Positions 1 to 39,926 of a stretch of 39,926 bases of DNA are shown here, in pieces. The first letter of the stretch is position 1. Every line of letters starts with the position of its first letter. Source of the stretch: a virus; the IMG/VR virus record IMGVR_UViG_3300024348_000109, positions 1 to 39,926 of that record. One strand, given 5' to 3'. The notes beneath the pieces are model-generated. The model saw only the letters and a list, made by a program, of their open reading frames with translations, ran no database searches and was not told where the DNA came from. The position numbers and the translations under genes were made by a program.

Positions 1-143
1 AGGCGGCGCAACAAATGAATGGCTTTGGGGCTCAGTTAGGCAACGCAGCTCAAAAAATAGACGACGCGTCTAAAAGAATGTACGATAGCGGAAGTATAGG
101 AGTCGGGTTGCCAGCTCTGAATCTTGGTACACAGGGACGATAA
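1..143 (+). CDS. Tail tape-measure protein, C-terminal part
   Basis: The frame starting at base 3 is open to a TAA at 141-143 and encodes 46 residues rich in Gln, Ala and Asn. If the window is circular, the last base plus bases 1-2 form a Glu codon, and this piece becomes the C-terminus of the gene that begins at 38366. The stop overlaps the ATG of the next gene (TAATG), the tight coupling seen throughout this tail operon. In Mu the tape measure (gp42) directly precedes gpN, and the same order is found here. The frame and the stop are seen; the circular join is inferred. Confidence 0.8.
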   Translation, partial: AAQQMNGFGAQLGNAAQKIDDASKRMYDSGSIGVGLPALNLGTQGR

Positions 144-1480
144 TGATTACAAAAGATATACTAAACGCTTCTTTTAAAGGCGTTCGATTTTTCGTAGAAA
201 AAGAAAGCTTGCCGAAATTCGGGAGGAATTTAACAAACCATGAGTACCCCAACACTTCGGATCAGTTCGTGGAGGACTCGGGGGGGTTTGCGCTAAATTT
301 TGAGTTGGATTGTTTTGTTGCTGGGCTTGATTCAAAACAGAAATTGAATGCAGTTATAAATGCCTGCAATGAAGGCGGCGCAGGCCGTTTGGTGATGCCT
401 TACCTTGGTGAGTATCAAGTGTACGCAGGCGAGTGTAGCGTTTCGATCGCTCCTTATATTGACAGCGAACGAATCGATTTTAAGCTGTGTTTTTCTCAAA
501 GTAGAAGCGAAGGTGGGCTGGCAAAAGATGTTGATACGTCTTCGATTGTCAAGGCAAACGGCGAGGCGGCGCGCGAGGCGGCGCTTGTGTCTTTTTCTAA
601 AAAGAATGGTATTACAAAATCCGATCCTCTATCAAAAACAATCGCGCAATCTGACCTAATCCAATCGTTGCGCGATGTGAGAAAAATAATCAACTCCGTT
701 CCGAACTTAGCGCGAAACAACGAGCTGTTAAATAGTTTTGGGCAAGTCTCAAAAGCCGTTGGTGATTTGATAAGTGACTCTTACGCGCTCGGCCAATGGC
801 TAATGGGCTCTAAAGGAATCTACACCTTGCTTTCTACAGGTGTTTTAGGTGAGGGTAACTTTTACCTTTTAAGCACAATTTTGGATTTGTCAAACAGCTT
901 CGAGAGCAAGCAAACGACGGCGATAAATCTGATTAACTTTCAAGCAAACAGCTTTTTTGATGATCCAGAAACATTCTCTGGTTTGAGTAGCGACGCTTAT
1001 TGGGTTCCAGACACAAAAATTAGAATTTTTAGGAACGAGCAGCGAAAAGCATTTTCGGAAATGCACCGCCAAAACCTCCTGATCATTGCGTTTGAGCTTT
1101 TCGGTGATGCAAAATTCAATGATGATTTAGAGGCGGCGGCTGCTAAACAAAAACTAGAATTGGCTTATATTGATTTTATCCATAACCAATCGTACTCCCC
1201 GCAAACGCTTTTTAATTTAGAGTCTTTTGAGTCTTTTGATATGCTGCGGCTTTCTTCCTTAAACGCCGCAAAAAACAATCAAACAGTAAGTTTTAGAGTA
1301 CAGAAAGAGAGTTATGATTCTTTTTGCGGAAGCTCGATGCTAAACCTAGCCTATTTAACACAGGCAGAGGCGCTTAAGAACGAGTCTGATTTGGGCAGAG
1401 TTTATAACGCAATGCGAAACGCCAACGCGCGTCGCACATATTTTGTCAATGGCGAGTTTAACGTTTTGAGGGCATCATGA
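143..1480 (+). CDS. Mu gpN-like tail/DNA circularization protein
   Basis: A 445-residue protein. Its N-terminal 100 residues (FKGVRFFVEKES, then a G-x-N-x4-E-Y-P-N segment) match the DNA circularization N-terminal family typified by Mu gpN. The rest is helical, with Asn- and Ser-rich stretches. In Mu-type contractile tails this protein belongs to the baseplate and hub region and lies between the tape measure and gpP, as here. The ATG overlaps the tape-measure stop, and its own stop overlaps the next start by four bases (ATGA). The older name refers to a proposed role in joining injected DNA ends; a structural tail role is better supported. Confidence 0.85.
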   Translation: MITKDILNASFKGVRFFVEKESLPKFGRNLTNHEYPNTSDQFVEDSGGFALNFELDCFVAGLDSKQKLNAVINACNEGGAGRLVMPYLGEYQVYAGECSVSIAPYIDSERIDFKLCFSQSRSEGGLAKDVDTSSIVKANGEAAREAALVSFSKKNGITKSDPLSKTIAQSDLIQSLRDVRKIINSVPNLARNNELLNSFGQVSKAVGDLISDSYALGQWLMGSKGIYTLLSTGVLGEGNFYLLSTILDLSNSFESKQTTAINLINFQANSFFDDPETFSGLSSDAYWVPDTKIRIFRNEQRKAFSEMHRQNLLIIAFELFGDAKFNDDLEAAAAKQKLELAYIDFIHNQSYSPQTLFNLESFESFDMLRLSSLNAAKNNQTVSFRVQKESYDSFCGSSMLNLAYLTQAEALKNESDLGRVYNAMRNANARRTYFVNGEFNVLRAS

Positions 1481-2586
1481 GCTGGTCGGTTCGCGTGGCT
1501 GGTGTTCAATACGAGTCATGGACTTCGTTAAAGTTTTCTCGCTCTATTAAAGACAACACTGGGCGCTTTGGCTTTGAGACTACTGACAAAAGCCCAGGGT
1601 TGCAACCCATAAGAGCAAATGAAGTGGTCACGATTTTTTACAAGTCCACATTGGTTTTTACTGGGCATCTTGACGTTTTGAATTTTAAAGGATCTCGTTC
1701 TGGTTCCTCGATTGGATATAGCGGGCGTGGTGTCATGTCAGATTTAGCAGATTCGAGCTTGCATGACTCAGCAAAATCAATAAAAGGCAGCAGTGTAACC
1801 ATAAAATCAACAGCCTCGCTTATTTTGAATGCTTTAGGCGTAGCAGGGTATCAAGTTGTTGATAAAACAAAAGACGCCATAGGTGATAAAAAAGTCAAAC
1901 TGCAAAAAGTTGGATCGAGCGGGGCTTCTGCAATGCAGTTTTTGGCTAAACTCGCAGCCGCAAACCAGGTTTGGCTTGTTGAAAACGAAGCTGGCAACCT
2001 AGAAATTATCAGAGCAGGTGAGGTTGTATCTGACTTTAAATTCTACTATCTGATTAAAGGCGATGGATTAAACAATATTTTAGATGCTGATTTAAAAATT
2101 GACTTAGCCAACTCATTTTATAAAATAAAAGTTAGAGGCAAAGGGTCTATTGCTTACAACGTGAGCAACCAAGCAGATAGCGACGTTGTGGATATCTTTG
2201 GGGAAAACATAGACGATTGGAGCAGAAAAACTAGATATTTAGAAATTAAAAACACAGACATAAAAACAGCGAGCGCAGCAAAATCAAGGGCTTTAGACGA
2301 GGTAAATTTGAGGAGAGCTAAGGCTTTGGAGTATCGAATTTTGACTAATTCGTTTGTGGATAAGTCTGGTAAAATACTGCGAATCGGTGATCTTATTTTT
2401 GTTGAGGATGAACAGCGGTCGATGTTTGGGAAGTTCGTTGTCGCTTCTTTTGATGTGTCTTTTGATAGAGCGACTGGCACACAGGTAAACATTTTGCTTG
2501 CGCCTGCCGAAGCGTATCAAATAGTAGATATTGACGAGAGAGAATCAAAAGTTAAGAAAACAAGCAGCTTGATTAAAAAAGGGTAA
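1477..2586 (+). CDS. Mu gpP-like baseplate hub protein
   Basis: A 369-residue protein. The start (SWSVRVAGVQYESWTSLKFSR) and the all-beta segment that follows are typical of Mu gpP (gp44), the trimeric baseplate hub related to T4 gp27. A middle region of about residues 100-190 reads as a LysM-like or hub domain (SASLILNALGVAGYQV, then MQFLAKLAAANQVWLVENE). The C-terminus (LRIGDLIFVEDE) is also characteristic. The gene overlaps gpN by four bases and sits just before the spike gene, which fits hub-spike assembly. Confidence 0.85.
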   Translation: MSWSVRVAGVQYESWTSLKFSRSIKDNTGRFGFETTDKSPGLQPIRANEVVTIFYKSTLVFTGHLDVLNFKGSRSGSSIGYSGRGVMSDLADSSLHDSAKSIKGSSVTIKSTASLILNALGVAGYQVVDKTKDAIGDKKVKLQKVGSSGASAMQFLAKLAAANQVWLVENEAGNLEIIRAGEVVSDFKFYYLIKGDGLNNILDADLKIDLANSFYKIKVRGKGSIAYNVSNQADSDVVDIFGENIDDWSRKTRYLEIKNTDIKTASAAKSRALDEVNLRRAKALEYRILTNSFVDKSGKILRIGDLIFVEDEQRSMFGKFVVASFDVSFDRATGTQVNILLAPAEAYQIVDIDERESKVKKTSSLIKKG

Positions 2587-2589
2587 ATT

Positions 2590-3036
2590 GTGCAAATCTT
2601 TAAAATCATAAAAGCAAATGAGACCGGCGATCAAGAATCTGAAGTTTCGGGGGATGGGATGACTGGGGTTGCTGTACAGCTTTTCGCGCCTCACGGGCAC
2701 GCATATCGCCCAAAAGCCGGGCAGTTATCATTCTCTTTTTCAGTAGACGGCGACGAAGGCAACGCCGCGCACATCGCGCCACAAGCAAAAGTTGATTTAA
2801 AATTGTCTGAAGGCGAAAGCGCTTTTGGCAATTTTGAAGCTAAATGTTATGCTGTTTTTAAAAATGACGGTACGATTGTTTTTAAAGCAAAAAAGGTTAT
2901 TTTTGAGTCGGATGTTGAAACGACTGGCACAACCAAAGCGCTTGACTTTATCGAAAGCACAAATAACAAGACTTTTGTCACGCATTTGCACAGTGGCGTT
3001 CTGCCTGGTGGTGGCAACAGCGGGGGTGTTATTTAA
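2590..3036 (+). CDS. Mu gp45-like baseplate central spike
   Basis: A 148-residue protein read from a GTG start four bases after the gpP-like stop. It resembles Mu gp45, the membrane-piercing trimeric spike: an N-terminal OB-like region, then a repetitive beta region, then a C-terminal tip with the motif THLHSGV. The HxH pair in that motif binds an iron ion in the tips of related spikes (Mu gp45, P2 gpV). The Gly- and Asn-rich tail (PGGGNSGG) closes the needle. The stop overlaps the next ATG (TAATG). The alternative ATG starts lie far downstream and would remove the N-terminal domain. Confidence 0.85.
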   Translation: MQIFKIIKANETGDQESEVSGDGMTGVAVQLFAPHGHAYRPKAGQLSFSFSVDGDEGNAAHIAPQAKVDLKLSEGESAFGNFEAKCYAVFKNDGTIVFKAKKVIFESDVETTGTTKALDFIESTNNKTFVTHLHSGVLPGGGNSGGVI

Positions 3037-3515
3037 TGCAAGATTTGGCATTTTTAATGAATTCAAACGGTCTTTTCGTTTGGGATTTTGACGAAAAAAA
3101 AGGCGATCTGAATGTTGTTGATGGGTTTGAGACTGCTTGTTTAGCAACTATTTTCACCAATTCGCGCCTTGACGAATCACAGGTATCACCGCCACTCGGT
3201 CGGTCTGGTTGGATCGGCAACATTCAAACTGCAATAGAGCCGCGAGAGATTGGTGGGAAAACATGGGGGCTCGAGAATCAAAAGGTGACAACATATCTTT
3301 TGACTCAGCTAAAAGAGGCTGTTTCGCGAGCATTTGATTGGATGCTTAAGGACAAAATTGCTCGAAACATTAATGTGTCATGCTCTTTTATTTACGATAA
3401 AATAGACGTTGTTGTTAGAATAACAGCTCGCGATGGTGCAGCGTATGAAACTGTTTTAACTTGGAAAAACACAAATGCCTTTACGAACACTATCGATAAA
3501 AACACTAGAGGATAG
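3036..3515 (+). CDS. Mu gp46-like baseplate wedge protein (gp25/W type)
   Basis: A 159-residue protein of the Phage_GP46 type. It begins with a DLAF…FVWDF segment, then DGFETACLATIFTN, SQVSPPLGRSGWIGN and a Trp-rich WGLENQKV stretch, all characteristic of Mu gp46. This family fills the role of T4 gp25 and P2 gpW in the inner baseplate wedge, next to the J-like protein encoded immediately downstream. The next gene starts 41 bases before this stop, a long overlap that implies translational coupling. Confidence 0.8.
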   Translation: MQDLAFLMNSNGLFVWDFDEKKGDLNVVDGFETACLATIFTNSRLDESQVSPPLGRSGWIGNIQTAIEPREIGGKTWGLENQKVTTYLLTQLKEAVSRAFDWMLKDKIARNINVSCSFIYDKIDVVVRITARDGAAYETVLTWKNTNAFTNTIDKNTRG

Positions 3516-4797
3516 CGGGCTGGCTCGTTTGAGCGAGCGAGAGCCTTCGATAAACGTAAATGTTTATGGCAACCACATCCAAAATCTAGTAAAGTCAATC
3601 GCTTATGCGATATTCCCTGTTACCTCGCTTATTGGCGATGTGTATAAAGACGTGTTCCCTCAAACAGCAGAAGGGGATGTGTTGGATGCAAACTTTGGTG
3701 CGATGGAAGGGCTTTTAAGAAAGCCAGCGAGCAAATCAACTGGGAAAATTGCTGTTTTTGACAGCATTGGCACAAACATCCCAGTTTTTACAAAATACAA
3801 CACTTCCGATGGAGTCGAGGTTGAAACAGTATTAGCAGGAACCGTGGCTATTCAAGTGACCACGATAGCTAGCGTTGTAAACAACGACGGGGTTGTCACT
3901 TTCACGGCTGGGCTTGTTCCCCACAATATCCCAAAAGGGTCTTTAAGTACCATATCGATAGGCAATCCGCTTGTGGATGGGGTTCGTGAGATAGTCGGTG
4001 TCTCGCAATCTACGTTTTCTATTGTTATTGATTCGATAACCCCAATCAGCGGGACTGGCACCGCAACCGCAAACTATGCTGTTATCCAATCTCAAACAGT
4101 AAGCGATGGTGCTGATTCACAGGTTGAGGGCTCTATCGAATTGCAAGGCGACAACGAAGCTTATGCCCTGTTTTCAGGGTTGAGCGGCGGCGCTGACAAA
4201 GAAAGCGACACTAGCTACAAAGCCAGAATTATAAAAACCAGGGGGGCTTTAGAAGGGGTTTTTACGCAACCTCAAATTATTTTGGCTGCGCTTTCTGTGC
4301 CAGGCAATACGCGCGCGTGGGTGGTATCTCCAAAGACCTTGGTTGCTGGTGGCACGCCTGGTGTGGCTGGGTATAAACCACAGCCAGGTGAGGTTTGTGT
4401 ATATTTTTTGAGAGACAACGACGTTTACCCGATCCCCGACGCTGGAGAGATCGCTACGACAAAGGATGCGATCATTCAAAAGGGACGAATGCCCGCGAAC
4501 ACACTAGATTCGGATATTTTTGTTTTTTCGCCAACCCTTGTCACAGCTTTAATTCAAATTGACAATTTGTCGCCAAACACCCCAGAAATGAGAGCCTCTA
4601 TTGAAGGCGAGGTGAGAGCTTATTTTGAGGACTTTGTTGATTTTGAAACATCCGTAAGTGCTGAGGATTTGATATCTGTAGTAAAATCAACTAGAGACCC
4701 AGCAAATAGAGCGGTGTCTACCTTTAATGTTGTCAGCACTGATCAAAACCCAGGCAGCGGTGGGCTGCTTGTTTATGGAGCGATTCAATGGCTTTAG
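3475..4797 (+). CDS. Mu gp47-like baseplate J protein
   Basis: A 440-residue baseplate J-like protein (Mu gp47, P2 gpJ, T4 gp6 family). Recognisable parts are the N-terminal ETAEGDVLDANFG-like region (DVFPQTAEGDVLDANFGA), the middle GGADKESDTSYKARI segment and the C-terminal half with EVRAYF. The ATG at 3475 lies inside the gp46-like gene and gives the family-typical beginning PLRTLSIKTLEDSGLARL. It forms the wedge ring together with gp46 and gp48. The stop overlaps the start of the next gene by ten bases. Confidence 0.85.
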   Translation: MPLRTLSIKTLEDSGLARLSEREPSINVNVYGNHIQNLVKSIAYAIFPVTSLIGDVYKDVFPQTAEGDVLDANFGAMEGLLRKPASKSTGKIAVFDSIGTNIPVFTKYNTSDGVEVETVLAGTVAIQVTTIASVVNNDGVVTFTAGLVPHNIPKGSLSTISIGNPLVDGVREIVGVSQSTFSIVIDSITPISGTGTATANYAVIQSQTVSDGADSQVEGSIELQGDNEAYALFSGLSGGADKESDTSYKARIIKTRGALEGVFTQPQIILAALSVPGNTRAWVVSPKTLVAGGTPGVAGYKPQPGEVCVYFLRDNDVYPIPDAGEIATTKDAIIQKGRMPANTLDSDIFVFSPTLVTALIQIDNLSPNTPEMRASIEGEVRAYFEDFVDFETSVSAEDLISVVKSTRDPANRAVSTFNVVSTDQNPGSGGLLVYGAIQWL

Positions 4798-5537
4798 TAG
4801 GCAGGCTGACCAATTATGCCGCGCTGGGGGTGCCAACTATCAATGGAGTGCCGATTGGAGAGGCTGGGGTGTTTGACAACTCAACACAAGAGTTCAAATA
4901 CACCCCCACGCGAGAGGAATGTGATCAGTGCCTTCAAATATTCACAGACTCGTTACCAAAAGGAAGGCTTTGGGAGGCGTTCAGTGTGCCAAAAACAGTC
5001 AATAATGCCTTCGCTTATGGCGTAGGATCAATGATCGCTATTGTTTTGGCATATTGCAATTATTTGAGGCGCGAGCTTGATCCAAACACAACAACCGACT
5101 TAATAAGTGAGTGGGAGGATAGCGTAGGACTTCCTGATGCGTGCTCAATTAAAGCGGGGTTAGATATCGAGTCGAGGCGAAAACAGGTTATTTTGCGGTG
5201 GCGACGCACACCTATCGTTTTAGCTTCTGAGATAGAGCAGATTGTTCAAAATCTAACTGGATATGCTATAAAAATACGCCCAAACAGAGATAGCTTATCA
5301 TTTGATTTTGCAGAGTTTGACTCGCCGTTTGGGTCGATATTTAATAGATTTACAGTTGATATTTTTGTTGATTTTGATGACTCTGGCGGGTTTGACGAAG
5401 GTCAATTTGACGAAATTGAGCTTGATGCGAAGTTCGCGTTCCCGTATTTTGTCGAATGTATCATTTCGCAACTTTTGCCAGCAAACGTTTTGGCAAACTA
5501 TTTTTACTCGAATGTTTTGTACAATGAGATTTTGTAG
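4788..5537 (+). CDS. Mu gp48-like (YmfQ/DUF2313) tail protein
   Basis: A 249-residue protein. The segment CLQIFTDSLPKGRLWEA, followed by ELDPNTTTDLISEWEDSVGLPDAC and a run of basic residues with RRKQVILRWRR, is diagnostic of the YmfQ/Mu gp48 family (P2 gpI-like). These proteins link the baseplate wedge to the tail fibres. The extra 30 residues before that motif are Gly- and Pro-rich. It closes the baseplate cluster and is followed after nine bases by the fibre gene. Confidence 0.8.
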   Translation: MALVGRLTNYAALGVPTINGVPIGEAGVFDNSTQEFKYTPTREECDQCLQIFTDSLPKGRLWEAFSVPKTVNNAFAYGVGSMIAIVLAYCNYLRRELDPNTTTDLISEWEDSVGLPDACSIKAGLDIESRRKQVILRWRRTPIVLASEIEQIVQNLTGYAIKIRPNRDSLSFDFAEFDSPFGSIFNRFTVDIFVDFDDSGGFDEGQFDEIELDAKFAFPYFVECIISQLLPANVLANYFYSNVLYNEIL

Positions 5538-5546
5538 AGGGAATTT

Positions 5547-6503
5547 ATGAAAAGATTCGGTTTAACGACAACGCCATTTTTTGTAGCACCTGGTAAAGTA
5601 GATATCCCTGAAGGCGATCCAAGAGAATTAACCAACATGACTGACCAATTTGCAAATAGTGCTTATGGGGAGCTATTTAATATTTTGTCAAAACAGGGCA
5701 TAACGCCGGCGGCAACAACAGCATCTGATCTTAATCAGCTGAACCGAGCGATCACGTCTATACAGCTTGGCTCGAATTTATACACCGACACTGGTACAGC
5801 ACAAGCAAAACTGCTTACGCATAAATCGGGCTCAAATTTTTTGTACAAAACATCAAACGTTTTGCAAAATGCCTTTTGTTTGCGCTTTGTAAATAGCGTT
5901 GCTAGCAATGGAACGCCAGTCACAATTACTATTTTTGACGCTGCAAACGCTCAAAATTTGCCAAGTGTCACAAACATACCTTTTGTTAAATCAGATGGTA
6001 GCGAGTTTTTGGCTAGCGAACTCGCAGCTGGTGATGTTGTCGATTGTTTTTATGATTCAAGCATATCAAAATTCAAAACGTTATTAAAAGCTGGTCAAAC
6101 AGTTCAGTATTTTTCATCCCCCCCGACGGCAAACGTTGGCGCGTCCATTTTTGTCGAAGGCCAGGGTTATATGCACTGGGGCGGTAGCGCGTACGCGCCT
6201 GACCAATTTACAGTTGAGGTAACAAATAAAAAAGCATATTACACCTGGGATTATTCGCTATCAAAATACAGGGTGTCAATCTCTATTTTATACCAAGTGA
6301 CATCGGCGAATGTGCTTCAAAGTGTCACGTATGGGGTAACGCTTTCGGCGACCCCTACCCCAAATGTTTTGATAACCCCAATTAACGATGCAGCAACCCC
6401 TTCCAGGGCTGTTTTACACGCAACTGTATCAACAGCCGCAGTTAGTATAGCATCGACGTCGATAGGTTTTGTTGATATTTTAGTTATAGGGGAGGCGACA
6501 TGA
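5547..6503 (+). CDS. Putative tail fibre / receptor-binding protein
   Basis: A 318-residue protein with an AGAGGGAA ribosome site ahead of its ATG. It sits where Mu encodes its fibre S. The N-terminal 70 residues (PRELTNMTDQFANSAYGELFNILSKQGITP) resemble short fibre or collar N-termini. The rest is beta-rich, with Ser, Thr, Ala and Val, and a ARAVLHAT-like C-terminus. No enzymatic motif is visible. The stop overlaps the start of the putative chaperone (ATGA), as fibre-chaperone pairs commonly do. The family is inferred from position and composition. Confidence 0.6.
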   Translation: MKRFGLTTTPFFVAPGKVDIPEGDPRELTNMTDQFANSAYGELFNILSKQGITPAATTASDLNQLNRAITSIQLGSNLYTDTGTAQAKLLTHKSGSNFLYKTSNVLQNAFCLRFVNSVASNGTPVTITIFDAANAQNLPSVTNIPFVKSDGSEFLASELAAGDVVDCFYDSSISKFKTLLKAGQTVQYFSSPPTANVGASIFVEGQGYMHWGGSAYAPDQFTVEVTNKKAYYTWDYSLSKYRVSISILYQVTSANVLQSVTYGVTLSATPTPNVLITPINDAATPSRAVLHATVSTAAVSIASTSIGFVDILVIGEAT

Positions 6504-7399
6504 AAATAAAATATTGTGGGCGATTAAATTCTTTTTATCGAGTTGGGTTAGATAGTGAAATTCCTTTTGACGTGGTAGACGTTTCTAAAGAAACATTTGA
6601 TTCGCTTTGCTTTGATGAAACAATAAATGGGAAAATTATTGTTGCAGATAAAAACAGCAATCCAATTGCTGCCCCGATAAATTTCAAGCAAGACAAAAGT
6701 GGAGACTGGGTTTATGACTCTGTGTTGGATCAGAGGCAGGTTGATAAAATTAAAATTTATGTTTTGAATGATTTAAAAGATCGTTATTTAAATTTAAAAA
6801 ACGGCGCTTTTCCTGTTGATTTTACACATATTGTCAAAAATCTAAACTTACCGAATCAAACTGATATTTTATTCCCAACCACGCAGCCAGTAGCGAATTT
6901 ATCAGTTTTGCCAAAAGTGAAAACTCAAAACGAAAATATTGTTGATTTTTCTACCAACAAAATAAAATATCCAACCCACGACAGATGTGTTTTATGGGTT
7001 CAGGACAGCTTAGATATACAAAGTGTATGCTCACAAGGTCATGTATTGGCGACTGATTGGGTTTTAAAAACCCCTAAATCAACAATATTTGACTATATTC
7101 ATTATCAACAGATAGGTATCTCTGGCATTCAATACAATTCAACTCAGATAAGAACAGCTCAGCCTGATGGATATCCGGTCGTTATTGATAAAATCTCACT
7201 CAAAATGCTCATGTTTATTTATTCAACAATAAACTCAAAAAAAGAGCAGCTGCATGGGCGATATCTTTTGTTAAAAACACAGATAAACAACTGTGCAACA
7301 ATGGCCGCACTTGAATCGCTTAAAGAGAATATGAAAACGGGGTGGGTTGAAGTTTTTAGTGATACTCAAACACCAGCTGGCTTGACAGTTGTTAAATAG
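6500..7399 (+). CDS. Putative tail fibre assembly protein
   Basis: A 299-residue protein overlapping the fibre gene by four bases. The C-terminal third (VIDKISLKMLMFIYSTINSK, then LKTQINNCATMAALESL) resembles the DUF4376-like helical end found on tail-fibre assembly proteins, and the N-terminal part (ADKNSNPIAAP…) is also typical of such chaperones. Family members are intramolecular or trans-acting chaperones for the fibre encoded just upstream. This is the last gene of the plus-strand structural operon. A near-consensus promoter for a downstream RNA lies over its final codons. Confidence 0.55.
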   Translation: MKIKYCGRLNSFYRVGLDSEIPFDVVDVSKETFDSLCFDETINGKIIVADKNSNPIAAPINFKQDKSGDWVYDSVLDQRQVDKIKIYVLNDLKDRYLNLKNGAFPVDFTHIVKNLNLPNQTDILFPTTQPVANLSVLPKVKTQNENIVDFSTNKIKYPTHDRCVLWVQDSLDIQSVCSQGHVLATDWVLKTPKSTIFDYIHYQQIGISGIQYNSTQIRTAQPDGYPVVIDKISLKMLMFIYSTINSKKEQLHGRYLLLKTQINNCATMAALESLKENMKTGWVEVFSDTQTPAGLTVVK

Positions 7400-7410
7400 C
7401 CTTGTATTAT
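7382..7410 (+). promoter_or_regulatory. Sigma70-type promoter for small RNA copy 1
   Basis: TTGACA at 7382-7387, a 17-base spacer, then TATTAT at 7405-7410. This is one of the closest matches to consensus in the window. It overlaps the end of the fibre-assembly gene. No plus-strand gene follows for 2.6 kb and a strong terminator lies 120 bases on, so its product should be a short RNA starting near 7417. Confidence 0.65.
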
Positions 7411-7416
7411 TATCTA

Positions 7417-7536
7417 CGTTACTATTTTGGTAAAAACCTTTGGGTTAATTGGAAACAGTTTCTAGAGATCCTGTTTGCTTCAATCGAAAAGATTGGAAAG
7501 CTCTGTGAAGGGTCGAAACTTCACAGGGCTTTTTTA
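7417..7536 (+). ncRNA. Candidate small RNA, copy 1
   Basis: The predicted transcript of about 120 bases runs from the promoter at 7382-7410 to the terminator. It holds a short 5' hairpin (AACC 7435-7438 with GGTT 7443-7446), then AAACAG (7453-7458) with CTGTTT (7471-7476), then CAATC (7481-7485) with GATTG (7491-7495) closed by a GC pair, then the 11-bp terminator stem. From about 7452 to 7510 it matches 10601-10659 with two differences, while the 5' part is unrelated. There is no open frame with a ribosome site. It could be a regulatory RNA with a variable 5' end and a conserved scaffold, or merely a complex terminator. Confidence 0.55.
7500..7536 (+). terminator. Rho-independent terminator after the tail operon
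   Basis: The 11-bp stem GCTCTGTGAAG (7500-7510) / CTTCACAGGGC (7519-7529) has an eight-base loop and is followed by six T. It separates the plus-strand structural operon from the convergent minus-strand recombination operon. The opposite strand has a shorter T run, so it may act in both directions. Confidence 0.85.
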
Positions 7537-7553
7537 TTGCTTAAAATCCAGGT

Positions 7554-7862
7554 TTAAACCCATAAAATATCATCAATTAGTGCCTGCTCTTGTCTGTTTG
7601 GATTGTTTTTTATTCTAGCATCATGTTGGTTGACCCAGCCTGCCAAAGAGAAATTTTTATCAATAAAATCGCATTCTTCAAAAAGATCGTCGTGATGAAT
7701 GCCGATTTTTTGCCACTTCATTTTTGAGTTTGTTGCAAAAATTATACCGTTATTTTTTTTTAAATAAACAGGGGCTTTGTCGATACACTCAAATCCGTAC
7801 ATGCACATTACAACCGCACCTTCGTTCATGCGAATCGTCGCGCTTTTAAAATCAAAAATCAT
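7554..7862 (-). CDS. Hypothetical protein (102 aa), last gene of the recombination operon
   Basis: The start has a GGAG ribosome site nine bases before ATG. The protein is 102 residues, mixed and soluble, with several Cys, Met and Lys and a KWQKIGIHHDDLFEECDFID segment. No family was recognised. Just after its stop, in the +1 frame, come codons for K-P-G-F and a stop, the same last four residues as the neighbouring lipoprotein. This suggests a frameshifted or duplicated 3' end. It is transcribed with recT and the exonuclease gene. Confidence 0.7.
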   Translation of the reverse strand: MIFDFKSATIRMNEGAVVMCMYGFECIDKAPVYLKKNNGIIFATNSKMKWQKIGIHHDDLFEECDFIDKNFSLAGWVNQHDARIKNNPNRQEQALIDDILWV

Positions 7863-7870
7863 TTCGTCTC

Positions 7871-8062
7871 CTAAAATCCAGGCTTAATCGGTGTTTCAAG
7901 GCACTCAAACGGTAGCGATGGGTCATTGACACACTGAGCAGCGCTTGCCTGACTGTTTGGCTTATGTTGATCTTGCTGCGGCTTTTCAACCATCAGCTGA
8001 TCATGCTCAGGCGATCCGCAAGCAGTTAAAAAAATAAAAATTAATATCAAAACATTTTTCAT
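7871..8062 (-). CDS. Small lipoprotein
   Basis: A 63-residue protein with a classic signal peptide (MKNVLILIFIFLTAC) ending in a lipobox LTAC, so Cys15 should be lipidated. The mature part of about 48 residues is polar, rich in Gln and Pro, has two more Cys, and ends in KPGF. The ribosome site is AGGA before the ATG. Small phage lipoproteins can be outer spanins (Rz1-like) or superinfection-exclusion proteins. No inner-spanin partner overlaps it and it sits among recombination genes, so neither role is supported specifically. Confidence 0.75.
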   Translation of the reverse strand: MKNVLILIFIFLTACGSPEHDQLMVEKPQQDQHKPNSQASAAQCVNDPSLPFECLETPIKPGF

Positions 8063-8103
8063 GGCTTATCCTATTTAAAAACAGAGCGACCAGCGCCCCG
8101 TGG

Positions 8104-8331
8104 TTAGATGTGTTTTTTATTTTTTAATTGTTGTTTTAAAAAGGCATTCAGTGTGTTTTCTGACCTCGACGCGATTAGCGATCCGTCAGAGAACCTTGTA
8201 AATCTCCTTTTGAACTCCACCGAAAGCTCTTTGATATTCATGAAAGTCATGTCGCTTTCTAAAAAGGCTTTCTGCTCTTTTGTCAAAAGCCCTGGGGAGC
8301 CAACTTTTCCAGCCCTTATAATTTTTACCAT
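8104..8331 (-). CDS. Hypothetical protein (75 aa)
   Basis: A 75-residue basic protein with an AGGAG ribosome site. The segment LTKEQKAFLESDMTFMNIKELSVEFKRRFTRFSDGSLIASRSENTLNAFLKQ looks helical and could be a small HTH-type fold: its pattern, from a Lys-Glu-rich helix to S-xx-S-R-S-x-N-T-L, resembles HNH-associated or homeodomain-like DNA-binding repeats. No family is certain. It lies between the exonuclease and the lipoprotein in the same operon. Confidence 0.65.
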   Translation of the reverse strand: MVKIIRAGKVGSPGLLTKEQKAFLESDMTFMNIKELSVEFKRRFTRFSDGSLIASRSENTLNAFLKQQLKNKKHI

Positions 8332-8357
8332 TTTTTTACTCCTGCTGTTAAAAAAAA

Positions 8358-8987
8358 CTAAAACTGATACCCTTTTTTAGCCAAAAGCTCCATAAAATAC
8401 ATCTGGGATTTTTGGCATCTTTTGATCATTTGATCCTCTTTTTTGGCATCTCTTTTTAGAGAAACCCAGCTTAACCGAATCTCTGGTTTAATGCTGCTCA
8501 CCACGTGCTTATTGACATCATCCCGCGGTTTTAAGAGTTCGACTGGGGTGTCTACCAATGCGTACGCCAAAACAGATTCGTTCACATCCCACAAGTGCAT
8601 GTAGGCGCGCAGTTGCCACTCATATTTTTTTCCACCACCATCGTTTAAAAACAGTGGGAAAGTTTCCTTTGACCAAGATGTTTTTAAATCGATCACCATG
8701 CTTTTTTCTTTATCAAAAATATCGCACTCGCCTGTTATTAGATCGGTGGTGATTCGCTCTTTGTTCTTTTTGTAATCAGTGCCAAAAACCTGATTGAACA
8801 AATCGATTGAATCTTGCTCACATAAAATGCCTTTTTGAACGCTTTGAAAATCCAATTCATCATCATCCCAACCAAGTACGATTTGACTAGCGAGTTTTGT
8901 TATCTCGGTTAGCGCCCCCTCCGGCAAAACATCCTTTTCTGGATATCCCATAATTTTTGACAATGACGAAGCCCTAAACTGTTTCAT
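8358..8987 (-). CDS. YqaJ-type phage exonuclease (PD-(D/E)XK)
   Basis: A 209-residue nuclease. Motifs visible are the N-terminal RASSLSKIM, G53-x3-E57 (KGILCEQDSIDLF), G-E-C-D89 and D100-L-K102, the metal-binding and catalytic set of lambda-exonuclease and YqaJ-like recombinases. Such enzymes degrade one strand of double-stranded ends and load the partner annealase. The recT gene lies directly upstream and overlaps this start by 14 bases, the classic annealase-exonuclease pair. The ribosome site is GAGGTG. The length is close to the family norm. Confidence 0.85.
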   Translation of the reverse strand: MKQFRASSLSKIMGYPEKDVLPEGALTEITKLASQIVLGWDDDELDFQSVQKGILCEQDSIDLFNQVFGTDYKKNKERITTDLITGECDIFDKEKSMVIDLKTSWSKETFPLFLNDGGGKKYEWQLRAYMHLWDVNESVLAYALVDTPVELLKPRDDVNKHVVSSIKPEIRLSWVSLKRDAKKEDQMIKRCQKSQMYFMELLAKKGYQF

Positions 8988-9972
8988 TTTTCACCTCACC
9001 ACCAAACAGCCCGTCATTCGTTTCCACTCGAAACGAAAACAGCTCTTTTTTCTGCGCTTCAGTAAAGAGCTTGCCTGCTTTTTCTTCTTTTTCGATCAGC
9101 TCTTGTGGAGCTAAGCCAAACTCAATCTGATTTTTCCATTCCTGTTTTTTCGCCTCAAACTCGCCGAATGTCAATGTTTTTGGCGGTTGTTTTTTATCAG
9201 AATAAGGACTATCGCCCTCGTCCTCGACATTGTCTAAAACAACAACAGAGCCTTCAATAGTTTCTGTTTTTTTGCCTAGCTCACCGGCATTATCTATTGT
9301 GAAAGCATTTTGCATTTCAATCGACATCGGCAAATATTTCCACCCGCGACGAAGGATTGTCTTCCTAATCATTTCGCTCTCATTAGAAATCCAAGGCGTA
9401 TCAGAAATGCCATTTGATTTTGCATAAGAGAAAGATTTTGACGTGTCTCTAATTTTATAAATATCTTCGATTGTCATCCACTCAAAATGACTTCCACCAT
9501 CTTTAAATTGCGCCACCATGTAGGCAAGTGTTTTTTTCCCACGATCCCCTTTCAAGAATGGTTTGTGACAAACACTTGGAACCAAGCCTAACGACAAATC
9601 AAATTCATCTTTTTCATAAACAATTTCCGCACTTATACTTGATATTTGCCCAGAGCGCCTAGCCAGTGCGAGCAAACCTCGATACCCAACGATCAATGTG
9701 ATCTCGTTGCCGTACGGCACTAGATATGAGTGCCCAAGATGCCCGCCAATCTCAAGACCGAGCTGACTTGATTGAATTACTGATCGAATCAAGCTGTTTT
9801 GATTTTTGCTAGCAACATCCCTTAATTTTTTGTTGCAAGACAACTCATTGACAACCACTCTCGCCATTTTTTCTGGAGTTATCCCGTTTGAAATGACACT
9901 GCTTATCTGTTTTAATGAACCCCACAAGGCGTTTTGTATGACACTTATTTGCGAGATAGCTAAATCACTCAT
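8974..9972 (-). CDS. recT: RecT single-strand annealing protein
   Basis: A RecT-family recombinase of 332 residues from the chosen start. Diagnostic segments are LGHSYLVPYG, LIVGYRGLLALARRSGQI, a VAQFKDGG stretch and TPWISNESEMIRKTILRRGWKYLP. It pairs complementary single strands during phage recombination and replication restart, with the downstream exonuclease. The ATG at 9972 is preferred because GGGAG lies six bases upstream and the product then begins MSDLA. An upstream ATG at 10011 would add 13 residues but lies inside the promoter region. The C-terminal 80 residues are charged. Confidence 0.9.
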   Translation of the reverse strand: MSDLAISQISVIQNALWGSLKQISSVISNGITPEKMARVVVNELSCNKKLRDVASKNQNSLIRSVIQSSQLGLEIGGHLGHSYLVPYGNEITLIVGYRGLLALARRSGQISSISAEIVYEKDEFDLSLGLVPSVCHKPFLKGDRGKKTLAYMVAQFKDGGSHFEWMTIEDIYKIRDTSKSFSYAKSNGISDTPWISNESEMIRKTILRRGWKYLPMSIEMQNAFTIDNAGELGKKTETIEGSVVVLDNVEDEGDSPYSDKKQPPKTLTFGEFEAKKQEWKNQIEFGLAPQELIEKEEKAGKLFTEAQKKELFSFRVETNDGLFGGEVKNETV

Positions 9973-9999
9973 TTTTTCTCCCATTGAATTAAAAATATA

Positions 10000-10028
10000 A
10001 TTGTAAATCATTTTAAATTAATTGTAAA
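10000..10028 (-). promoter_or_regulatory. Promoter of the recT operon
   Basis: Read on the minus strand: TTTACA (10028-10023), a 17-base spacer, then TACAAT (10005-10000). Both boxes fall in the same position of adjacent tandem repeat units, so a protein bound to the repeats would cover the promoter. It lies 28 bases ahead of the preferred recT start. Confidence 0.6.
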
Positions 10029-10060
10029 CCATTTAAATTAATTGCAATTTAATTTAATTT
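10000..10060. repeat. Tandem 20/21-bp operator-like repeats
   Basis: Two near-identical units (10000-10020 and 10021-10040) begin ATTGTAAA and end TTTAAATTA. A degenerate third unit (10041-10060) begins ATTGCAATTTAA. The period of two helical turns and the overlap with two divergent promoters suggest binding sites for a regulator on one DNA face. They could also be replication iterons, but no initiator gene is adjacent. Confidence 0.65.
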
Positions 10061-10070
10061 AGGTTATTAT
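10042..10070 (+). promoter_or_regulatory. Promoter of the 10098 gene
   Basis: TTGCAA at 10042-10047, a 17-base spacer, and TATTAT at 10065-10070. The -35 box lies in the third, degenerate repeat unit. The predicted start near 10077 leaves a 20-base leader with GGGGG before the ATG at 10098. It fires divergently from the recT promoter. Confidence 0.6.
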
Positions 10071-10097
10071 TGTTCTTTTTAACAAACGGGGGTTTTC

Positions 10098-10538
10098 ATG
10101 AGGGACCAAAGCGTTAAGCTTTTAATTGACAAATTAAGAATTGTTGCGTGTAGGGTTTTTAAAATATCCGGGCACCCTGGATATTTTAAAATTGAGGGCG
10201 GGGCAATAAAAACAAGACTTATAAGCGACTCGGGTTGCACTTTATGGCATGAGAGCGGCAACTATTTTAAAGATTTTTTTAATAATGAACTCGAGATTTG
10301 TGATGACATTGATTATGAAACAGGTCAGCCAAAGCCAAAGCCTGTTGATTTTGCTACTGCTCTGCGAGATATGATTGATAACCCTCAGGCGTTATACAAA
10401 TGTTGTGAAAGGATTTTCTATTACAGATATGTTGATCTTTATGAGTTCAATAAATCGCAAAGCCCTGAATCTTGTGGTCGCATAGCGACTGATTCTATTG
10501 GATACTATTTGAATAAAAACTGGTTCAAAATCAAATAA
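10098..10538 (+). CDS. Hypothetical protein (146 aa), divergent from recT
   Basis: A 146-residue soluble protein with no recognised family. It starts with a basic helix (SVKLLIDKLRIVACRVF) and has a central GAIKTRLISDSGCTLWHESGNYFKDFF part, a Pro-Lys-Pro linker (QPKPKPVDFA) and a C-terminal Tyr-rich helix. Its own promoter and GGGGG ribosome site support expression. It lies alone between the divergent promoters and small RNA copy 2, and codons 20-32 encode a strong hairpin. A regulator of the recombination operon is possible from position only. Confidence 0.75.
   Translation: MRDQSVKLLIDKLRIVACRVFKISGHPGYFKIEGGAIKTRLISDSGCTLWHESGNYFKDFFNNELEICDDIDYETGQPKPKPVDFATALRDMIDNPQALYKCCERIFYYRYVDLYEFNKSQSPESCGRIATDSIGYYLNKNWFKIK
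10154..10194 (+). other. Long perfect hairpin inside the 10098 gene
   Basis: TTTTAAAATATCC (10157-10169) pairs with GGATATTTTAAAA (10179-10191). The stem continues inward with a G-T and two G-C pairs, leaving a CAC loop. This makes a 16-bp stem some 60 bases into the coding sequence. A palindrome this long is unlikely to be set by protein constraint alone. It could be an RNase III site, a translation brake or a protein-binding site. Confidence 0.75.
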
Positions 10539-10542
10539 CCAT

Positions 10543-10571
10543 TTCACGGCGTTGGAAAAATTGTGTAGAAT
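10543..10571 (+). promoter_or_regulatory. Probable promoter for small RNA copy 2
   Basis: TTCACG (10543-10548), a 17-base spacer, and TAGAAT (10566-10571). The -35 box is weaker than that of copy 1. Its position relative to the conserved scaffold is comparable, and the predicted start is near 10578, just after the stop of the upstream gene. Confidence 0.45.
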
Positions 10572-10577
10572 AGAACA

Positions 10578-10686
10578 ATAAGCGATAAAAATCGTTTATG
10601 AAAACAGTTTCTTCAGATCCTGTTTGCTTCAATCGAAAAGATTGGAAAGCTCTGTGAAGTTCGTACCTCCACAGGGCTTTTTTTTT
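10578..10686 (+). ncRNA. Candidate small RNA copy 2 / leader of the DHFR operon
   Basis: The predicted RNA of about 109 bases has a 5' hairpin (AAGCGAT 10580-10586 with ATCGTTT 10591-10597, AAAA loop), unrelated to the 5' hairpin of copy 1. The shared scaffold follows: AAACAG (10602-10607) with CTGTTT (10620-10625), then the CAATC/GATTG hairpin, then the terminator. Only 14 bases separate the T run from the DHFR ATG, so DHFR and the early operon should depend on readthrough unless another promoter is used. It may therefore act as an attenuating leader as well as a free RNA. Confidence 0.5.
10649..10686 (+). terminator. Rho-independent terminator upstream of DHFR
   Basis: The stem GCTCTGTG (10649-10656) / CACAGGGC (10670-10677) is followed by nine T. 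The stem bases and tail match the terminator at 7500-7536, but the apical part differs and the stem is shorter. It lies between the 10098 gene and the DHFR gene. Confidence 0.8.
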
Positions 10687-10700
10687 AAATTGGAAAAAAC

Positions 10701-11225
10701 ATGAAAATTAAATTAATTGCTGCATTATCGAACAACAGAGTGATTGGTATTAATAACCAATTACCCTGGCATGTTCCTGAGGATTTTGCGCACTTTAAAA
10801 AACTCACAGAGCACCAACATATTTTGATGGGTCGCAATACCTGGGAGTCTATTTTTAACTTGCGTCAAAAGCCGCTGCCCAATCGCCATCACGTTGTGAT
10901 AAGCCGTTCGGCTCTGTTGTTGCCACAAGGCGTTGATTTAGCGAACTCAATCGAAGCCGCGATCTCCTTGTGTCGCCAATCCAATATCGACAACAACGAA
11001 AGTAAAGATATTTGCATTATTGGTGGGGCGCAAATTTACGAACAAAGCCTGGCTTTTGTTGATGTGCTGGAGCTGACATACGTGCACGTCGAGCTCGAAG
11101 GTGATGCGTTTTTCCCAGAGTTGCCGCACGGCATGTTTAAAGAGGTAGATCGGCGCTCGATTGTCAGCGCTAAAGAGCCTTTTTATGAAGCCAGTTTTGT
11201 AAGTTATCGAAAAAATACGTTATAA
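10701..11225 (+). CDS. folA: Dihydrofolate reductase
   Basis: A full-length DHFR of 174 residues. It shows the N-terminal strand IAALSNNRVIG, the substrate loop LPWHVPEDFAHFK with Asp28 at the catalytic position of bacterial DHFR, the NADPH-binding MGRNTWESI and HHVVISR segments, GGAQIYEQSL, and ELTYVHVELEGDAFFPEL. It reduces dihydrofolate with NADPH and supports dTMP synthesis during replication. No thymidylate synthase is recognisable in the window, so the host enzyme would be the partner. It is the first gene after the copy 2 terminator, with a weak ribosome site (GGA). Confidence 0.95.
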   Translation: MKIKLIAALSNNRVIGINNQLPWHVPEDFAHFKKLTEHQHILMGRNTWESIFNLRQKPLPNRHHVVISRSALLLPQGVDLANSIEAAISLCRQSNIDNNESKDICIIGGAQIYEQSLAFVDVLELTYVHVELEGDAFFPELPHGMFKEVDRRSIVSAKEPFYEASFVSYRKNTL

Positions 11226-11226
11226 T
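11197..11226 (+). promoter_or_regulatory. Promoter ahead of the replication genes
   Basis: TTGTAA (11197-11202), an 18-base spacer, and a perfect TATAAT (11221-11226), placed over the DHFR stop. A transcript would start near 11233 and carry a structured leader of about 116 bases to the TTG start at 11349. Confidence 0.55.
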
Positions 11227-11227
11227 T

Positions 11228-11348
11228 CAAGTGCAGGCGGTTGTCTGCATTTGCTAAAAAATATGGGGGAAGGCAGGCATGCCGTCGGATTCGACACCCG
11301 ACACCCCCCATTCCATTCAATGTGTCGATCCTAGTCGAGGAGAACAAA
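11228..11348 (+). other. Structured leader with a compact three-way junction (tRNA-like features)
   Basis: The first hairpin pairs CAAGTGCAG (11228-11236) with CTGCATTTG (11245-11253). It is followed by a closed three-way junction. Its 7-bp helix is ATGGGGG (11263-11269) with CCCCCAT (11305-11311). Inside are GGCA/TGCC (11272-11283) and GTCGG/CCGAC (11284-11302) with TTCGA in its loop. The bases TCCA follow the outer helix. This resembles a tRNA without an anticodon arm, but the T-loop is nine bases, or has an A-C closing mismatch. A ribosome site (GAGGAG) lies at the 3' end. It could equally be a cis-regulatory RNA. Confidence 0.45.
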
Positions 11349-12176
11349 TTGCACTACTATCCGCATCATATTGGTGATTATCGCTCATCAACATCGCACT
11401 TATCAAACGAAGAAGACTTGACCTATCGACGATTACTCGAAATGTATTATGATTCAGAGCAACCTATCCCGCTTGAAACCAACTGGGTTGCAAGGCGGTT
11501 GCGCGTTGGTTGTGAGTCGGTTGTGGCGGTGCTGAATGATTTTTTTGAAAAGCGAGAAAATGGGTGGTATCACGCCAAATGCGAAAAAATAATTAAGAAA
11601 TATCACTCTCAAGCAGTCATTGCTAGAGAAAATGGAAAAAAAGGAGGGCGGCGCAAAGCCGCGCCAAACAACGATGTAAACCCAGCGGGTTCCAAGTCGG
11701 TACCCAGCCCTAAGCCAGACCTAAGCCAACCCCTAGCTAACCAAGAACCAGTAACCAGTAACCAAGAACCAGTAACCAAGAACCAATTGTTTAAAGAAAA
11801 AAAACAACAAGCCGAAAAGCCTGCTGATGTTGATGAGCAGACGTGGCGAGATTTTGTATCTCATCGAAAAAACAAAAAGGCATCGATCACAAAAACAGCG
11901 ATCAGCGGCATTAGAAAAGAAGCCGAAAAGGCGGGCATATCGCTAACCGAGGCATTGTCAATTTGCGTGATCCGTGGGTGGATTGGATTTGATGCGACTT
12001 GGTTAAAAAACAATCAAAATAGCAATCAAAAGCCAAAAGAAAAGACGCTTATCGAAAAAATGTTGGAAGCCGAAGATAGGAAAAGCAAAACCTTTGACGT
12101 ACAGGCAACCGAGCTTGTCACCAAACAATCTGGTGATAATTATTTAGCCATTACTGAGGAGGCTCGCGATGAGTAA
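11349..12176 (+). CDS. DUF1376 (YdaU-like) replication-associated protein
   Basis: A 275-residue protein from a TTG start. The N-terminal LHYYPHHIGDYRSSTSHLS and YRRLLEMYYDSEQPIPLE segments are diagnostic of DUF1376, found in phage and prophage replication regions. The TTG at 11349 is chosen because GAGGAG lies six bases upstream and family members begin at this HYY motif. The upstream in-frame TTG would run through a structured leader. The middle is a low-complexity linker rich in Pro, Asn and Gln with a repeated NQEPVT. The C-terminal half (TWRDFVSHRKNKKASITKTA) resembles a primosomal helical domain. Confidence 0.85.
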   Translation: MHYYPHHIGDYRSSTSHLSNEEDLTYRRLLEMYYDSEQPIPLETNWVARRLRVGCESVVAVLNDFFEKRENGWYHAKCEKIIKKYHSQAVIARENGKKGGRRKAAPNNDVNPAGSKSVPSPKPDLSQPLANQEPVTSNQEPVTKNQLFKEKKQQAEKPADVDEQTWRDFVSHRKNKKASITKTAISGIRKEAEKAGISLTEALSICVIRGWIGFDATWLKNNQNSNQKPKEKTLIEKMLEAEDRKSKTFDVQATELVTKQSGDNYLAITEEARDE

Positions 12177-12768
12177 AAAAAATTATATTGAACTTAAAAA
12201 AGCTTATCTCGAATTTATAAACGAGCTGTTTATTGACTACCGCCACCCCCAAACCAGCCTGTCAACACAAGAATGGTTGTCAATCGGTGAGAGATACGGT
12301 TTTGAAAACGTGATTGGGATGGTGCTTAAAATTCGCTCAAACCCAGACTCTAACGGATTTATCATCCGCGTTTCAGAGATTGAGAGACTTTTGAACGGCA
12401 CAAAATCTAATAGAGCCTCTTTAGCGTGGTCAAAATTAATGGCTGTTATAGATCGATCAACTGCATATCTTTTTGTCTTTGACGACCCCTTGCTGCACGT
12501 CACGATCGATTCTATCGGTGGGTGGGAGGCGGTTTGCTCTTGGAGGGTAGACGAACTCGGGTTTAAGCAAAATGAGTTTTCAAAACATTATGAAACAGCA
12601 GAGCGGCTGTCAGCTATCCCAAAATACACCCCTGTGTTTAGCCTTGGTGTCATGGTTTCAGAGACAATCCCTGTTGGGGATAGAAGTAAGTGCGAAAAGG
12701 TGTATCGGCTTGAATTCGTTGGGGCAGCACAAGAAAATAGCGCAACACCAACGGTTCTCATTCAGTAG
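12169..12768 (+). CDS. DUF6475-like replication-associated protein
   Basis: A 199-residue protein overlapping the previous gene by eight bases. The block RASLAWSKLMAVIDRSTAYLFVFDDPLLHVTIDSIGGWEAVCSW resembles the domain that often follows YdaU-like genes in phage replication modules (DUF6475). The N-terminal helical part contains a EWLSIGERYGF segment similar to primase or helicase loader helices. Its biochemical role is unknown; gene order suggests helicase loading or origin work. It is followed by the first copy of the duplicated promoter cassette. Confidence 0.65.
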   Translation: MSKKNYIELKKAYLEFINELFIDYRHPQTSLSTQEWLSIGERYGFENVIGMVLKIRSNPDSNGFIIRVSEIERLLNGTKSNRASLAWSKLMAVIDRSTAYLFVFDDPLLHVTIDSIGGWEAVCSWRVDELGFKQNEFSKHYETAERLSAIPKYTPVFSLGVMVSETIPVGDRSKCEKVYRLEFVGAAQENSATPTVLIQ

Positions 12769-12790
12769 ATTTCTAATGATATAACAAAAT

Positions 12791-12815
12791 ATTATAGGTT
12801 TTAAAATCCTATAAT
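12791..12815. promoter_or_regulatory. Palindromic operator upstream of the promoter
   Basis: ATTATAGG (12791-12798) and CCTATAAT (12808-12815) are perfect 8-bp arms around a TTTTAAAA-containing centre. It lies about 20 bases upstream of the -35 box. No T run follows, so it is not a terminator. The same site occurs at 14638-14662. Confidence 0.6.
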
Positions 12816-12836
12816 TAAATGAGATGACAAACGCTA

Positions 12837-12864
12837 TTGATATTATATTTATAATATGTATAAT
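12837..12864 (+). promoter_or_regulatory. Promoter of the small-gene/ssb operon, with operator in its spacer
   Basis: TTGATA (12837-12842), a 16-base spacer and a perfect TATAAT (12859-12864). The perfect palindrome ATATTATA-TT-TATAATAT (12840-12857) fills the spacer, so a bound dimer would block RNA polymerase. AAGGAA precedes the ATG at 12896. Confidence 0.75.
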
Positions 12865-12895
12865 ACTCATATTGATTAATTAAAAAGGAACGAAA

Positions 12896-13075
12896 ATGGA
12901 TAACATTACAGCAGCAAGAGCAAAATATTCAGCAGCGATGCTAGCGATTCGATCAGAGCATGATTTGGCTTGGGAAGCAGCAAAAAAAGCCATTGACGAA
13001 AAGAGAGATGAACAACTAGCGGCTGCCAACGCTGAGTTTGAAGCTGAGATCAGGGAAGCTGGTTTTGGTGGGTAA
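12896..13075 (+). CDS. Small Ala/Glu-rich helical protein (59 aa)
   Basis: A 59-residue protein started by the ATG at the end of the duplicated cassette, with AAGGAA upstream. The sequence is almost all helix-forming (AARAKYSAAMLAIRSEHDLAWEAA, then EKRDEQLAAANAEFEAEIREA) and should form a single amphipathic coiled coil ending in a short Gly tail. No family was recognised. A strong promoter and ribosome site imply high expression. It is the first gene of a run of small proteins leading to ssb. Confidence 0.75.
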   Translation: MDNITAARAKYSAAMLAIRSEHDLAWEAAKKAIDEKRDEQLAAANAEFEAEIREAGFGG

Positions 13076-13096
13076 GGTTTTTATTTGGGGTTAAAA

Positions 13097-13264
13097 ATGA
13101 AAAAAAGAGTTTATAAAAGGTGGGCTTGTCAAAAGATGAAAAACCTTGAGCTTTTCGATGTTGTGAAAGACGTTGGGTTTTGTGGTGTTCGGTTTACAGT
13201 TGCTCGGGTTCTTTTTAATGGGGTTCCCGATGGCGTAAGGATAATTTCTAGGGGTTGGCAATGA
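13097..13264 (+). CDS. Hypothetical protein (55 aa)
   Basis: A 55-residue basic protein starting with KKRVYKRWACQKMKN, followed by a hydrophobic beta-like part (LFDVVKDVGFCGVRFTVARVLFNG). The ribosome site is weak (GGGG). Its stop overlaps the ATG of the next small gene (ATGA), which supports translation of both. No family was recognised. Confidence 0.55.
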   Translation: MKKRVYKRWACQKMKNLELFDVVKDVGFCGVRFTVARVLFNGVPDGVRIISRGWQ

Positions 13265-13378
13265 TTATAAGAAATATGACAAATGATGAGCTTTTGAAAC
13301 ACACTATGATGGATAGTTCTGAGGTACGTCCAGGAACTTAGAAAATCTTTAAATAAAATGAGAGATTCGTTAGGTTAA
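13261..13378 (+). pseudogene. Frameshifted paralogue of the 13402 gene
   Basis: The ATG at 13261 reads MTNDELLKHTMMDSSEV and then leaves the family frame, stopping at 13341. Skipping one base near 13327 restores V-QELRKSLNKMRDSLG and a stop at 13378. The intact neighbour reads MTNEELLAHTQLDCSEV-IKELRKRL in the matching place. A one-base insertion in a tandem duplicate explains this. Programmed +1 shifting is possible but no known slippery site is visible. The restored protein would still be shorter than the intact copy. Confidence 0.75.
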
Positions 13379-13401
13379 AAATATTTTAAAAAGGGAAGAA
13401 A

Positions 13402-13620
13402 ATGGTAGAAAGTATGACAAATGAAGAGCTTTTGGCCCACACACAGCTGGACTGTTCTGAAGTTATTAAAGAGCTTAGAAAGAGGCTAATGTCAAAAATC
13501 GATAATGCTGATGGATTAGAAAGTCGTTTTGATGAAATAATATCATCGTTCGATGATCTTGAGGATGAGATTGGAAGCATTAAAGAAAATCTTAAGGACT
13601 TGGCACGCGAATTAAATTAA
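13402..13620 (+). CDS. Small acidic coiled-coil protein (72 aa)
   Basis: A 72-residue protein with GGGAAG upstream of ATG. Residues 5-21 (MTNEELLAHTQLDCSEV) are shared with the broken paralogue just upstream. The C-terminal 45 residues are acidic heptads (RFDEIISSFDDLEDEIGSIK). No known family is assigned. A short leader (TTAAAAATATTTT) lies before this gene and again before ssb, so the segment has been shaped by small duplications. Confidence 0.75.
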   Translation: MVESMTNEELLAHTQLDCSEVIKELRKRLMSKIDNADGLESRFDEIISSFDDLEDEIGSIKENLKDLARELN

Positions 13621-13642
13621 AAATATTTTGAAGGGGTGAATT

Positions 13643-14077
13643 GTGGCAGTAAATAAAGTTATTTTAGTTGGTAATTTAGGTGCAGATCCCGAAACACGTT
13701 ATATGCCAAACGGCGATGCGGTTACAAATTTTTCATTAGCAACAACTGATCGATGGAAAGATAAAAGTACGGGCGAAGCAAAAGAGTCCACGGAATGGCA
13801 TCGTGTTGTGATTTATGGAAAGCTAGCAGAAATTGCGGGCAAATATCTGAAAAAGGGCGCTCAGGTTTATCTTGAAGGTAAATTAAAAACCAGAAAATAT
13901 CAAGATAAAAGCGGGCAAGAGCGCTACACAACTGAAGTTTTCGCAGATCAAATGAAGATGTTGGGATCAAAAGGAGCGGACGGCAACGATAGTCAAAATC
14001 AGCAGCCACAAGGCGCTGATAGAGCGAGGACTGGCGCTACCGTAGCCAAAACCAGTGATGATGATCTACCGTTTTAA
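13643..14077 (+). CDS. ssb: Single-stranded DNA-binding protein
   Basis: A 144-residue SSB from a GTG start with GGGG upstream. The OB fold is clear: [76 protein letters not shown] Gln-, Ala- and Gly-rich linker follows, then the acidic tip DDDLPF that recruits partner proteins. It covers single strands during replication and feeds RecT-mediated annealing. It lies in the operon controlled by the duplicated promoter cassette. Confidence 0.95.
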
Positions 14078-14088
14078 AGGGCATTTCA

Positions 14089-14292
14089 ATGTGTAAAATG
14101 TGTGAGGTGTCACAGCAAGATCGGTTCGCTGGGGGTTATGATTTTAAGTGTTTGAGCTGCTGCGTTAGAGCGCTTAAAAAAACAAGACCTCTCGGGAGGG
14201 CGCACCAAGAATCGATTCTTGAGGTGATTTTAAGAGTGCGTGGCGCACCAACAAAAAAATCTATTTTGGGAGAGCTGAGTGAGAAAAAGTAA
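14089..14292 (+). CDS. Small Cys-rich protein (67 aa)
   Basis: A 67-residue protein with C-x2-C near the N-terminus (MCKMCEV) and a CLSCC cluster about 20 residues later. This is consistent with one zinc site, followed by a basic helical tail (RALKKTRPLGRAHQESILEVILRVRG). Similar short zinc proteins are common near phage nucleases. It overlaps the nuclease gene by 14 bases. No named family. Confidence 0.7.
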   Translation: MCKMCEVSQQDRFAGGYDFKCLSCCVRALKKTRPLGRAHQESILEVILRVRGAPTKKSILGELSEKK

Positions 14293-14626
14293 CGTGTTTG
14301 CGCTGGGTCGTTTGAAAACCGGCGAGCGAAACAAAACAGAAGCAGCTTACGAATCTCACTTAAAATTACTCATGCTGGCAGGCGAGATTGCTTGGTTTAA
14401 ATTTGAGGGCTTAAAATTTAGACTGGCAGACAACACATTTTACACCCCAGATTTCATAGTAATGATGACCAGCGGGCAAATCGAGGTTCACGAAGTCAAA
14501 GGCTTTTGGCAGGATGATGCCAAAGTCAAAATCAAAGTAGCGGCTGCTCTTTTCCCATTCAAATTTTTGGCGGTTAAAGCAAAAACTAAAAAAGAGGGTG
14601 GCGGGTGGTGCCTAGAGGAGTTTTGA
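14279..14626 (+). CDS. DUF1064-like PD-(D/E)XK endonuclease
   Basis: A 115-residue protein from a GTG start. A likely active site is Glu21 (NKTEAAYE), P57-D58 (YTPDFIV) and E72-V-K74 (VHEVKGF), the PD-(D/E)XK arrangement of DUF1064 and related small phage resolvase-like nucleases. Downstream WQDDAKVKIKVAAALFP matches the family helix after the catalytic Lys. It may trim replication or recombination intermediates, with ssb upstream. The stop lies inside the second copy of the duplicated cassette. Confidence 0.75.
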   Translation: MRKSNVFALGRLKTGERNKTEAAYESHLKLLMLAGEIAWFKFEGLKFRLADNTFYTPDFIVMMTSGQIEVHEVKGFWQDDAKVKIKVAAALFPFKFLAVKAKTKKEGGGWCLEEF

Positions 14627-14745
14627 TATAACAAAATATTATAGGTTTTAAAATCCTATAATTAAATGAGATGACAAACGCTATTGATATTATATTTATA
14701 ATATGTATAATACTCATATTGATTAATTAAAAAGGAACGAAAATG
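14624..14745 (+). repeat. 122-bp perfect direct repeat, copy 2
   Basis: Identical to 12777-12898 and in the same orientation, 1847 bp apart. Its first bases overlap the stop region of the nuclease gene. Recombination between copies would excise the ssb-containing segment and leave one cassette fused to the 14743 gene. It carries the same two palindromes, promoter and ribosome site as copy 1. Confidence 0.95.
14684..14711 (+). promoter_or_regulatory. Promoter of the 14743 operon, with operator in its spacer
   Basis: Same boxes as copy 1: TTGATA, a 16-base spacer filled by the perfect 18-base palindrome, then TATAAT. It lies about 31 bases upstream of the ATG at 14743, and a second palindromic operator is present at 14638-14662. 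The two operons should be co-regulated. Confidence 0.75.
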
Positions 14746-14997
14746 AAAATTGATTTTTTAGTTGTTGTTGAGTCAAAAAATAAAAAAATAGCAAACGCGC
14801 TTAGAAAGCATCGCTTCTTCTCAAACGATGTGTTAAAGACAATGTTTTGGTTTTATTGTGATGAAAGCGAAGAGAATAGCGTCGGCGCTGATTTAACAAG
14901 AATATTAATCGGTTTGGGCTTAAAAACGTGTGATTTTAAAGTGCTCTGCTTGAAAGCAGAAGGCTTCGGAAGCGTGCAACGGTCGTTCGTTGTTTAA
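14743..14997 (+). CDS. Hypothetical protein (84 aa)
   Basis: An 84-residue protein translated from the cassette ribosome site AAGGAA. It starts with a beta strand (KIDFLVVVESKN), then a basic helix (KKIANALRKHRFF), an acidic part and a C-terminal Gly-rich strand. No family was recognised. It is the first gene of the operon leading to the HTH protein, the endolysin and dUTPase. Confidence 0.75.
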   Translation: MKIDFLVVVESKNKKIANALRKHRFFSNDVLKTMFWFYCDESEENSVGADLTRILIGLGLKTCDFKVLCLKAEGFGSVQRSFVV

Positions 14998-15032
14998 AAA
15001 ATAAATTTAAATTTACAAAAAAAGGATTTTTT

Positions 15033-15263
15033 ATGGACAAAAAGTTTAATACGAAAGAGGCGGCAGATTTTTTGGGGATTGATCGCTCTTTTTTTTCTAT
15101 GCACTACACCCACCTGCTCGTGTCAATCAGCTGGGCTGATGGTCAGCGCAGATTTTATAAAAAGTCAGATCTGGAGCTTGTGGCGAAGATTATTTATGAG
15201 AAGCCAACCCATAGGGAAAAGCAGCAGGCGCTTAGAGAATATTTTTCTGGGGTAAAAAAATGA
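15033..15263 (+). CDS. Small helix-turn-helix DNA-binding protein
   Basis: A 76-residue protein. FNTKEAADFLGIDRSFFSMHYTHLLVSISWADGQRRFYKKSDLELV reads as a MerR/excisionase-type winged helix-turn-helix: a recognition helix after FLGIDRS, then a wing with GQRRFYKKSDL. It could bind the palindromes of the duplicated cassettes or the tandem repeats near recT, but nothing in the sequence shows which. No integrase is present, so an excisionase role is unlikely. It overlaps the next gene by four bases (ATGA). Confidence 0.75.
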   Translation: MDKKFNTKEAADFLGIDRSFFSMHYTHLLVSISWADGQRRFYKKSDLELVAKIIYEKPTHREKQQALREYFSGVKK

Positions 15264-15691
15264 AACTACAATTAAGTAGGGATGGGGATGTTGTCGAAAT
15301 TGGCTCAATTCACACGGCGGCTGGTGAGGTTTTTTTTGGGGGGCGTGGCGAGAGCGACGCGGCGTTTATGGCCTACCCAAACAGCGGGGCTGGCAGGATT
15401 GATTTTTTGGCAAATAGAAATTTTAGCTTAATTATCGAGCTTTTAAAAAAAGAGCACGTGGGCGTTTTTATTGATGAAAAATGGGTAGCAGAACAAATCG
15501 ATGGTTGTGTTTTTTTAAAGAAGCGCCCGCCCCATCTTTATATTTGTTCTGAATGCGATTCGATTTTAGGCTTGGTTGATTGTTTTAAAGAGGATGGCTT
15601 CTCAAAAACATTTTTAAAACCTTGCGAGAAATGTATAGAGGACGCGCTAGAAAGTGAGCCGGATAGACATTCTGAAAGCGCTGGATTTTAG
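15260..15691 (+). CDS. Hypothetical protein with a zinc ribbon (143 aa)
   Basis: A 143-residue protein. The N-terminal 75 residues look beta-rich (LQLSRDGDVVEIGSIHTA, EVFFGGRGES). The C-terminal part has C-S-E-C (YICSECDSI) and C-E-K-C (KPCEKCIED) pairs about 27 residues apart, a probable zinc ribbon. No family was recognised. It is coupled to the HTH gene. Confidence 0.7.
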   Translation: MKLQLSRDGDVVEIGSIHTAAGEVFFGGRGESDAAFMAYPNSGAGRIDFLANRNFSLIIELLKKEHVGVFIDEKWVAEQIDGCVFLKKRPPHLYICSECDSILGLVDCFKEDGFSKTFLKPCEKCIEDALESEPDRHSESAGF

Positions 15692-15721
15692 CCGAGCACT
15701 GTTTTTTTATAGGAGAAAAAA

Positions 15722-15868
15722 ATGCAACAAAAAAATATCGATTACTGCAAAATAAGTGGTATCACCGGATCGAGGAGAAAGCCGCCGGCGTTTAAACACG
15801 CGAATTTAGCGCTCACCCTGTTCGCCATGTACTTTATTGTCCACATTTTGGTTTGGGGTTTAAAATGA
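15722..15868 (+). CDS. Small single-pass membrane protein (48 aa)
   Basis: A 48-residue protein with an AGGAG ribosome site. The N-terminal half is basic (CKISGITGSRRKPPAFKH) and the C-terminal half is one transmembrane helix (LALTLFAMYFIVHILVWGL). The charge pattern predicts a cytoplasmic N-terminus. It overlaps the next small gene by four bases and lies two genes before the endolysin, so a holin-like or regulatory role in lysis is possible but unproven. Confidence 0.6.
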   Translation: MQQKNIDYCKISGITGSRRKPPAFKHANLALTLFAMYFIVHILVWGLK

Positions 15869-15999
15869 AAGCCTCTGATTTTTTAGAGCAAAATAAACAA
15901 AAGGTGGTTGATGCGATTGTTTTAAAAGCGACAATTACTGATTTGATTCGAGACGGGGTGTTGGGCGGCGGCGACGGGAGTTATTTTTTAAAAGGATAG
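15865..15999 (+). CDS. Hypothetical protein (44 aa)
   Basis: A 44-residue protein whose ATG overlaps the membrane-protein stop (ATGA). It has one amphipathic helix (ASDFLEQNKQKVVDAIVLKATITDLIRDGVL) and a short Gly-rich end. It stops three bases before the endolysin ATG, and its end (AAAGGATAG) supplies the endolysin ribosome site. No family was recognised. Confidence 0.55.
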   Translation: MKASDFLEQNKQKVVDAIVLKATITDLIRDGVLGGGDGSYFLKG

Positions 16000-16002
16000 A
16001 AA

Positions 16003-16731
16003 ATGGACAAGATTGAAGTGTTTTTAAAAAAGCATGTGGATGGTTTAAAAAATATGATTGCTGATCTAAACGCTCAAGTCGATCGGCTTTTGGTGGTGCC
16101 CTTTGATCAAAAAAAGCCAGAGGCGGCGGCTGAGGTTGCAATAAAAAAAACCAAAATCGCTCTTATTGTTGGTCACTCCCACGAGTCGCAAGGGGCGGTG
16201 AATTATTTGGGGGAAACAGAGTTCTCATTCAATTCGAGAATAGCGGCGAGGGTGGAGAAGTTGTTTTTAGAGCGCGATTCGATTGTTGATCTGAAGGTGT
16301 TTTTCAGACCTGATGGGGTGGTGCCCACCGCTATAAAAAAAGTTGGAAAAGCCGTTGGCGAGTGGGGCGCGGAAGCGTCGGTAGAGCTGCATTTTAATAG
16401 TTTTAAAACCGAAGCAAGCGGGTGCGAGGCGTTAGTGTTGCGAGGTGGTGGGTTTGTGCCGATCGAAACTGATTTTTTAACTTGTTTTTTTGACAAATTT
16501 CACAAAGATTTTGGCATAAAGCGGCGTGGTTTAAAAATCGTAGAAAAAGGCGAGTCTGGGTTTTTAAATTTAAAAGCTGTTAAAGACAATGGTGTAAAAA
16601 TGGCTTTTTTGTTTGAGCCTTGTTTTGGGAATTTCAAGACAAAAGAAAGCCAGGCAGTGTTTGAGAACGAGGAAAAGTACGCGCGATTTTTGTGCGACCA
16701 GCTGATTGCTCTTGCAAAAACTTTAAATTGA
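16003..16731 (+). CDS. N-acetylmuramoyl-L-alanine amidase endolysin
   Basis: A 242-residue Amidase_3-type enzyme. The zinc ligands are readable: His58 (IVGHSH), Glu71 or Glu73 (GETEFS), His130 (VELHFNS), and the catalytic Glu205 (FLFEPCFGN). An N-terminal stretch of about 35 residues forms a coiled coil (KIEVFLKKHVDGLKNMIADL) in place of a signal peptide or SH3 domain. It should cut the amide bond between MurNAc and the stem peptide, released by a holin. It sits in the early operon, away from the structural genes. Confidence 0.85.
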   Translation: MDKIEVFLKKHVDGLKNMIADLNAQVDRLLVVPFDQKKPEAAAEVAIKKTKIALIVGHSHESQGAVNYLGETEFSFNSRIAARVEKLFLERDSIVDLKVFFRPDGVVPTAIKKVGKAVGEWGAEASVELHFNSFKTEASGCEALVLRGGGFVPIETDFLTCFFDKFHKDFGIKRRGLKIVEKGESGFLNLKAVKDNGVKMAFLFEPCFGNFKTKESQAVFENEEKYARFLCDQLIALAKTLN

Positions 16732-16741
16732 AAGTTAAAAA

Positions 16742-17323
16742 ATGACAGATACTCTTAGTGCAATTTACGAAAAAATAAAATCAGCAAAACAGAATGGAGA
16801 AAAATATATAAGTCTTGATGAGTTTGGGTTTTTAGGCTATAAAAAGCTGTTTCACTTTTATCATGGTAGTCGACCTGAATTTCGTTGTGATGATATGCCT
16901 ACACTCAAGTGTGAGCATAAAAAAATAATAGAGCAGTTAGAAAAAGAAGGTTATGAAATTTTTTTTAGTTCATATCCGCCGGGTTCGGATGATTTTTATG
17001 AAAGAAGTCATACTTTCAAATATGAGAATGGGAAGACTTCCACAATTGAAACTCATGGAAGCCAGTTTGATCGACACCTAGAGGATGGAGCAGAGCCAAT
17101 TAGTGTTATGGCTGAGGTGCTCGTATATTTACCAGCGGAAAATAAAATGACAGATCAGAAAAAAATGGAAGTTTTAGCCAAAAATCAAATGGCGATTAAA
17201 GACGCGTTGAATTTTTTATTTAACGAGTTTGACGTCATGACTCCAGACGACATTGACAGCCAGCTTAATGGCGAAGGCGGTGTTGATGATAGCCTTAGGC
17301 AGGCGTTCCCTAACTTATTTTAG
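16742..17323 (+). CDS. Hypothetical protein (193 aa)
   Basis: A 193-residue soluble acidic protein with many aromatic residues (FHFYHGSRPEFRC, SSYPPGSDDFYERSH). A Met/Lys-rich linker near residue 135 leads into a C-terminal amphipathic helix (KDALNFLFNEFDVMTPDDI). The linker could separate two domains. No family or catalytic motif was recognised. Its stop overlaps the GTG that could start the dUTPase gene. Confidence 0.7.
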   Translation: MTDTLSAIYEKIKSAKQNGEKYISLDEFGFLGYKKLFHFYHGSRPEFRCDDMPTLKCEHKKIIEQLEKEGYEIFFSSYPPGSDDFYERSHTFKYENGKTSTIETHGSQFDRHLEDGAEPISVMAEVLVYLPAENKMTDQKKMEVLAKNQMAIKDALNFLFNEFDVMTPDDIDSQLNGEGGVDDSLRQAFPNLF

Positions 17324-17334
17324 TGAGATTAAAA

Positions 17335-17793
17335 ATGATAATTAAATTCAAAAAAATAGACCCAAACGCAACCGCCCCAACCAGAGCTACGCTAGGTTCG
17401 GTTGGATACGATCTGCACGCTTGTTTGAAGGTGGGGGCTGTAATCGAGCCTGGCGAAACTGTTAAAATCGGGACTGGCATTGCTTTTGGCGCGCTTTTAG
17501 ATGAGTTTGGATTTGAACTCGAAAACTACGGCGGCTTCGTCTTCGCCAGATCAGGGCTTGCCACAAAAGATGGTCTGTCACCAGCCAACAAGGTTGGGGT
17601 GATCGATACCGATTATCGAGGCGAGATTTTTATTGCGCTGCACAATCACTCGAAAAAAGCCGCGTCAGTTGAACATGGCCAGAGAATTGCGCAACTGGTG
17701 TTTCAACCAGTTTTTCTGCCAATTTTAGAGGAGCTCGATTTGTTGGATGAAACGGAACGTGGTGCGGGTGGTTTTGGCAGCACTGGGGCTTAA
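17335..17793 (+). CDS. dut: dUTP diphosphatase (dUTPase)
   Basis: A homotrimeric dUTPase of 152 residues. All five motifs are present: GYDLHA (1), FARSGLA (2), GVIDTDYRGEI (3), GQRIAQLVFQP (4) and RGAGGFGSTG (5). It hydrolyses dUTP to dUMP, keeping uracil out of phage DNA and feeding dTMP synthesis, in line with the DHFR gene. ATG 17335 is preferred; an in-frame GTG at 17323 would add four residues. The stop overlaps the next ATG (TAATG). Confidence 0.95.
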   Translation: MIIKFKKIDPNATAPTRATLGSVGYDLHACLKVGAVIEPGETVKIGTGIAFGALLDEFGFELENYGGFVFARSGLATKDGLSPANKVGVIDTDYRGEIFIALHNHSKKAASVEHGQRIAQLVFQPVFLPILEELDLLDETERGAGGFGSTGA

Positions 17794-18257
17794 TGACAAT
17801 GGAAAAGCGTGCTGAGAGTCAAACGAGAGATGCGGGCTTTTTTAGTTCATGGCTAAAACCGCTTGTGAAGGCGCAGGTTGTGGCGCAACAGGCAACCCAG
17901 CCCGTGGTTTTAGCGGCTAAAAAAGCGACAAGAAATTATATTTGCGGGCATTTTGAAAGAAAACACCACGCAAGAAATCGTTGTAAAAATTGCTACAGTA
18001 CCGCTTTCGTTCGGATAAAAAAAACAAGATACGTTAAGCTGAGTTGTGGTCATTTTGACTCGCCTCACTGCGCGAAAGGACTTTGCAGAAAGTGCTATGA
18101 CACGTCCTACTACTCTAAAAAAGGGTGGCGTCCAAGGTTTGAAAATTCCTTGTGCGGTCATCTTTCTGAAAAGCATTATGCCAAAGGGCTTTGTAAGCAA
18201 TGTTATGGGCGGGCGGCCTATTTAAAAAAACAAGGAGTTAAAAATGAAAAATTGTAA
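17793..18257 (+). CDS. Protein with three tandem zinc-knuckle-like repeats
   Basis: A 154-residue basic protein. After about 50 helical, Gln- and Val-rich residues, three modules occur at 51-67, 85-101 and 121-137. Each fits C-G-H-x4-H-x5-C-x2-C-Y with identical 13-residue spacing between the first and second Cys. Each should bind one zinc ion (Cys, His, Cys, Cys). Similar single modules precede HNH/endonuclease VII domains, but no nuclease motif follows here. Basic linkers suggest nucleic-acid binding. Confidence 0.8.
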   Translation: MTMEKRAESQTRDAGFFSSWLKPLVKAQVVAQQATQPVVLAAKKATRNYICGHFERKHHARNRCKNCYSTAFVRIKKTRYVKLSCGHFDSPHCAKGLCRKCYDTSYYSKKGWRPRFENSLCGHLSEKHYAKGLCKQCYGRAAYLKKQGVKNEKL

Positions 18258-18312
18258 AAATTGCGGGCACGCAAAAACTGTAAAGATTAAAACAACGGCT
18301 TTTTGGGGTTAA
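18244..18312 (+). CDS. Very small CxxC protein (22 aa)
   Basis: A 22-residue frame (CKNCGHAKTVKIKTTAFWG) with a strong AAGGAG site seven bases before its ATG, starting inside the end of the three-repeat gene. Its CKNCGH resembles the zinc modules just upstream, so it could be a remnant or a fourth, separated half-module. The ribosome site is the main evidence that it is translated. Confidence 0.45.
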   Translation: MKNCKNCGHAKTVKIKTTAFWG

Positions 18313-18315
18313 AAC

Positions 18316-19443
18316 ATGAGTAATCACGTTTTTGAATATGCGTGGGATTTGAAAGGTGGGTACCCATTAAAAAATATTGATAGGCATAAAATTAAGGTCT
18401 TTGGGATGTTTGTCTGTGGTGGCGGCTCGACAATGGGTTACAAACTAGCAGGGTTTGATCATTTGGGGGGGTGTGAGATTGATAAAAAAATATCAGAGGT
18501 TTATAAAAAAAATCACAACCCGAAATTTTTTTTTAATGAGGACATTAAGGTTTTCTTAAACAGAGAAGACTACCCAGAAGAATTAAACAATTTGGATATT
18601 TTAGATGGGTCACCGCCATGCTCTAGCTTTTCAGTGGCTGGGGATAGAGAAAAATACTGGGGTAAGGAAAAAAAATTCAGGGAGGGGCAGGCTTTTCAAG
18701 TTTTAGATGATTTGTTTTTTACTTTTATAAAACTGGCAAAAAAGCTACGCCCGAAAGTTGTTATAGCAGAAAATGTAAAAGGTTTAATTTTTGGAAAAGC
18801 TATTGAATATGCAAAAAAAATATATAAAGAGTTTAACGAGGCTGGGTATGATGTACAGGTTTTTTTGCTTGACGCTAGTAAAATGGGGGTTCCGCAAAAA
18901 CGTGAGCGTTTGTTTTTTATATGTCGAAGAAAGGATTTAAATTTTCTAGCTATTAATCTTTCTTTTAATGAAAGAGAGATTGTTTATGGTGAAATTGAAG
19001 ATGATTGTTATGAAAATAAAATTAGTAAATGTTATTTTGAGTATTTTTTAAAATGCGCCCCTGGAGAATCTTTAAGAAACCACCACCCAAAAGGACATTT
19101 TTTTAATTGTTATAAAACAAACAAAAACAAAGTTTTAAAAACAATCACGGCAGCCAGCGGGTCAATTGCCTTCCATTATGAAAAACATAAAGGCCTTTCA
19201 AATAACGAGTTAAAGCTTGCTGGCTCATTCCCTGCCGACTATGATTTTTTAAAACTTGATCCAAAATATTTAATTGGGATGTCCGTCCCGCCGGTCATGA
19301 TGGCGCAGATTGCCAACCAGGTTTTTTTGCAAATGTTTAAAAAAGAAGCTGTTTTTTTTAAACATAACGAGAACGATTTGACAAGTTATATTGATTTTTT
19401 GGTAAGACAGAAAGATTTATTTTTAGGGGAAAGACATGAGTAA
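18316..19443 (+). CDS. DNA (cytosine-5) methyltransferase
   Basis: A 375-residue C5 methyltransferase. Motif I is FVCGGGST-M-GYKLAG (about 32-46), motif II ends in EID, motif IV is PPCSSFS with catalytic Cys101, motif VI is ENV (152-154), and motif VIII is GVPQKRERLFFI (191-202). Motifs IX-X lie at the end (GMSVPPVMMAQIANQVF). It should methylate cytosine in phage DNA, probably as protection from host restriction; no cognate endonuclease is visible. The target sequence cannot be read. It overlaps the next gene by eight bases. Confidence 0.9.
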   Translation: MSNHVFEYAWDLKGGYPLKNIDRHKIKVFGMFVCGGGSTMGYKLAGFDHLGGCEIDKKISEVYKKNHNPKFFFNEDIKVFLNREDYPEELNNLDILDGSPPCSSFSVAGDREKYWGKEKKFREGQAFQVLDDLFFTFIKLAKKLRPKVVIAENVKGLIFGKAIEYAKKIYKEFNEAGYDVQVFLLDASKMGVPQKRERLFFICRRKDLNFLAINLSFNEREIVYGEIEDDCYENKISKCYFEYFLKCAPGESLRNHHPKGHFFNCYKTNKNKVLKTITAASGSIAFHYEKHKGLSNNELKLAGSFPADYDFLKLDPKYLIGMSVPPVMMAQIANQVFLQMFKKEAVFFKHNENDLTSYIDFLVRQKDLFLGERHE

Positions 19444-19630
19444 TCACGATTCAGAATCTTTTAGGAATGGCGCGACTTGTGCGATTGCCATTTTTCAAGG
19501 CATGAGAAACAACGAAGTTTTTAAAACAGATCCAAAGCTGGCTATTCGCGCTCTGTTTGAAGTCGTGGACGAATTTGATATTTTTGAACTGGAGCGAATT
19601 TATTTAAGCGAGATTTTAAAAAATGGATAA
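19436..19630 (+). CDS. Hypothetical protein (64 aa)
   Basis: A 64-residue, mainly helical acidic protein (NGATCAIAIFQGMRNNEVFKT, then IRALFEVVDEFDIFELERIYLSEIL). It begins MSNH, the same first four residues as the methyltransferase upstream, which hints at a copied start region. It overlaps both the methyltransferase and the remnant gene downstream, so it sits in a coupled stretch. No family was recognised. Confidence 0.65.
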   Translation: MSNHDSESFRNGATCAIAIFQGMRNNEVFKTDPKLAIRALFEVVDEFDIFELERIYLSEILKNG

Positions 19631-19799
19631 ATACCAACTACACCACGGCGATTGTTTTGAGTTTTTAAAAAGCCTTGAATCAAATAGTGTGGACGCTATT
19701 GTCACCGACCCACCGGCTGGGTTTAGAAGAAGAATATGTCGACATTGCGAAAAAGCGCATTGCTCTTGTGTTGAAACAAAGCCAGTTATTTTGAGGTGA
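19623..19799 (+). pseudogene. Remnant of an N6/N4 DNA methyltransferase (internal deletion)
   Basis: The frame from ATG 19623 reads HGDCFEFLKSLESNSVDAIVTDPPAG, the N-terminus of an amino-methyltransferase up to the DPP catalytic motif. From there the sequence continues, in another frame, with LEEEYVDIAKKRIALVLKQ and a stop at 19794, the usual C-terminal end of these enzymes. The middle, including the AdoMet-binding part, is missing and the two ends are joined out of frame. A translated product would be 58 residues and inactive. Confidence 0.8.
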
Positions 19800-19803
19800 G
19801 AGA

Positions 19804-20280
19804 ATGATAACAAAAAGCGAATTGCATTTTGAAGGGATTTTAGAAGCAATGGCAGAGGAGGGGCTTTCGGTTAGAAAAGCGTGCTTAAAGTTTGGTGTTA
19901 AAACATCAACTTTTTTAAAATATGTGCAAGAAAGTGGAAAAAGTGAACAATACGCGCGCGCACGCGAGGCATCATGTGACGTTTTGGCAGACAAGCTATT
20001 GGATGTGGCAGAAGAAACGGTTTTACCAGGGCAAAATGGAGGGCTTGACGCAGCAAGCGTGAGCTACGCTAAATTGAAGGTCGATACGATTAAATGGCAG
20101 TTGGGCAAGCAGAGCAGACGATACACCGATAAATCGATAATTGATCACAATTCAAGCGATGGGTCAGCGCTTCAGCTGTCGGCATTAAAGCCTGAGCAAT
20201 TGGAGGCTTTGGGTAAAGGGCTGCTGCCAAAAGGGCAAAAATACATAACGGACGATTTTGAAAAAGATGATGAATCGTAA
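19804..20280 (+). CDS. terS: Terminase small subunit
   Basis: A 158-residue protein just before the large subunit gene. SELHFEGILEAMAEEGLSVRKACLKFGVKTSTFLKYVQES is an HTH-type N-terminus of phage small terminases; the rest (ADKLLDVAEETV, KLKVDTIKWQLGKQSRRYTDK) is the oligomerisation part typical of the terminase small subunit-like family. It recognises the packaging site. Its end overlaps the large subunit start by 23 bases. Confidence 0.85.
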   Translation: MITKSELHFEGILEAMAEEGLSVRKACLKFGVKTSTFLKYVQESGKSEQYARAREASCDVLADKLLDVAEETVLPGQNGGLDAASVSYAKLKVDTIKWQLGKQSRRYTDKSIIDHNSSDGSALQLSALKPEQLEALGKGLLPKGQKYITDDFEKDDES

Positions 20281-21562
20281 AGCGCTTTTAAATATTTACA
20301 GAGAACATTGTAGAAAAAATAATCGCGCTGAGTTTTTAAGAATCATGCGCGCTCAAACTCACGAGCATTTTTGGCATTTATTTGACGAGACTCACCCTGA
20401 ATATAAGCAGCGCTTTGGATTTTTTGAGGGGGGGCGCGGGGGTGGGCGCTCCACGAACATATCACGATCGATTGTGTCAATCGCTTTGGATAAAAAATTG
20501 AGGATCATGGCTGGGCGCTCTTTTCAAACGTCGGTTGAGCAATCCTGCAAACACGACATTATCGCTCAAATCGAAGATATGGGAGTTGTCGAAAGCTTTA
20601 AAATCCTCAAGCGAAGTGGAAATATCCTATGTTTGACAACTGGTGCTCTAATCATGTTTGGCGGGTTTGAGAGAGCAGACAAGACTGTTAAATCAATGTC
20701 AAAAATCGATCTGTTGTGGTGGGAAGAAGCGGACTCCGCTATGGAAGCCATGCTAGACAAAATCGAGCCCACTGTTAGAAAGAAACGCAGCAGGATTATT
20801 TTTTCTTGGAACCCTACTAAAAAAGATGCGCCAATAGAAAGATTTAAAGAATTATACAGAGAGAGCACTTTAGGCAGTGTCGAGAGAAAAACCAACTACA
20901 CCGAAAACCCGTGGTGCACCGAATCTCTTATCGCGGCTGCGGATCTGCTAAAGAAAAAGGACTACGAAAAATACTTACACGTTTTCGAAGGATGCTTTTT
21001 CAAAGCCTCTCAACATTCGATTTTGGGCAAAGTTGTAAAAGAATTAAGCTTTGAGACAACAGACGACATGAGTACCCCGATGATCGGGATTGACTGGGGG
21101 TTTTCAAAATCAAAAACCACAATTGTTGAATGTTATTTACGCGGGCGAGACCTATTTGTGCGGAGATGTGCTTTTAAAGTAGACTTGGGGCTGCTAGATA
21201 CGCCGCCGTGGCTGATTAAACATGTGCCACTTGTGTTAAAGTACACGAGTAGAGCTGATTCTGCGAGACCTGAAACGATTGACTTGTGTAGAAAGTCAAT
21301 TCCTTTAATCAAGGCTGTTTTAAAACCACCAGGATCTGTTGAAAGCCGCGTAAAATACCTACAAGGCCTCGATAATATTTACATCCACCCAGAGTGCCAG
21401 CGTGGCACTGCTGAGGAGTTGATATCGTATCAATGGAAGCTAGATCGCTTTGGCGAGGCTACAATGGTTCCTGAAAAAGAGAATGATGACATCGCTGACG
21501 CGATAGGATATGCAATACAGCCAAAAATAGGTGATAATAGAGGCGGTTTTGTTTTTGCTTAA
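20258..21562 (+). CDS. terL: Terminase large subunit
   Basis: A 434-residue PBSX/Terminase_3-type packaging motor. Walker A is the Gly-rich GGRGGGRST (58-66) and Walker B is DLLWWEEAD (151-159). Coupling motif residues SWNPT follow at about 183. The nuclease domain begins with GIDWGF (Asp279) and ends with NDDIADAIGY (Asp410/411/414). It powers DNA translocation and cuts concatemers. The TTG at 20258 and ATGs at 20267 and 20270 are all possible starts; none has a strong ribosome site. Confidence 0.9.
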   Translation: MKKMMNRKALLNIYREHCRKNNRAEFLRIMRAQTHEHFWHLFDETHPEYKQRFGFFEGGRGGGRSTNISRSIVSIALDKKLRIMAGRSFQTSVEQSCKHDIIAQIEDMGVVESFKILKRSGNILCLTTGALIMFGGFERADKTVKSMSKIDLLWWEEADSAMEAMLDKIEPTVRKKRSRIIFSWNPTKKDAPIERFKELYRESTLGSVERKTNYTENPWCTESLIAAADLLKKKDYEKYLHVFEGCFFKASQHSILGKVVKELSFETTDDMSTPMIGIDWGFSKSKTTIVECYLRGRDLFVRRCAFKVDLGLLDTPPWLIKHVPLVLKYTSRADSARPETIDLCRKSIPLIKAVLKPPGSVESRVKYLQGLDNIYIHPECQRGTAEELISYQWKLDRFGEATMVPEKENDDIADAIGYAIQPKIGDNRGGFVFA

Positions 21563-21579
21563 GGCATAAAGGTTTAAAG

Positions 21580-22770
21580 ATGAACATTTTACAAAGAATT
21601 TTTGGTAAAAAAGCATCCTCTTCTGTTTCGTACGCAACTTTTGGAAATTATAGCGATGTCGCTGAGATCACGCATTATTCTCAAGCTTTAGAAAACAACA
21701 GCGTTGTTTCAAATGCCGTTGATCTTGTGGCGAAAGCGTGCATGGGCACTAATCCTACATGCGTAGACAATGGGAAAAATGCTGATGTTTTAGCCAAAAA
21801 GTTATTAAACAATCCCAGCGACATGGTGAGCGGTGATGAGTTTTTGTACAAAATAATTGAGGATATTTATCTTGGCGGCCATGCTTTTGTTGTTTTCATT
21901 GGAAATGTCAGGTCAGAGCCACTGGAGATGTATAGAGTCGACCCTACCAAGGTTTCTACATTTACAAATTCGTTTAATGATGATGATCGCTATCAAGTAT
22001 TAAATGATAAGTACCAGGGACTGTATCTTAAACAAGGTGAGCGCTTTTTAAACAGTCAAAATGAATTTTTAGAGATCATTAAGATTCAACACCCGTCAAA
22101 ACGCTCGATTCTTAATTCGTGTCGTGAAGAGATCAATATCTTGGCTGTCGGACTGGCTAAAAATGGTGCGATGTTATCAAATGGTGGGCGCATCTCGATG
22201 CTTTTATCTTTTAAGGACTACGTCGGACAAGACGAATTGGCTGATCGAGTCAATTCAATCGAGAGAAAGGCGCGAGAGAAAGGTGGCGGTGGGTTTTTAG
22301 GTATCGTTTCAGGCGAGAACGGCGTTGACGTAAAAGAAATGGGGCTGACCCCAAAAGACATGGATTTTATCCAATTGCAAGAGATTTGCAGACGCGAGGT
22401 GTATTTTAGATGCGGGATTCCGCTGCCTCTTATCGATAGCGCGGCTGCGACTGACAACAATATGGCGGCGGCAAAAATGCAGTTTTACACAGAAACGGTG
22501 ATTCCGCTTTGTGATCTCGTTTACTCAAAAATCGGTGCGCTGATCGCTTTTCGCGAAAAGAAAAAATACACGACACTTACGAATCAATTTTTAATACCAG
22601 CGGTTCGCCATCAGGTTTTGGGTGAGTTGGAAAAGAGAAAAAAAATAGGGATTGAAACTATAAATGAGATGCGGTCTTTAGCTGGCTTGGAGCGCATTGA
22701 GGGCGGTGACGAGGTGTTTATCGAAGCTCGAATGGTTGGGCTTGGTGATAATCAATCAAATCTAGGCTAA
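21580..22770 (+). CDS. Portal protein (HK97 family)
   Basis: A 396-residue portal. Signs are NNSVVSNAVDLVAKAC, LLNNPSDMVSGDEFLYKIIEDIYLGGHAFV, EMYRVDPTKV, IKIQHPSKRS-type wing, DMDFIQLQEICRREVYFRCGIPLPLIDSA and the C-terminal crown EINEMRSLAG-like segment (GIETINEMRSLAGLE). It forms the dodecameric DNA gate, docks the terminase and joins the neck. It follows terL by 17 bases. Confidence 0.9.
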   Translation: MNILQRIFGKKASSSVSYATFGNYSDVAEITHYSQALENNSVVSNAVDLVAKACMGTNPTCVDNGKNADVLAKKLLNNPSDMVSGDEFLYKIIEDIYLGGHAFVVFIGNVRSEPLEMYRVDPTKVSTFTNSFNDDDRYQVLNDKYQGLYLKQGERFLNSQNEFLEIIKIQHPSKRSILNSCREEINILAVGLAKNGAMLSNGGRISMLLSFKDYVGQDELADRVNSIERKAREKGGGGFLGIVSGENGVDVKEMGLTPKDMDFIQLQEICRREVYFRCGIPLPLIDSAAATDNNMAAAKMQFYTETVIPLCDLVYSKIGALIAFREKKKYTTLTNQFLIPAVRHQVLGELEKRKKIGIETINEMRSLAGLERIEGGDEVFIEARMVGLGDNQSNLG

Positions 22771-22774
22771 ATTA

Positions 22775-23443
22775 ATGGATATTAAACAAGAGTTTAAAGA
22801 GCGCGAGAAGCTAGAGAAAGAGGCAACCCCGCTAATTTTGGCAGCGCTTTTAGCGATAGACAAAAGTTTTACAATCAATGGTTTCGCGTCTAGCGAATCA
22901 GTGGATTTTTCAAATCAAAAAATGTTTTTGGCGCGTAGGCTTGGTTTTGAGTTTTTAGGGCAAAACGCTGCAAACCAAATAGCGCAAAATGCTATAGAAG
23001 CCAGCGATGATTCTTTTTTATGGGCACAAACCGCATCTGCTCGAATCGTTCAGACTTCACAAGAGATAATCTCAAGCGCAACAAGAGATGTTGATATTTT
23101 AGAGCGAGAAGCTGTAGTTAAGAATGTTTTGAACGATAGAAGAGCTGATCGGGCTGAGTATTACGCGATTGACGCGGTAAATGGAGCTGTCGAAAGTGGT
23201 AAAAACGCTGCGATTGCTGCTTTGGCTATCACGCAGCCTATTAAGAAGACATGGCGAAACGCAGGGGACTCGAAAGTCAGGAAAACGCATGTCGCAGCGC
23301 AAGGTCAAACTGTGTTTTTTTTTGAGAGTTTTACAGTTGGTGGTTTTGCGTTAAAATACCCAAAAGACTCAAACGCGCCTTTATCTGAAACTGCTAATTG
23401 TCGCTGCGGTGTTGAATATTCAATCAGTTGGAGTAAAAGATGA
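22775..23443 (+). CDS. Mu gpF-like minor head protein
   Basis: A 222-residue protein. The C-terminal part (KKTWRNAGDSKVRKTHVAAQGQ, then ALKYPKDSNAPLSETANCRCGVEY) is the Phage_Mu_F / SPP1 gp7 signature, including the closing N-C-R-C. These proteins are injected or bound inside the head near the portal. The protein is shorter than full Mu gpF (about 470 residues), so it corresponds to the C-terminal domain plus a helical N-terminus. It overlaps the next gene by four bases (ATGA). Confidence 0.8.
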   Translation: MDIKQEFKEREKLEKEATPLILAALLAIDKSFTINGFASSESVDFSNQKMFLARRLGFEFLGQNAANQIAQNAIEASDDSFLWAQTASARIVQTSQEIISSATRDVDILEREAVVKNVLNDRRADRAEYYAIDAVNGAVESGKNAAIAALAITQPIKKTWRNAGDSKVRKTHVAAQGQTVFFFESFTVGGFALKYPKDSNAPLSETANCRCGVEYSISWSKR

Positions 23444-24156
23444 TCATAACAATCCCCGAAAATGCGGTCACTAACGTAAGTGCGCTGCTACCAACAACCC
23501 CAACAGACTCAAACGGGGTTGCTTTAAAATTCGCCAATGGTGAGGTTTCGTATTATTTGAACTCGGGGGCGACTCCTGATTTTTATGCAGACGCCGGTTG
23601 GCAACGAGCCAAAAACAACGAAGTTGTTAGAATGGCGGTTGGGGAGACTGTTTTGTGGGTAATATCTACAAAAGACGTAGATATTGATTTTGAAGTTGTC
23701 AATTTATTGTCCTCGGGAAGCGAGAACATAACGCTTAAAACATCATCAAAAGGCTCTACGGCAGCAGGCAGCCCAACAAGTAAAAATATTGACGCAGACA
23801 CCCAGGCTCTGCACGTGGTTTTAGCAGAAGCGGTAAAAACAAACGGTGTTCCCGCCTCGGGCTTAACTCCTGTCACAGGCACCTTTTCTTCAATTGGTCA
23901 AAGCGCTCATTTTACACCAATCGCCGGTCGAGATTTTAATATTCTAGTGATTTTTAGTGGCGCTGTTGGGCAAGTGAATTTAGAGCGAAGCTTTGATGGG
24001 ATCAACTTTTTAACAATAACCGGCTCTGGTTTAGGAATCATGCGCTTCACTGCTGACGCTAACGAGCAGTGGGGCGATAGTGAGGTTGGGGTGACATACA
24101 GGTTAAATTGCACTGCGCTATCTGCGGGAACAGTGATTTATAGAATATCACAATAG
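23440..24156 (+). CDS. Putative head decoration or virion structural protein
   Basis: A 238-residue protein with two beta-rich halves. The C-terminal half (FSSIGQSAHFTPIAGRDFNILV, EQWGDSEVGVTYRLNCTALSAGTVIYRIS) has the form of an immunoglobulin-like or jelly-roll domain often seen in virion surface proteins. The N-terminal half has Ser-, Thr- and Ala-rich strands. It lies between the Mu F-like gene and the large appendage gene. Identity is inferred from composition and position. Confidence 0.5.
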   Translation: MIITIPENAVTNVSALLPTTPTDSNGVALKFANGEVSYYLNSGATPDFYADAGWQRAKNNEVVRMAVGETVLWVISTKDVDIDFEVVNLLSSGSENITLKTSSKGSTAAGSPTSKNIDADTQALHVVLAEAVKTNGVPASGLTPVTGTFSSIGQSAHFTPIAGRDFNILVIFSGAVGQVNLERSFDGINFLTITGSGLGIMRFTADANEQWGDSEVGVTYRLNCTALSAGTVIYRISQ

Positions 24157-24167
24157 GATGAAAAAAT

Positions 24168-27100
24168 ATGAGTAAATCTGAGTTTGGCGCCGCGGCTGGG
24201 TTGGCGTTTTCTAGGCAAGCGGCAAATAAATTAGTGGCATCGCAATCCGCAATGCTTGCCTTGACAGGTATTTTTCCAGGGCAAGTTGTTATAAGAGAGG
24301 ACGATAATTATTACAATTATCTTTTAAAATCTCTGCCTGCCAGCAACCTATCTAATTGGCAGCCGATGGGCAAAGAAGCTTCAAAAGTTGCAGATGTAAT
24401 AACCGATGGTGTTACTACAATTGCCCCCTCTCAAAATGCGGTATTTGACGCTTTGGCATTAAAAGCGACTTCTCTTTCTTTTAGACAAGAGTCAACAAGG
24501 TTTGTAGAGTCAACGTACGGCTCCGATGCAAATAATGGATTAACCCTAGATAAGCCATTTGCGACTGTTCCTATGGCTTGGAATGGTGTAAATCCTAGCG
24601 GACAAGTAAAAATTCTTGGCGGGTCTACTTATAATGTAGGAACATTTACTTTTGATGCTTCAAAATCTTCAATTAAAACAATTTTAGACAATGGAGTTAA
24701 AATAACAGGGACTATTAATTTAGTTGTCGGCAATAGCTCAATGCAATTTTTTGATGGTAAAATTGCTGCGACTGTTAACGATGCTTCGGGCGGCACTTGT
24801 TATTTTAATAATATTGATGTTGCTGGTTCAACCCTTAATTTTAGCAATGGTGGTTATAAGTTTATTGGTAACTCTACCTCTACGCCCAATGTTATTAATT
24901 TGACAGGAACGGGTGGCACTCTTCTATTACAAAATATTACAGGCGGTATTGTTTCTCTTAATGTCGGTGCAGGTTGGACCGTTGTTCATTATAACTGCAC
25001 AGTCGCTATTTTATCAAATGCCGGAACTATAATTGATGGATTACATATTCCAATTTCTGGTTTAATTGCAAACCAAACGGCTTTAAATGTTATTCTCGCT
25101 CAAACTAGCTCGGTTTATTTTGGTTATTATATTGTCAATTTTGACAATCCTGTTATTACAGGAATGACAATAGCTAAGGGCGATGTATTCTATAAAGTAA
25201 GTGCGACTGGAAATACTAAAATTTATACTTTTGGTAACGCTCCTGCAAGTTTCAGCTTGATTGTTTCGGCAACACAAAGAAGCACAATTATAAAAGACAT
25301 AGATAAGTGGATAAACTCAAAAACTGAAACTGATGCAAGCCTTGTTCTAAAGCAAAATATCACGGATAATACACTAAATACAACTTCGAAAACAGTCCCT
25401 GGTGCTATTAACGAGCTAAAAGCCAGCATTGGTGGCGCGATCCCAAGCGACATAAAAACAACAAGCGGAACTATTGGCTCGTCGGCAAATACAATTATTA
25501 ATTCCGAAAACTCAACAACACAAACCTTAACAACCCAAAATATTGGAACAAAGAGATATTTTAAAAACATTGGGGCTGGGCTTGCAAAAATAACAGCAAG
25601 TGGTGTGATTACAGATGATAGCTTAGTGCCTTTGTCAACATTCCCACTTATGCAAGGCGAGGAGTTGGAACTTGAAAGTCAAGGTTCTGGAAACTGGATT
25701 ACTTTGAAAGCTCCCAAAAGAACACGCGTTCTTAAAATGTTAAACTCAAACGGTATTTATGTCGGTCCGACTGTATATACACATAGAGGCGATATTGGAC
25801 ATCAGCCATCTTACAGATTTGCTTCAAAAAACGATGGGACGACACAGACAGGAAGTCAGGTTGCAAGAAGACTATTCCCAACAAACCCAACATCAGGCTT
25901 TGCAGATGCAAAAGCAAAATGGAAGCCGGAAAGCATTATTTCTGGCGATAGTGGTTTTTTGTTGCACACAAACAATATCTTGTATGGATTTGGGGAAAAT
26001 GAAGGTGGGCAGTTCAACCAAGGGAATCAAATAGATGCATCAAGTTTGGTTACCATTGCCCAAGATGTTGTGTGGTTCCGTTGTACAGCGTCGGCAGGTT
26101 CAAATGGTTATGAACAAAACTGTTTAATATACAAAACGACAGACGGACATATTCGTTATTCTGGACCCGATAGACAAGGTCAGGCAGGTTTAGGAACAAC
26201 TGCAACAGTAAGAACAACTTCGGTTGTTTTAACGGCAGGACACCCAGACTCGGCAATTGCATTTACAAAGGCTGCTACCGTACCTGCGTTTTATGATTTT
26301 CAGTCTAATATTCTCACAATTACAGCAGCAGGGAATAGTGGATTAAACAGTAACGCAGGTATTCTTGTAGGTCAAAAGGTATCTGGCACAAACATTCCGG
26401 CGAACACAACAGTTGTTAGTTTGATTGGCACAAACCAAATTCAAATTAGTAACGCACCAACGGGAGGCGCACCTGCTACAAACGTTACTTTGTCGTTTTA
26501 TGGATGGTTAAATGTTGGCGACCTTGAAGACTGTTGGATTTCAAGCTCTTACGATAGCTTTCACATTTTATGGCAGTTTAATAATGGTAGAAAATTTTTC
26601 ACAGGAGCAAACCAAGGTGCCTTTGGTAATGGTGCAACAACCACTTCGGCAATTCCAATTGAAGTAACACAATTTTGGGGTAGGATTGGTGCAGAACCAA
26701 TAAATGATGGATTAAATTGGCGAATAAAGCAAGTTATACATGCCAGTGGCTACTCTGACGGAACGACTGCGGCAATTCATAACTGGTGCGGAATGTTGCT
26801 TGAAAACATTATAACGGGGGAGCAAAGGCATCAAAGAAGTGGGCAAAATACTTGGGGAATGATTGGTAACAACACAACTACACAAGTCCTAAGTCCGTTT
26901 TTAGTCGCTTCAACTATTTTAACTGACGCCCCTGCAATTCCAGTGCAAGGTAGAATTAGGCAAATTGCAACACAGGGGGCGGCGATAGCTTCGGTTTTTG
27001 TTGTCTTTGAAAACGGGACTGTCTGGGAAAACGGAAGAAACGATGTTAATCAACTTGGTGACGGAACGGTAACGCAAAGAAATACACCGTTTCAGTTAAG

Positions 27101-27509
27101 AGAGCTTGACGGCGTTACTTTCGTTACCGACGCAAGAGAAGTTTTGTCAAACAACTTTAACGCTTCCCAGCATCAATGGGACAGCCCTGCATTTATTAAA
27201 AGGGTAAGCGGTAAAACCAGCGCCCAGGGTTACAATCTATATGCAAACGCTGGTATTGGTGGCTTGGCTAATATTGTAAGACCTGCATTTTTACCTTACG
27301 ATGAGCACCGCTACGGTGCAATTATGCAAATTGCACAGTGTGGTCTAGAACGAACCAGAAAAATATATTTTGCTGTAACAGAATCAGGTAAGGTATTAAT
27401 TTGGGGTAGAAACTATGAAGACCAAGTATTTGAACAGCTGGGAAGAGGCTTTTACGACCAATACATTGGCAGACCGATTGAATTTACATCTTTTGATAAT
27501 TTGGGGTAG
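24168..27509 (+). CDS. Large virion appendage protein with beta-helix and RCC1-like repeats
   Basis: A 1113-residue protein. Residues 1-110 are a fibre-type N-terminus (DGVTTIAPSQNAVFDALALKA). From about 110-300 comes a beta-helix-like region starting SDANNGLTLDKPFATVP. Residues 390-420 (KTVPGAINELKASIGG) recall fibre spacers. From about 590 to the end there are RCC1-like blades: ILYGFGENEGGQFNQG, GHIRYSGPDRQGQAGLG, TVWENGRNDVNQLGDG, VLIWGRNYEDQVFEQLG. It is probably a head- or tail-attached adsorption fibre; its place inside the head operon favours a head fibre. No catalytic residues were identified. Confidence 0.7.
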   Translation: MSKSEFGAAAGLAFSRQAANKLVASQSAMLALTGIFPGQVVIREDDNYYNYLLKSLPASNLSNWQPMGKEASKVADVITDGVTTIAPSQNAVFDALALKATSLSFRQESTRFVESTYGSDANNGLTLDKPFATVPMAWNGVNPSGQVKILGGSTYNVGTFTFDASKSSIKTILDNGVKITGTINLVVGNSSMQFFDGKIAATVNDASGGTCYFNNIDVAGSTLNFSNGGYKFIGNSTSTPNVINLTGTGGTLLLQNITGGIVSLNVGAGWTVVHYNCTVAILSNAGTIIDGLHIPISGLIANQTALNVILAQTSSVYFGYYIVNFDNPVITGMTIAKGDVFYKVSATGNTKIYTFGNAPASFSLIVSATQRSTIIKDIDKWINSKTETDASLVLKQNITDNTLNTTSKTVPGAINELKASIGGAIPSDIKTTSGTIGSSANTIINSENSTTQTLTTQNIGTKRYFKNIGAGLAKITASGVITDDSLVPLSTFPLMQGEELELESQGSGNWITLKAPKRTRVLKMLNSNGIYVGPTVYTHRGDIGHQPSYRFASKNDGTTQTGSQVARRLFPTNPTSGFADAKAKWKPESIISGDSGFLLHTNNILYGFGENEGGQFNQGNQIDASSLVTIAQDVVWFRCTASAGSNGYEQNCLIYKTTDGHIRYSGPDRQGQAGLGTTATVRTTSVVLTAGHPDSAIAFTKAATVPAFYDFQSNILTITAAGNSGLNSNAGILVGQKVSGTNIPANTTVVSLIGTNQIQISNAPTGGAPATNVTLSFYGWLNVGDLEDCWISSSYDSFHILWQFNNGRKFFTGANQGAFGNGATTTSAIPIEVTQFWGRIGAEPINDGLNWRIKQVIHASGYSDGTTAAIHNWCGMLLENIITGEQRHQRSGQNTWGMIGNNTTTQVLSPFLVASTILTDAPAIPVQGRIRQIATQGAAIASVFVVFENGTVWENGRNDVNQLGDGTVTQRNTPFQLRELDGVTFVTDAREVLSNNFNASQHQWDSPAFIKRVSGKTSAQGYNLYANAGIGGLANIVRPAFLPYDEHRYGAIMQIAQCGLERTRKIYFAVTESGKVLIWGRNYEDQVFEQLGRGFYDQYIGRPIEFTSFDNLG

Positions 27510-27511
27510 CC

Positions 27512-28276
27512 ATGTTAAATTTAACAAAATATTTGTGTGAAATGCAAGGAGCAGGGCTCCCAAATGATGATGATTATGTTTTTTTGCCAAAAATAACAGA
27601 TGAAACAGACCGAGACTGTTTTAACAGGTGGCTTGATTTTGAGAAAAATACCTCTGCATCATCAAGAGAGACTTCTGAGGAAAAAGCCTCAAGATTCGCG
27701 CAATGGAGTTTTGAGAAAAAAAAGAAAGAGGTATTGGATTTTTTTACTGGTGAGTTTGAAAAAGCAACGAGCCCGGAATCTCAAATGGATATTGTTTTTG
27801 CAAAAGACAGTCAAGTCGGATATAAGATAAACACGAAAATCGCCGCCTTAAGAAACATCATGATGGACTCGAAATCTATCAATGATCGATTTGTTGGATT
27901 CTACAATACGGAAAACAGTTTTTATTTTGAGGTGGCTGGTGATGATATTCAAAAGCGCGATCAAATAATAAACACGGTACTTGATAAAATGTCTTTGTTT
28001 GTTAGGAAAAGAGGCTGTATCCAGGGGCGAGGACTTTCAAAAATTGAAAGCCTAACAACGATTGATCAACTTCAAAATTTTATGGCTGGGGTTGGCGATT
28101 TTGACGAAGATGGGCAAAATTTTGGCTGGGGGTTTTTTAATAACAAGCTAAGATTGTTTGTCAATGGGGTTTTTAATGTTCAAATCCAGGTTTTTAAATT
28201 TGTGTCAGGGAGTCGGGTAGAGATTTTGGGGGATGATAAAGAAATGTTTTTAAAATCTATTGAGGTGCCTTTATGA
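27512..28276 (+). CDS. Hypothetical protein after the appendage gene (254 aa)
   Basis: A 254-residue acidic, mostly helical protein following the large fibre gene by two bases. Segments are SSRETSEEKASRFAQWSFEKKKKEVLDFF, a middle ALRNIMMDSKSINDRFVGF part and a C-terminal beta end (LRLFVNGVFNVQIQVFKFV). Genes in this place can be fibre chaperones, but no family was recognised. It overlaps the secreted-protein gene by four bases (ATGA). Confidence 0.65.
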   Translation: MLNLTKYLCEMQGAGLPNDDDYVFLPKITDETDRDCFNRWLDFEKNTSASSRETSEEKASRFAQWSFEKKKKEVLDFFTGEFEKATSPESQMDIVFAKDSQVGYKINTKIAALRNIMMDSKSINDRFVGFYNTENSFYFEVAGDDIQKRDQIINTVLDKMSLFVRKRGCIQGRGLSKIESLTTIDQLQNFMAGVGDFDEDGQNFGWGFFNNKLRLFVNGVFNVQIQVFKFVSGSRVEILGDDKEMFLKSIEVPL

Positions 28277-28764
28277 AAAAAATAATCGCTATTTTACTAT
28301 TGCTGCCAACTTTCGCTTTCTCAAAATGCTTGGTTGGAGTCGGTCTGGAAGGGTCTGGAAGCTCAAATTCCGCTTACAGCGAACCAATGGCAGGGCAAAT
28401 CCAGCGCAGCTTTAAAACGGTGGCGGCTGGGGTTAAATGTGGCGCTTTCACACTATCCACAACCGATTTGGGCGGGATAAACGACGGCTACGAAGTTGTT
28501 GTTGGGGGCGTAAAAACACATATAGACGTGTCGCGATGGACTATTGGCGGGGCGGCTTACACGCATCGTACCGGTAGTTTTGAGATCGGGTTGGGAGGCT
28601 CTGTTTCAAAAATAAAAACATATAGCGCGAATGGTCGAGACTCGTATTATCAGCCACATCTTGTTGTTGGGCTTGCTCACAAAAGCGGGCTGGCAGTTTT
28701 TAACTCGTTCGGCTGGCGTAACGGGAGCCTAACCATGACAACTGGTTTTTATCTTACATTTTAA
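28273..28764 (+). CDS. Secreted beta-barrel-like outer-membrane protein
   Basis: A 163-residue protein with a signal peptide (MKKIIAILLLLPTFAFS, cleavage before KC). The mature 146 residues alternate polar and hydrophobic residues in strands ending in Tyr, Phe or Thr (FTLSTTDLGG, WTIGGAAYTHRTGSFEIGLGGSVS) and finish with a C-terminal Phe (TGFYLTF), the usual Bam recognition signal. It should be a small outer-membrane barrel. Phage-encoded barrels can alter receptors or block superinfection; which applies here is not shown. Confidence 0.65.
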   Translation: MKKIIAILLLLPTFAFSKCLVGVGLEGSGSSNSAYSEPMAGQIQRSFKTVAAGVKCGAFTLSTTDLGGINDGYEVVVGGVKTHIDVSRWTIGGAAYTHRTGSFEIGLGGSVSKIKTYSANGRDSYYQPHLVVGLAHKSGLAVFNSFGWRNGSLTMTTGFYLTF

Positions 28765-28767
28765 AAC

Positions 28768-29151
28768 ATGATGAATTTTAGCGATTTTATTACAAAAAAC
28801 AAAACAAATATCGCGGTAAATGCTTATGTGTTTGTGGCGGGTCTGGGGTTTGACGCTATCGCTCAAGCTTTGGGCGCGAAACTAACAATTGAAGAGCGTT
28901 GGGTTTTTTATTGTGGCATTCGTTGTGTTTTTGGTGTTTTGTGCCTATTTTTAATGCACAGCAGCCGGGCGAGCAACGGGATTGTTTTTGAGTACTTGTC
29001 GTTTAGCGTAGTTGTAATTGGCATGACTGGAGTGATATCAGTTCCGCTGCTAAATGCGTTCAGCTCAAATATATTTTTTCAACACATTGTGTTTTTCGCT
29101 GGGCGCGTAGCGATAGCTTGCAAGCTAAAGCAAAAATGGGGGGTTCTGTGA
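28768..29151 (+). CDS. Multi-spanning membrane protein A (127 aa)
   Basis: A 127-residue protein with a polar N-terminus (NFSDFITKNKTN) and about three transmembrane stretches (IAVNAYVFVAGLGFDAIA, WVFYCGIRCVFGVLCLFLM, YLSFSVVVIGMTGVISVPLL). No family was recognised. The first helix and small size are compatible with a holin or a phage membrane helper. It is the first of three adjacent membrane genes and overlaps the next by four bases if that starts at GTG 29148. Confidence 0.6.
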   Translation: MMNFSDFITKNKTNIAVNAYVFVAGLGFDAIAQALGAKLTIEERWVFYCGIRCVFGVLCLFLMHSSRASNGIVFEYLSFSVVVIGMTGVISVPLLNAFSSNIFFQHIVFFAGRVAIACKLKQKWGVL

Positions 29152-29531
29152 GCGAAAGAGAAAGCGCAGCTGGGCTGCCAATATGCTCAATCGCGCTGAT
29201 TGTCAGCCCATTTTTCGATGGATACATGTTGTTGTTTTTCGCCTGTGTTGGCGGCTCTGTTTTTCATTTAATATATGGAACCAAAAGGAAAAATACAAAA
29301 ACCGATTTCGCTGGGTATCTAATCTCATCGTCTGGAGCTTCTTTCGCGGCGGCATTTTTAATTCATAAGCTGGTGTTTTTCACTAGCTTGTTTAATGGGT
29401 CAATCCGCGATCATCATGCTGCTGCCGCCGTTGGTGTGGTCTTGTCGCTTGCTTACCCTTATATAATAGATTTACTGGGGTTCTGTATAGAAATGTTTAA
29501 AAAATACGCAGAAAAGAGGGTTAAGAAATGA
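29148..29531 (+). CDS. Multi-spanning membrane protein B, holin candidate (127 aa)
   Basis: About three transmembrane stretches (LPICSIALIVSPFFDGYMLLFFACVGG, AGYLISSSGASFAAAFLIH, AAAAVGVVLSLAYPYIIDLLGF) followed by a basic cytoplasmic tail (KKYAEKRVKK). The topology and length match class I or LydA-like holins. GTG 29148 is preferred because it overlaps the previous stop (GTGA) and GGGGGG lies five bases upstream; in-frame TTG 29118 and ATG 29136 are longer options. The amidase endolysin is 13 kb away by the map, which makes the assignment uncertain. Confidence 0.55.
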   Translation: MSERESAAGLPICSIALIVSPFFDGYMLLFFACVGGSVFHLIYGTKRKNTKTDFAGYLISSSGASFAAAFLIHKLVFFTSLFNGSIRDHHAAAAVGVVLSLAYPYIIDLLGFCIEMFKKYAEKRVKK

Positions 29532-29878
29532 GTTTTTTTCTTATTTTTACAAAGGCTTTTTGCTTGCTGTGTATAGCACATGCGGTGGCTGGCGGGCTGG
29601 ATGATAAAAAAGAATTTAACAAACATCATGTTTTTTTGTGTTATATTTTTGGTGTTGGCGGCTTGTTTTTTGATTATTTTTCAATAGTCGCTATGTTATT
29701 TTTTATAATAACAGGTCAGTTTGGGATAATGTGGAAAAATAGGGCGGGCGCGATATTTATGATAGAAAGCTTTTTTATGGTTTTGTTTACCCCAAAAATC
29801 AAATTTTTTTTGTGGATTTTTGCTGTTTTGCTAGGACTTAGCGCGGCTTCACGCGCTTTTGGAGTGTTTTATGGATAA
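29528..29878 (+). CDS. Multi-spanning membrane protein C (116 aa)
   Basis: A 116-residue protein with three or four hydrophobic helices (SFFLIFTKAFCLLCIAHAVAGG, HHVFLCYIFGVGGLFFDYF, IVAMLFFIITGQFGIMW, FFLWIFAVLLGLSAASRAF). It overlaps protein B by four bases (ATGA) and the next gene by eight bases. No family was recognised. Three consecutive small membrane proteins suggest a complex or a lysis/exclusion cassette. Confidence 0.6.
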   Translation: MSFFLIFTKAFCLLCIAHAVAGGLDDKKEFNKHHVFLCYIFGVGGLFFDYFSIVAMLFFIITGQFGIMWKNRAGAIFMIESFFMVLFTPKIKFFLWIFAVLLGLSAASRAFGVFYG

Positions 29879-30491
29879 GAAAAAGTCGTTAGAATTATTT
29901 TTCGATAGAATCGTTAGTGGCGGTGATCAACCGCCGGTTTCGATTGCAAAATACGACGGGAAGTTCTTTTCAAAAATCATAAAGTTTTTCACGGGCGGTT
30001 GCGCTGATCACTCAGCTACCGTGACTAGGGTTTCTAAAACCACAATTCAGATTTTTGAAATGAGTGCGCTGGCTAGGTTAGTAGGTGGTGGTGGTGCGGT
30101 AGACGCGTACTACGACAAAGAAGAATTTGTAAAGCGTTTTCAGGACTCTAAAGCATTCGCGGCGGGGTGGATAAAACCAGGCATTAAGACAAATAGCGTT
30201 GCTGCTCTTTCTTTTTTGATCGGGGAGTCTGCTAAAAAAACGCGCTACGGTTTTAATTTGCTTGACGATTCTGTTGGAAAACTAGACAAAATAAAACGCT
30301 TTTTCTGGTTTAAAAACAACAAAAACTCAAATGATCTCGTATGCTCTTTTTTAACAATGGGTTGTGATATTCGACTTTGCGACGAAGCGAAAGAGGCTTT
30401 TAAAAAAGACGATAAGCCAACACCGATTGAGTATATCGAGATGTCGTCATCTTACAGAGACTGGGTTAACGTTTTCGGGAATATGGTATGA
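29871..30491 (+). CDS. Permuted NlpC/P60 (YiiX-like) cysteine peptidase candidate
   Basis: A 206-residue protein from the ATG at 29871, which has GGAG six bases upstream; a TTG at 29859 would add four residues. The SKIIKFFTGGCADHSATV segment with His47 and the later NDLVCSFLTMG with Cys158 resemble the His-then-Cys order of permuted papain-like enzymes (YiiX type), which act on peptidoglycan peptides or lipids. Both residues are present; the third polar partner is not clear. It is between membrane protein C and the prohead protease and overlaps both. Confidence 0.55.
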   Translation: MDKKKSLELFFDRIVSGGDQPPVSIAKYDGKFFSKIIKFFTGGCADHSATVTRVSKTTIQIFEMSALARLVGGGGAVDAYYDKEEFVKRFQDSKAFAAGWIKPGIKTNSVAALSFLIGESAKKTRYGFNLLDDSVGKLDKIKRFFWFKNNKNSNDLVCSFLTMGCDIRLCDEAKEAFKKDDKPTPIEYIEMSSSYRDWVNVFGNMV

Positions 30492-31162
30492 CTATAAAAA
30501 GGCTAGATTTTGCAATTGACAAAAAAAGCGTAAGCACTCAGGACGACTCTTTTCGGTGGGGCGGTTATGTAGCAGGGTACGGCAATATCGATAGCTACGG
30601 CGATGTGATAAATAATGGCGCTTTCGCTAAAACGATAGGCAAGACCGTCCCTGCTATGTTTGAGCACAGCACAATAGTGGGCAAGATGAAAGCGATCAGA
30701 GAGGATGAGTACGGGCTTTTTGTGGAAGGCAGGATGCTGCCTGGGGCCGCGCAAAATCCTAAAGTCGGCGACGTATCGGCGATGCTGCGTTGGATGATGA
30801 GTAGTGATGACATGTTTGATGCTGTCGAGTATAAAATGAGTGTTGGTGTTCGTGTGATAAAATCCTCGAATGGCGAAAAAGACGGGCAAAAAGTTAGGTT
30901 TTTAGAGGAATTGGAACTTATAGAAGGCTCTATTGTGATGTTCGCTGCGAACGAAAACGCTGTAATCACAAATTTTAAAAGCGATTCTTTTTTGTCTGTT
31001 TCTGATATCGAAAAGATGTCCACCCGCGAGCTGGAGGCGGCGTTTAAAAATGGTGTTAAAATGTCTGATAATTTAGCGAAAAGTGTTATCTCAAAACTCA
31101 AAAGCCAAAAGGATAGCGCGATTGATTGGAGCTTGGTCGTGAAAGCGATTAATGGATCATAG
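30488..31162 (+). CDS. HK97-type prohead protease
   Basis: A 224-residue S78-family protease. It has the FRWGGYVAGYGNIDSYGDVINNGAF start, His60 in MFEHST and Ser118 in YKMSVGV, the catalytic pair of this family, and the ELELIEGSIVMFAANENA end. It should process the capsid N-terminus and itself during maturation. It overlaps the previous gene by four bases (ATGA). A short spacer with a GCGC-containing hairpin (31163-31176) precedes the capsid gene. Confidence 0.9.
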   Translation: MTIKRLDFAIDKKSVSTQDDSFRWGGYVAGYGNIDSYGDVINNGAFAKTIGKTVPAMFEHSTIVGKMKAIREDEYGLFVEGRMLPGAAQNPKVGDVSAMLRWMMSSDDMFDAVEYKMSVGVRVIKSSNGEKDGQKVRFLEELELIEGSIVMFAANENAVITNFKSDSFLSVSDIEKMSTRELEAAFKNGVKMSDNLAKSVISKLKSQKDSAIDWSLVVKAINGS

Positions 31163-31229
31163 CGCGGGAGGCGCTTGTGTTAGGGCGGGACGCCATTGGT
31201 TTATTTTTAATAATTTTGGAGCATAGGAA

Positions 31230-32441
31230 ATGAGTGATCAACAAATCGTAGCTGATATCACCAAAGGGATTGGTGAGCTACACGAAAAAATTGAAAAGTT
31301 TGGAAAAGAGTCAGCTGATGTGAAGTCTTTTCAAGATAAACTGATGACTGATGTTAAGAATTTTGAGGGAAATAGGCAGGAAATTGATAGAAAACACAAG
31401 GCCTCTCAAGAGAGAATCGAGGCATTAGAAAAGCATTTAGCTAAAGCAAACGCGCCTCAAAACATTGATGTTAAAGAAGTAAACTCTATTTTTGATGACT
31501 TTGTTAAGAAAGCGCAATCTCATGAGACAGGGATGAGTGATTTTTTAACAAAATCTCAAAGTGCTGCCAATGCTGCAACAGGTGGGCAAATGATCACGCC
31601 AAACTTATTGTTAAATAGGCTAATCACCAATATTGCGGACGTTAGCAATATGATTAGCGAATCAACAATATTTTCTGGCGATAACATGTCCAGTATCTCG
31701 ATCCCAAAAGAAACGATTTTGATTGGCGATAGAGCGCCAGTTGGCGAGAAACAAGAATCAAAAGACGAAACAGATGTGTCGTATCAAGCGGTAACAATTA
31801 ATGCTACTAGATTACACACTCTTACAGCAGCGACTTATGAATTGTTAAAAGCTCAGTCTGTAATTACAGAGGCTACGATTGGTAATAGATGTTTGACTAA
31901 TCTGACGAATCAAATTCAAAGATTGTGTGTTAAAGGCGATGGCATTAGCAAGCCAAAAGGTTTTTTAAAAGAAAAATATCTTTTGGATAACGCTTTACCT
32001 TCACAAGGTCAGACAGGTGACAATACTAAAGTTACCTGGACGGATGTGATCAATGTTCAGAGACGATTCCAATACTCAAGATATAGGGGCGTTGGTAAAT
32101 TTTATTTGAATTTTGATGTTTTTGCTGATCTAGCAACAGAAAAAGATGGTGAGGGTAGGCCTATCTATATGCCAGGTATTAATGGTGCGAACCAAAGCAC
32201 CTTGAATGGGAAGCCATTCGTTTTTATGCCTGATATGGATAAGGTTTTATCAGCAAATACAATGCCATTGGTTTTTGGCGACATGAAAGCGGCCTACACC
32301 ATTTTATTGGACGGGAACTTCAATGTATACAGAGATGACATAACTCAGCAAAAGGTTGGGATTATCTTGATTGGGTTGGCAACGATGGCTGGTGGCGCAA
32401 CTGTAGACGAAAACGCGCTTGTAGCAGTTAAAGGAGTATAA
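31230..32441 (+). CDS. Major capsid protein (HK97 fold)
   Basis: A 403-residue capsid protein. Residues 1-105 are a coiled-coil delta/scaffold domain (VADITKGIGELHEKIEKFG, KHKASQERIEALEKHL), likely removed by the upstream protease near KSQSAANAATGG. The rest shows the HK97 core: NMISESTIFSGDNMSSISIPKE, NATRLHTLTAATYELLKAQ, GDGISKPKGFL, FADLATEKDGEGRPIYMPG, MPLVFGDMKAAYTILLDGNF. A GGAG ribosome site lies upstream. It is the last gene of the protease-capsid pair. Confidence 0.9.
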   Translation: MSDQQIVADITKGIGELHEKIEKFGKESADVKSFQDKLMTDVKNFEGNRQEIDRKHKASQERIEALEKHLAKANAPQNIDVKEVNSIFDDFVKKAQSHETGMSDFLTKSQSAANAATGGQMITPNLLLNRLITNIADVSNMISESTIFSGDNMSSISIPKETILIGDRAPVGEKQESKDETDVSYQAVTINATRLHTLTAATYELLKAQSVITEATIGNRCLTNLTNQIQRLCVKGDGISKPKGFLKEKYLLDNALPSQGQTGDNTKVTWTDVINVQRRFQYSRYRGVGKFYLNFDVFADLATEKDGEGRPIYMPGINGANQSTLNGKPFVFMPDMDKVLSANTMPLVFGDMKAAYTILLDGNFNVYRDDITQQKVGIILIGLATMAGGATVDENALVAVKGV

Positions 32442-32443
32442 AC

Positions 32444-32827
32444 ATGAGTGTTCAAAAAAATCTATCACAAGCCTTTAAGGGTATTCAGTTGGCGGCAAAC
32501 ACGCCATTGACTTTGGCTGGCTTAAACTACGCCTCGGGCGTGATGCTTTACTTCCCGACTGGAGCAGCAAATATCACGATCACGGAGAGAAGTACAACGA
32601 CTCCTGCGAACGATGGTCTTGTGCCAACAGAACGGCTGGTTTTTAATCCTAGCCAGGTATCAGCAGCGCAAGTTGTTGTTGATTCTGCAAATAAGCGATT
32701 TTCTATTTCAGGAACTAATACCGCTTTCATTGGGTATTACAGCTCAGCGTATCACGATAGAATCGAGTGCAACACCGCGTGCACGGTCGTGATTATGGGC
32801 TCTAAAGACTGGAAGGAGTTCGCATGA
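32444..32827 (+). CDS. Putative capsid decoration protein (127 aa)
   Basis: A 127-residue beta-rich protein (IQLAANTPLTLAGLNYASGVMLYFP, FIGYYSSAYHDRIECNTACTVVIMGSKDW) encoded two bases after the capsid gene. The size and place match head decoration proteins. No clear family was recognised, and there is no signal or membrane segment. It overlaps the next small gene by four bases (ATGA). Confidence 0.55.
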   Translation: MSVQKNLSQAFKGIQLAANTPLTLAGLNYASGVMLYFPTGAANITITERSTTTPANDGLVPTERLVFNPSQVSAAQVVVDSANKRFSISGTNTAFIGYYSSAYHDRIECNTACTVVIMGSKDWKEFA

Positions 32828-32991
32828 TAGCGCAGCTCGATTTTACCTGGCTCGACCGCGAAAGTGGAAAAGTCAAGTCTTTTAAAAAAGGCGATGCTTT
32901 TGATCTTAAAGCTGATAGGCAGTTGGCTATCGACTTAGGCTACATTGCCGAAAAAAAGACAAAACAAAAAGACGAGCCAGTTGAAAAATGA
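32824..32991 (+). CDS. Hypothetical protein (55 aa) in the head-neck region
   Basis: A 55-residue protein (QLDFTWLDRESGKVKSFKKGD, then AIDLGYIAEKK and a Lys-rich tail) overlapping both neighbours by four bases, so translation of the cluster is coupled. The short beta part and charged tail are typical of small head-tail linker genes, but no family can be named. Confidence 0.65.
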   Translation: MIAQLDFTWLDRESGKVKSFKKGDAFDLKADRQLAIDLGYIAEKKTKQKDEPVEK

Positions 32992-33620
32992 CAAACTTTA
33001 TAGATCAGCCACCACTTTCTGACCCATCCCCGCTTTTGTTGGGTCGGCTAAAACAACAACTCAAAATCCTTGATAACACGAGAGATAGCGAGCTGCTGGG
33101 GTGGTTGTCTATATCAATTGATCTTGTCGAACGCTACACCTGGAGGGTTATCCGAGAACGCTTAATTATCGGGCAATTCTCCAGCTTTATCAGCAGCAGA
33201 ATAGAGAATAACGAATGTGCCGATGTTTTAGACTTTAGAAGAACGCCGACGAATGAGTTGGTGCAGGTTGTTTATAAAGCAAGCGCTGGTGATGAGGTTT
33301 TAGACGCGCATTTTACGATAGTTGATAGCTATGCAGAGATAGCTATTGATTCAGAGCCTGCGATTCTCGATAGCGAAAAAGAATACCCAATCGAGGCGAC
33401 TTGCAATTGCGGCTATAAGATAGTTTTGGGGGGTTGGGCTTGCCCTGCTCCTATTCAACAAGCCATTATCTCAATGGCGGCGTGGGCGTACTCCAACCCT
33501 TCCGATTGCGGCTCGTCTGGTTGCTCATGTTCTGGGGCTGGGTCTATGTCAAATGGCATTCGGCTGCCACACGAAGTTGCGTTATTGATAACCTCCTATC
33601 TAATTCGAAGGTTTGATTGA
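32988..33620 (+). CDS. Head-tail connector protein (gp6-like)
   Basis: A 210-residue protein with the helical start LGRLKQQLKILDNTRDSELLGWLSISIDLVERYTWR, characteristic of HK97 gp6-type connectors that join portal and head-closure ring. The C-terminal part is also helical (PIQQAIISMAAWAYS) and contains a Cys- and Gly-rich loop (CGSSGCSCSGAG). Placement after the capsid genes and before the closure protein supports this. Confidence 0.75.
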   Translation: MTNFIDQPPLSDPSPLLLGRLKQQLKILDNTRDSELLGWLSISIDLVERYTWRVIRERLIIGQFSSFISSRIENNECADVLDFRRTPTNELVQVVYKASAGDEVLDAHFTIVDSYAEIAIDSEPAILDSEKEYPIEATCNCGYKIVLGGWACPAPIQQAIISMAAWAYSNPSDCGSSGCSCSGAGSMSNGIRLPHEVALLITSYLIRRFD

Positions 33621-33621
33621 T

Positions 33622-34041
33622 ATGCGCTGCGAGTATCGCAAATACAAAAAAGAGCGGCTTTGTGTTTCAGATTTAACCAAGGTGGCGACGCTAATAAGTA
33701 GAGCGGCTGTTGGCGAGAGCCTTTTTGATACAGTACAAAGCATTACACAAGAGCTGGTGATAAAACAGGCATATTGTGCAATGCGGAATCAGCTTGTCCA
33801 GAACAGAACATCGGATGTTAGGCACAATGGCATAAATATAGGCAGCGATGCAACGCATCTAATCTCTTTTCGTTTTAAGGACGTAAGCGATGTTGTTTTT
33901 GATCCAGCCGTAGTGTCGCTCGAGGTTGAATTAATAAGATATAGAGTCATGTCGGTTGTAAACGTTGGCGAAAACAACGAGATTGTAGACTGCCACTGTG
34001 TTGTTCGCGGCGATGTTGGATCAAACCAGGTGAGAACATGA
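33622..34041 (+). CDS. Head closure / head-tail joining protein
   Basis: A 139-residue protein from ATG 33622. In-frame TTG 33613 lies only two bases after the GAAGG site and is less likely. It is mostly beta (HLISFRFKDVSDVVFDPAVVS, VELIRYRVMSVVNVGENNEIVDCHC), as in SPP1 gp16 / head-tail adaptor proteins that also read R-x-R-V-x-x-V. It lies between the connector and the gp10-like gene and overlaps the latter by four bases. Confidence 0.65.
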   Translation: MRCEYRKYKKERLCVSDLTKVATLISRAAVGESLFDTVQSITQELVIKQAYCAMRNQLVQNRTSDVRHNGINIGSDATHLISFRFKDVSDVVFDPAVVSLEVELIRYRVMSVVNVGENNEIVDCHCVVRGDVGSNQVRT

Positions 34042-34427
34042 TTACTCTAAAACTCATCAAAAACATTAAGGCTAACGGGGTTGTGCCAGCGATTAATCAA
34101 TCGCTAATCGATTGGGGGCGCGTTTTAAAGGATTATCACGTTTCAAAACTGACAAGCGGCAGTCGAAGTGGAAGGCTGTACGGTTCTCACCGAGCATCGG
34201 CTCCAGGCGAGTACCCAGCAAATCGAAGCGGGACTTTGGTTCGATCAGTTGGGGTGGACGTGAAAAATAAGCAATTGATTTTTGGCGAAGGCGCTACTTA
34301 TGCTAAATTTTTAGAGTTTGGCACAAGAAAAATGGATGCCCGCCCACATTTAAAAAGGTCAGCTGATGCTAAAATCGGTCATCTTGAAAAGCTGTTTAAT
34401 TCAAAAATACCGAGAGGCATGAAGTGA
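34038..34427 (+). CDS. HK97 gp10-like tail completion protein
   Basis: A 129-residue protein. The middle SGSRSGRLYGSHRASAPGEYPANRSGTLVRSV segment and the C-terminal ATYAKFLEFGTRKMDARPHLKRS match the HK97 gp10 / Mu gpG-like family. These proteins act in neck assembly between head closure and tail terminator. It overlaps both neighbours by four bases. Confidence 0.85.
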   Translation: MITLKLIKNIKANGVVPAINQSLIDWGRVLKDYHVSKLTSGSRSGRLYGSHRASAPGEYPANRSGTLVRSVGVDVKNKQLIFGEGATYAKFLEFGTRKMDARPHLKRSADAKIGHLEKLFNSKIPRGMK

Positions 34428-35497
34428 TCAAACCAAGCGATGTTTTAAGGCAGCTTGTGCGGCGCTTACCGCATGAGACAACGAGATTTTGCGGCGCAGC
34501 AATTGTTAAATCAAACTTAAGAATCGAGTCTGGTTTTTTGAAGTTTGAAACAGCTGCGACGCTGCCATATTTTGTTGTGCGCAATTTAAAAATGCTAAAC
34601 CCGTGCAGTGCGGTTTACAACCCATCGTCAAAACTAACGATTGTAACAACGGCTCAAAAAAACAAGATCACAACGCCAAAAGACTCATCACGAAACAAGC
34701 TGGACACTCATGTCCAGACGGACGCTGGGGAGTTCCGCATTTTTAGATCTGTTAGCGCTTATATTTTTGAGGTGATTGGCGACGCTTCGGCTGCCGTCTT
34801 GCTCAAAGAACCTATATTTTACTCAGCCGGACTAAACAAAAACGTATCGGTAGTCGCTGGCACGGTTTCGGCAAAAATGAAAGAGTCTACATACGACTGT
34901 GTTTGCGAAGGCGAAGTTTTTGACTTTCGTTTAAACATAAACATCGTGCCAAACATAGACAGGATGGTGTCGCATTATGCAAGTTTGCCAAAAAATACCA
35001 CTTCACTATGGGTGTATGTGATTTTTGGAGAGCGCCAAACAATCTCAAAGCCAAGCGCTGATGCAGGGATTATTTCAGAGGCGAAAGGGACTAATGATGA
35101 GATTTTAAAAGTGTCTACTGATTTTGATCTCTTCGTTTGGTGGGCAACAGACACTCAGCAGGAGGCTGCTAAAAATCAACAGGACGAGGCGCACTCTGAA
35201 ATCTACGACATTCTAAACCGTTGCCTTTTTGGGCACATATCTGACGAGACGGGCAGTGGCGACTGGCTGTGTGTGCCTAAAAGTTCTGGTGGTGGGCAAA
35301 GCGAAACACTCGCCAATTACGTGCATAGGTATTCGTTTTTAGTGGTAGAATCGATTAATTATGCGGAAAATGGGCAGCGACAAGAAGTCGATTATTTTAA
35401 CGAGCCAGCCACAAACATTGATTGGGCTTTGTTGATAAAGGCTGGCAACGAGCAGCCGCAAGAGCTTAAGATTGATTTTGACAATTTGAGAGATTGA
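34424..35497 (+). CDS. Tail terminator-like protein with a large N-terminal extension
   Basis: A 357-residue protein. Residues of about 180-330 (SLWVYVIFGE, FDLFVWWATDTQQEAAKNQQDEAHSEIYDILNRCLFG, NYVHRYSFLVVESINY) have the form of Mu gp37-type / DUF1834 tail terminators, usually about 150-190 residues. Residues 1-170 are an extra, Lys- and Thr-rich region of unknown role. Placement between gp10-like and gp38-like genes is as in Mu. The stop lies one base before the next ATG. Confidence 0.6.
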   Translation: MIKPSDVLRQLVRRLPHETTRFCGAAIVKSNLRIESGFLKFETAATLPYFVVRNLKMLNPCSAVYNPSSKLTIVTTAQKNKITTPKDSSRNKLDTHVQTDAGEFRIFRSVSAYIFEVIGDASAAVLLKEPIFYSAGLNKNVSVVAGTVSAKMKESTYDCVCEGEVFDFRLNINIVPNIDRMVSHYASLPKNTTSLWVYVIFGERQTISKPSADAGIISEAKGTNDEILKVSTDFDLFVWWATDTQQEAAKNQQDEAHSEIYDILNRCLFGHISDETGSGDWLCVPKSSGGGQSETLANYVHRYSFLVVESINYAENGQRQEVDYFNEPATNIDWALLIKAGNEQPQELKIDFDNLRD

Positions 35498-35498
35498 T

Positions 35499-35705
35499 AT
35501 GAAAAAGATTTTTAAAAGCGTTTTGCCAGTAGATTTGCCATTTTGTTTGGCTGGCCAAACAATTGAAGTTGATTGTGATCAAAACGGCACCGCGGCAAAC
35601 AAAGAGATTAGAAAGCGTGTTTTGGATGGAGGTTTGATTGAAGTCAAAATCGCAACACAGGAAATTGAGAAAAAATCAAAAGTGAAAGGAAACGAAAATG
35701 AGTAG
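35499..35705 (+). CDS. Mu gp38-like small protein (DUF2635)
   Basis: A 68-residue protein (FKSVLPVDLPFCLAGQTIEVD, NKEIRKRVLDGGLIEV) that fits the DUF2635 pattern seen before sheath genes in Mu-type phages. Its role is unknown, though it is conserved in this position. It ends in a Lys-rich tail and overlaps the sheath gene by eight bases, where AAAGGAAACG supplies the ribosome site. Confidence 0.7.
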   Translation: MKKIFKSVLPVDLPFCLAGQTIEVDCDQNGTAANKEIRKRVLDGGLIEVKIATQEIEKKSKVKGNENE

Positions 35706-37293
35706 CGTGTCAATACCTTATGTAAGCGCCCAGCTGGTGCCTGGAATAACAGGGGTCTCTTTAGAGCGCCCGAGGATGTTGGTTGTGGGTACGGTACCTC
35801 AATCTAAAAATTCTATTTTTGATGGCGACCCTTACAAGCTTTTGAGCGTTTCGCCGCTTTCTTCTTATGAGAGCGTGCCGCTAAAGGATTTGGCCACAAC
35901 TTTTGGTACAGGCGAGCTTTACCACCGCTTAAAATACGCTCAGTTTGGCGTAAACAAGGCTTACCCAATAGATATTTTGCTTGTCAAAAATAACACGTCT
36001 ACGGCGGCGACGACGACAATAACGTTTGCTAACAACGCGGTAGAAAAGGGCACTTTATCAGTAGATGTTTTTAATGGTTTTGAATTTAGCGCAACGGTTG
36101 CTTATGAAGCTGGCGCAACGCCAACAGCATTGGCAACAGCGGTTGTTTCACAGCTAAACACCGGGGCGAATAAGCCGTTCGCGGCAGCCAACGTCGCAGG
36201 GGTGGTGACTTTGACATGGGTTGACGGATTCGTTTCGCAGTCAGTACCTATTCATGTTGTTTTAAAAGACGCCGCAACAACCGCCGTTGTTTCTCATGTT
36301 GCGAACGTTGTGCCAACGCAGCCAGGCTCGGATGTGTTTGATGCGATCGGTGACACGCGCTATACGTCTATTTTGTGGCCAGAATGGCTATTTAATAGCG
36401 TTGGGGTCGCAAACTCGTTGCTATTAGATCGTTTTAATACGTTTAACCGAATTTTGGATGGTGTGGTTTATACAACGATCACTGAATCTTATTCAAACAT
36501 TTTGCTTAATACTCAAACGTTGCAAGGGCAACCAATGAGCTTTTGGGCTGATAGAAAAGTGAATGGCTTGTTTGGCGCGTCTATCGGATCAAACAACAAA
36601 GCGATGCCGGATGTTAGAATGGCTTTTGTGGCAGGCGCTATTGATCGTTATCGCACCGAAGGCGCTGATTTGACTGACATCGTTAGTTCTGCCAATGGGC
36701 TTTTAGATTACACCGGCGGGGTTGCTTTGGCTTCTTTACCTTATCACAATATCCCCGTGCCAAAAACCAAACCTAGCAACCCATTGTGGTATTTTGACAA
36801 TGCCGACCAAAGCTCTTTGAACGATTTTAATCTATCCACCTGGGGGGTGAACAGAGCTGGTGTCCAGGAGATTACTGGTCGTGCTCGCACCATGTGGAAG
36901 GTGGACGCGGCGGGCAACGAGAATAAAACATGGTCGCCTTTAGAACACTTGTGGACATCCTCTGTTGTTCGGGAGTATCAGTTTTTAAAAGTAAAGCAGT
37001 ATTTGGCAAAGATGCGCTTGACTGGTGGGGCTTTGGTTATTGGGCGCAGCATGACAAACGCTACTCTTTTAAAAGAAGAGCTTATCGGCTGGTACAGCGA
37101 ACTTGCTAAACAGGCGATTGTTTTGGATGGTGGCGAGTATATTGCAAGTTTTGCAAAAAAACTAACAGTTTCGATTGTGCCAGAGGATCAAAATGTGATA
37201 ATCGCTGGGGTTTACCCTATCGTGACGCATGATGGGGCGGTATATTTTACAATCCAGACAGTTGTTGATTATTCACAAAGCGCATCTGTTTAA
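35698..37293 (+). CDS. Contractile tail sheath protein
   Basis: A 531-residue Mu gpL-like sheath. Signature parts are VPGITGVSLERPRMLVVGT, YPIDILLVKNN, DAIGDTRYTSILWPEW, VNGLFGASIGSNNK, the AMPDVRMAFVAGAIDRYRTEGA region and ITHDG-like beta C-terminus (PIVTHDGAVYFTIQTVVDYSQ). Sheath rings contract to drive the tube. It precedes the tube gene by 24 bases. Confidence 0.9.
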   Translation: MSSVSIPYVSAQLVPGITGVSLERPRMLVVGTVPQSKNSIFDGDPYKLLSVSPLSSYESVPLKDLATTFGTGELYHRLKYAQFGVNKAYPIDILLVKNNTSTAATTTITFANNAVEKGTLSVDVFNGFEFSATVAYEAGATPTALATAVVSQLNTGANKPFAAANVAGVVTLTWVDGFVSQSVPIHVVLKDAATTAVVSHVANVVPTQPGSDVFDAIGDTRYTSILWPEWLFNSVGVANSLLLDRFNTFNRILDGVVYTTITESYSNILLNTQTLQGQPMSFWADRKVNGLFGASIGSNNKAMPDVRMAFVAGAIDRYRTEGADLTDIVSSANGLLDYTGGVALASLPYHNIPVPKTKPSNPLWYFDNADQSSLNDFNLSTWGVNRAGVQEITGRARTMWKVDAAGNENKTWSPLEHLWTSSVVREYQFLKVKQYLAKMRLTGGALVIGRSMTNATLLKEELIGWYSELAKQAIVLDGGEYIASFAKKLTVSIVPEDQNVIIAGVYPIVTHDGAVYFTIQTVVDYSQSASV

Positions 37294-37317
37294 TTTTAAA
37301 GATTTTAGGGGGTTTAA

Positions 37318-37713
37318 ATGGCACAGACACAAAGCATAAGCGTTTATATTGGTGGGCAGAGCATTCCTACAGAGGCTAACAGCACCACTTTCGAAGCGTT
37401 CATTGATAAGAAAAATGTTACCCCTGTCGTTATTGATGGGCGGTTGTCACAGGTGGGTTCGTCGAACGACGGGGAAAACAATCAAAAAATAAAAATTAGA
37501 TGTCCACTGGTTTATCAAGATGAGAATATTTTAGAAATAATCAATCGAGCAATTCGATCGGCTGGGGATAAGGGGGCTCGTTTGACTTTAAGGAATGATT
37601 CTGGCGTTGAGTATCGATATGAGAACGTACTTGTTACTGGGGGCGGCGAGATTACGGATAAAGACGGAAGATTTTTTGACGTTGAGTTTATGGGAAACCA
37701 AGTCGTAGCTTAA
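37318..37713 (+). CDS. Tail tube protein
   Basis: A 131-residue beta protein. ITQSISVYIGGQSIPTE-like start, then PVVIDGRLSQVGSSNDGENNQKIKIRCPLVYQDENILEI and VTGGGEITDKDGRFFDVEFMG match Mu gpM-type tube proteins. It polymerises around the tape measure. The GGGGG ribosome site lies seven bases upstream of ATG. Confidence 0.85.
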   Translation: MAQTQSISVYIGGQSIPTEANSTTFEAFIDKKNVTPVVIDGRLSQVGSSNDGENNQKIKIRCPLVYQDENILEIINRAIRSAGDKGARLTLRNDSGVEYRYENVLVTGGGEITDKDGRFFDVEFMGNQVVA

Positions 37714-37722
37714 GGAGACAAT

Positions 37723-38175
37723 ATGATTTTAACTTTAAACGACGGATTTTTAGATTATAGCGACACGGCGAAGAAACATACTCAGATTGATTTGTGCGAG
37801 CCGGTCGCGCGGGGAAGGGAAGCAAAAAAAGCCTTTCGATCATTCAAAGACTTGATTGCCGGCATCGATTCTGAAGCGCAGCTAAACACGATAAAGATGA
37901 TTAGTGGGATAGATTTTTCAGGGGTCGACTCAAAAAAAGATGTGAAAGAAGCCACTATTGAGGAAAAGGCGAAAGCGTTTTTGTCTCGCGGGGCGTGTAT
38001 AAATAAAAATATAAGCAACGAGCTTGTGGATTCTTTTTTCACATTACTGAAAGCAGAGCCATCTATTTTGAAGGTCAATGATCGCAGTCTCACAGATATT
38101 GAAATCGTGTCGTTGTCAGCAGGTGACGAGACGCTGATTGCAGCGTGTTATGCTGCGGTTTTTATGATGAGCTAA
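37723..38175 (+). CDS. Tail assembly chaperone, short form (Mu gp41-like)
   Basis: A 150-residue helical protein between the tube and tape-measure genes, the position of Mu gp41 and lambda gpG. Recognisable parts are RGREAKKAFRSFKDLIAGID and the middle TIEEKAKAFLSRG. The end (SAGDETLIAACYAAVFMMS) overlaps the next reading frame, with a slippery run at 38157-38164. It should guide tube assembly along the tape measure. Confidence 0.8.
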   Translation: MILTLNDGFLDYSDTAKKHTQIDLCEPVARGREAKKAFRSFKDLIAGIDSEAQLNTIKMISGIDFSGVDSKKDVKEATIEEKAKAFLSRGACINKNISNELVDSFFTLLKAEPSILKVNDRSLTDIEIVSLSAGDETLIAACYAAVFMMS

Positions 38176-38369
38176 CAATACTTGACGACAAGCACCTGTT
38201 AGCTCTATACGTAGCGACTGTCAGCGATGGTGCGATTGGATATGGAGACGCTTTTAAAATGAGCGCCCACGATCTCTATCAAACTATCGATTTTTTAAGA
38301 GTTTTTAATAAAGAAGTTGAAAAAAACAAATCAGTAAGCTTTACTAGAATAAGAGAGTTGTTAAAATGA
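38145..38369 (+). CDS. Tail assembly chaperone, frameshift extension (GT-type)
   Basis: This frame runs from about 38145 to the stop at 38367-38369 and encodes YDELTILDDKHLLALYVATV followed by a helical end. The first in-frame initiator, GTG 38145, has no ribosome site. The frame is -1 relative to the upstream chaperone, as in lambda gpGT and Mu. Its stop overlaps the tape-measure ATG (ATGA). It is probably made only as a fusion with the short form. Confidence 0.75.
   Translation: MLCCGFYDELTILDDKHLLALYVATVSDGAIGYGDAFKMSAHDLYQTIDFLRVFNKEVEKNKSVSFTRIRELLK
38157..38164 (+). promoter_or_regulatory. Probable -1 ribosomal frameshift site
   Basis: GGTTTTTA: the chaperone reads GTT-TTT-ATG, and a one-base slip back gives TTT-TAT on the same T run, then GAT-GAG. 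It lies nine bases before the zero-frame stop (38173-38175). The slipped frame continues into the conserved extension. It is not the lambda GGGAAAG heptamer. Confidence 0.6.
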
Positions 38370-39926
38370 GTTATTCGCTTGAATACGTACTTCTTGTTAA
38401 AGATTTGATGACTCCATCTCTTAGAAAAATACAAGCTGAAGCTCAAAATTTAGTAAAAACATTTAACCAGTTTCAAGGCGTAAAGCCTTTTACTATCAAA
38501 GCCGATGCGTCAAGTGCCAAATCTACAATACAGTCTCTTAAACAAGAGCTTTCTGAATTAAAAAGCAAAACGATCAATATTGCAGCGACAAAAACCGGTA
38601 CAGCATCGCCACCTATGGCTGGCGGCGGGTTTGGAATGGCTGGTATAGCCGGTGCGGCGGCTGGGTTTGTTGGCGTTAGTGCAGCAATTATGGGAGCCAA
38701 GGCATCTTTAGAGGCATTTATGGATGTCGAGTCAGCCCAGCTTGGATTAAGGAAGGCGCTTGATATTGACGGCGCACCGCTGGACGTTTACAAGAAAAAG
38801 CTACGCGACTTGTCTAGCGAGCTAGGCATTGCTCAAGAAAAAATTGTTTCTACGGCTGTTAGTTTTGCCAAAGCTGACTCATCTTTAAGCCCAGATCAGC
38901 TAACAAGGATCACAAAGCTTAATTATGCAGCTTCTTTAGCCTGGGGGGTAGAGGCAGAAGCCGCAACCGATGCTATGCAAGTCATGCAGGCGATATTTGG
39001 ATTAAGCCCAGATGGGTTAGAAGACATGGCTAATAAAATCGACATGCTTGGTGATAAATTTGGCGTTCTGACTGAGAAATACCTTGTGGACTTTGTCACT
39101 GTTGGTGCTGGTGTTGGTAAAGCAATGGGTCTGTCAAAAGATCAGATTTTAGCGTTTGGTGTTGCGACTGGCGAGGCTAAAATCATCGCTTCTGAAGCCG
39201 CCAATATGCTAAAACACCTTGGAACTGTTGTGTATCAGCCAAAAGATGAGGCTATTGCGGCTTTTGAAAAGCTTGGATTGTCTTGGAAAAACCTTCAAAA
39301 AATGGATTCTGGCACTAGAATGCAGAGTATTTTAGTGGCACTTGACGCGTATAAGGGGTTGGATAAAGTAATTTTAGGAACCGATATTATCGGCCAAAAT
39401 TACAACGACACGCTACTCCGGTCGATGGTAAACTCGCTAAAATTTGGCAAAGCAATGGATATGATGCAAGACAAAACAGCTTTGTCTGGGCGCGTCATGA
39501 CCGCATTAGAAATGCAAGCTGAGTTAGCGCAAGGTCGTCTGGATCGAATGGGGCAGACGTTAAGAAATGTAGCTTTAGCTGGGGCTGGGGCTGTTATAGA
39601 GCTTTTGGCTGGTGCTCAAATATCACCAATTTGGATTGATATTGGCAATAACATTGCCCACGTTTGGAACACTTTAACAGGCGGTGCCGAGGGAGCAAAT
39701 ACTATTTTATCAACACTAAAATTCTTATTTTTGGGCGTGGCTATAGGAGTTCAAACCGTGGTCACCGGTCTCACTCAGCTGTTTAACATTTTATTTGGTC
39801 TTTTGGACGGGATCGTTAAACTTGGGCAAGGCGACTTTAGCGGGGCTTGGACTGCTTTAAAAACTGGCTTTATCGAAGCTGGCGAGGCTGGCACGAGATA
39901 TATTGATTCTGTGTCAAAGGCTATTG
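38366..39926 (+). CDS. Tail tape-measure protein, N-terminal part
   Basis: An ATG overlapping the chaperone stop (ATGA) begins a frame of 520 residues that is open to the window end. The sequence shows the first coiled coil (PSLRKIQAEAQNLVKTFNQF), an Ala/Gly hydrophobic segment, the DISSELGIAQEKI-like TP901 tape domain (RDLSSELGIAQEKIVSTAVSFAKA, ATDAMQVMQAIFGL, NMLKHLGTVVY), and hydrophobic stretches near the end. With bases 1-143 it totals 567 residues. The tape measure sets tail length, and 567 residues imply a short to medium tail. Confidence 0.85.
   Translation, partial: MSYSLEYVLLVKDLMTPSLRKIQAEAQNLVKTFNQFQGVKPFTIKADASSAKSTIQSLKQELSELKSKTINIAATKTGTASPPMAGGGFGMAGIAGAAAGFVGVSAAIMGAKASLEAFMDVESAQLGLRKALDIDGAPLDVYKKKLRDLSSELGIAQEKIVSTAVSFAKADSSLSPDQLTRITKLNYAASLAWGVEAEAATDAMQVMQAIFGLSPDGLEDMANKIDMLGDKFGVLTEKYLVDFVTVGAGVGKAMGLSKDQILAFGVATGEAKIIASEAANMLKHLGTVVYQPKDEAIAAFEKLGLSWKNLQKMDSGTRMQSILVALDAYKGLDKVILGTDIIGQNYNDTLLRSMVNSLKFGKAMDMMQDKTALSGRVMTALEMQAELAQGRLDRMGQTLRNVALAGAGAVIELLAGAQISPIWIDIGNNIAHVWNTLTGGAEGANTILSTLKFLFLGVAIGVQTVVTGLTQLFNILFGLLDGIVKLGQGDFSGAWTALKTGFIEAGEAGTRYIDSVSKAI

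Follow-up and report, generated by a model that had tools for sequence, protein, structure and literature searches.

Why should a phage carry two near-copies of a short, hairpin-rich segment, one behind its last late gene and one immediately in front of its DHFR gene, and do these copies act as free RNAs or on the transcripts in which they lie? A preliminary description of this DNA had proposed the former, namely two trans-acting small RNAs that share a 3' scaffold and differ in their 5' guide parts. The window analysed here is the whole of IMG/VR record IMGVR_UViG_3300024348_000109, a phage genome of 39,926 b. Its tape-measure reading frame is open at the right end (39926) and resumes at base 1 without a break, with 567 codons to the stop, and the record is therefore a complete, circularly permuted genome; an end repeat is absent from the record ends.

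The gene content is that of a contractile-tailed phage (terminase, major head protein, tail sheath), and RecT, an exonuclease, DHFR, SSB, an endolysin, a dUTPase and a methyltransferase are also encoded. Rightward genes run from ORF10098 (10098) via the record junction to 7399, the sole leftward cluster lies at 7554-10011 and contains the recT and exonuclease genes, and 97% of the genome is coding, leaving an intergenic total of 1,218 nt. In the structural gene region, positions 24168-27509 encode a 1113-aa protein with a partial match to phrog_4219 (regulator of chromosome condensation).

The two segments, which we refer to as copy 1 and copy 2, occupy the two largest intergenic gaps (154 and 162 nt). 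The last late gene has its stop 54 nt 5' of copy 1, and beyond this copy comes the convergent recT cluster. Copy 2 lies between ORF10098 and DHFR, 63 nt 3' of the ORF10098 stop, and about 15 nt separate its T run from the start codon of DHFR.

The duplicated hairpin and terminator tract

The following features, all on the plus strand, make up the two copies.

7450-7538, plus strand: copy 1 of the homologous tract, 89 nt
7453-7476, plus strand: hairpin 1 of copy 1, AAACAG/CTGTTT with loop TAGA (predicted fold)
7481-7495, plus strand: hairpin 2 of copy 1, CAATC/GATTG with loop GAAAA (predicted fold)
7496-7538, plus strand: intrinsic terminator of copy 1, -21.7 kcal/mol, between the convergent gene runs
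10599-10686, plus strand: copy 2 of the homologous tract, 88 nt
10602-10625, plus strand: hairpin 1 of copy 2, loop TTCA (predicted fold)
10630-10644, plus strand: hairpin 2 of copy 2 (predicted fold)
about 10645-10686, plus strand: intrinsic terminator of copy 2, -17.1 kcal/mol, directly 5' of DHFR

The copies share an identical core of 40 nt, where none is expected by chance, and they are covered by two families in the repeat analysis of the genome, D3 (61 nt at 95%) and D7. Covariance models of the tract (R1 and R2), run with filters off, found no third copy in the genome. A 58-base core occurring twice with two differences had been reported previously; its occurrence in two plus-strand copies holds, but the tract is longer than that core and the 60-nt hairpin part alone contains three differences. 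The two hairpins and the terminator that had been described are present in both copies in the predicted fold, hairpin 1 pairing AAACAG with CUGUUU and including an inner UC/GA step, and hairpin 2 pairing CAAUC with GAUUG around the loop GAAAA.

Compared with shuffled sequences the whole units reach z-scores of -5.9 and -3.6, which are owed mainly to the terminator, as without it hairpins 1 and 2 surpass the stability of their shuffles by only a modest margin (z -2.3 and -2.0, values that are not independent since the hairpin sequences of the two copies are near-identical). Lengthening hairpin 2 by GCUU/AAGC sets it in competition with the lowest terminator pairs only, and kissing between the hairpin-1 loop and a terminator arm is at chance level, being matched by 36% of random loops. 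Two other readings of the hairpin sequences were rejected. As an operator, AAACAG/CTGTTT at such a spacing was found only in the two copies and at one coding place. A 19-codon frame present in both copies (MKTVSSDPVCFNRKDWKAL; in copy 2 it begins at UUG and has two changes) ends in the terminator stem, and was dismissed as a leader peptide because no Shine-Dalgarno sequence was seen, the copy 2 start falls within a hairpin and none of the three changes is synonymous.

Differences between the copies are unevenly spread. Of the 60 positions of the two-hairpin part 3 have changed, none of them paired, against 4 of the 11 in the terminator apex, so that the hairpin part is the better kept (Fisher p = 0.009); the tract begins 2-3 nt 5' of hairpin 1 and ends within the T run, and beyond it the flanks fall to the random level (18% and 33% identity, against 26 +/- 6% for random pairs). 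Taken alone, the unpaired position of all three changes is weak evidence, with an estimated probability of roughly 8% by chance. Because the hairpin part is kept, the apex has varied, the flanks are unlike and the tract limits match the RNA structure, an old duplication followed by selection on the RNA module appears to fit better than recent copying, although two sequences are no proof of it. The repeat is supported as a real, well-delimited, duplicated and structured RNA module, in line with its earlier reading as a conserved element.

Other parts of the genome are duplicated as well. A 122-bp intergenic segment occurs at 12777-12898 and 14624-14745 with 100% identity. Each copy has a TTGATA-N16-TATAAT promoter (11/12), and a small orphan gene comes immediately after its ribosome-binding site, which is likewise the same in both; this segment is a duplicated promoter-leader cassette, and the phage does duplicate regulatory cassettes. 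An imperfect repeat (82%) at 18300-18337 and 19420-19457 comprises a ribosome-binding site and gene start (MSNHVFE / MSNHDSE) and precedes the DNA methyltransferase gene and the next small gene, respectively.

The limits of the tract also bear on whether the repeat acts at the level of DNA, either delimiting the 3.1-kb recT island with ORF10098 as a boundary sequence or serving recombination between its direct copies, by which that island could be gained and lost. The island is flanked by direct repeats of 61 nt at 95%, genes for RecT and an exonuclease are present, and joining 7449 to 10599 would place the late-gene end directly before DHFR. We nonetheless consider this very unlikely, as the ends of the conserved tract coincide exactly with the RNA structure and not with gene borders, and the 36-40% G+C of the island lies within the 34-44% of the other phage gene blocks.

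Promoters, 5' parts and the route to DHFR

The sequences upstream and downstream of the modules contain the following features.

7382-7410, plus strand: promoter-like site of copy 1, TTGACA-N17-TATTAT, 11/12, overlapping the end of the last late gene
7417-7452, plus strand: 5' part of the predicted copy 1 transcript (putative start), no significant hairpin, z -0.7
10098-10538, plus strand: ORF10098, an orphan and the first rightward gene, with its end 63 nt 5' of the copy 2 hairpin 1
10543-10571, plus strand: weak promoter-like site of copy 2, 9/12
10578-10599, plus strand: hairpin of 9 bp, present before copy 2 only, z -6.9
10701-11225, plus strand: DHFR gene (PF00186), probably reached by read-through of copy 2, with no promoter between

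The near-perfect promoter claimed for copy 1 was confirmed at 11/12, a score expected about once per 40 kb on both strands together and held by 0.8% of comparable 51-nt stretches. Since this TTGACA-17-TATTAT site is good, an RNA of about 120 nt, running from it to the terminator near 7537, is plausible. A promoter of its own had likewise been attributed to copy 2, yet the site there is at chance level, its 9/12 being reached by 14% of random 51-nt stretches. Similarly, of the small hairpins ascribed to both 5' parts, that of copy 2 is significant, and copy 1 shows none above chance. The copy 2 hairpin is an inverted repeat at 10578-10599, ATAAGCGAT-AAAA-ATCGTTTAT, with 9 pairs including one G-T, for which an operator or an RNA hairpin is possible. 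The structure prediction for the preceding ORF10098 product was uninformative (mean pLDDT 41).

A target search for the 5' parts, which the preliminary description had called for, gave nothing convincing beyond shuffles on the phage side. Their pairing with phage translation starts was no better than that of shuffled queries, 87% and 38% of which did equally well, and the best full-length pairing (copy 2 against the gene at 4788, reached by 3% of shuffles) was one of five queries and ran via the terminator stem. With phage-encoded small RNAs the module shares a short predicted transcript, from the promoter at 7382-7410 to the terminator near 7537, and a pair of trans-acting RNAs would also account for the predicted terminators with their T runs and for the unlike 5' parts. 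It differs from such RNAs in that the copy 2 promoter is only at chance level, copy 2 abuts the DHFR start and overlaps the sole DHFR leader, no phage target was found, and the 5' part of copy 1 is unstructured; the proposed pair of trans-acting RNAs is accordingly left unsupported, and we judge it unlikely.

Copies 1 and 2 are the only strong intergenic plus-strand intrinsic terminators of the genome, the next candidate (-8.2 kcal/mol) being the hairpin 1 of copy 1 itself; the preliminary description had missed this, as it had the place of copy 2 in the DHFR leader. Both lie 54-63 nt after a stop codon, the usual place of a terminator, and the phage has a perfect 122-bp duplicate of another regulatory segment, all of which would suit two ordinary intrinsic terminators of common origin, spread by module shuffling or duplication, with passive hairpins that at most shield RNA 3' ends. 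Ordinary duplicated terminators are a serious rival of a cis-acting switch, and we regard them as possible though on balance unlikely. They sit poorly with the better preservation of the hairpin part than of the terminator apex (p = 0.009), with an 11/12 promoter before copy 1 that has no gene to serve, and with the location of copy 2 about 15 nt before DHFR, a gene without another promoter.

The sequence that separates the copy 2 terminator from DHFR offers at best a promoter-like match of 7/12, and 79% of random placements score at least as high. The copy 2 terminator (hairpin and U run, 10643-10688) stands 5' of the first gene of an operon, DHFR at 10701, without a separate promoter between, an arrangement expected of an operon-leader terminator. 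Of a further mark of such leaders, an exclusive antiterminator fold or regulated read-through, no more than the short GCUU/AAGC competition was seen. As no promoter intervenes, DHFR transcription most likely passes the terminator, and DHFR expression would most likely need its read-through; genes beyond DHFR may have their own promoters, such as those of the 122-bp repeats (12777 and 14624). A terminator or leader acting in cis is favoured over trans-acting RNAs because DHFR would have to be reached through the copy 2 terminator.

A proposed cis-acting terminator/leader module and its likeness to known phage RNAs

We tentatively favour a cis-acting composite terminator/leader module with some control function, a reading drawn from the sequence that we hold to be somewhat short of probable. 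In such a module, two small hairpins would be fused to an intrinsic terminator, in a unit whose duplication is old and which selection has maintained. Copy 1 would close the genome-long plus-strand gene run before the convergent recT cluster, and copy 2 would stop transcription after ORF10098, with DHFR and the co-transcribed replication genes being served by polymerase that passes the terminator. The hairpins would set or switch terminator efficiency (conditional read-through), via RNA polymerase or via a phage or host factor. The conservation of the hairpins suggests that they influence termination, and conditional read-through is favoured but unproven. Against a switch, copy 1 needs none, full termination being expected there; intrinsic terminators leak, and plain leakage through copy 2 could serve DHFR. 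We regard as quite unlikely the more specific proposition of a new phage RNA element, about 45 nt long and acting on its own terminator, through which one factor, or RNA polymerase alone, would control both the end of the gene run and the entry to DHFR and the replication genes.

Copy 2 follows the first rightward gene and precedes the replication genes, a position like that of nutR-tR1 or putR, which in lambdoid phages separate cro from the replication genes. Lambda nutR-tR1 and pR'-6S RNA-tR' likewise combine a structured leader and a terminator after the first gene or promoter, with downstream genes that need read-through. Unlike the lambda terminators and leaders, the module is also found at a second site, the end of a long gene run. 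No relative of N or Q was identified in the phage, nor any known trans-acting factor.

The put RNA of HK022 is about 70 nt long, consists of two long bulged stems that abut, and is a protein-independent antiterminator that binds RNA polymerase at its beta' zinc-binding domain (PMC9378689). Antitermination of this kind had been offered as an alternative in the preliminary description, and it agrees with where copy 2 lies but is harder to square with copy 1, whose read-through would go antisense into the recT cluster. Like putL and putR in HK022, the copies form a related pair of two-hairpin RNAs within a single phage genome, with copy 2 at a putR-like place (PMC9378689). The module departs from put geometry, having hairpins of 24 and 15 nt joined by a 4-nt linker, each copy runs directly into a terminator, both copies lie on the same strand, and no sequence likeness was detected; model R2 gave only a chance-level match (E 0.245) in the whole HK022 genome (NC_002166), in which putL was not located for direct alignment. 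True membership of the HK022 put family, with protein-independent antitermination on the beta' zinc-binding domain, is highly improbable.

RNA anti-CRISPRs (Racr) are solitary repeat units (PMC10651486), and they resemble the module as short hairpin repeats 3' of a promoter in a phage; the module differs by its fusion to a terminator. A pattern search of 84,980 species genomes (GTDB), of a kind that would miss divergent CRISPR repeats, gave no occurrence of the hairpin-2/linker core, so that no CRISPR array with the core of the element was found.

Relatives were sought in collections that may lack near-identical records. Megablast returned no close DNA relatives of the phage, blastn of the element against phages and plasmids gave no meaningful match, and the element pattern had none among IMG/VR virus contigs. 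A looser viral pattern gave 5 matches, about the estimated chance number, which were rejected as none folds into the two-hairpin structure. Homologues of RecT, TerL and the head protein are found in distant phages only, the best TerL (45%) being on a 7.8-kb fragment; in 72 loci of such distant homologues model R2 made chance-level matches only (E 4 or worse), and in 49 TerL-derived virus records it made none. No Rfam family exceeded its gathering cut-off for the element, and the matches to His_leader were weak (26.9 and 24 bits, where the cut-off is 49) and rested mostly on the terminator.

If one element switches both sites, read-through of copy 1 would yield an antisense transcript over the recT cluster. 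If the hairpins do not control read-through, the case shows how a terminator pair that looks like small RNAs can be explained more simply by its positions in the genome. If they do, this phage, which is without a close relative in the collections searched, would possess a very compact terminator-linked switch that governs both ends of its transcription map.
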